The notes under the pieces: model-generated | What the model saw: the letters and a program-made list of their open reading frames with translations, nothing else | What the model was told of the DNA's origin: nothing | The model's database searches: none | Assembly: GCA_020341835.1 (NCBI GenBank) | Contig: CP070838.1 | Location: 960,996-998,271 of the forward strand | Reading direction: 5' to 3' | Source: Thiotrichales bacterium | GTDB taxonomy: Bacteria > Pseudomonadota > Gammaproteobacteria > SZUA-229 | Length of the DNA stretch: 37,276 nt | Translations under genes and position numbers: made by a program | Part shown: positions 1-37,276 of the stretch, piece after piece | Layout: every line of letters starts with the position of its first letter | How positions within the stretch are numbered: the first letter of the stretch is position 1

Positions 1-695
1 CACGCGTACTGGAACATATGGTCGATACCGTGCTCTATTTCGAAGGCGACGCCGGTGAACGCTATCGCATGATACGCGCCGTCAAAAACCGCTTCGGCGC
101 CGTCAATGAACTCGGGGTGTTTGCGATGACGGACAGCGGCCTGAAACCGGTCAACAACCCGTCAGCCATCTTCCTGTCACGCCACGACGAGCCCGTACCC
201 GGCAGCATTATTACGGTCATACGCGAAGGCAGCCGGCCTTTGCTGATCGAAGTGCAGGCGCTGGTCGATGAAAGTCACAGTGCCAATCCTCGCCGCATCT
301 GCCTCGGCCTCGACGCCAACCGCCTGAATATGCTGCTCGCGGTGATGCACCGACACGGCGGTATCGCCCTGTTCGACCAGGACGTGTTCGTCAATGTTGT
401 CGGTGGTGTGCGCGTAACCGAAACAGGCGCCGATACCGCACAGCTGCTGGCGGCCCTGTCGAGTTTCCGCAACAGACCGCTGCCGACCGACCTGATCACC
501 TTCGGTGAAATCGGTCTCGCCGGTGAAATCCGCCCGGTACCCAACGGCCAGGAACGCCTGCGCGAAGCCGCCAAACACGGCTTCAAACACGCCATCGTAC
601 CCAAGGCCAACCTGCCAAAGAAAAACGAAGCCATCGAAGGCCTCAGAGTCACACCCGTCCAGCGCGTCAGCGAACTGGTGGATCTAGCGTTGTAA
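1..695 (+). CDS. radA: RadA DNA repair/recombination protein, C-terminal part (5' end outside window)
   Basis: RadA is a RecA-like ATPase that drives branch migration during recombinational repair. Only the last ~230 residues are present; the frame is already open at the window edge (RVLEHMVDTVLYFEGD), so the ATG at 18 is an internal methionine. The visible part holds the RadA-specific KNRFG motif, about 28 residues into the readable frame, followed by the Lon-protease-like domain typical of the RadA C-terminus (LITFGEIGLAGEIRPV). It ends at TAA 693-695. The N-terminal zinc finger and Walker A lie upstream of the window. Identification is firm; only completeness is unknown. Confidence 0.95.
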   Translation, partial: RVLEHMVDTVLYFEGDAGERYRMIRAVKNRFGAVNELGVFAMTDSGLKPVNNPSAIFLSRHDEPVPGSIITVIREGSRPLLIEVQALVDESHSANPRRICLGLDANRLNMLLAVMHRHGGIALFDQDVFVNVVGGVRVTETGADTAQLLAALSSFRNRPLPTDLITFGEIGLAGEIRPVPNGQERLREAAKHGFKHAIVPKANLPKKNEAIEGLRVTPVQRVSELVDLAL

Positions 696-700
696 TAAGT

Positions 701-901
701 CCACAGATGAACGCAGATAAACACGGATAAAAACCTTGTAGGACCGCAGAAAACGCAATAACAAAACTGTTTGTAGTTTTGCGTCATTTGCGTTTTTCGC
801 GGCCACATTCTTTTGCGTTTCTGCTACTACAGGAATTCCAAGGAACGGCCTTGATTGAAATCGCCGAGAAAACATCTGTGTTTATCTGTGTTCATCTGTG
901 G
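701..901. repeat. Nested palindromic repeat (CACAGATGAA type) filling the radA-xseB gap
   Basis: Outer arms 701-729 and 873-901 are near-perfect inverted copies. Each arm is itself a ~10-base direct repeat (CACAGATGAA, CACAGATAAA, CACAGATG). A second inverted pair lies inside, at 744-768 and 775-802 (CCGCGAAAAACGCAAATG-like). No ORF here has coding character. The element starts 6 bases after the radA stop. It is related in style, though not in exact sequence, to the CCACAGAG elements at 22032 and 26433. It could act as a terminator or mRNA-end stabiliser; that role is inferred. Confidence 0.8.
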
Positions 902-921
902 ACCAACGCCTTGTCGACAAC

Positions 922-950
922 TTGCAAGAACTGCGCTTTACCGCTAACGT
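922..950 (+). promoter_or_regulatory. Possible sigma70 promoter for xseB-ispA-dxs
   Basis: TTGCAA (922-927) and TAACGT (945-950) are separated by 17 bases, 34 bases ahead of the xseB ATG and just beyond the palindromic repeat. The match to consensus is moderate, so this is a candidate only. Confidence 0.35.
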
Positions 951-983
951 ACTGTCCCCCTTGAAAAAATACGTGGACGAGCG

Positions 984-1217
984 ATGCCTGCGAAAAAATC
1001 TGTCAATCTTGAGAAAGCCCTGGCTGAACTGGAGCAACTGGTCGAAGAAATGGAACAGGGCAATCTCAGCCTGGAAGAATCGCTCAAGCGTTTCGAGAAA
1101 GGCATTGCATTGACTTCGGATTGCCAGCAAGCCCTGCACAAAGCCGAGCTCAAGGTTCAGGAGCTGATCGAAAAGAATGGCCAACTGCTGGAAAAAGATT
1201 TTGAAGTCGACCAATAG
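984..1217 (+). CDS. xseB: Exodeoxyribonuclease VII small subunit
   Basis: XseB is the small subunit that coats the XseA catalytic subunit in the single-strand-specific exonuclease VII complex. The product is 77 residues, the usual length, and is almost wholly helical, with the family signature FEKALAELEQLVEEMEQGNLSLEESL followed by RFEKGIAL (here the first residue is L rather than F). The ATG is the only start that keeps the family N-terminus. The stop is 3 bases before ispA, so it heads the xseB-ispA-dxs operon, a common order in gammaproteobacteria. xseA is not in the window. Confidence 0.95.
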   Translation: MPAKKSVNLEKALAELEQLVEEMEQGNLSLEESLKRFEKGIALTSDCQQALHKAELKVQELIEKNGQLLEKDFEVDQ

Positions 1218-1220
1218 TCA

Positions 1221-2117
1221 ATGTCTGATTCCACTGACTTCCACACCCGCCTGAAACACTATCAGTCACGCGTTGATAAAGCGCTGGAGAGCTGCCTGCC
1301 GCCTGCGCACTCCGACAATCACCAACTCGCCGAGGCCATGCGCTACTCGGTCATCGGTGGTGGCGGCAAACGCATCCGACCGGCGATGGTCTATGCTGCC
1401 GGCACGTCGCTGGGTGTCGATGAAGCCATTCTCGATATACCGGCCTGTGCAGTCGAAATGATGCACACCTATTCGTTGATCCACGATGACCTGCCAGCAA
1501 TGGATGATGATGACCTGCGCCGCGGTCAGCCGACCTGTCACAAGAAATTCGACGAGGCAACCGCGATCCTTGCCGGTGATGCGCTGCAGGCACACGCTTT
1601 CGAGATCCTCGCCAGCAGTGAGCTCGAACACCGGCGCCAGCTGGAGATGATCACCTTGCTGGCTGCCGCCAGCGGCGCTGACGGCATGGCCGGAGGTCAG
1701 GCGATGGACCTGGCTGCGGTGGGTGTTAAGCTTTCGCTGGAACAACTTGAATCCATGCACCGCCTGAAAACCGGCGCATTGATCAAGGCCAGCATCCTTC
1801 TGGGCGCCATGTGCAGCACCACGGTAACCGGGGACGAACTCGGACTGCTGGGCCGCTATGCCGACTGCATCGGATTGTCTTTCCAGATCCAGGACGATAT
1901 TCTGGACGTTGTCGGCGATACAGAAACGCTGGGCAAACCCAGGGGGTCCGATCAGAAAATGCAGAAACCGACTTATCCGTCCATTCTCGGCCTGGACGCT
2001 TCGAGACAACTGGCCATGGAGCAGCACCAGCAGGCTCTGTCGCATCTGGAAGCACTGGATGCGCGCGCCGATACCCTGCGTCAGCTGTCCGCCTATATCG
2101 TGGAACGCCGGTTCTAG
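1221..2117 (+). CDS. ispA: Farnesyl diphosphate synthase (geranyltranstransferase)
   Basis: It condenses isopentenyl diphosphate with dimethylallyl and then geranyl diphosphate to give farnesyl diphosphate, the precursor of undecaprenyl lipid and quinone side chains. The 298-residue protein has both aspartate-rich metal-binding motifs: the bacterial DDLPAMDDDD form with two extra residues near position 90, and FQIQDDILD near 225. It also has GGKRIRP near 50, which binds the homoallylic substrate, and the lysine of RLKTGALI. It starts 3 bases after xseB and its stop (2115-2117) is directly followed by the dxs ATG, implying translational coupling. Confidence 0.97.
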   Translation: MSDSTDFHTRLKHYQSRVDKALESCLPPAHSDNHQLAEAMRYSVIGGGGKRIRPAMVYAAGTSLGVDEAILDIPACAVEMMHTYSLIHDDLPAMDDDDLRRGQPTCHKKFDEATAILAGDALQAHAFEILASSELEHRRQLEMITLLAAASGADGMAGGQAMDLAAVGVKLSLEQLESMHRLKTGALIKASILLGAMCSTTVTGDELGLLGRYADCIGLSFQIQDDILDVVGDTETLGKPRGSDQKMQKPTYPSILGLDASRQLAMEQHQQALSHLEALDARADTLRQLSAYIVERRF

Positions 2118-4007
2118 ATGACCGCTTCAAGTACAGACCGCTGGCCGCTGCTTGAGTCCGTCAATTCGCCGGCTGATTTGCGCCAGCTGCCGCGCGCACG
2201 CCTGCCGGACCTGGCACGGGAGATGCGCGGCTATTTGATCGATGTGGTATCGACCACTGGCGGCCACCTGTCAGCCGGTCTCGGTACTGTCGAGCTCACC
2301 ATCGCCCTGCACTATGTGTTCAATACACCGACGGACCGGCTGGTGTGGGATGTCGGCCACCAGAGCTATGCACACAAGATCCTCACCGGAAGGCGCGATC
2401 GCATGCCGACGCTGCGACAGAAAAACGGACTTTCAGGCTTTCCCAAGCGTAGTGAAAGCGAGTACGACGCTTTTGGCACCGGCCACTCGAGTACCTCGAT
2501 CAGCGCAGCCCTGGGCATGAGCATTGCCGCCAGACAGAATGGTGCAAACCGTAAATCCGTCGCGATTATCGGTGATGGCGCGATGACCGGCGGCATGGCC
2601 TTCGAGGCATTGAATCACGCCGGTGACAGCGACGCCGATCTGCTGGTGATACTCAATGACAACGACATGTCGATTTCGCCCAACGTTGGCGGCCTGTCAA
2701 ATCACCTGACCCGTCTGCTGTCAGGCCAGCTGTACTCGACCGTGCGCGAAGGCAGCAAAAAAGTACTGGAACACATGCCCGGTGTCCGCGAAATGGCGCG
2801 CCGCACCGAAGAACACGTCAAGGGCATGGTCGCGCCGGGCACCCTGTTCGAAGAACTGGGCTTCCATTACTTCGGCCCGGTGGACGGCCACGATCTGAAT
2901 ACGCTGGTACCGGTGCTGGGCAACCTGTATGCACAGAAAGGCCCGCGCTTTCTGCACGTCGTCACCCAGAAAGGTAAAGGTTACTTTCCGGCAGAAGATG
3001 ATCCCGGGCGCTACCACGGTGTCGGCAAGTTCGAGCCTTCAACCGGCGAATCCACCGGCAGCCAGGAGAACAGCCCGACCTTCACCCAGGTCTTCGGCGA
3101 ATGGTTGTGCGACATGGCCGAGGAAGACAGCCGCCTGATCGGTATCACCCCGGCAATGCGCGAAGGCTCCGGGCTGGTTGAGTTCTCGCAGCGCTTCGAA
3201 GACCGGTATTTTGATGTCGGCATCGCCGAACAGCATGCGGTTACCCTGGCCGCCGGCATGGCCACTGACGGACTCAAACCGGTTGTCGCGATTTACTCCA
3301 CATTCCTGCAGCGCGCGTACGACCAGGTGATTCATGATGTCGCCATGCAGGGCCTGCCGGTGCTTTTTGCGATCGACCGTGCCGGCATCGTCGGCGCCGA
3401 CGGTCCAACCCATACCGGCGCCTACGACCTCTGCTACCTGCGCTGTGTGCCCAACATCGTAATCATGACCCCGGCTGATGCCGATGAGGCACGCCGCATG
3501 CTCACCACCGGCTTTTTACACGATGGCCCCGCGGCGGTGCGCTACCCGCGCGGCAACTGCCCGGGCGCTCTGCCGCGCAAGGAACTCAAGGCGATCGCAT
3601 TCGGCAAGGCCGAGCGGTGTCGCCAAGGCCGTAAAATCGCGTTGATGGTTTTCGGCACCCTGCTGTCCAGCGCCCGCGAGGTCGCCGAGAAACTCGATGC
3701 CAGTCTGTACAACATGCGCTTCGTCAAGCCGCTGGATGAAGACGCGATCCGTTCAGCCGTCGACAACCACGACCTGCTCGTGACCATCGAGGAGAATACC
3801 GTCGCCGGAGGTGCCGGCAGTGCGGTCAATGAATGGCTGGCGGCGAATGACATACACACCGATATACTCAATCTGGGCTTTCCAGATACCTACGTTGGAC
3901 AGGGGACACAGGCCGAAATGCTGTCAGATTGGGGCCTGGACGCCGAAGGCATACTCAGGAGCATCGAAAACCGGCTCGCCATAATGGATGCCTCAAATTG
4001 CCAATGA
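2118..4007 (+). CDS. dxs: 1-deoxy-D-xylulose-5-phosphate synthase
   Basis: This thiamine-diphosphate enzyme joins pyruvate and glyceraldehyde 3-phosphate, the first step of the MEP isoprenoid pathway that supplies IspA. It is full length (629 residues). Visible features are the thiamine-binding run beginning [19 protein letters not shown] and ending at LNDNDMSIS, the substrate-channel region [14 protein letters not shown], and the transketolase-type glutamate in [17 protein letters not shown]. The start codon abuts the ispA stop with no gap, so the two are almost certainly co-translated. No truncation or frameshift was seen. Confidence 0.98.
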
Positions 4008-4026
4008 GGCTCATTTTCGATAAAAT
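3998..4026 (+). promoter_or_regulatory. Likely sigma70 promoter for queD-folE2
   Basis: TTGCCA (3998-4003), a 17-base spacer and TAAAAT (4021-4026) form a good sigma70 match. It overlaps the dxs stop and leaves a leader of ~45 bases before queD. This suggests queD-folE2 is a transcription unit separate from the isoprenoid operon. Confidence 0.5.
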
Positions 4027-4078
4027 CCTACTGTTTTACTCAAGTATTATTCTGGAATAACGGGATATTGGCTGGATA

Positions 4079-4465
4079 ATGGCTGCAAGTTACCTGCTGA
4101 AAGTGGTTACCGAGTTCGCATCGGCCCACACACTGCGCGATTATCCAGGTGCCTGCAGCCGCATGCATGGCCATAACTGGAAACTTGAACTTGAGGCAGC
4201 CGCCACCGCGCTTGATGACGTCGGCATGGGGATCGATTTCAAGAAAATGAAAGCTGCTGCCAATGAAGTGGGTGAACGTCTGGATCATCGCTATTTGAAT
4301 GACCTGGAACCATTCACCGAGATAAATCCGACAGCGGAGAACATTGCTGCGTACATGTACCGGGAAATTGCAGCCAGATTAAACAGCGAGACAGTCCGGG
4401 TAAAGTCCGTGACCCTGTGGGAAACGGATCGCGCTTGTGTACGCTACAGCGAAGAGAATGAATGA
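4079..4465 (+). CDS. queD: 6-carboxytetrahydropterin synthase (QueD family)
   Basis: QueD converts 7,8-dihydroneopterin triphosphate into 6-carboxy-tetrahydropterin in the queuosine/preQ0 pathway. The 128-residue protein has zinc ligands from FASAHTL (His ~16) and MHGHNW (His ~31 and ~33), and the catalytic cysteine four residues ahead of HGH (CSRMHGH), the arrangement expected of QueD. LDHRYLND and the glutamate of [10 protein letters not shown] are also family positions. A PTPS-like role is possible but the CxxxHGH spacing and the adjacent folE2 favour QueD. Its stop lies just before the folE2 start. Confidence 0.92.
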
Positions 4466-4466
4466 C

Positions 4467-5282
4467 ATGACTGAGATAACCGAAGCCAAACCGACGAAAG
4501 CATCCGACATGGTGGATGTGCAGAGCAGTCATGACAAACGCGCCATCAGTATCGACAAGGTCGGCATCAAGGACATACGCCATCCGATCCAGGTAAAAGA
4601 CCGCTCTGGCCATATCCAGCACACGGTAGCCAACTTCAATATGTACGTGGATCTGCCGCACGAATTCAAGGGAACCCACATGTCCCGTTTCGTGGAAATT
4701 CTGAACAACCACGACTACGAGATCACGGTCGAGTCCTTCAAAATCATGCTCACCGAAATGACCAACCGCCTGGATGCGGAATGCGGTCATATCGAAATGA
4801 CGTTCAATTACTTCATCAACAAAGCCGCGCCTGCATCCGGCGTTGAAAGCCTGATGGATTACGAGGTCACCCTGATCGGCGAACGTCAGAATCACACCAA
4901 CACCATGTACGTCAAGGTGGTCGTGCCGGTGACGAGCCTGTGTCCGTGTTCGAAGAAAATCTCGGATCGTGGCGCCCATAATCAGCGCTCGCACGTAACC
5001 ATCACTGTAAAGACACGGAAATTTGTCTGGATCGAGGAAATTATCGATATTGTCGAGGCACAGGCCTCGTGCGAACTCTATGGCCTGCTGAAGCGTCCGG
5101 ACGAGAAAGTGGTCACCGAACGCGCCTACGACAACCCGAAATTTGTTGAAGACATCGTGCGCGATATCGCGGCACAACTGAACAAGGATGATCGCATCCT
5201 TTCCTATACGGTTGAGTCGGAAAACTTCGAATCCATTCACAATCATTCCGCTTACGCGTTGATCGAGAAGCATAAGGATTAG
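4467..5282 (+). CDS. folE2: GTP cyclohydrolase FolE2 (type IB)
   Basis: FolE2 converts GTP to 7,8-dihydroneopterin triphosphate, which is QueD's substrate and also feeds folate. This is the COG1469 enzyme rather than the zinc-dependent FolE1. The family signature [16 protein letters not shown] is present with the active-site cysteine, plus GAHNQRSHV and the C-terminal [16 protein letters not shown]. The ATG at 4467 is preferred because GAAGAG lies ~10 bases upstream; an ATG at 4458 (8-base overlap with queD) and a GTG at 4437 are alternatives. FolE2 is often used when zinc is scarce, but no obvious Zur box was found upstream of queD. Confidence 0.95.
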
Positions 5283-5306
5283 CGGGGGTCCTACACTCTT
5301 GCAGGA

Positions 5307-5320
5307 GCGGCTTTAGCCGC
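5307..5320. repeat. REP-like hairpin GCGGCTTTAGCCGC
   Basis: A six-pair stem GCGGCT/AGCCGC with a TT loop lies 24 bases after the folE2 stop and is followed by ...AACTTTTTTCG. The same core, (C)GCGGCTTTAGCCGC(G), recurs at 22091-22106 and in altered form at 26469-26501 and 29109-29130. The position and T-run suggest it could serve as the folE2 transcript end. Confidence 0.65.
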
Positions 5321-5353
5321 GAATCAACTTTTTTCGTTTTATATCCGCGTTTT

Positions 5354-5600
5354 ATTTCGCCTTAAGGCGAGTTACGTTACAAATCACGTCCCTGTGATTT
5401 GCCCTTCAGGTCTGCGTTCGCAGCACAAATTCATTCCCGATGAATTTGTCATTGCTCGCGCAAAGAAAGCAATCAAAGAAACACACCCCCCGGCGCTCGT
5501 GCTTCGCATTCCCTCAGCCATCTTCGCTGCCAACGGGTCGTCCTGAGTCGCCATCCGGGCTCCACAGGACTCGATTGGCCATCCCTGGCCAATCGACCCT
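5354..5600 (+). repeat. Hairpin-rich repeat element, left copy
   Basis: The first part (5371-5468) matches the reverse complement of 5935-6032 with 5 mismatches in 98 bases; similarity continues inward at a lower level to ~5600. Hairpins in order are TCGCCTTAAGGCGA (5357-5370), AAATCAC/GTGATTT with loop GTCCCT (5381-5400), ACAAATTCAT/ATGAATTTGT with loop TCCCG (5425-5449), and an 11-pair stem TCGATTGGCCA/TGGCCAATCGA with loop TCCC (5571-5596). Sequence of the CAAAGAAA...ACCAAAAGAAA kind recurs in many proteobacterial genomes; its function is not established. Confidence 0.75.
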
Positions 5601-5703
5601 ACCAGCGAAGCTGTCTTCGGCGAGCTTAAGGGGGACCTAAACTCAATAACTTCCGTTTGGCTGGTAAAGAAGCGGAAACCCTAACTGACAAAAAGACGCC
5701 GGG

Positions 5704-5721
5704 TTCCTGCTTCGACAGGAA
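5704..5721. repeat. Short hairpin TTCCTG-CTTCGA-CAGGAA between the two large repeats
   Basis: A six-pair hairpin sits in a context (GGGTTCCTGCTTCGACAGG, then AATGACG) that resembles the widespread GTCATTCCnnnnnnnnGGAAT dispersed repeats of proteobacteria, such as the dRS3 type in Neisseria. It is unlike the TCCC-loop hairpins on either side. Assignment to a named family is tentative. Confidence 0.45.
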
Positions 5722-5800
5722 TGACGATCGAAAGGGATATCTTTGAGCTTGGGTTTTTTTTGGGGCCCCTTGAAGTTTGCCGAGGTATTCGCCTTTGCTA

Positions 5801-6051
5801 GGGCAAATCCGACAGGGACGTCGGATTTAGTCTTGTGGAGCCCGGACGGCGACTCAAGACGGCCCGTTGGCAAAGGTGAATGCCGAGGGGACCCGAAGGG
5901 CAAACTGATCGGGGTGCCGTTTCTTTTGGTTACTTTTCTTTGGGCAAGCAAAGACAAATTCATCGGGAATGAATTTGTGCTGCGAACGCAGACCCGAAGG
6001 GCAAATCACAGGGACGTGATTTGTAATGTAACTCGCCCGAAAGGGCGAAAC
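5801..6051 (-). repeat. Hairpin-rich repeat element, right (inverted) copy
   Basis: This is the inverted partner of the left copy. Hairpins are AAATCCGAC/GTCGGATTT with loop AGGGAC (5805-5828), ACAAATTCAT/ATGAATTTGT with loop CGGGA (5954-5978), AAATCAC/GTGATTT with loop AGGGAC (6003-6022), and TCGCCC-GAAA-GGGCGA (6033-6048). On the minus strand all but the last have a loop containing TCCC. The first and last stems differ from the left copy in both arms at once, so pairing is kept. Confidence 0.75.
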
Positions 6052-6115
6052 TTATCTATAGGTTAACAAAAGGATATGTCCGCAGACGTGGGTCCCTGTT
6101 CAATACCACCACGAG

Positions 6116-6703
6116 TTACTTTTTCTCAGCTTCCTCTACAACGCTAACTTTCTCGATCAGGATGGTTTCCTGCGGCACATCCTTCTGGAAGCGCCCGCCC
6201 GCCCCGGTGGGTACCTTGGCGATACGGTCCATCACATCCATTCCGTCGACGATGGTACCAAATACGCAGTAGCCCCAGCCGCTCGTCGATTTGCTGGTGT
6301 GGTCGAGGAAGTTGTTGTCCTTGGTATTGATGAAAAACTGGTTGGTGGCGGAATGCGGATCACCGGTACGCGCCATCGCGATTGTGCCGCGCTTGTTTTT
6401 CAGGCCATTGTCGGCTTCATTCATGACGGGTGCGGAGGTGTCGACTTTTTTGAATTCCGGTGTGAAGCCGCCGCCCTGGTTCATGAAATTCGGTATGACG
6501 CGATGAAAGATGGTGCCGTCATATTTTCCTTCGTTGACGTAGCGCAGAAAGTTTTCGACCGTTTTCGGCGCCTTGTCGGGATAGAGCTCGATAATCACTT
6601 TACCTTTGCTGGTTTCCATGCTCACTTTGGGGTTGGCGGCGAAGGTGTTGCTGCTGATGCCAAGGAAAACCGCTATCAGGCATGTCGAAATCAATTTGTA
6701 CAT
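6116..6703 (-). CDS. ppiA: Periplasmic cyclophilin-type peptidyl-prolyl cis-trans isomerase
   Basis: It catalyses proline isomerisation during folding of exported proteins. The ATG at 6701-6703 was chosen over an upstream in-frame start because GTGAGG lies ~6 bases before it and because it begins a clear signal peptide (MYKLISTCLIAVFLGISS, cleavage after NTFA). The mature part is one cyclophilin domain with FHRVIPNFMNQGG (catalytic arginine), TNQFFIN, and GYCVFGTIVDGMDVMD, the arrangement of E. coli PpiA/PpiB. The product is 195 residues. Export points to PpiA rather than the cytoplasmic PpiB. It runs toward the repeat island. Confidence 0.9.
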   Translation of the reverse strand: MYKLISTCLIAVFLGISSNTFAANPKVSMETSKGKVIIELYPDKAPKTVENFLRYVNEGKYDGTIFHRVIPNFMNQGGGFTPEFKKVDTSAPVMNEADNGLKNKRGTIAMARTGDPHSATNQFFINTKDNNFLDHTSKSTSGWGYCVFGTIVDGMDVMDRIAKVPTGAGGRFQKDVPQETILIEKVSVVEEAEKK

Positions 6704-6812
6704 AATGGCCTCACTCGTGAAATCTGTGCGCAAATCTACTTGATATTGATAACAGGAGCAAGCGACGAGTCAACCAGGCGCTTGCCCGTCGAGGTGGAAT
6801 GCATGCAGAGCG

Positions 6813-7454
6813 CTAGCCGCTGATAACGGCTTTGCGCGACAGGCGTGATTTTTCGATGCCGACCGCGCGCAGAAACAGCCTGACCAGTTCGTGGCTGAGT
6901 TCGTACAGGCTGACATCTTCGAGCCGGTCTTCCGGCTGCAGATATTTCTGCACCAGTGCCTCACGCAGCATGCCCTGGAACATCAGCCCGGCGGTAAGAA
7001 TGGTGATTTCCCGGTTCGGTGTCTCATATGGCAGGCGCTCATTGAGGCTGAATTCGATGTAATCGGTAAAACTTTTCCAGCGATTCTTGAAAAAATCGCT
7101 GGTTGCCGGATTCCGGTCCAGCAGGCTTTGCAGCTCAATACGCAGCAGGTCAGGGTTGTCATTAATACTGCTGATATAGACCTGGGTCATTCCGGTGAGC
7201 ACATCTTCAAAGCTGGTGCCGCTGTTGATGACGGTCTGGACATAGCTTTCCCGCTGCGCCGACATGGCCTGCAGTACAGCTTCATAAAGTACTTTTTTGG
7301 ACTTGAAATGGCGGTAGAGTATGGCGGGACTGACGTTGACTTCGCGGGCGATCTCGTCGATAGAAACGCCGTGATAGCCTTTTTCCGCGAAAAGCCGCTG
7401 TGCGGCATTCAGGATAGACTCCCTGCGCTCAGGACCTGGCAGACGTACACTCAC
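6813..7454 (-). CDS. TetR-family transcriptional regulator
   Basis: The N-terminal ~55 residues are a TetR helix-turn-helix (RESILNAAQRLFAEKGYHGVSIDEIA, then VSPAILYRHFKSKKVLY). The remaining ~155 residues form the ligand-binding half, whose ligand cannot be read from sequence. The start is GTG with GGGAG 8 bases upstream. It lies 40 bases downstream of tusA on the same strand with no terminator between, so tusA-tetR is probably one unit. The palindrome AGTGAACGTTCACT in front of tusA is the obvious candidate operator, which would make the regulator autoregulatory. The exact target genes are inferred, not shown. Confidence 0.9.
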   Translation of the reverse strand: MSVRLPGPERRESILNAAQRLFAEKGYHGVSIDEIAREVNVSPAILYRHFKSKKVLYEAVLQAMSAQRESYVQTVINSGTSFEDVLTGMTQVYISSINDNPDLLRIELQSLLDRNPATSDFFKNRWKSFTDYIEFSLNERLPYETPNREITILTAGLMFQGMLREALVQKYLQPEDRLEDVSLYELSHELVRLFLRAVGIEKSRLSRKAVISG

Positions 7455-7494
7455 AGCTTATCTCCCAGGTCCCGAAAATTCCTTGAAATAACAA

Positions 7495-7728
7495 TCAGGC
7501 GGCTTTCTTGATCATGAAGGTGAATTTGCCTTCTTCTTCGCCGCTGGACAGCAGTTCGTTACCCGTCTGCTTGCAGAAGGCTTCGAAGTCTTTCACCGAG
7601 CCCGGGTCGGTCGCAATAATTCTCAGAGTCTGACCGTTTTCCATCGCTGCGATGGCTTTTTTGGCTCTCAAAATAGGAAGGGGGCAATTCAGGCCTGATG
7701 CGTCGAGTTCGCTGTCGAAATCGCTCAT
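7495..7728 (-). CDS. TusA-family sulfur carrier protein
   Basis: Small TusA/SirA-fold protein of 77 residues that carries sulfur as a persulfide on a cysteine. The conserved N-terminal motif is LNCPLPILRAKKAI, with the acceptor Cys15 in the CPxP motif. The ATG at 7726-7728 follows GAGAGG and drops an upstream MRGFT extension. It is cotranscribed with a TetR regulator rather than with tusBCD or dsr genes, so it may be one of the TusA-like paralogues with a specialised role instead of the tRNA 2-thiouridine carrier. The tusA symbol is therefore not assigned. Confidence 0.9.
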   Translation of the reverse strand: MSDFDSELDASGLNCPLPILRAKKAIAAMENGQTLRIIATDPGSVKDFEAFCKQTGNELLSSGEEEGKFTFMIKKAA

Positions 7729-7753
7729 GGTAAAACCTCTCAATAATTAATAT

Positions 7754-7795
7754 TATGTAAACGCTCACTAACATAAGTGAACGTTCACTAACATA
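7754..7795 (-). promoter_or_regulatory. Promoter of tusA-like gene overlapped by a TetR-type operator
   Basis: On the minus strand TTCACT (7776-7781), 16 bases and TACATA (7754-7759) form a plausible promoter. A perfect 14-base palindrome AGTGAACGTTCACT (7776-7789) covers its -35 box. The sequence ACGYTCACTAACATA occurs twice, 20 bases apart (7761-7775 and 7781-7795), giving a second half-site two helical turns away. This layout fits repression by the co-transcribed TetR protein. Confidence 0.6.
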
Positions 7796-7831
7796 TAATG
7801 ATCGAGAGAGGAAGTCAAGCTGGATTTCGTC

Positions 7832-8737
7832 TCATTTTTTACGGTTTGACCAGAATCCTGCCAGAAGCGATCCGGATATGTTGTGCCAGATGCTGAAAAT
7901 GGCGCCGGGTAGAGCAGCAGTCGCCGTAAAGTACTTGATTGCGAGCGCAACTGCAAGTCCGGAGTTTTGCATGCCGACCTCGATCGCCAGAGTACGGCAT
8001 TCCGCGGCGCTGTAACCCAGCATGCGGCTGGCGGTATAGCCCAGCAGCAGGCCTGCCGAGTTATGCAGAAACACCGCCAGCAGGACGCTGGCGGCGATTT
8101 TATCGACATGGTGGGCGTTGAGTGATACCACGATCGCAATGATGGAAATGATGGTAACCACGGACAGCAGCGGAAACATGGCGCGAACCGGTTTGAGGAA
8201 TCTGCCGGCAAGGTGATTGAGCAGTACGCCGGTACTGACCGGCGCGATCACGATGGCCAGTATGCTGAGCAGCATATCGACCGCAGGAACGTCGATCGTT
8301 TTGCTGACGAGCAGCACGGTCAGCGCCGGCGTCAGCAGGACTGCCAGAAAGGTCGAGACAGCCGTCAGCGTGATCGAGAGCGCGACATTCCCTTTCGCCA
8401 GGTAGCAGATTACATTCGACGCGGTACCACCCGGGCAGGTGCCGACCAGTACCATGCCGGCCGTCAATACCGGATCAAGATCCATGATGCGGGAAAGGGC
8501 AACAGCCGTTAACGGCATGATGGTGTATTGCAGCATGACGCCGACGATGATCAGTCGCGGCATCTGGAAAACGTGCCTGAAATCGGCGATGTGCAGCGTC
8601 AGGCCCATGCCGAACATGACAACCGCCAGCATCGGGATGATCCAGGATTTGTACGGGGTCAGCAGATCCGGGTATTGCCAGGCCAGGATCGACGCGAGGA
8701 TGGCGAGCAGCGGAAAGAGATGAGTCAGCCTGATCAA
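7832..8737 (-). CDS. Bile acid:sodium symporter (BASS) family transporter
   Basis: Inner-membrane carrier of 301 residues with about nine or ten hydrophobic segments. Family motifs are VGTCPGGTASNVICYLAKGN near residue 100 and AIEVGMQNSGLAVALA near 250, which hold the sodium and substrate sites in BASS proteins. Bacterial members move small organic acids; PanS carries ketopantoate, and the substrate here is unknown. The only usable start is TTG, 17 bases after the Rieske gene's stop, so the two are probably cotranscribed. The link between a Rieske protein and this carrier has no obvious biochemical explanation. Confidence 0.9.
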   Translation of the reverse strand: MIRLTHLFPLLAILASILAWQYPDLLTPYKSWIIPMLAVVMFGMGLTLHIADFRHVFQMPRLIIVGVMLQYTIMPLTAVALSRIMDLDPVLTAGMVLVGTCPGGTASNVICYLAKGNVALSITLTAVSTFLAVLLTPALTVLLVSKTIDVPAVDMLLSILAIVIAPVSTGVLLNHLAGRFLKPVRAMFPLLSVVTIISIIAIVVSLNAHHVDKIAASVLLAVFLHNSAGLLLGYTASRMLGYSAAECRTLAIEVGMQNSGLAVALAIKYFTATAALPGAIFSIWHNISGSLLAGFWSNRKK

Positions 8738-8754
8738 AGCAAACGGCGCCGCGG

Positions 8755-9087
8755 TTACAGCTTGACGCTTATCTGATCATCCTCGATTACCAGCTCGAGT
8801 GCCTGCAGCCGGTCACCGACACAGGGGCCGGCGACGCACTCACCACTATCGATTTCGAACAGTGCATCGTGGGTCGAGCACTGGATGTACATGTTGTCCA
8901 TGTCGAGAAACTGGTCCTGCTGCCACTCCAGGTTGACACCGGTGTGGGGGCAGCTGTTGATATAAGCGCTGAAGCTGCCATCCTTGTGCACGACGAACAG
9001 GGAAATGTTCTTGCGGCCGTGTTTGAATTCGAAGGATTTTGAACCGGGATCACTGATCTCGTCGGCATGGCAGAGCGTTATAGTCAA
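8755..9087 (-). CDS. Small Rieske [2Fe-2S] protein
   Basis: A 110-residue, single-domain Rieske ferredoxin-like protein. The cluster ligands are all present: Cys46-x-His48 in SCPHTG and Cys70-x2-His73 in CSTHDALF. No membrane anchor or signal peptide is seen, so it is soluble and not the cytochrome bc1 subunit. The start is TTG with AGGA 7 bases upstream; no ATG lies in frame before the domain. It resembles NirD or dioxygenase ferredoxin components but no partner reductase or oxygenase is nearby. Function unknown beyond electron transfer. Confidence 0.88.
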   Translation of the reverse strand: MTITLCHADEISDPGSKSFEFKHGRKNISLFVVHKDGSFSAYINSCPHTGVNLEWQQDQFLDMDNMYIQCSTHDALFEIDSGECVAGPCVGDRLQALELVIEDDQISVKL

Positions 9088-9192
9088 GACAGTTCCTGTG
9101 AATGTATTCGGGCTGTAAGATAGGACACTTCTCTGATCAACGTGGCGACATTATAACGCAGCCATGTATTTACTAAAGGAACGGCGCCGCTG

Positions 9193-10374
9193 ATGTACGA
9201 AATTATTATCTGGATGATCCTGGCGCTGGGCGTGGTGGCGGTGATCGGTCTGTTTATTATCGGTTCGGGTCTGATACGCACCGGCGAGCGCATAGAATCC
9301 CAGAACAGGCAATTCGACAACATATCCAGCCTGCAGGCACAGTCGCGAGAAGCGCAGCTGAAAAGCCTCGCTGAAATGCAGAACAAGCTGGAGCAGCGGT
9401 TTGGCGTGATGCAGCAGGGCATCGAAAAACGTCTTGGTGAAATGTCACAAAGCAATATCGAACGACTGGCCCAGTCGAATGTGCAGATTCAGGAGACCCT
9501 GCACAAGCGCCTGACTGAAATCAGCGGCCAGGTTGAAACGCGTTTGAACAAGGGTTTTGAACAGACCAACGAGACCTTTACCGATGTGGTGAAGCGACTC
9601 GCGCTGATTGATGAAGCCCAGAAGAAGATCACCGAACTTTCATCCAGTGTGGTCAGTCTGCAGGAAGTGCTGAATGACAAACGCTCACGCGGTGCCTTCG
9701 GTGAAGCGCAGATGATGCTGCTGGTACGCAACGCGCTGCCCGAAAACTCCTTTGAGGAGCAGTTCAAGCTGTCAAACGGTGCGCGCGTCGACTGTATGAT
9801 GTTTCTGCCCGAGCCCACCGGCAATCTCGCGATCGATGCCAAGTTTCCGCTTGATTCCTACAAGAACATGATGGATACGGAGCTGGCGCAGTCAGACCGT
9901 GTCGCCGCCGAAAGGCAGTTCAAGCAGGATATCAAGAAACATATCAATGACATTGCCGACAAGTACATCATCCCGGGTGAAACTTCAGATGGTGCGCTGA
10001 TGTTTATACCGGCCGAGGCGGTGTTTGCCGAGATCCACGCGCATCAACCCGAGCTGGTCGAAGAGTCACAGCGGCGCCGGGTGTGGATGGTCTCGCCGAC
10101 CACGATGATGGCGGTACTGACAACGGCGCGGGCGGTACTGAAGGATTCCGCAACCAGAAAACAGGTGCACCTGATTCAGGAGCACCTGATCAGGCTGTCT
10201 GCCGATTTCGACCGTTTCAGGAAGCGTATGGATGCTCTGTCGAAGCATATCCAGCAGGCCAACAAGGATGTCGAGGAAGTGAACACATCGGCACGCAAGA
10301 TCAGCAGCCGTTTCGAGAAAATCGAGAAAGTTGAACTGCAGGATGAAGACGATATTGAAATGCTCGAACAGTGA
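9193..10374 (+). CDS. rmuC: DNA recombination protein RmuC
   Basis: RmuC limits recombination at inverted repeats in E. coli; its domain is related to restriction-type nucleases. The 393-residue protein has an N-terminal membrane anchor (residues ~5-27), a long coiled coil (~30-160, rich in E, Q and R), and the RmuC domain (~160-370) with GAFGEAQMMLLV, the nuclease-like LAIDAKFPLDSYKNMM and MVSPTTMMAVL. It starts 105 bases from the divergent Rieske gene. Given how many inverted repeats this window carries, its presence is apt, though rmuC is widespread. Confidence 0.95.
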   Translation: MYEIIIWMILALGVVAVIGLFIIGSGLIRTGERIESQNRQFDNISSLQAQSREAQLKSLAEMQNKLEQRFGVMQQGIEKRLGEMSQSNIERLAQSNVQIQETLHKRLTEISGQVETRLNKGFEQTNETFTDVVKRLALIDEAQKKITELSSSVVSLQEVLNDKRSRGAFGEAQMMLLVRNALPENSFEEQFKLSNGARVDCMMFLPEPTGNLAIDAKFPLDSYKNMMDTELAQSDRVAAERQFKQDIKKHINDIADKYIIPGETSDGALMFIPAEAVFAEIHAHQPELVEESQRRRVWMVSPTTMMAVLTTARAVLKDSATRKQVHLIQEHLIRLSADFDRFRKRMDALSKHIQQANKDVEEVNTSARKISSRFEKIEKVELQDEDDIEMLEQ

Positions 10375-10425
10375 TCCGGCGGTTCGCGCAAACTTCCGTA
10401 AATCCATCCACAGAGAGTTTCGTCC

Positions 10426-11436
10426 ATGAGTGATACTTTTTCCCCGGTATCAAGGAATGTGCTGGTACTCGCCGCCGTGATTATCATCATCGCCGGCATG
10501 AAACAGTCGGCATCGCTGCTGGTGCCATTCCTGTTGTCCGTGTTCATCGCGGTGCTGAGTTTGCCTGCGATGAATTTTCTGCAAAAACGCGGTCTTGGTG
10601 CGGGCCTGTCGCTGGTGGTGGTGATCATCGGGGTGTTCATCGTGGGCTTTCTGCTGTCAATGCTGATCGGTAATTCGATCGATGAGTTCAGCCGTGCGCT
10701 GCCCGAGTACCAGCAGCGCATTACGGAGCAGAAAAATCAGCTGATCCACTGGCTGGAAGGTTTTGGCGTCGATATACCTGCTTATCTTGAAACCGATCTG
10801 TTCGATCCTAATGCCGCAATGCGCATGGTGGCATCGATTTTCAAGAGTTTTGGTTCGGTATTGACGAATTCCTTCCTGATATTCATTACCGTGATATTTA
10901 TCCTGCTCGAGGCAAAAAGCTTTTCCAGGAAATTCGCGCAGATTTCGGATGAGCGCTCAGAATTCATCGATGACTTCGTCGGCAAGCTGAATGGATACAT
11001 GGGTATCAAGACATGGACCAGCCTGACTACCGGTGTGCTGGTTACCTTATGGCTCTGGCTGCTGGGTGTGGATAATGCGCAGCTCTGGGGCGTGATGGCC
11101 TTCCTGCTCAATTATGTGCCCAATATCGGATCGATTATTGCGGCCGTGCCGGCGGTGTTGCTGGCACTGGTGCAACTCGGTCTGGGGAGCGCGTTGCTGG
11201 TCGCGCTCGGTTATCTGGTCATTAACATCCTGATCGGCAGCGTGCTGGAGCCGCGTTTCATGGGCAAGGGCCTGGGGCTATCAACCCTGGTCGTGTTTCT
11301 CTCGCTGGTATTCTGGGGCTGGGTGCTCGGCCCGGTCGGCATGCTGCTGTCTGTGCCGTTGACGATAACCGTCAAGCTGGCGCTGGACAGTAAAAAGGAG
11401 ACGCGCTGGCTGGGTGTGCTGCTGGGCCCGGCCTGA
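10426..11436 (+). CDS. AI-2E family transporter (PerM/TqsA-like permease)
   Basis: Integral membrane protein of 336 residues with the family layout: two N-terminal hydrophobic segments, one more at ~60-80, a polar loop (~85-140), then further transmembrane segments ending with VGMLLSVPLTITVKLALD. NYVPNIGSIIAAVPAVLLAL and LEPRFMGKGLGLSTLVVFLSLVFWGW are characteristic. Members move autoinducer-2 or act as sodium/proton antiporters; the substrate here cannot be told. It lies 51 bases after rmuC on the same strand and may be cotranscribed. Confidence 0.9.
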   Translation: MSDTFSPVSRNVLVLAAVIIIIAGMKQSASLLVPFLLSVFIAVLSLPAMNFLQKRGLGAGLSLVVVIIGVFIVGFLLSMLIGNSIDEFSRALPEYQQRITEQKNQLIHWLEGFGVDIPAYLETDLFDPNAAMRMVASIFKSFGSVLTNSFLIFITVIFILLEAKSFSRKFAQISDERSEFIDDFVGKLNGYMGIKTWTSLTTGVLVTLWLWLLGVDNAQLWGVMAFLLNYVPNIGSIIAAVPAVLLALVQLGLGSALLVALGYLVINILIGSVLEPRFMGKGLGLSTLVVFLSLVFWGWVLGPVGMLLSVPLTITVKLALDSKKETRWLGVLLGPA

Positions 11437-11473
11437 AGCGGCCCTGGCGGGATTTGATCAGCTGCATTCAGGC

Positions 11474-11785
11474 TTACGCAGATGCGAAGTCATCCATTTC
11501 GATGAAGCACAGGCCGTAGCCGTCTTTGGCGACGTGGACGATCATGGCGTCCTTGAAAGTGTCCTGGTTATCGTTGAGCGGATCGAGGTAATGAACGTTG
11601 ACCATTTCTCCGACCGGGAATTTTTCCTTCGCGTTGACCTCGATAAACATGCCGCCTTCGCTGATATCGCGGGTATTGACCACAGCATAGGGCTCCTCGA
11701 GAAAGGTTAGTTCGACACTGACCTTGATTTCCTGGCGAGGATGTCTGCGCTGGTTCTTCGGATTTGCCTGGAGGTTCTCACTCAT
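11474..11785 (-). CDS. Stand-alone PilZ domain protein (cyclic-di-GMP binding)
   Basis: The 103-residue protein is one PilZ domain. The two c-di-GMP contact motifs are visible: RRHPR (residues ~13-17, the RxxxR arm) and DISEGGMFIE (~41-50, the D/NxSxxG loop). It probably transmits the c-di-GMP level to a partner by protein contact, since it has no output domain. No diguanylate cyclase or pilus gene is adjacent. A GT2 polysaccharide synthase lies 20 kb away and lacks its own PilZ domain; any link is speculation. No clear Shine-Dalgarno precedes the ATG. Confidence 0.93.
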   Translation of the reverse strand: MSENLQANPKNQRRHPRQEIKVSVELTFLEEPYAVVNTRDISEGGMFIEVNAKEKFPVGEMVNVHYLDPLNDNQDTFKDAMIVHVAKDGYGLCFIEMDDFASA

Positions 11786-11788
11786 CGC

Positions 11789-11810
11789 TATGTAACCGTT
11801 ATGTAACCGT
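11789..11810 (-). repeat. Tandem 11-base repeat in the PilZ gene leader
   Basis: TATGTAACCGT occurs twice head to tail, ending 3 bases from the PilZ ATG. On the coding strand it reads ACGGTTACATA twice, occupying the place where a ribosome-binding site is expected. It may be a regulatory site or a recent slip duplication. Confidence 0.5.
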
Positions 11811-11889
11811 ATTGAATTTATTAGTGTTATTTATATTTCTGATGATAGTCTGCTTTGGCCAAAAAAACAGGCCAACGGGGGATAAATAT

Positions 11890-14841
11890 TCACTCCGTTT
11901 GTGTGTCGTCCGGTGCCGCCGGTTCAGGCGCAAATCCCCGTCTCAGCGTGTTTTCGGTGGTGCAGTAGGCATCCATGAATTGCTGTAGATAGCCCTCGCC
12001 GCCGGCCTTGGAGCCGATACCACTCATGCTGGAGCCACCGAAAGGCTGCCTGGCGACCAGCGCACCGGTGATTTTCCGGTTCAGATACAGATTGCCGGCC
12101 CTGAAGGTCGCCCTGGCCTGTGCCAGGTGCTGCGGATTTCTCGAATACACGCCGCCGGTCAGCGCATAACGTGTACTGTTGGCGATTTCGATCGCCTCTG
12201 AAAAGCTGGCGGCCCGCATCACCGACAGCACGGGGCCGAATATCTCCTCCTGTGCCAGCGGCATCGCGGGTGTCACATTGTCGAAGATGACCGGCGAAAG
12301 GAAATATCCGCCGGCATCGGGCTCAAACCTGTTGTGCAGTACCGGTTCGGCAACGCTTTTCCCGTCCTCGACCGCCTGCAGGATACGGTTTCGGGCCTCG
12401 CTGCTGATAACCGGGCCCATGAAATTGCCCGGGTCACAGGGCGAGCCGATACGCAGACTTCTGGCGGCTTCAACGAGCCGGTCAACAAACTCACGATGTA
12501 TCTTTTCCATCACGATAACGCGTGAACAGGCACTGCATTTCTGGCCCTGGTATCCGAAAGCAGAAGCGACAGTTCCAGCGACGGCGACATCCAGGTCGGC
12601 ATCTTCATCGATAATGATCGCATTCTTGCCGCCCATTTCTGCGATAACGCGTTTAACATGCTGCTGGCCCGGCTGTATCTGCGCGCCGATCTGTAACAGT
12701 CGCGTACCGACTTCCTCGGAGCCGGTGAACGCAATGATATGGATTTCCGCTTTGCGGGCGAGGTACTCGCCGACGGTTTCGCCGCTGCCGGCCACAAGGT
12801 TGACGACACCGGCCGGCAGCCCGGCTTCGTGCATCAGCTGGACGAAACGGGCAGCGATAACCGGTGTTTGTGACGAGGGCTTCAGCAGCGCGGTATTTCC
12901 ACTGACAATCGTCGCAGACAGCATGCCGGTCAGAATCGCCAGGGGAAAATTCCATGGCGGAATGACCAGGCCGATGCCGCGGGCGCGATAGCCGATCCGG
13001 TTGTGTTCACCAGGCAGGTCGATAACCCGGTCCTGCCCCAGTATTTCCGCCTGTCCGGCGTAGTAATTCAGAAAGTCGATGGCCTCGCAAACGTCGGCAT
13101 CGGCTTCGCGCCAGTTTTTTCCCGCTTCCAGCGCCTGCAGCGCGGCGAACTCGAGTCGCCGCTGCAGCAAACCGGCGGCGATGCCGCGCAGGCAGTCGGC
13201 ACGTGCGGCGGCGGGCGTCGTGCTCCAGGTTTTGAAGGCCGCCTGTGCGGCCGCCAGCGCCCGGTCGGCAAGTCCGTGGTCAGCCGCATTGACCGTGCCG
13301 ATGATCTCGCCGGGTTCGGCCGGGTTGAGCGAAGTGATGACTTCATCACTGGCCACCGGCTCACCGTCGATGATCAGCGGATAGTGTTCACCCTGCCTGG
13401 CGCGTGCCTGTTCCACTGCAGTCTGGAACAGCTGTTGCTCGGTGATGTCGGCAAGCCGGAGTAGCGGGGTGTTGTAAAAAGCATTGGTGACGGCTGGCCG
13501 GGTGGGTTCATCACGAAATTCGGGCTTGTGTAAATCGATGGTTTGCAGCTGTGACTGCAGGCCTGAATCAAGGATGCTTTCACCGGAGCTGTTTTCCAGC
13601 AGGCGACGCACCAGGTAGGCCATGCCAGGCAGGGTTCTGCCGTAGGGCACATAGATGCGTAAATGCTGCTGCATGTCCAGTAACGCTTTCTTTAACGGGT
13701 CGGCCATGCCATAGAGCATCTGGAATTCGTAGCCGTCTGAATCCAGATCGTTGATCTCGGCATAGGCCATGGTCGCGGCCAGTGAACGTATATTGTGGGA
13801 GGCCACGGCGGTGTTGAAAAGCTGACTCCTTGATAACAGGTACGCGAGGCAGCGTTCAAAGTTGGCATCGGTGTTCTGTTTGATCGACCATACCGGCGAG
13901 GGCCAGTTGTTCTGCCGGGCAATGACGGTTTCGTAATCCCAGTAGGCACCGCGGACCAGGCGTATTGAAGCCGGTGCCTCGCGTTTTTCAAGGACTTGTG
14001 CCAGCGATTGCAGATCGTGGTGCGCATCTTTCAGGTAGGACTGGATGGCCAGCCCGATATTGGGCCAGTCAGATAACGACCGGTCCTCCAGCAGGTGAAT
14101 AAAAGCCGACAGGGTGATGTTCTTGAAATCGTACTGTTCCATGTCGATCATCACGAAGGCATTGTATTGCTGTGCACATTCAATGATCGGGTAGAGCCGT
14201 TTCAGTACGGCTTTGCGGCTGCCGTCGAGGTCGGCGGCATTGATCTGTGAATAAAGTGACGAAGGCTTGATCGAGATGTTGAGCCGTGGAACGTCGCGCC
14301 CGTAACAACGGTCCAGGCCGGGTTCATGTGCCCATCGTTCTATCCTGCCGGCCATGCGTGGTATCAGTTCGAGGTAGGCCTGCTGATAGCTCGATGCTTC
14401 CTTTTCGGTAATGCTGGCTTCGCCAAGGATGTCCAGGCTGCTGTTCATACCCTGGTCGCGAAGTTTTCTGATCGTATCCGCTGCCTGTGGCTCGGTCTGT
14501 CCCCCCATGAACTTGCGTGACAGTCCACGGATGGTGAAGCGTGTCAGCGGTGCCGCAACATGCGCCAGCCAGGGTTCGTTGCTGTGATCGAGGCCCCAGC
14601 GTGCAAGTTCGGGCAGGGGCAGATCGAGCTGGCCGAAGTAGGCCTGGAGATGCTTTGTCAGGGTGACGTCATTCTCGAGACTGGGCAGGACATCGATAAA
14701 GCGCAGCGACTGAACCCGGAAAGTCTCGTCGCTGGTGGTGAGTGCGACCAGCCGGTCGATCCAGCCGGCTTCTTCACTGTACTGGACTGAAGCTTCGTGC
14801 AGGCGGTTACCGATACTGCGGATATGGTCTTCGATACTCAT
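11890..14841 (-). CDS. putA: Bifunctional proline dehydrogenase / L-glutamate gamma-semialdehyde dehydrogenase PutA
   Basis: It oxidises proline to glutamate in two channelled steps, passing electrons from FAD to the membrane quinone pool and then reducing NAD+. The start at 14841 has AAGGA 6 bases upstream and trims a 28-residue non-conserved extension, giving 983 residues. This is the short PutA class. The proline dehydrogenase barrel spans ~80-440 (IRLVRGAYWDYE, YGMAD, YVPYGR). The aldehyde dehydrogenase domain spans ~480-960, with the glutamate of IAEMGGKNA (~735) and the catalytic cysteine of GYQGQKCSA (~769). No ribbon-helix-helix domain is present, so it is not its own repressor. Confidence 0.97.
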   Translation of the reverse strand: MSIEDHIRSIGNRLHEASVQYSEEAGWIDRLVALTTSDETFRVQSLRFIDVLPSLENDVTLTKHLQAYFGQLDLPLPELARWGLDHSNEPWLAHVAAPLTRFTIRGLSRKFMGGQTEPQAADTIRKLRDQGMNSSLDILGEASITEKEASSYQQAYLELIPRMAGRIERWAHEPGLDRCYGRDVPRLNISIKPSSLYSQINAADLDGSRKAVLKRLYPIIECAQQYNAFVMIDMEQYDFKNITLSAFIHLLEDRSLSDWPNIGLAIQSYLKDAHHDLQSLAQVLEKREAPASIRLVRGAYWDYETVIARQNNWPSPVWSIKQNTDANFERCLAYLLSRSQLFNTAVASHNIRSLAATMAYAEINDLDSDGYEFQMLYGMADPLKKALLDMQQHLRIYVPYGRTLPGMAYLVRRLLENSSGESILDSGLQSQLQTIDLHKPEFRDEPTRPAVTNAFYNTPLLRLADITEQQLFQTAVEQARARQGEHYPLIIDGEPVASDEVITSLNPAEPGEIIGTVNAADHGLADRALAAAQAAFKTWSTTPAAARADCLRGIAAGLLQRRLEFAALQALEAGKNWREADADVCEAIDFLNYYAGQAEILGQDRVIDLPGEHNRIGYRARGIGLVIPPWNFPLAILTGMLSATIVSGNTALLKPSSQTPVIAARFVQLMHEAGLPAGVVNLVAGSGETVGEYLARKAEIHIIAFTGSEEVGTRLLQIGAQIQPGQQHVKRVIAEMGGKNAIIIDEDADLDVAVAGTVASAFGYQGQKCSACSRVIVMEKIHREFVDRLVEAARSLRIGSPCDPGNFMGPVISSEARNRILQAVEDGKSVAEPVLHNRFEPDAGGYFLSPVIFDNVTPAMPLAQEEIFGPVLSVMRAASFSEAIEIANSTRYALTGGVYSRNPQHLAQARATFRAGNLYLNRKITGALVARQPFGGSSMSGIGSKAGGEGYLQQFMDAYCTTENTLRRGFAPEPAAPDDTQTE

Positions 14842-14897
14842 GAATATCCTTATGTGCCCTTTGACCGTTAACGGTAGCGTTGTTTCTACGCACTTTT

Positions 14898-14962
14898 CTG
14901 TTGAACAGGCTGCTGATTCAGGCACTCTACAGCATGTGATAGAGTGTAAGCCAATTCAACAG
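14898..14962. promoter_or_regulatory. Nested dyad in the divergent putA / DUF3530 promoter region
   Basis: Outer arms CTGTTGAA (14898-14905) and TTCAACAG (14955-14962) flank a perfect inner inverted repeat CACTCTA (14923-14929) / TAGAGTG (14940-14946). It is centred between two divergent genes. It could be an operator for a proline-responsive regulator or a DNA looping site; no named motif is recognised. Confidence 0.4.
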
Positions 14963-14975
14963 GTACTCGCTGTCA

Positions 14976-15743
14976 ATGGCTAATAGAATACAGCTTTTTT
15001 TCCTCTGCGTGCTGTTGTTCAGCCGCGCGGGCATCGCATCGGACATCGAGCGTGAGCAACGCCTGGCCAGCCAGATCGTCGACAGTATCATCGATGGTGA
15101 AGCGGTGTTTCTGAAAAGCGACGATCATGAATTTCTATCGATTTACATGGAGGCGGAAGAGCCCGTTGGTGCAGTTGTGGTCATGCATGGGCGCGGCTAT
15201 CACCCCAACTGGGAAGATGTCGCCTACCCCTTGCGCGTTGGCCTGGCCGAACAGGGCTGGGATACGCTGTCACTGCAAATGCCGGTCCTGGCGAAAGAAG
15301 CCAAATATTATGATTATCTGGAAATCATGCATGAAGCCTTCCCGCGCATCGAGGCCGGTATCGATTTCCTCAGGCAGAACGGCAGCGAAAAGGTTGTACT
15401 CGTCGCACACAGTTGCAGTGTGCACATGGTTATGGCCTGGGTTAATGCCGGCAGGATGCGTGATATCGACGGTTTTGTCGGCATCGGCATGGGCGCCGTG
15501 GATTACGGGCAGCCGATGAAGCAGCCATTGCCGCTGGATCAATTCAAAGTACCTGTGCTCGACGTTTACGGTGCCGACGAATATCCGGCGGTAATGAAAG
15601 GTGCGCCAGGGCGGTGGCAGGCGATGCAGCAAGCCGGTCATCCGAAATCAAAACAGACCCGCGTTCCGGGCGCCGACCATTATTTCACCGACCAGGGTGA
15701 TGCGCTGCTGGACGTTGTCGCGCCCTGGTTGCGGGATCTGTAG
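14976..15743 (+). CDS. DUF3530-type alpha/beta hydrolase, probably exported
   Basis: A 255-residue protein with a signal peptide (RIQLFFLCVLLFSRAGIA, cleaved near residue 22). The rest has an alpha/beta-hydrolase outline: VGAVVVMHGRGYHPNW (oxyanion region), KVVLVAHSCSVHM (nucleophile serine), VLDVYGADEYPAV (acid) and VPGADHYF (histidine). The elbow reads AHSCS instead of the usual GxSxG. It matches the DUF3530 type in pattern, and its substrate is unknown. The gene is 3 bases from the next one and likely cotranscribed with the phospholipid acyltransferase fusion, so a lipid role is possible. Confidence 0.75.
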   Translation: MANRIQLFFLCVLLFSRAGIASDIEREQRLASQIVDSIIDGEAVFLKSDDHEFLSIYMEAEEPVGAVVVMHGRGYHPNWEDVAYPLRVGLAEQGWDTLSLQMPVLAKEAKYYDYLEIMHEAFPRIEAGIDFLRQNGSEKVVLVAHSCSVHMVMAWVNAGRMRDIDGFVGIGMGAVDYGQPMKQPLPLDQFKVPVLDVYGADEYPAVMKGAPGRWQAMQQAGHPKSKQTRVPGADHYFTDQGDALLDVVAPWLRDL

Positions 15744-15746
15744 CGG

Positions 15747-17654
15747 ATGAGTGAACAGGGAAAGCCTGACAGTCAGCCCCGGCTGATGGTCGAGCGGCGG
15801 TTCCTGCCGTTCTTCATTACCCAGTTTCTGGGTGCTTTCAATGATAATGTCTTCAAGAACGCGTTGATTATTCTGATCGCTTTTCAGGGCTCGCAGTTCA
15901 GTAGCGTCGCAACCAACACCCTGACCAACCTGAGCGCGGGCCTTTTCATTTTGCCGTTCTTTCTGCTGTCGGCAACTGCGGGCCAGCTGATCGACAAAAC
16001 CGAAAAATCCCTCGCCATGCGGCGCATCAAAATGCTCGAGATATTTATCATGTTGTGTGCTGCCTGGGCTTTCAGCGCAGGAGACCTCTATCTGCTGATC
16101 GCGCTGCTTTTTTTGATGGGTGCGCAGTCGACCCTGTTCGGCCCGGCCAAGTACAGCTACATTCCCCAGCACCTGGCGGACAATGAACTCATTGCCGGAA
16201 ATGCACTGGTACAGATGGGTACCTTCGTGGCAATACTGATCGGCACGATGGTGGGCGGACTGTTGATCGCGCATGAAGAGGGCAGGCAACTGGTATCCAT
16301 TGTACTGGTCGTGATCGCCGTGCTGGGTTTTGCCGCCAGCCTGGTCATTCCTAAAACACCTTCACCGTGCCCGGAACTGAAAATCAACTGGAACATGTTT
16401 ACCGAAACATGGCGCAATATTGCGTTTATACGCAGCAATCGCACTGTTTTTCTCTCCGTCCTCGGTGTCTCCTGGTTCTGGTTTCTGGGCGCGACCTATC
16501 TGGTGCAGTTGCCGAACTACACCAAGCTGACGCTGGGTGGGAACGAGCAGGTCGTGACCATGCTGCTCACGTTGTTCACGCTGGGTATTGGCTCCGGCTC
16601 GTTATTGTGTAACTGGCTATCGGGTCAGAAAGTCGAAATCGGCCTGGTGCCGTTTGGTTCGATCGGACTGACGCTGTTCGGTATCGATCTGTATCTGGCC
16701 AGACCGGTACTGGACAGTACCGAACTGCTCGGGTTAAGCGCGTTTCTGCAGCAGAGTGGCAGCATCAGGGTGATCATCGACGTGGTGCTGATCGGCATTT
16801 TCGGCGGGTTCTATATCGTGCCGCTGTTTGCACTGATCCAGCAGCGCAGCGATCCTGAACATCTGTCACGCGTGATTGCCGGTAATAATATTCTCAACGC
16901 ATTGCTGATGGTGCTGTCAGCAGTGATATCCATCGTCCTGCTCGGCTCGGGCGTCAGCATCGCGCAACTGTTTCTGGTTGTCGCGGTCCTCAATGCGGCC
17001 GTTGCGATTTATATCTATACGCTTGTCCCCGAATTCCTGATGCGCTTCCTGGTGTGGATCCTGATCCATTCGGTTTACCACGTGCGTAAAACCGGGCTTG
17101 AAAATATACCCGACCAGGGTCCGGCGGTTCTCGTCTGTAACCATGTCAGCTATGTTGATGCAATGATCATTGCCGGCTGTATCAGACGGCCGGTTCGATT
17201 TGTCATGTACTACAAGATCTATAACCTGCCGCTAATTCGATTCGTATCCCGCACTGCGCGCGCCATACCGATCGCGGGCGCGTTCGAAAACAAGGAATTA
17301 ATGGAGACTGCTTTTGATGAGGTCGACCGGGCCTTGAACGAAGGCGATGTCGTCTGTATTTTTCCGGAGGGCCGACTGACTGCCGATGGCACCATGCGTC
17401 GTTTCAAATCCGGCGTCGAACGCATCGTTGAGCGTACGCCCGTACCGGTTATCTCGATGTGTCTGTACGGATTATGGGGCAGCGCTTTCAGCCGTCACCC
17501 TGGTTTTATACTTTGGCGTATCATCAATGGTATTCGCTCGAGGATCGATTTTTCGGTCTCGACACCGCAGGATCCGGCAATGATTACCGTGGCAACGCTG
17601 CAGGAGCGGGTCGCGGCGCTGTGTACTGAATCGGCCAAACAACGCGGTTATTAG
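15747..17654 (+). CDS. LplT-like lysophospholipid transporter fused to a PlsC-type acyltransferase
   Basis: The 635-residue protein combines two domains. Residues ~15-425 form a 12-segment major facilitator domain like LplT, beginning FFITQFLGAFNDNVFKNAL, with GPAKYSYIPQHL. Residues ~430-630 are a PlsC glycerolipid acyltransferase with the NHVSYVD block (HX4D), FPEGRLT and the arginine-rich RFKSGVE. Together they could flip lysophospholipid inward and re-acylate it. In many bacteria the fusion also has an AMP-binding acyl-ACP synthetase domain, as in E. coli Aas; that part is absent here. A strong terminator follows. Confidence 0.88.
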   Translation: MSEQGKPDSQPRLMVERRFLPFFITQFLGAFNDNVFKNALIILIAFQGSQFSSVATNTLTNLSAGLFILPFFLLSATAGQLIDKTEKSLAMRRIKMLEIFIMLCAAWAFSAGDLYLLIALLFLMGAQSTLFGPAKYSYIPQHLADNELIAGNALVQMGTFVAILIGTMVGGLLIAHEEGRQLVSIVLVVIAVLGFAASLVIPKTPSPCPELKINWNMFTETWRNIAFIRSNRTVFLSVLGVSWFWFLGATYLVQLPNYTKLTLGGNEQVVTMLLTLFTLGIGSGSLLCNWLSGQKVEIGLVPFGSIGLTLFGIDLYLARPVLDSTELLGLSAFLQQSGSIRVIIDVVLIGIFGGFYIVPLFALIQQRSDPEHLSRVIAGNNILNALLMVLSAVISIVLLGSGVSIAQLFLVVAVLNAAVAIYIYTLVPEFLMRFLVWILIHSVYHVRKTGLENIPDQGPAVLVCNHVSYVDAMIIAGCIRRPVRFVMYYKIYNLPLIRFVSRTARAIPIAGAFENKELMETAFDEVDRALNEGDVVCIFPEGRLTADGTMRRFKSGVERIVERTPVPVISMCLYGLWGSAFSRHPGFILWRIINGIRSRIDFSVSTPQDPAMITVATLQERVAALCTESAKQRGY

Positions 17655-17692
17655 GCCGTCAGCAGGCCAGGCGCGGATCAGACGGCCTTTTT
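17653..17692. terminator. Rho-independent terminator after the LplT-PlsC gene
   Basis: Stem AGGCCGTC (17653-17660) pairs with GACGGCCT (17681-17688) and is followed by five T. The right arm lies within the last codons of the convergent malic enzyme gene, so one gene's terminator is built into the other's coding end. Confidence 0.7.
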
Positions 17693-18931
17693 GTGGGCCA
17701 TGTCGGCGTCGAACTTGCGAGCTGCGCCGCTTTCAATCGCGGCCTTCGATACCGCCGGCGGGACCGTTTCGATCAGGCGAGGGTCCAGCGGTTTGGGAAT
17801 GATGTAGTCACGACCGAATGCCAGCCTGTCCAGGCAGTAGGCATTCAGCACTTCGCCTGGTACCGGTTCACGTGCCAGTTCCGCCAGTGCATGCACGGCA
17901 GCAATTTGCATTGACTGGTTGATGCATTTCGCCTGGATGTCGAGCGCACCCCGGAAAATATACGGAAAGCCGAGTACATTGTTGACCTGGTTGGGGTAGT
18001 CACTGCGTCCGGTACCCATGATCAGGTCACTTCGGGTTCTGGCGGCGAGTTCGGGCAGTATCTCCGGATTCGGATTTGACAGCGCAAACACGATGGGTCG
18101 GACAGCCATGCTGGCGAGCAAGGCCGGTGGCAGTAAATCAGGGCCGGAGACGCCGATGAAGACGTCGGCGCCTTTCATCACGTCGGCAAGTGTTCGCGCT
18201 GGTGTGTCCAGCGCAAATTCCTGCTTGTAGACATTCAGGTCATTGCGGCCGCTGTGAATCAGGCCATTACGATCGACCACAAACAGGTTTTCATCCTGGG
18301 CGCCCAGTGCCTTGAGCAGGTGCATGGAAGCGAGACCGGCGGCGCCTGCGCCCAGGCAGACAATACGCGCGTGCTCGATCTTCTTGCGCTGGATTTCGAG
18401 TGCATTGAGCAGTGACGCGGCGATAATGATCGCCGTCCCATGCTGGTCATCATGAAATACCGGGATATCGAGTTCATGGACCAGGGCTCTCTCGATATCA
18501 AAACAGTCCGGTGCACCGATGTCTTCCAGGTTGATGCCGCCGAAGGTCGGCGCGATACGCTTGACGGTTTCGACAAAATCACGTGGTCTTGTGGCATCGA
18601 TTTCGATATCAAACACATCGATGTCGGCAAAGGCCTTGAACAATACCGCCTTGCCTTCCATTACGGGTTTGCTGGCGATGGCGCCGATGTCGCCCAGACC
18701 CAGTACTGCGGTGCCGTTCGTGATCACAGCAACAAGGTTGCCTTTGCCGGTATAGTCATAGGCCGCTGCGTGGTCGTGGGCGATTTCAAGGCAGGGTTCG
18801 GCAACGCCCGGTGTATAGGCCAGCGAGAGATCATGCTGCGTTGTACAGGATTTGGTGATGCGGGTGCCGATCTTGCCCGGTTTCGGATCGGCATGGTAAT
18901 CAAGCGCTTTTTGTCTGTATCGTGAAGCCAT
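17678..18931 (-). CDS. NAD(P)-dependent malic enzyme, single-domain form
   Basis: It decarboxylates malate to pyruvate and CO2, producing NAD(P)H. The 417-residue protein holds the malic N-terminal domain (SLAYTPGVAEPC with the catalytic tyrosine; GKAVLFKAFADID with the lysine), metal ligands in PVFHDDQHGTAI, and the nucleotide site LGAGAAGLASM. MaeB-type enzymes often carry a C-terminal phosphotransacetylase-like domain (total ~760 residues); this one ends after the malic domain, at a length usual for the short form. NAD versus NADP preference is not decided from sequence. Confidence 0.93.
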   Translation of the reverse strand: MASRYRQKALDYHADPKPGKIGTRITKSCTTQHDLSLAYTPGVAEPCLEIAHDHAAAYDYTGKGNLVAVITNGTAVLGLGDIGAIASKPVMEGKAVLFKAFADIDVFDIEIDATRPRDFVETVKRIAPTFGGINLEDIGAPDCFDIERALVHELDIPVFHDDQHGTAIIIAASLLNALEIQRKKIEHARIVCLGAGAAGLASMHLLKALGAQDENLFVVDRNGLIHSGRNDLNVYKQEFALDTPARTLADVMKGADVFIGVSGPDLLPPALLASMAVRPIVFALSNPNPEILPELAARTRSDLIMGTGRSDYPNQVNNVLGFPYIFRGALDIQAKCINQSMQIAAVHALAELAREPVPGEVLNAYCLDRLAFGRDYIIPKPLDPRLIETVPPAVSKAAIESGAARKFDADMAHKKAV

Positions 18932-18963
18932 CCCCTGTATGCCTGGTAGCCCGACCTAGTGTG

Positions 18964-19695
18964 TTAAGGGTTGCTGTTGTTCAAACATTTCGCATGCTTA
19001 TCGGTCTGATTGATTTCGATCGCTGATGGATGGCGAACATGCATATAGAATTCCACCCCTTTGTCATCGCGAAGTTTCCCGTTTTTGTTTTTTGTACGTT
19101 TCGGCTGTACCCAGCCGCGTACCGTTACTTCCTTACCCTGCATGGCCAGCAGTTCGGTCTCGTCGAAATCAGCACGGTTGTCACCATGGATACCCAGCAT
19201 CAGTTTGCCGATAAAAACCCGGATACCGTGATCGCTCAGCGTGATTCGTTCAATCTTGCCGGTAACCAGGCGAAAGCCACCGTGTTTATTATCAAGTGTA
19301 GAAGCCCGGACAATGAATTGCCCGGAATCCGACCATAATCCCTTGTCGGCACAGCGCGCGCTCAGTTCCTGCTGCATGTAGCAGTCGCTGAATGCCAGGT
19401 TGGGTGGATGGGGTATCGCCGCTGCCATACCCTGTTGCAGCAGCTGTGCCTGCAGGTTTTCACCGTGGGGTGTAAACAGGTGCGCGAGTGTGCGTTTATA
19501 CCGGTCGTGGCGCTCAACACCGTAGACAAGGCCGACGCGATTATCGTGTGCGCCGATCGCTTTCGACAGCAGATCGCGGGCTTCGCGGGCGAAGGCTTGC
19601 TCTGGCTGCTTATCACGTGCCAGCTCCGGTGTATTGATGCCGATCAGGCGAACCTTTCGGCCATCCTGGAGGTGGACCGTATCACCGTCGTGCAC
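18964..19695 (-). CDS. Thermonuclease (SNase-like) family protein, start uncertain
   Basis: The SNase OB-fold nuclease core is clear: HDGDTVHLQDGRKVRLIG then INTPE, with the catalytic arginine and glutamate, and the second arginine in YKRTLAHLF. A ~100-residue C-terminal part follows (GKIERITLSDHGIRVFIG). GTG 19695 is the first usual start codon in frame, but the same frame continues upstream as a convincing signal peptide (LCLAALFSAQLASADPDC) and first strand (TATVSYV), up to the rpmE terminator, with no ATG, GTG or TTG. An ATG at 19784-19786 is out of frame by one. A one-base frameshift or sequencing error near the start is likely; the mature protein is probably exported. Confidence 0.75.
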   Translation of the reverse strand: MHDGDTVHLQDGRKVRLIGINTPELARDKQPEQAFAREARDLLSKAIGAHDNRVGLVYGVERHDRYKRTLAHLFTPHGENLQAQLLQQGMAAAIPHPPNLAFSDCYMQQELSARCADKGLWSDSGQFIVRASTLDNKHGGFRLVTGKIERITLSDHGIRVFIGKLMLGIHGDNRADFDETELLAMQGKEVTVRGWVQPKRTKNKNGKLRDDKGVEFYMHVRHPSAIEINQTDKHAKCLNNSNP

Positions 19696-19786
19696 GTAAC
19701 TGACCGTGGCGGTCTCATCGATCCGGCCGGCGGCGCAGTCCGGATCAGCCGATGCAAGCTGCGCGGAAAACAGTGCGGCAAGGCAT

Positions 19787-19815
19787 AAAAAAAGGCGCCA
19801 TTCAGCGCCTTTTTT
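19787..19815 (-). terminator. Rho-independent terminator of rpmE
   Basis: Stem AAAAAAGGCGC / GCGCCTTTTTT with a 6-base loop. It has A- and T-runs on both sides so could work both ways, but it sits 27 bases after the rpmE stop, and the downstream gene on the same strand begins directly after it. Confidence 0.85.
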
Positions 19816-19841
19816 CCGATTCCGTCTGTGCGGCTGATCGA

Positions 19842-20054
19842 TCAGGACTTGCCACCGCCAAAACGCTTGCGGAACTTGTCGATCTGGCCGGCTGAATCAA
19901 GTATCTTCTGTTTTCCGGTATAAAACGGGTGACACTGCGAGCATACTTCAACCTGTAACTCGTCTTTACCCAGGGTCGAGCGTGTCTGAAAGCTGTTGCC
20001 ACAGCTGCAAGTCACGTTAACGTCTTTGTATTCCGGGTGGATTTCCGGTTTCAT
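19842..20054 (-). CDS. rpmE: 50S ribosomal protein L31, zinc-binding type
   Basis: L31 bridges the large and small ribosomal subunits. The 70-residue protein begins MKPEIHPEY and has the cysteine pattern of the zinc form: CSCGNSF (Cys16 and Cys18) and [10 protein letters not shown] (Cys38 and Cys41). This is the C+ paralogue; the zinc-free YkgM/RpmE2 form lacks these cysteines. Strong SD (GGGAGGAAACC) precedes the ATG, and the gene has its own promoter and terminator, so it is monocistronic. Confidence 0.97.
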
Positions 20055-20060
20055 CTTGGT

Positions 20061-20080
20061 TTCCTCCCTGTGCGACAGGG
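20061..20080 (-). promoter_or_regulatory. Leader hairpin touching the rpmE ribosome-binding site
   Basis: On the coding strand CCCTGT-CGC-ACAGGG (20066-20080) forms a six-pair hairpin whose 3' arm runs into the GGAGGAA ribosome-binding site (20061-20067). L31 is known to repress its own translation through the rpmE leader in E. coli. The hairpin is a plausible equivalent, but the site here is inferred. Confidence 0.45.
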
Positions 20081-20102
20081 GAACATCTCAAAAAGGCCGG
20101 CT

Positions 20103-20131
20103 ATTGTACCCGCATGCACCAGCGCTGGCAA
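20103..20131 (-). promoter_or_regulatory. sigma70 promoter of rpmE
   Basis: On the minus strand TTGCCA (20126-20131), 17 bases and TACAAT (20103-20108) give a strong sigma70 match, ~50 bases upstream of the start codon. Confidence 0.65.
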
Positions 20132-20233
20132 GCATCGGGCCCGGCGGGTAATTCACTGATATCGGAGCGAAAATCCTGTGTTTTTGCTACATATAACCAG
20201 TATATATCTGAATTCAACCAGGGCCCCGGCTTC

Positions 20234-20722
20234 ATGAAATCGACCATTATCTCCATGATGATTGTGCTGTGCATACTCGCGATTATCCCGACATTACTGA
20301 CGGGTGACAGGAATCTGCTATCAGGTTTCGGCCTGGGCGCACTCAGCGGTTCCAGTGACGCGGCCAGTCCGCCGAAAAACCTGACCAATGTGACCACCGA
20401 TGAAAAGGTCCAGGTCTACAAGTGGCGCGATGAACACGGGGTTATGCAGTTCACCAATACACCGCCGCTGGACAACCGACAGGTCGAGATCGTGGAACTG
20501 ACACCCAACATGAATATCGTCAAAGCCATCGAAGTGCCTGAGGAAGAACCCGAGGTCAGCCCTTCCCGTCCAAAGGTCATGACCGTCGGCAATCCGTATA
20601 CGCCGGAAGGGATGAAGGACCTGCTCGATACGACGTCGTCACTGGCTGAGGGCATGGGGCAGCAACAGATGGAACAGCAGCAGCTGATGAACCAGATGCT
20701 CGGTATCCAGCAGAAAAAGTGA
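20234..20722 (+). CDS. DUF4124 domain protein, membrane-anchored
   Basis: A 162-residue protein. Residues ~1-22 are an uncleaved or signal-type hydrophobic segment (MKSTIISMMIVLCILAIIP). A DUF4124 motif follows at ~65-80 (VYKWRDEHGVMQFTNTPP), a short periplasmic domain common in gammaproteobacteria and of unknown function. The C-terminus is rich in glutamine and methionine (GMGQQQMEQQQLMNQMLG). The start was set at the hydrophobic segment because a 40-residue extension upstream reads through the rpmE promoter region. It lies between divergent rpmE and convergent hemW and appears to be alone. A second DUF4124 protein lies at 27446. Confidence 0.8.
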   Translation: MKSTIISMMIVLCILAIIPTLLTGDRNLLSGFGLGALSGSSDAASPPKNLTNVTTDEKVQVYKWRDEHGVMQFTNTPPLDNRQVEIVELTPNMNIVKAIEVPEEEPEVSPSRPKVMTVGNPYTPEGMKDLLDTTSSLAEGMGQQQMEQQQLMNQMLGIQQKK

Positions 20723-20842
20723 TCGAATGAATTTCCAGCCGCAATAAACGCAGGATCCGCAAGTCCGCGGTTAGATTTCCGTCGAAGATATTCGTTGTTT
20801 GCGCCGCTGGCGTAATTTGCGGCTATATAATCGTGTTTGATG

Positions 20843-22012
20843 TCATCTTTGTTCCGGCAGAAAACCGTAGAGCACATCATTCAGAAAATCGAACCCGCGC
20901 TGACTGGTGCTGAGGCCGGAATCAGACAGGGTCAGCAACGCCGGATCGATGTTGTTACAGGCTTCCAACAGACGTGTTCTGTCGATACCGGTGCGTTGCT
21001 CAAACAGTTCAAAGTCGAATCCCTGGCGTAATCGCAGCGCATTCAGCAGAAACTCAAACATCAGGTCGGCCCGATCGAGTTCACTCGTGCCCGAGCATGA
21101 TTCATCCTGCAGGGTGCCACTGAGGTAAGCAGCCGGTTGCCGGTGTTTCCAGCGCCGCTGAATGGTCTGCCTGCTGATGTCGGTGATTTTTCCGTGCGCG
21201 CCGGCGCCGATGCCGATGTAATCACCGAATTGCCAGTAGTTCAGGTTGTGCAGGCACTGTTTCCCGGTTCTCGAGAACGCGGAGACCTCATAGTGCGTGT
21301 ATCCGTGTTGTCCGATGACATCGTGACAACGTTGTTGCATCTCCCACAGCGTATCGGTCGATGGCAGCACGGGTCTGTGTTTGTGGAAAAAAGTGTTGGC
21401 CTCGATGGTTAACTGATAGTGGGATAAATGCGCTGGATCGAATTCGCAGGCCAGCTCGGCATCGGCAACAGCCTGTTCGACGCTTTGTTGGGGAAGTCCG
21501 AACATGAGGTCGAGATTGACATTGTCGAAGCCGGCGGCATCAGCGGTTTCAATGGCTTTGATGGCTTCATCACGATCATGTATGCGACCCAGTCTTTCCA
21601 GTTTGTCGTTGTCGAAGCTCTGGATACCTATGGAAAGGCGATTGATGCCGCTTGCCCTGTAATCGGAAAATCGCTGTTGCTCGAATGTCCCCGGATTCGC
21701 TTCCAGAGTGATCTCGGCGTCGGCAGCAACAGGAATTCTTTTTCTGACGCCGCTGATAATGCGGTCGATGTGCTCGGCAGAAAACAGGCTGGGTGTACCA
21801 CCGCCAATGAAGATACTTTGAATTTCGCGCTGTGATACAAAGGCAAGCTCGTGTTCAAGATCAAGCATCAGTGCACTTACATAAGCCGCCTGATCAGGTT
21901 CGTCACCTGTTTCGTGCGAATTGAAATCGCAATAAGGGCACTTGCGCACACACCAGGGGATGTGGACGTAAAGACTTAAAGGAGGTAGCTGTAACAGTGA
22001 GGTTTCAGTCAT
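20843..22012 (-). CDS. hemW: HemW, radical SAM heme chaperone
   Basis: HemW is related to the oxygen-independent coproporphyrinogen III oxidase HemN but acts in heme handling. The 389-residue protein has the radical SAM CxxxCxxC cluster in WCVRKCPYC (Cys21, 25, 28), the GGGTPSLF glycine run, and LEANPGT. The N-terminus LSLYVHIPWC is typical of HemW rather than HemN, which is longer (~450 residues). HNLNYWQFGDYIGIGAGAHG is also a family block. The start has GGAG a little further upstream than usual (GGAGGTAGC is inside the gene), so it rests on the family N-terminus. Confidence 0.93.
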   Translation of the reverse strand: MTETSLLQLPPLSLYVHIPWCVRKCPYCDFNSHETGDEPDQAAYVSALMLDLEHELAFVSQREIQSIFIGGGTPSLFSAEHIDRIISGVRKRIPVAADAEITLEANPGTFEQQRFSDYRASGINRLSIGIQSFDNDKLERLGRIHDRDEAIKAIETADAAGFDNVNLDLMFGLPQQSVEQAVADAELACEFDPAHLSHYQLTIEANTFFHKHRPVLPSTDTLWEMQQRCHDVIGQHGYTHYEVSAFSRTGKQCLHNLNYWQFGDYIGIGAGAHGKITDISRQTIQRRWKHRQPAAYLSGTLQDESCSGTSELDRADLMFEFLLNALRLRQGFDFELFEQRTGIDRTRLLEACNNIDPALLTLSDSGLSTSQRGFDFLNDVLYGFLPEQR

Positions 22013-22031
22013 TTATAAGCTTGAATAATCA

Positions 22032-22178
22032 GCCACAGAGACACAGAGGGCACGGAGATTTGTCTGGGCTTTGGCCGTGAACCCGGGATTCGCGGCTAAA
22101 GCCGCGCCTACGGTGACCACGTTATTAAGGTACCGAACCCTGTTGAAAAATTCTCCGTGTCCTCTGTGTCTCTGTGGC
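22032..22178. repeat. CCACAGAG-type palindromic element, copy 1 (147 bases)
   Basis: Terminal inverted repeats GCCACAGAGACACAGAGG...CACGGAGA bound the element on both sides with one mismatch in ~26 bases. Inside is the REP-like hairpin CGCGGCT-AA-AGCCGCG (22091-22106). It fills the gap between the apbE stop (12 bases away) and the hemW start (20 bases away), both on the minus strand. Copy 2 at 26433 has the same ends, similar length and the same kind of internal hairpin. Confidence 0.8.
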
Positions 22179-22189
22179 AAAAACAGTTC

Positions 22190-23071
22190 TCAATTAATCC
22201 AGTAAGGCACTTCCTGCGCCTCGAGGAAAGCTTCCGCATCTTTACCGTGCAGCAGGGCAAGTGTGGACAGCATGCCCGCCTCGATGCAGGTGGGTGCGGC
22301 AACGCTGACCGTGTGTGGCGGATCTTCTACCGGCCAGCCTGTGCGCGGATTGAGCACGTGGCAGTAGCGTCGACCGTTTTTTTCAAGATAGCGGTGTTCG
22401 TCGCCACTGGTGGCCAGCGCACCCTGTTTCAGTTTGATTACACCGACCGGAGCAGACGGGTCGCTGCTCAAGCGGCCGATTGTCCAGTATTCGCCATCCG
22501 ATCTCTGGCGGGTAATAGCGATGTCACCGCCGAGGTTAATCAAGGCACTTGCGCCGGACATTTCGCGAACCAGTTGTACACAGCGATCAACGGCGTATTC
22601 CTTGCCGATGCCGCCGAGATCGATTTCCATTTCGGGTATCAGCTTCAGTGTCGGTTTGTCCCATTTGACCCTGTCCCAGCCGATAACCGGCAGCAGTTCA
22701 TCGATCTGATGCTGCGACGGGACATTGTCGCTTTGATCGAAGCGCCATGCTTTGCGCAATATGCCCGAGGTGACGTCGAACATGCCGTCGCTCATCTGGA
22801 ACAGCTGGTCAGAGAAATCCAGCAGGCGTGCTGTTTCATCGTCGACCTCGATGGCTGAACCGCTGGCGGTGTTGATCTGATGGGTAATGTTGTCATCACG
22901 GTAACGTGAAAACTTGTGTTCAATCCGCCACGCTTCCGCGGCAACGGTATTGACGATGCTTTGGGCTTCGTTGCGGTCATCGGTTTCAATAATCACTTCG
23001 CACGGGCTTGCCATGGCTCTGAATGTGCCGTGCCAGTTGTGCTGTTTTCGCTCGAGATTGACGGATTGCAT
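22190..23071 (-). CDS. apbE: ApbE-family FAD:protein FMN transferase
   Basis: ApbE enzymes move FMN from FAD to a threonine of target proteins such as NqrB/C and RnfD/G. The 293-residue protein has the family blocks FRAMASPCEVII, MFDVTSG, EMEIDLGGIGKEYAVD, ALINLGGDI and CHVLNPRTGWPV. There is no signal peptide or lipobox, so it would be cytoplasmic, unlike most ApbE. The C-terminal metal-site block reads PTCIEAGMLSTLALL, where a glycine stands in place of the aspartate of the usual AD-x-x-x-T. A clade of ApbE-like proteins shares this change; activity is uncertain. No nqr or rnf gene is nearby. Confidence 0.88.
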   Translation of the reverse strand: MQSVNLERKQHNWHGTFRAMASPCEVIIETDDRNEAQSIVNTVAAEAWRIEHKFSRYRDDNITHQINTASGSAIEVDDETARLLDFSDQLFQMSDGMFDVTSGILRKAWRFDQSDNVPSQHQIDELLPVIGWDRVKWDKPTLKLIPEMEIDLGGIGKEYAVDRCVQLVREMSGASALINLGGDIAITRQRSDGEYWTIGRLSSDPSAPVGVIKLKQGALATSGDEHRYLEKNGRRYCHVLNPRTGWPVEDPPHTVSVAAPTCIEAGMLSTLALLHGKDAEAFLEAQEVPYWIN

Positions 23072-23193
23072 GAATACAGGATTATCGATTGCGCTGGTTG
23101 CGGCTGCTCTGGATTGCTATCGAGACTTTATCAGTGTCTTTCAATGGAGCGGCAAATATATGCGAGATGGGTTCAACAATGCAAAGGTGGAAT

Positions 23194-23229
23194 AAAAAAC
23201 GGGCGCCGTTACGAAGTAAGGGCACCCGT
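23194..23229 (-). terminator. Rho-independent terminator behind the 32-residue ORF
   Basis: On the minus strand ACGGGTGCC (23221-23229) pairs with GGCGCCCGT (23199-23207), with one U-G pair, and is followed by six T. It lies 34 bases after the stop of the small ORF and before apbE, which argues that the small ORF is a separate transcript. Confidence 0.7.
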
Positions 23230-23262
23230 CTCAGAGGTTTTTGGTCATTTGCTGCTGCCTTA

Positions 23263-23361
23263 TCAGTTTTCCTGATGATGGTCGCGACTCAGGGCGATCA
23301 CACTAACGATAAGCGCCGTAGCGACCACTGCAGCAGAGATTGTGAAAGCATCAATAATCAT
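23263..23361 (-). CDS. Predicted small single-span membrane protein (32 residues)
   Basis: The ORF encodes MIIDAFTISAAVVATALI then VSVIALSRDHHQEN. Residues ~7-25 form one hydrophobic helix and the tail is short and charged, as in known bacterial small membrane proteins. Support beyond the reading frame: AGAGG 9 bases ahead of the ATG, a good sigma70 promoter 32 bases upstream of the ATG, and a rho-independent terminator downstream. No family is recognised. The hydrophobic run could be chance, but the complete set of transcription and translation signals makes it a likely real gene. Confidence 0.6.
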   Translation of the reverse strand: MIIDAFTISAAVVATALIVSVIALSRDHHQEN

Positions 23362-23392
23362 GATAAGAACCTCTCGCATGTTGCAGTAAATC

Positions 23393-23420
23393 AGTATATA
23401 CGACAACTCTAATAAATCAA
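23393..23420 (-). promoter_or_regulatory. sigma70 promoter of the 32-residue ORF
   Basis: On the minus strand TTGATT (23415-23420), 16 bases and TATACT (23393-23398). The -10 box is nearly consensus. The predicted transcript would start about 25 bases before the ATG. Confidence 0.6.
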
Positions 23421-23550
23421 GGTTCTGTGTCGGAATTTTTTATCATTTTGTCGATATTTTGAACAAAATATAACCAACACGATAATGCCAATAAAAACAG
23501 CAAGTTGTATGGGGTTTTGGGTCGTTTCTAAAAGGTGGACTGGATAATTT

Positions 23551-24930
23551 TTAATCGGTTTGTGCGGACATACTACCTGGTACAGTTTTTTCGCTGCGTT
23601 GGTGCCTCATCAGGTACAGAATCAGCAGAATCGCCGGTATTCCCAGCAGTGCGGCATAGATAAAAAAGGACACGAAACCGTAGGCATCGACCACATCACC
23701 CGAAAAACCGCCGATAAACTTGGCCGGCAACAGCATCAATGAACTGAACAGGGCGTATTGTGTAGCGGTGTAAGCCTTGTTGGTCAGTCCGGAAAGGTAG
23801 GCGATGAACGCGGATCCGGCCATGCCGCCACTCAGGTTGTCGGCACCGACAACAAGTGCCAGCATTATTACATTGGGTGGCATCAATGCGATCACGACGA
23901 ACAGAAGATTCGTCAGTATCACCATGATCGCGCCGGCCAGGAGTATCGGCAGCACACCAAAGCGGATCACCAGCGATCCACCGAGCAATGCGCCTGCAAT
24001 GGTGATGAACGGCCCCACGGTTTTGGTTACCAGACCGATATCGAGATCACTGAAACCGACGTCGACATACAGGGGGTTCGCCATCACACCCATGGTGATG
24101 TCGCTGATCCTGAAAAGTCCTATGAATAACAGGATGGCAAGCGCGAAACGCCCATTGCGACTGAAGAATTCGGTAAAGGGGCAGATCACGGCGCCGATGA
24201 TCCAGGCGTAGACATTGCGCAATGTCTCGGGTATGTGCGATGAATTTTCAAGAAAATGGATGACTTTTTCTTCCTGTTTCCAGGTGTCTCTGGAGACTAC
24301 GTGTTCAGGCTCCGGGATGATCAGGGTCGTAATGATGCCGATGCCCATGCAGATCGCCATTACGGTGTACGCCAGCGGCCAGGAATAATAGTGTGCCAGC
24401 GTGAAAGCGCCGCCACCGGCGAGCAGCATGCCAATGCGGTAGCCGATCTGATAAGTAGCGGCCATCGCGGCCTGGTCCTCCGCGGGCATGGCCTCGATGC
24501 GCCAGGCGTCGATGGAAATGTCCTGCGTCGCGGATGAAAATGCCACCAGCAAGGCAGCATATACCAGCAGTTCCAGGTGGCTGAGCGGGTTGCTCGATGC
24601 CATCGCGAGCAGGCCGCAGATAATCCCGGTTTGCGCGAGCAGCATCCAGCTGCGGCGTTGACCGAAAATACCGCCAATCACGGGTAATCGGAGCCGGTCG
24701 ACCAGCGGTGACCAGATGAACTTCAGGCCATAGAGTAAAGCCACCCAGCTGATGTGGCCAATGGTGCTTTTATCGATGCCTTCCCTTGCGAGCCAGCCGG
24801 ACAGGGTGCCGAATACGAGTAACAGCGGCAGCCCGGCTGAAAACCCGAGAAACAGCATGGCCAGTACGCGTGGCTGCCCATAGACAACAACCGCTTCCTT
24901 CCAGCCCTTGTGCTGCGTCGATGGATTCAT
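23551..24930 (-). CDS. ampG: AmpG-family muropeptide permease
   Basis: AmpG imports GlcNAc-anhydroMurNAc peptides into the cytoplasm for cell-wall recycling. The 459-residue protein has ~12-14 hydrophobic segments and the family blocks LGFSAGLPLLLVFGTLSGWL, GLKFIWSPLVDR, and SSATQDISIDAWRIE, which hold the conserved acidic and charged residues of AmpG. Its ATG overlaps the xth stop by four bases (ATGA), so it is translationally coupled to xth. No ampD or ampR lies in the window. Related MFS carriers exist, but these blocks are specific. Confidence 0.92.
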   Translation of the reverse strand: MNPSTQHKGWKEAVVVYGQPRVLAMLFLGFSAGLPLLLVFGTLSGWLAREGIDKSTIGHISWVALLYGLKFIWSPLVDRLRLPVIGGIFGQRRSWMLLAQTGIICGLLAMASSNPLSHLELLVYAALLVAFSSATQDISIDAWRIEAMPAEDQAAMAATYQIGYRIGMLLAGGGAFTLAHYYSWPLAYTVMAICMGIGIITTLIIPEPEHVVSRDTWKQEEKVIHFLENSSHIPETLRNVYAWIIGAVICPFTEFFSRNGRFALAILLFIGLFRISDITMGVMANPLYVDVGFSDLDIGLVTKTVGPFITIAGALLGGSLVIRFGVLPILLAGAIMVILTNLLFVVIALMPPNVIMLALVVGADNLSGGMAGSAFIAYLSGLTNKAYTATQYALFSSLMLLPAKFIGGFSGDVVDAYGFVSFFIYAALLGIPAILLILYLMRHQRSEKTVPGSMSAQTD

Positions 24931-25703
24931 TTCAACACGTAGTCGTAGTCGATGATCAAAGGTGCATGATCGGAAAAGCGTTCATCCTTGTAGATACTGG
25001 CCGATTTGACCTGAGCTTCGAGTTTCGGCGTGATCACCTGGTAATCAATGCGCCAGCCGGTGTTGTTGGCCCAGGCCTGGCCCCGGTTTGACCACCAGGT
25101 GTACTGATGCTCTTCCTGGTTGACGACACGGAAGGCATCGACATAACCGATTTCACCGAACAACTGATCCATCCAGGCGCGCTCTTCCGGCAGAAAACCG
25201 GAATTTTTCTGATTGCTGCGCCAGTTCTTGATGTCGATTTTCTTGTGCGCGATGTTCCAGTCGCCGCAGATAATGAACTCGCGCCGTTTGCGCCGCAGGC
25301 TCTGCAAATAGGGCATGAAACGATCCATGAAATCAAATTTCACGGCCTGTCTTTCTTCACTGGAAGAACCCGAGTGCATGTACAGCGAGATGACACTGAG
25401 CTTGTCATACTGGAATTCAAGGTAACGACCCTCAATATCGATATCATGCCAGCCAAGACCCTCGATTATCTTTTTGGGTTTGACCTTGCTGTATATGGCA
25501 ACGCCGCTATAGCCTTTTTTGACCGCATCATGGTAATGGCAGTAATAGCCATCGGGCTTGAACTGGTCATGCGTCAGCTGATCTTCCTGGGCCTTGGTTT
25601 CCTGGATGCAGACGACGTCCGCATCGGTTTTTTTCAGCCATTCATAAAAACCCTTTTTCGCGGCGGCACGAATGCCGTTGGTGTTGATCGAGATAATGCG
25701 CAT
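24927..25703 (-). CDS. xthA: Exodeoxyribonuclease III (AP endonuclease)
   Basis: Base-excision-repair enzyme that cuts DNA 5' of abasic sites and trims 3' ends. The 258-residue protein has the complete active site: Asn in SINTNGIR, Glu35 in QETKAQ, Asp148 and Asn150 in CGDWNIAH, and the SDHAPLII block at the C-terminus. In Pseudomonas the homologous position beside pyrE is held by Crc, a nuclease-fold RNA-regulation protein that has lost the catalytic residues; here they are present, so this is an enzyme. It is divergent from pyrE and overlaps ampG. Confidence 0.94.
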   Translation of the reverse strand: MRIISINTNGIRAAAKKGFYEWLKKTDADVVCIQETKAQEDQLTHDQFKPDGYYCHYHDAVKKGYSGVAIYSKVKPKKIIEGLGWHDIDIEGRYLEFQYDKLSVISLYMHSGSSSEERQAVKFDFMDRFMPYLQSLRRKRREFIICGDWNIAHKKIDIKNWRSNQKNSGFLPEERAWMDQLFGEIGYVDAFRVVNQEEHQYTWWSNRGQAWANNTGWRIDYQVITPKLEAQVKSASIYKDERFSDHAPLIIDYDYVLK

Positions 25704-25709
25704 GATTGT

Positions 25710-25737
25710 TTGATGATCTGAATCGAGGCGTTATGAT
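25710..25737 (+). promoter_or_regulatory. Likely sigma70 promoter of pyrE
   Basis: TTGATG (25710-25715), 16 bases and TATGAT (25732-25737), ending 42 bases ahead of the pyrE start, which has its own GGAG. Confidence 0.45.
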
Positions 25738-25779
25738 ACGCGTGCAATCACAGACACGCTACCAAAAACGGAGTAATCA

Positions 25780-26433
25780 ATGCATAAAAAAAGCCAGGAT
25801 AATAAAACGCGCTTCATCCAGCTGGCGATCGAAAATGATGTGCTCCGTTTTGGTGAGTTTACGCTCAAATCCGGCCGTATCAGCCCCTACTTTTTCAATG
25901 CCGGCCTGTTCAATACCGGAAAAGCGCTGGCCGAGCTCGGCAGCTGTTATGCGCAGTGTATCGTCGAGCAGCAGCTCGATTTTGATGTCTTGTTTGGCCC
26001 GGCCTACAAGGGCATTCCACTGGTTGCCGCGATCGCGGTCGCGCTTTCGATCGAGCACGGCACTGACAAGCCCTATGCCTTCAACCGCAAGGAGGCAAAG
26101 GACCATGGAGAAGGCGGCAGCATCGTCGGTGCAAAAGTGCAGGGGCGGGTCCTGATCGTCGATGATGTCATCACAGCGGGTACGGCAATACGTGAAGCCG
26201 TTGAAATCATCGCTGCCGAGGGTGGCAGGACGTCATCGATACTGATCGCCCTTGACCGCCAGGAAAAAGGCCGCGAGGCGCTTTCGGCGATACAGGAAGT
26301 ACAGCGGGATTATGCTGTGTCGGTACACAGTATTATTACCATGGAAGATCTGATTGCCTACATACAAACCGATAAGAATTACAGCCAGCACCTGGACGCG
26401 ATGCAGGCATACCGGGATCAATACGGTATTTAG
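25780..26433 (+). CDS. pyrE: Orotate phosphoribosyltransferase
   Basis: It joins orotate to PRPP to make orotidine monophosphate in pyrimidine synthesis. The 217-residue protein has the PRPP-binding motif [13 protein letters not shown], the flexible-loop [10 protein letters not shown] that closes over the active site, and the [10 protein letters not shown] block. The start follows GGAG 6 bases upstream. The stop codon's last base is the first base of the adjoining palindromic element, which may supply its transcript end. Divergent from xth, as in related gammaproteobacteria. Confidence 0.97.
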
Positions 26434-26575
26434 CCACGGAGGCACAGAGGACACAGAGAATTTTCTATGTGTTAGCCGCGAACCCGATTCGCGGCTAACA
26501 CCTCTGGTGCCGTGAGCATGCGATTACGAATAACGCTCTATTAAAAACGCTCCGTGTCCTCTGCGCCTGTGTGGC
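26433..26575. repeat. CCACAGAG-type palindromic element, copy 2 (143 bases)
   Basis: Ends GCCACGGAGGCACAGAGG and CTCTGCGCCTGTGTGGC are inverted copies. Inside is a perfect 14-pair REP-like hairpin GTGTTAGCCGCGAA/TTCGCGGCTAACAC with loop CCCGA (26469-26501). The element occupies nearly all of the space between the convergent pyrE and TSUP stops and may act as a bidirectional terminator. Confidence 0.8.
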
Positions 26576-26582
26576 AAAATCC

Positions 26583-27341
26583 TCACCCTATTATCAGTTT
26601 CAGGCCAATCAGCAGGGTCACTGCCTCGAACGCGCGCTTGATCACCTTGTTGCCCTTGACGATGGCCAGGTGAGCGCCCACATAACCGCCGATCACCGAG
26701 CCCAGTAATAATGCGGGCAGCCAGAGCCAGTAAATCTCGCCGAGCAATCCCAGCGTGATCGCACCGGTGCCATTCCAGAACAGGCCCACCAGTACCAGTG
26801 TGTAGGCGACAGCGCGTTTGTAGTCCATACCGAACCATCGAATCAGCCACAAGGTCACGAACAGGCCCGTGCCGGACGTCAGCGAGCCATTGAGTACGCC
26901 AATCACGAAGAGGACGACGCCACCGGTGCTGTAACCGAAGCGGTCCCGATGAGCGGGTGCATATTGCTGACCAAGCCGGGGTGAGAAAATCGAATAAATA
27001 CCCAGTCCCATGGTCAAAATACCCAGTGCGATCTGTGCCGAGCGATCAGGTACCTGAAGGATGACGCTGGCACCGAGCACAACTCCGGGCAGGCCGGCGA
27101 TGATCATGTACAGGGCGAACTGTCGTTCCAGGTGGCTTTCGCGCAGGTGTCGAATGGTGGCGCCGATACCCAGGGCGACGGTTGCCACCTTGTGTGTTGC
27201 CAGCGCAATGCCGAATGGCAGTCCGAGGAAGATCAGTACCGGCAGCTGGATCAGCCCGGCGCCGCCGCCCGAAAGTGCGGAAAAAGCGTTCGCCAGCAGT
27301 GAGATGGCAAAGATCAGGATGTGCTCGGACATATGACTCAT
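26583..27341 (-). CDS. TSUP family permease (TauE/SafE type)
   Basis: Membrane protein of 252 residues with seven to eight hydrophobic segments in two homologous halves. Family blocks are SALSGGGAGLIQLPVLIFLGLP near the N-terminus, THKVATVALGIGA, and the second-half IGVLNGSLTSGTGLFVTLWLIRWFG. TSUP proteins export or import sulfite, sulfoacetate or other small anions; the substrate is unknown. The ATG at 27341 was chosen because further upstream the frame has only TTG and reads through promoter-like sequence; ATG 27332 is the alternative. Convergent with pyrE, divergent from the DUF4124 gene. Confidence 0.9.
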   Translation of the reverse strand: MSHMSEHILIFAISLLANAFSALSGGGAGLIQLPVLIFLGLPFGIALATHKVATVALGIGATIRHLRESHLERQFALYMIIAGLPGVVLGASVILQVPDRSAQIALGILTMGLGIYSIFSPRLGQQYAPAHRDRFGYSTGGVVLFVIGVLNGSLTSGTGLFVTLWLIRWFGMDYKRAVAYTLVLVGLFWNGTGAITLGLLGEIYWLWLPALLLGSVIGGYVGAHLAIVKGNKVIKRAFEAVTLLIGLKLIIG

Positions 27342-27445
27342 GGACACGGGGCGAAAGAGTGCATTCTGCCATAGTCCGTCTATACTGAAATGTGGGTATA
27401 TCAAGCTTTCGAAGGACAATCAGAAAGATGTTAAGAGGTGGAGCA

Positions 27446-28135
27446 ATGCGATACAGCAGGTTACTTATAATTATGATGTCTGCACTGATAACCGCAAATC
27501 TGCAGGCCGGCCTGTATCGATGGGTCGACGAAAACGGCACCGTGCATTACGGCGACAAGGTGCCGGCAAAATATCTGAAACAGGAGCATGATGAACTGAA
27601 CGAGCACGGCACAACGGTCAAGAAGCATGATCGTGCAATGACCGCGGAAGAGCGCGCCGAGAAAAAGCGGCTGGAGGCCGAGCGTAAGCGGATCGAGAAC
27701 GAAAAGCGCGCGCAGGCGCTGCGTGACCGCGTGCTGACCGACACCTACACTACCGAGCGCGACCTGATCGCTGCCAGGGACGCGAGACTCGACGCCATCG
27801 ATTCGCAGTTACAGCTGTCAAAAGACATTATCGAAAGTTCGACACAGAAAGTTGAGCGGACTGAAAAGGTCATCGAAAACATAAGGGCTTCCGGCAAGAT
27901 GGTACCGGAGGCGACCTATGCAAAACTGGAGCGTGAGAAATTACAGCTGGCCACGCAGCAAGGTGTGCAGCAGGGGCATCAGATAAAACGTGAAGAAGTG
28001 ATTGTTCAGTTTGAAGGCTACATCGAGCGTTTCCGCGAACTCATGGCCGAGAAGCAGAAAAAACGCGAGGCCTATGCAAAGCGCAAAGCTGAAAGAGAAA
28101 GGGCCGAAAGAGGTTTGTCGACCATAGCGGAATAG
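27446..28135 (+). CDS. Exported DUF4124 protein with long coiled coil
   Basis: A 229-residue protein with a signal peptide (MRYSRLLIIMMSALITANLQ, cleaved near AG), then DUF4124 (GLYRWVDENGTVHYGDKVP, residues ~22-40). Residues ~55-225 are highly charged (K, E, R) and predicted to be a coiled coil, pointing to a structural or scaffolding role in the periplasm. AGAGG 7 bases ahead of the ATG fixes the start over upstream ATG and TTG codons. Convergent with argB, 6 bases away. Function unknown. Confidence 0.82.
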   Translation: MRYSRLLIIMMSALITANLQAGLYRWVDENGTVHYGDKVPAKYLKQEHDELNEHGTTVKKHDRAMTAEERAEKKRLEAERKRIENEKRAQALRDRVLTDTYTTERDLIAARDARLDAIDSQLQLSKDIIESSTQKVERTEKVIENIRASGKMVPEATYAKLEREKLQLATQQGVQQGHQIKREEVIVQFEGYIERFRELMAEKQKKREAYAKRKAERERAERGLSTIAE

Positions 28136-28141
28136 CCGGTT

Positions 28142-29041
<900 letters not shown>

Positions 29042-29061
29042 TCATTGACGCGCACATTCTA

Positions 29062-29130
29062 ACCACAGAGCGAACAGAGGTACACTGAGGTTTTAATATT
29101 GCAGCCCCGGCGTTAGCCGCGAATAACGCC
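29062..29130. repeat. Degenerate CCACAGAG-type element with REP-like hairpin
   Basis: CCACAGAGCGAACAGAGG then TACACTGAGG (29062-29089) resembles the left end of the elements at 22032 and 26433. It is followed by the hairpin GGCGTTA-GCCGCGAA-TAACGCC (29109-29130), again carrying the GCCGCGAA core. A recognisable right end was not found, so this looks like a decayed or half copy. Confidence 0.5.
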
Positions 29131-29187
29131 AAAGACGCCATTGATGTTTCTACATTGCTTTACCACCGTGTTCTTAGCTGAAGTCGT

Positions 29188-29274
29188 GTAGCCCGGATGA
29201 AACGTAGTGGAATCCGCGATGGGCCGATAATGTCGGGTAATTCCCGGATTTCCGTTTCACTGCATCCGGGGTAC
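29188..29274. repeat. GTAGCCCGGATG-type palindromic repeat
   Basis: The left end GTAGCCCGGATGAAACGTAG and the right end CATCCGGGGTAC (preceded by CCCGGATTTCCGTTTCACTG) are inverted copies ~87 bases apart. Sequences of this GTAGCCCGGATG kind are common intergenic repeats in gammaproteobacteria. It stops 12 bases from the algC stop and may stabilise or end its mRNA. Confidence 0.65.
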
Positions 29275-29285
29275 AAGGGTTTTCT

Positions 29286-30659
29286 TTAGAACGGCAATTC
29301 CAGCTTGCTGTCCTGTTTAAGTATTTCCGTTCTGAACTTTTCCTGGATTTCGTCAAGCGCCGCGGCGGTGTTGGCTTCAAAGCGCAACACCAGGCAGGGC
29401 GTAGTGTTGGACGGTCGGATCAGTCCCCAGCCTTCAGGGAAATTCACACGCATGCCGTCAATCGTAATCATGTCGGCACCGCCGAAGTTGGCCTGCTGGA
29501 TGAACCTGTCCATGAACTTGTAGTGTTCGCCTTCATCAAACAGGATCTGAAGCTCCGGCGTATTGTGACTGTCAGGCAGTTCGGCAAAGATCTCGCTCGA
29601 CGCCTGGTCGCGTTTGCTAAGGATTTCGAGCATGCGCGCAGCACTGTAGAGCCCGTCATCAAAGCCGTACCAGCGCTCCTTGAAGAAAATATGGCCACTC
29701 ATTTCACCGGCGAGTTCGGCGCCTGTTTCCTTCATTTTTGCCTTGATGAATGAATGACCGGTCTTCCACATCAGGGGATCGCCGCCGTGCTGCTCGATAA
29801 ACTTCGCGAGGTTGGTGCTCGATTTGATGTCGAAGATGATCTGGGCGCCGGGCTTGCGCTCGAGTACGTCGGCGGCATACAACATCATCTGCCGGTCAGC
29901 CCAGATGATGTTTTGCCTGTCATCGATGATACCAACACGGTCGCCATCACCGTCAAAGGCCAGCCCCAGGTCGAGCGCTTTTTCAGCAATGGTGTTTTTA
30001 ATGTCTTCCAGGTTTTCCGGTTTTGACGGATCCGGGTGGTGGTTCGGGAACGTGCCGTCAACATCGCAGAAGAGTCCAGTGACCTCGCAGCCCAGCCGTT
30101 TAAACAGATCGACGGCCAGAACGCCGGCGACGCCGTTGCCGCAATCCACGGCAATATTCATCGGTCGAGCCAGTTGAATATCGGCAGCGATCGTGTCGAT
30201 ATAGTCAGCAACCATGTCCTGTTGCTGATAGCTGCCGGCACCGCCGTCCAACCGCCCGTCAACGATCCGGTGGTACAGTGCCTTGATGCCATCGCCGTAG
30301 ATCGTGTTGCCGGCGATCAGCATCTTCAGGCCGTTGTACTGTGGCGGGTTATGGCTGCCGGTGACCATGATACCGGTGCCGGTTTTGAGTTTGTGCGTGG
30401 CATAGTACAGCACCGGCGTTGGCACCATGCCGACATCGATCACATCGCAGCCGCCTGCGCGCAGGCCGTTACTCAGGGTGCGGGCGAGTTCCGGGCTGGA
30501 CAGGCGGCCATCACGCCCGATCACGACCGTGTTCTGTCCCTGGGCGCGTGCCTCGGTAGCAAAGGCCTGCCCGATCTGGGTTACCGCATCGGGTGTCAGT
30601 GCGGTTTCAACAATGCCGCGAATATCGTAGGCGCGGAAAATATCTTCACTAATAGCCAT
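29286..30659 (-). CDS. algC: Phosphomannomutase/phosphoglucomutase
   Basis: It interconverts the 1- and 6-phosphates of mannose and glucose, feeding GDP-mannose, UDP-glucose and dTDP-rhamnose for polysaccharides and LPS. The 457-residue protein has the phospho-serine loop VTGSHNPPQYNG (Ser102), the magnesium loop FDGDGDRVG (236-241), the sugar-binding GEMSGHIFF, and the C-terminal phosphate-binding RPSNTTPCLVLRF. In Pseudomonas and relatives algC directly follows dut in coaBC-dut-algC-argB; here a 3.2-kb block containing an opposing glycosyltransferase gene separates them. Confidence 0.94.
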   Translation of the reverse strand: MAISEDIFRAYDIRGIVETALTPDAVTQIGQAFATEARAQGQNTVVIGRDGRLSSPELARTLSNGLRAGGCDVIDVGMVPTPVLYYATHKLKTGTGIMVTGSHNPPQYNGLKMLIAGNTIYGDGIKALYHRIVDGRLDGGAGSYQQQDMVADYIDTIAADIQLARPMNIAVDCGNGVAGVLAVDLFKRLGCEVTGLFCDVDGTFPNHHPDPSKPENLEDIKNTIAEKALDLGLAFDGDGDRVGIIDDRQNIIWADRQMMLYAADVLERKPGAQIIFDIKSSTNLAKFIEQHGGDPLMWKTGHSFIKAKMKETGAELAGEMSGHIFFKERWYGFDDGLYSAARMLEILSKRDQASSEIFAELPDSHNTPELQILFDEGEHYKFMDRFIQQANFGGADMITIDGMRVNFPEGWGLIRPSNTTPCLVLRFEANTAAALDEIQEKFRTEILKQDSKLELPF

Positions 30660-31270
30660 CGGACTCTTCGTTATTTGATAAAGACCAGTTTGTATCTGCG
30701 GTGTGCGACTTGTATTGGTTGTTTTTTGGTGTCAGCCAGCTGCGCACATATTAACCGGTTTTGCCGGTGTCGGGTTTAACTTTTGGGCATTATGCGTGAC
30801 CCGACCCTTTTTATCGCATCGCAACATACAACCCGCGCTAGCAGGCGTGGGCATCGATGTGTCTGGCGAGTTGGTTGCCCAGGCCTTTGTGGCAGTGTGC
30901 AGGGGGTTGTTCAGGTTGCGAGCCGCCGGTTACTCATGCATGCCGGTTTGTCAGGTTTCTTGTCAGTTTATACGCTTTCTGTAGCTAATTCGGCTGGATC
31001 CGGGGTTTTGTAAATATTTGTTTACATTTCCGGAGCTTGTCGGCGCTGGACCGGTCCGTGATGGTGTAAGTATCTGATTTTTAATGTTATAGATATTCGA
31101 AAAAATGCTGTTTTTATAACCAGAATACTTGATTATATGTCGAGTTAGTTTACACTTCTTGTGCTGTTTCGGTGGGATACAGAACCCAAAAATTAATAAC
31201 TGGTTGATTTTATGTATAAAAACATTTTAGGCATGCTAATTGCTCTGTTTACGATTAGAGCAATCCCGTG

Positions 31271-31351
31271 TGATAAATGCGTCCAGGAAGCTCATAAATG
31301 TGACCAAACCTGCCGAATACCCGACAGGGCTATTCATAAATGTGACCAAAC
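31271..31351 (+). repeat. Helically phased TCATAAATGTGACCAAAC repeats
   Basis: An 18-base sequence is repeated exactly at 31292-31309 and 31334-31351, and a degenerate copy (TGATAAATGCGTCCAG) lies at 31271-31286. Offsets are 21 and 42 bases, i.e. whole numbers of helical turns, so the sites face the same side of the DNA. A near-perfect hairpin CCTGCCG/CGACAGG lies between the two exact copies. The set ends ~50 bases before the promoter candidate and looks like an activator-binding array. Confidence 0.6.
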
Positions 31352-31403
31352 GAAATTTTCTCAAACGATACAACGGTGTCTGAGGCATCGGCGTGTCACC
31401 AAA

Positions 31404-31433
31404 TTGACAAGGAAAATAACTGGCAGCTATAGA
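31404..31433 (+). promoter_or_regulatory. Likely sigma70 promoter of the glycosyltransferase gene
   Basis: TTGACA (31404-31409, perfect), 18 bases and TATAGA (31428-31433). A transcript would begin near 31440, leaving a leader of ~85 bases before the preferred ATG. Confidence 0.5.
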
Positions 31434-31524
31434 TTAGGGAAACCTTTCCCAGATTATGGTTTTTGTGTTATGTTCGCCGCCATGGCAGCGATTCAACCGT
31501 CAAAACCAGGCTGCCCAATTGATC

Positions 31525-33801
31525 ATGAATAGCACACCAGTAAACCTAAAAAACGCGCGCGGCAGAGAAACTGCCAGGTCGTCGTTACTCGGGAGTACCT
31601 CCGTACGAGCTTTGGACAGGGAAATCACGCTCACCAGGGTGCTCATTTTCTTAACTTTGATTGCCAGCGTATTCGCTACCGTCGATGTTGGAGGGATCCT
31701 GGTCCAGCACATACGCTCCGGACAGCCTGTGGCCGTTCTCGAGCAGTCGATCTTCATTTTTATCGTGACATTTCTCGTCTACGGCAACCTGGTTTACCAG
31801 TTCACCCGTCTCGGGCATCTGCATAGAGCATCAGCTCACCGGCCGGCCGATATCAACGAGCTTCGTCCGGTATTCAGCAACCGCGGGCGTGGCCTGACCG
31901 TCCTGGTCCCTTCCTACAAAGAAGAGCCGGTTGTCATCGAACAGACACTGTGGTCAGCAGCGCTTCAGGTCTGCCCGGACCGTCGCGTTGTCCTGTTGAT
32001 CGACAATCCGCCGGATCCATCCGAGCTGAAGGATCAGCATCTGCTCGATACAACGCAGCGTCTGCCAGGCAGGATAGAAAGGGTCCTGGGCGAGCAGGCC
32101 GAGCGCTTCAGGCTGGCGTACCGTCAGTACCAGCAGAATGGCATGGTCGATTTTCGCTACGAAACCCAGCGTCTGTCAGGTCTGTACAAGGAAGCGTCAC
32201 GCTGGTTCGAATACCAGGCGAAACAGTTCAGTATCAATACGCACACCGACCGGCTGTTTATCGAGAAAGTATTTAATGAACCGGCAGCCATGTATCGCCA
32301 GCACGCACGCTTGCTGTCGACACGCTTCAAAAACAAAAAGAGTGTGATTCTGAACCGGGAACAGATTGAGCAGGAATACCATCGATTGATGGCGCTGTTT
32401 GAAGTCAAGATGGAGTATTTCGAGCGCAAGAAATACGTGAATCTGTCCCACGAAGCCAACAAGGCGATGAACATCAACAGCTATCTGGGTTTGATGGGTG
32501 GTGTTTACCGCGAGCGTGAGCAGGGCGGTGAACTGCTTATCGAAGATGCCGGTGGCGAGCCGGCAGACCTGGTCGTACCGGATACCGAGTTTGTTGTCAC
32601 GCTGGATGCAGACAGTATCATTGCGCATGACTATTCGGCACGCCTGATCCATCAACTGGATCAGCCCGGCAACCAGCGGGTTGCAGTGATCCAGACGCCC
32701 TACAGTGCAATACCGGATGCGCCAGGCATGCTCGAAAGGATCGCCGGTGCCACCACTGATATCCAGTACATCATTCATCAGGGGTTTACCAGCTACCGCG
32801 CAACCTTCTGGGTGGGTGCCAATGCACTGCTCAGAAAAGAGGCACTGGAAGACATCGTCACCGTCAGTCGCGAGCGGGGATATGAGGTTCGCCGCTACAT
32901 CCAGGACCGTACCGTGATCGAAGACACCGAGTCGAGCGTGGACCTGGTCGACCGGGGCTGGTCGTTGCTGAACTATCCGGAGCGACTCGCCTACAGCGCA
33001 ACACCGCCGGATTTCGGCTCACTGCTGATTCAGCGGCGTCGCTGGGCCAATGGTGGCTTGATCATATTCCCCAAACTGTTGCGCTATCTGTTTCGTCGGC
33101 CACGTAACGCGGCAAAAATCAGCGAGGGGCTTGTTCGCAGCCATTACCTGACCTCGATTGCCGCGGTCAATGTCGGTCTGCTGATGCTGTTCACTTATCC
33201 CTTCGAGAACGCCATGAATACGCTCTGGCTTCCGCTGACCGCAGTGCCGTACTTTTTCCTTTACGGCCGTGACATGGTTAGTCTGAATTATCGCTGGAGC
33301 GACCTGCCGCGCGTCTATGCACTGAACCTCGCATTGATTCCGGTCAATCTCGGCGGCGTGTTCAAGTCCATCCAGCAGGGCATAACCGGTGAGCTGATTC
33401 CATTCGGACGCACGCCTAAAGTGGAAGGACGTACTGCGGTGCCCAGGGTATATGTGCTGGCTGTGCTGGCGCTGGCTCTGTGGTGTGCGGGTTTCGCTGT
33501 GGTTGATCTGGCCTACGAACGCTGGGGACATGCAATGTTTTCGGTGTTCAACGGTGCCTTCCTTGTCTATGCGATAACACATTATCTCGGCTGGCGAGAA
33601 AGCGTTAATGACCTTGGTCTGATGACTGATGCAAGCCCAGAGGCAGTTACAGTTCAGCCACAGGCTGATGTGGTTATCGAGTTGAAGAATCAGCGAACCA
33701 GGGAGCAGCAACCCGTCCTTGTCAGGGAGTCATTACTCCCGGTTGAAAATGCGAGCCCGGTTTACATGCGTGAACATTCCATCGGGATGCAGGAGCGTTA
33801 G
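31525..33801 (+). CDS. Membrane GT2 processive glycosyltransferase (cellulose-synthase-like) with a large insertion
   Basis: A 758-residue inner-membrane enzyme expected to polymerise a sugar nucleotide and export the chain. Two N-terminal membrane segments (~38-60, ~75-93) precede the catalytic domain. All processive GT2 residues are present: LVPSYKEEP, the first Asp in LLIDN (~160), the DxD in TLDADS (361, 363), the base in VIEDTES (~467) and QRRRW (503-507). Further membrane segments follow (~545-690). Between the first Asp and DxD lie ~200 residues, against ~67 in Rhodobacter BcsA; the excess is charged and helical. No PilZ domain and no bcsB or pga partner is adjacent. Start 31525 is preferred; ATG 31456 would add 23 unlike residues. 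Confidence 0.85.
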   Translation: MNSTPVNLKNARGRETARSSLLGSTSVRALDREITLTRVLIFLTLIASVFATVDVGGILVQHIRSGQPVAVLEQSIFIFIVTFLVYGNLVYQFTRLGHLHRASAHRPADINELRPVFSNRGRGLTVLVPSYKEEPVVIEQTLWSAALQVCPDRRVVLLIDNPPDPSELKDQHLLDTTQRLPGRIERVLGEQAERFRLAYRQYQQNGMVDFRYETQRLSGLYKEASRWFEYQAKQFSINTHTDRLFIEKVFNEPAAMYRQHARLLSTRFKNKKSVILNREQIEQEYHRLMALFEVKMEYFERKKYVNLSHEANKAMNINSYLGLMGGVYREREQGGELLIEDAGGEPADLVVPDTEFVVTLDADSIIAHDYSARLIHQLDQPGNQRVAVIQTPYSAIPDAPGMLERIAGATTDIQYIIHQGFTSYRATFWVGANALLRKEALEDIVTVSRERGYEVRRYIQDRTVIEDTESSVDLVDRGWSLLNYPERLAYSATPPDFGSLLIQRRRWANGGLIIFPKLLRYLFRRPRNAAKISEGLVRSHYLTSIAAVNVGLLMLFTYPFENAMNTLWLPLTAVPYFFLYGRDMVSLNYRWSDLPRVYALNLALIPVNLGGVFKSIQQGITGELIPFGRTPKVEGRTAVPRVYVLAVLALALWCAGFAVVDLAYERWGHAMFSVFNGAFLVYAITHYLGWRESVNDLGLMTDASPEAVTVQPQADVVIELKNQRTREQQPVLVRESLLPVENASPVYMREHSIGMQER

Positions 33802-33854
33802 CGGTTTGTTTTTCATGCGTTGAATGCGATCGTTGCAGTGATCTGCAGTAAACG

Positions 33855-33892
33855 AAAATGGCAGTGCCGGCCACGGTACTGCCATTTTTTTT
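33855..33892. terminator. Bidirectional rho-independent terminator between the glycosyltransferase and dut
   Basis: Stem AAAATGGCAGTGCC / GGTACTGCCATTTT with a six-base loop and T-runs on both strands. It ends both converging genes. Confidence 0.85.
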
Positions 33893-33900
33893 GTCTGCGT

Positions 33901-34356
33901 TCACTTGTGTCCGGAATGGCCAAATCCGCCGGCGCCGCGGGTGCTCTGATAGAAGTCATCGACGACTTCAAAATCGGCCTGCACGACCGGAACAAATACC
34001 AGTTGTGCGATACGATCACCCTGCTCTATCGTGAAGCTGTTGTTGCCCCGGTTCCAGCAGGAGACGTATAACTGTCCCTGGTAGTCTGAATCGATCAGGC
34101 CAACCAGGTTGCCAAGTACGATACCGTGTTTATGGCCCAGGCCGGAGCGCGGCAGGATGGTCGCTGCCAGGCCCGGATCATCGATATGGATTGCGATGCC
34201 GGTCGGTATCAGCTCGGTATCGCCGGGTTCCAGCGTGATGGTTTCGTCGATACAGGCGCGCAGGTCCATGCCGGCCGAGCCTTCGGTTGCGTGTTCGGGG
34301 AGAGGGATCAGTTTGCCGAGCCGTTGATCGAGTATCTTAAGCTGAATTTTTCTCAT
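33901..34356 (-). CDS. dut: Deoxyuridine 5'-triphosphate nucleotidohydrolase (dUTPase)
   Basis: It hydrolyses dUTP to dUMP, keeping uracil out of DNA and supplying thymidylate synthesis. The 151-residue protein, a trimer in the family, has all five motifs: [36 protein letters not shown] and the glycine-rich [11 protein letters not shown] tail. The ATG at 34356 (MRKIQLKIL) is the family start; the frame upstream reads through coaBC and is a shadow. The start overlaps the coaBC end by 20 bases, so the two are coupled. Confidence 0.97.
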
Positions 34357-35572
34357 GCCGCCTGTTCTTGTTGTAGTGATGTGCAACCAGTTTGACCAGC
34401 TCACGTGCCAGCGTCGTTTTGCGGGCCTGTTCGAGTACCTGCTCACCGTCACCCCATAACACGTGCAGTGCATTGTATTCGTTGTTGAAGCCGATGTCCT
34501 GCGCATTGGCATCCTTGCCGACCAGGTTGGCGGCAATCATGTCCAGTGATTTGTTCTCCAGTTTGGCCCTGGCATTCGATAGCAGATTCTCGGTTTCAGC
34601 CGCAAAGCCAACTGCGAAGGGTCTCGGTTTGCTGCTGGCGACGGCTGCCAGAATATCCTCGGTACGCTCGAGTTCTATGCTCAGTTCTTCAGCGTGTTTT
34701 TTCAGTTTCTGCCTGCTGGTGGATTTTGGCCGGTAATCGGCGACCGCTGCCGCGGCAATAAATATCTGGTGCTGACGAAGCTGTTGCATGACAGCTTCGT
34801 ACATCTGTGCTGCCGTTTCGACGTCGATGCGATTGACATCCTCGGGTGTGGCTTCGAGACTGGGACCGCTGATCAGGGTTACACTGGCGCCGGCTTCCCG
34901 GGCAGCGTTGGCGATGGCAAAACCCATGCGGCCGGAGCTGCGGTTGCCGATGAATCGCACCGGGTCAATGGCCTCGTAGGTGGGGCCGGCAGTGACCAGT
35001 ACGTGCTTGCCCTGCAACACACCGCTTTTGAACAGGCCTGACAGCGCATCCACCAGATCGGGTACCTCGAGCATGCGGCCGTCACCGGTTTCACCGCAGG
35101 CCTGCGATCCGGCGACAGGGCCAAACAGGTGTACGCCGCGCTGCTTCAGGGTGAGCAGGTTGTTCTGCGTGGCAGTGTCACTCCACATTACCCGGTTCAT
35201 TGCCGGTGCCAGGGCGAGCGGTGCTCCGCTGGCAAGGCAGAGCGTTGTCAGCAGGTCGTCGGCACGGCCCTGAGCCAGCTTCGCCATGCAATTGGCGCTG
35301 GCTGGTGCGATCAGGATTGCATCCGCCCAGCGTGCCAGCTGGATATGCCCCATGCCGGCTTCCGCCTTCTCATCCAGTAGTTCGGTGTGTACCGGATTGC
35401 CGGACAGTGCCTGGAAGGTTAACGGGGTAACGAATTCGGTAGCGCTGCGGGTCATCACCACGCGTACCTGCGCGCCGGCATCGCGCAGCCGTCGCGTCAG
35501 CTCGGCGCTCTTGTAGGCTGCGATACCGCCGCTGATGCCGAGAATGATGTGCTTGCCGTTGAGCGTGTTCAT
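34337..35572 (-). CDS. coaBC: Bifunctional phosphopantothenoylcysteine decarboxylase / phosphopantothenate-cysteine ligase
   Basis: It performs two successive steps of coenzyme A synthesis: ligation of cysteine to 4'-phosphopantothenate (CoaB, CTP-dependent) and FMN-dependent decarboxylation (CoaC). The 411-residue protein begins with the flavoprotein domain ([15 protein letters not shown]; the substrate motif PAMNRVMW; active-site cysteine in [12 protein letters not shown]). The CoaB half follows from ~185 ([38 protein letters not shown]). It is divergent from radC and upstream of dut, the usual gammaproteobacterial arrangement. Confidence 0.97.
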
Positions 35573-35682
35573 GACGGTATTGTACCAAAATCAGTTGCTT
35601 AGCTTGCGAATGTTGGCATTGCCGTGATCTGGTCATGAGGTTAATATCGTGCCTTGCAAGGATGATGAACAAGGTGGATACG

Positions 35683-36360
35683 ATGCCCCTGGTAATTTCT
35701 GACTGGCCGATGGATGAACGGCCGCGCGAAAAGCTGCTCGATCGCGGCGCTGATACCCTTTCCGATGCCGAACTGCTGGCGATCTTTTTACGAACCGGTG
35801 CCCGTGGTCTGACCGCGGTTGATCTTGCGCGCAAGCTGCTCGATGAATTCGGTGGCCTCAGGCCGTTACTGGATGCGAGTGAAGCTGATTTCTGCCGGCA
35901 TCATGGACTGGGGCGCGCCAAGTATGCTCATTTACAGGCTGTACTGGAAATGGCGCGCCGCCACCTGCGTGAAAATATTGAGCGCGGTGATGCGCTGTGT
36001 TCACCGGATGAAACCCGCCGTTACCTCTCGACCGAGTTGCAGTCCTGTCCGCACGAGGTCTTCGCCTGCCTGTTCCTTGATAATCGCAACCGCGTTATCG
36101 CATTCGAAAAACTGTTTCATGGCACCATTGATGGTGCCAGTGTCTATCCACGCGTTGTCGTACACCGGGTTATCGACAATAATGCAGCTGCTGTCATCTT
36201 TGCACACAACCATCCGTCGGGTGTAGCCGAACCAAGCATGGCCGACAAGCAGATCACTGCAAGGCTCAAGGACGCACTGGCATTGATCGATGTGCGCGTG
36301 CTCGATCATATGATTATTGGCGATCAGGTGGTTTCGTTCGCCGAGAGGGGATTGCTTTAG
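35683..36360 (+). CDS. radC: RadC family JAB/MPN-domain protein (UPF0758)
   Basis: The family was first linked to DNA repair but its role is unsettled. The 225-residue protein has an N-terminal helix-hairpin-helix region (~20-90, with [18 protein letters not shown]) and a C-terminal JAB metalloprotease-like domain. The metal motif is complete: HNHPSG (His175, His177), Ser185 and Asp188. The start at 35683 (MPLVISDWP) has AAGGTGG upstream and is the family start; a 16-residue extension was dropped. It diverges from coaBC as in many gammaproteobacteria. Confidence 0.93.
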
Positions 36361-36418
36361 CGCCTGCATCGGCACTCTGGCGTGCATGTTCGAAAATCGG
36401 TACTTTCCAGGTTTTATG

Positions 36419-36913
36419 CTATTGAATCCGCCGTGCCTTCCAGTATGCACTCCGCCAATAGGTTTCCTCGAGATTCGAGATCATTACGCCCTTTCTGGTT
36501 GAAACATGGAGAAAATCACCCTTGTCAATATACATGCCGACATGGCGACTAAAGACACCTGTTTTGAAGAATACCAAATCGCCGGCTCTAAGCTGTTTCT
36601 GCTTTACAGCTGATCCGGTTTTTGACTGGCTTTCGGTGGATCGGGGCACATCAACGCCAAGCCTGGTTCTATAGGTTTGATATACAAACCCGGAACAATC
36701 AATCCCTTTTTTGGATGTGCCGCCCATACGATGTTGTACATGATTCCATTCTTTGTATTGTTGATTAAGTACCTGTTTCACTTTTTGTGTGTCACTCAGG
36801 TCAACGCGCACTCCTGAAACCCTTACAGATGCATCGGTATGGTCTTGACGGGGTGCGGACGAGCAGGCTGCAAATAGAGCTGCGCAGAGGAGTGCGGCAA
36901 ACGCTTTATACAT
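36419..36913 (-). CDS. NlpC/P60 family lipoprotein, probable peptidoglycan endopeptidase
   Basis: A 164-residue lipoprotein: signal peptide with lipobox LFAAC (Cys17), a short linker, then an NlpC/P60 domain (~45-164) that cuts peptidoglycan peptides. The catalytic triad positions are visible: Cys73 in DCSGFVYQTY, His124 in SRHVGMYID and His136 in FLHVST. The serine pair after the lipid cysteine would send it to the outer membrane under the Lol +2 rule. The layout matches the E. coli Spr/MepS and NlpC type. Convergent with radC. Confidence 0.93.
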   Translation of the reverse strand: MYKAFAALLCAALFAACSSAPRQDHTDASVRVSGVRVDLSDTQKVKQVLNQQYKEWNHVQHRMGGTSKKGIDCSGFVYQTYRTRLGVDVPRSTESQSKTGSAVKQKQLRAGDLVFFKTGVFSRHVGMYIDKGDFLHVSTRKGVMISNLEETYWRSAYWKARRIQ

Positions 36914-37192
36914 ACGAAGGATATTAGTTCAAAAAACCTGATTTGACCGTAGAGGTATATACTGGCGAGCTAACATGGCCGTGGGCATTCGTTCGGCGTT
37001 GATTCTCGGTTATACGCCGCGAGCTTGCGCTACCGGCCCGAAGCGTGCCTTTGGAAGCGCGTATTGTTAGGATGAGCAAAGCAGCTGGAAATTTGTTGAA
37101 GTGGTCGGTGCTCGCGCGGTTGCTGAATCAATACGTTGACGTCGCAGCCGCGTGAAGACCAATTAGATATCCCGATTCCAAAAATAAAACTG
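36914..37192. other. Intergenic region upstream of the NlpC/P60 gene
   Basis: About 280 bases with no supported gene, repeat or terminator. A 31-codon ATG frame at 36975 has no ribosome-binding site or family match. The NlpC/P60 promoter should lie within the first ~50 bases, where TTGAAC and TAATAT-like sequences occur at unsuitable spacing. Confidence 0.5.
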
Positions 37193-37276
37193 TTACCTGG
37201 CGATCGCTACCATTCCTAATCCGGTCGCCAAGACGCTTGCCCAGAGCAACCTGCCATAGCGATGCTCGCGCTCCTT
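37193..37276 (-). CDS. C-terminal end of an unidentified protein (rest outside window)
   Basis: The minus-strand frame entering from the window edge reads KEREHRYGRLLWASVLATG then LGMVAIAR and a TAA stop. Its hydrophobic stretch ends close to the C-terminus, as in a small membrane protein. Only 27 residues are visible, so no family can be named and it may be a chance open frame. Confidence 0.3.
   Translation of the reverse strand, partial: KEREHRYGRLLWASVLATGLGMVAIAR

Follow-up and report, generated by a model that had tools for sequence, protein, structure and literature searches.

How can hairpins with unrelated stems come to carry the same loop? The question is raised by a near-palindrome of ~700 bp at positions 5355–6050 of the window, the 37,276-nucleotide stretch of a Thiotrichales bacterium genome analyzed here, in which two inverted arms present one constant loop on stems that change. 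The element lies between folE2 (4437–5282, plus strand; PF02649) on its left and a ppiB-like cyclophilin gene (6116–6733, minus strand; PF00160) on its right, which converge on it and both enter it from the TCC side. An earlier note had read the loop as a recognition site shown on a hairpin and not as a terminator.

Architecture of the palindrome

The arms consist of an outer inverted-repeat pair (5366–5491 and 5912–6037; 126 nt, 87% identity) and an inner pair (5502–5641 and 5759–5898; 140 nt, 70% identity). For the outer ~98 nt the earlier note had counted five differences; about five substitutions are indeed present, but there is one 2-nt indel besides. The features are as follows.

5304–5322, plus strand: REP-type palindrome GGAGCGGCTTTAGCCGCGA, beyond the left terminus of the window copy
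5355–5375, plus strand: left terminal hairpin (inverted end) TTTCGCCTTAAGGCGAGTTAC
5380–5401, minus strand: outer GGA hairpin of the left arm, loop AGGGAC on the minus strand
5425–5449, minus strand: outer hairpin of the left arm, loop CGGGA on the minus strand
5533–5601, minus strand: TwoAYGGAY (RF01731) core of the left arm, 46 bits against a gathering threshold of 43
5540–5570, minus strand: second core hairpin of the left arm, loop CGGAT, tandem G-A internal loop
5571–5596, minus strand: first core hairpin of the left arm, loop AGGGAT, with CANGGANG at 5580–5587
5642–5758, no strand: centre between the arms, 117 bp without a plausible gene; in some relatives cargo genes sit here
5758–5922, plus strand: TwoAYGGAY (RF01731) match of the right arm, 52 bits against a gathering threshold of 43
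5805–5828, plus strand: first core hairpin of the right arm, loop AGGGAC, with CANGGANG at 5813–5820
5830–5860, plus strand: second core hairpin of the right arm, loop CGGAC, tandem G-A internal loop and a T-T mismatch
5929–5954, plus strand: hairpin module GTTACTTTTCTTTG-GGCAAG-CAAAGA, common to most copies
5954–5978, plus strand: outer hairpin of the right arm, loop CGGGA
6002–6023, plus strand: outer GGA hairpin of the right arm, loop AGGGAC, with CANGGANG at 6009–6016
6028–6050, plus strand: right terminal hairpin (inverted end) GTAACTCGCCCGAAAGGGCGAAA

The centre also contains a further short hairpin repeat, GGTTCCTGCTTCGACAGGAATGACG (5695–5730), a similar form of which occurs in other copies. 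Two ORFs of 106 and 107 aa (5643–5963, minus strand, and 5743–6066, plus strand) cross the element and are probably spurious.

All four hairpins that the earlier note had quoted are present in the window: CAAATCAC-GTCCCT-GTGATTTG (5380–5401, second copy at 6002–6023), ACAAATTCAT-TCCCG-ATGAATTTGT (5425–5449, second copy at 5954–5978), TCGATTGGCCA-TCCC-TGGCCAATCGA (5571–5596), and AAATCCGAC-AGGGAC-GTCGGATTT (5805–5828), the last of which has TCCC on the minus strand. The TCCC loops had been placed on one strand, which is correct only when the two arms are read each in its own orientation. On the opposite strand GTCCCT, TCCCG, and ATCCCT become AGGGAC, CGGGA, and AGGGAT, so that TCCC is the complement of ANGGAN loops, and the strand originally read is likely to be the opposite of the functional one. 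The GGA hairpins at 5830–5860 (plus strand) and 5540–5570 (minus strand) were additional to those quoted.

The loop is kept while stems are exchanged

Multiple observations support a constant loop. First, the pattern recurs at about 15 loci of the same genome, and random loops, which would have told against a recognition site, were not seen in these copies. Second, when 6-nt loops on perfect 7-bp stems were counted in loci from this and related genomes, GGA ranked first among 16 loop-centre triplets (29 distinct hairpins; CCA was next with 12). Taken together, the recurrence of the pattern and the rank of GGA indicate that the constant loop is not due to chance. Third, among 50 distinct near-perfect NNGGAN hairpins from own and related loci, loop position 1 was A in 49 and the closing pair was C-G in 49, with variation at position 2 (G, T, A, or C) and position 6 (C, T, or A); copies share descent, and these counts are hence not counts of independent events. 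Stems that carry ANGGAN loops include TCGATTGGCC, AAATCGGGC, AAATCCGAC, AAATTCGCC, CAAAATCAC, CAACCGGCC, and GCAGGCC, many of them unrelated in sequence and well paired, and divergent relatives with other stems also keep GGA loops.

Many loci were gathered by RF01731 searches, which expect GGA. Relatives' loci were also found by BLAST with one arm, many through the flank alone and with no use of the loop, and here the GGA loops were still present (6-nt loops: AGGGAA, 6; ATGGAC, 5; ATGGAA, 1; AAGGAC, 1). A loop-free scan of contigs with the stem AAATCGGGC returned mostly terminator-like hairpins with unrelated loops, and four Lachnospiraceae loci with NGGAY loops. The Lachnospiraceae metagenome-assembled genome met in this way has 13 RF01731 copies and one CsrA. 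In TwoAYGGAY copies of this genome (L128, L152, L159, L181, G075), the AAATCGGGC stem is followed by AGCC, as in the gammaproteobacterial ones, a match that may reflect common origin or coincidence.

Each arm matches TwoAYGGAY RNA

Read outward (the right arm on the plus strand, the left arm on the minus strand), each isolated arm is predicted to fold into four hairpins with open GGA loops (folding z-scores, −7.5 and −5.0 for the two arms). Both arms score above the gathering threshold of the TwoAYGGAY covariance model and, like that family, have a core of two adjacent GGA hairpins. In most cores hairpin 2 has a conserved tandem G-A internal loop (GA...GA) with covarying pairs on either side, which in one clade is swapped for paired bases; such a loop in one stem has been described for TwoAYGGAY (PMC4333381). 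Where the family consensus has AYGGAY, most of the present loops are AGGGAC/AGGGAT and CGGAY, although literal AYGGAY loops (ATGGAC, ATGGAT, ACGGAT) occur in other copies and in relatives. The arms differ further in standing as inverted pairs inside a palindromic repeat and, in the window copy, in having extra outer GGA hairpins.

In 38 distinct arms, 96.6% of the cells of the core structure TAGGG[hairpin 1]A[hairpin 2]GRCCCG were paired, and 13 of its 23 pairs had changed on both sides. None of 500 shuffles matched this covariation, the score being 0.42 versus 0.155 in shuffles and 0.02–0.10 in slid controls. Template switching at palindromes could partly yield perfect pairing but would not conserve a loop. 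If the GGA strand is the RNA, exceptions to pairing should be G-T rather than A-C; on that strand non-standard stem pairs were G-T 13 times and A-C 3 times (p about 0.01) under a restricted criterion picked after a laxer scan had given 21:13 (p 0.11, not significant), an excess that lends weak support to the GGA strand as RNA. We regard it as well supported that the arms are of the TwoAYGGAY RNA type and that their carrier is a palindromic repeat dispersed in the genome.

CsrA/RsmA is the likely binder

What might read such a loop? CsrA/RsmE proteins recognize an ANGGAN hexaloop, contacting the A and the GGA, with AC/GU pairing beside the loop (PMC7652899). An ANGGAN hexaloop closed by C-G is found in the first core hairpin and the outer AGGGAC hairpin of each arm; the CGGAY loop of the second core hairpin and the CGGGA loop fit ANGGAN inexactly. 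Judged by sequence, the fixed loop with its C-G closing pair is the published CsrA/RsmA recognition element, and CsrA/RsmA, which the earlier note did not name, is likely to bind it. The proposal of a recognition site on a hairpin, as opposed to a terminator, thereby gains support from sequence comparison: stems vary, the loop is fixed except at the two N positions of ANGGAN, the closing C-G pair is constant, the arms match Rfam TwoAYGGAY, and a T-tract terminator is lacking. Our results also agree with a 2014 study in which motif matching led to the computational proposal that TwoAYGGAY binds CsrA (PMC4333381), and they widen the loop from AYGGAY to ANGGAN.

As the best explanation, and in our judgment a fairly probable one, we propose that the arms, read outward, are RNA platforms for CsrA and that the repeat carrying them is mobile. 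The window feature is a single copy of this dispersed palindromic repeat. Read outward from the centre, each of its inverted arms would encode a TwoAYGGAY-type RNA with four GGA-loop hairpins; an arm so transcribed would most likely serve as a binding platform for CsrA/RsmA. One CsrA dimer can bridge two sites spaced by ≥10 to ≤63 nt (PMC7652899), and GGA spacings in the right arm are 25 and 43 nt, one partner of each pair being a non-canonical GGA loop. Pairs of loops at these distances could thus be bridged by one dimer, with the C-G-closed ANGGAN loops as the presumptive strong sites, and the arm would either titrate CsrA or act as a mark in the 3′ region of its host transcript.

Several results count against CsrA. 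First, a transcript of both arms is predicted to form a single long hairpin in which arm pairs with arm. Second, the window stems, at 8–11 bp, exceed those of most hairpins from CsrA SELEX, and a very stable structure could be a disadvantage (PMC7652899). Third, the second core loop is CGGAY and not ANGGAN in most cores of the genus. Fourth, a consensus scan of 5200–6200 found no promoter. The same scan found no terminator beyond chance, and the element thus lacks the recognizable promoter and terminator of its own that a CsrB/RsmZ-type sRNA gene would have. It resembles the CsrB/C and RsmX/Y/Z sRNAs in having several GGA loops of ANGGAN consensus paired at bridging distance, but differs in being a dispersed multi-copy repeat, known here from sequence, with mirrored arms, long stems, and no recognized promoter.

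Finally, csrA was not found in this genome (82% complete), and within the family, as far as its incomplete genomes show, presence of the repeat does not follow presence of csrA; both points again weigh against CsrA. The gene order in one congener is alaS-lysC-csrA-tRNA-Ser-tRNA-Arg, and in this genome (G000) a gap of 100 N (C1, about 407490–407590) follows 60 bp after alaS, where lysC-csrA is expected. lysC is likewise missing here, as it is from four genomes without csrA, and in both G003 and G017 the contig ends shortly after alaS. Because lysC is co-missing in the four genomes and the sequence breaks after alaS in G000 and G003, we do not take the absence of csrA as a refutation, although the gene may truly be absent from this genome. 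CsrA is present in 41 of the 58 genomes compared (relatives plus this one), three of six congeners being among the 41, and was found in many relatives with element copies.

A dispersed, REP-bounded repeat

The genome (2.8 Mb, scaffolded) has 17 RF01731 matches, and these together with BLAST copies define the roughly 15 loci, several of them inverted pairs; this number is a lower bound, as many copies touch runs of N. The copies terminate in inverted hairpins TTTCGCC..GGCGAGTTAC. Most ends have a REP about 46–77 bp beyond the terminal hairpin, always in the same, inverted orientation; in the window copy the right REP is missing. In five congeners folE2 has no element after it in the sequence available, and the positions of copies are therefore species-specific, although a chimeric join in the scaffolded genome may be the source of the folE2–element adjacency. 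At L054–L057 part of the arm is replaced by another hairpin repeat, GTAGGGTGGATTAGGCG...GGTGCAATACGCTTCGCTATTGCACC, and these loci are mosaics of repeat modules. A minimal copy (L050, 1045–1116) consists of two terminal hairpins joined only by GTTACTTTTCTTTG-CTTGCC-CAAAGAAAAGTAAC, possibly a deletion remnant. No match to the element was found in a phage collection, and matches in a plasmid collection were 42–50 nt only. Neighbour-gene orientation across loci, taken from the longest ORF, was too noisy for use.

These properties invite a different answer, in which the element is a purely selfish palindromic repeat (MITE/REPIN-like) whose hairpins are presented to a transposase as single-stranded DNA, the loop being a DNA recognition feature. 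Like REP/REPIN/BIME and MITE sequences, the copies are dispersed palindromes with inverted ends, REP sequences outside both ends, and species-specific positions; segments have been exchanged as in a mosaic, and the genome has three Y1 (IS200-like, RAYT-type) transposase genes. None of the three is flanked by the REP or ends of the element, however, so that inverted REP pairs are found at most ends in this genome without a linked cognate, REP-flanked RAYT, and the element is much larger than those repeats and contains a structured RNA core. A DNA feature also fits poorly with a loop that is the consensus of an RNA-binding protein and varies only at its N positions, with exceptions of G-T over A-C that favour one RNA strand, and with a Lachnospiraceae genome that obeys the same loop rule without the gammaproteobacterial ends. 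We consider this explanation unlikely.

Cargo genes in relatives

In some relatives the arms flank genes. Tae4 and Tai4 lie between direct element copies at L119 (876–5122), and Tae4 with a lipoprotein lies between inverted arms at L086 (716–2847); arms flank a DNA glycosylase (3-methyladenine glycosylase) at L089, a Fic protein at L098, and three uncharacterised small membrane proteins at L298. At these loci an arm is found on the 3′ side of the cargo, its GGA strand being the sense strand, as geometry dictates where the arms are inverted.

That small gene cassettes use the elements as sites of recombination or mobilisation (in the manner of attC sites or of composite mobile units), with hairpins and loops serving cassette exchange, is suggested by these five loci but seems to us improbable. 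The window copy has no plausible gene between its arms, the centres of the other own-genome pairs read are short, no linked integrase was found, and the same arrangement would arise if repeats underwent homologous recombination with each other. Integron attC sites resemble the elements in being structured, with variable stems, beside small cargo genes and partly in direct tandem, but the resemblance goes no further: in the element it is loops, not extrahelical bases, that are conserved.

Bidirectional terminators or mRNA 3′-end stabilisers would suit stable hairpins between the convergent folE2 and ppiB genes, but this is very improbable, as hairpins with T-tracts are no more frequent than chance, termination does not need a constant ANGGAN loop, and the bare AAATCGGGC stem of unrelated genomes, mostly terminator-like, carries unrelated loops. 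An intrinsic terminator was rejected: the one weak site with a G+C-rich hairpin and T-run is fewer than in shuffles, and the loops are non-random.

Implications for TwoAYGGAY RNAs and their carriers

Since 2010 the TwoAYGGAY family of RNAs has been an orphan; that it binds CsrA had been suggested, but only computationally. What appears new here is the carrier and the combination, namely a palindromic repeat, dispersed and bounded by REP sequences, that flanks cargo in relatives, the RNA itself being already known. A literature search on the repeat sequence returned nothing relevant, and none of the papers listed by searches on CsrA-binding dispersed repeats dealt with that subject.

The clade amounts to a natural mutagenesis of TwoAYGGAY, with dozens of copies in which stems have been exchanged and the loop varies only where CsrA tolerates it. 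A mobile palindromic repeat may, we speculate with considerable doubt, have captured CsrA-binding RNA arms, the scattered copies, some with effector-immunity cargo, acting as a distributed CsrA sponge or placing carried genes under CsrA control. If the copies are transcribed, a dispersed repeat would govern how much of a global regulator is free, and type VI effector-immunity pairs and other cargo would bring their own CsrA sites with them.
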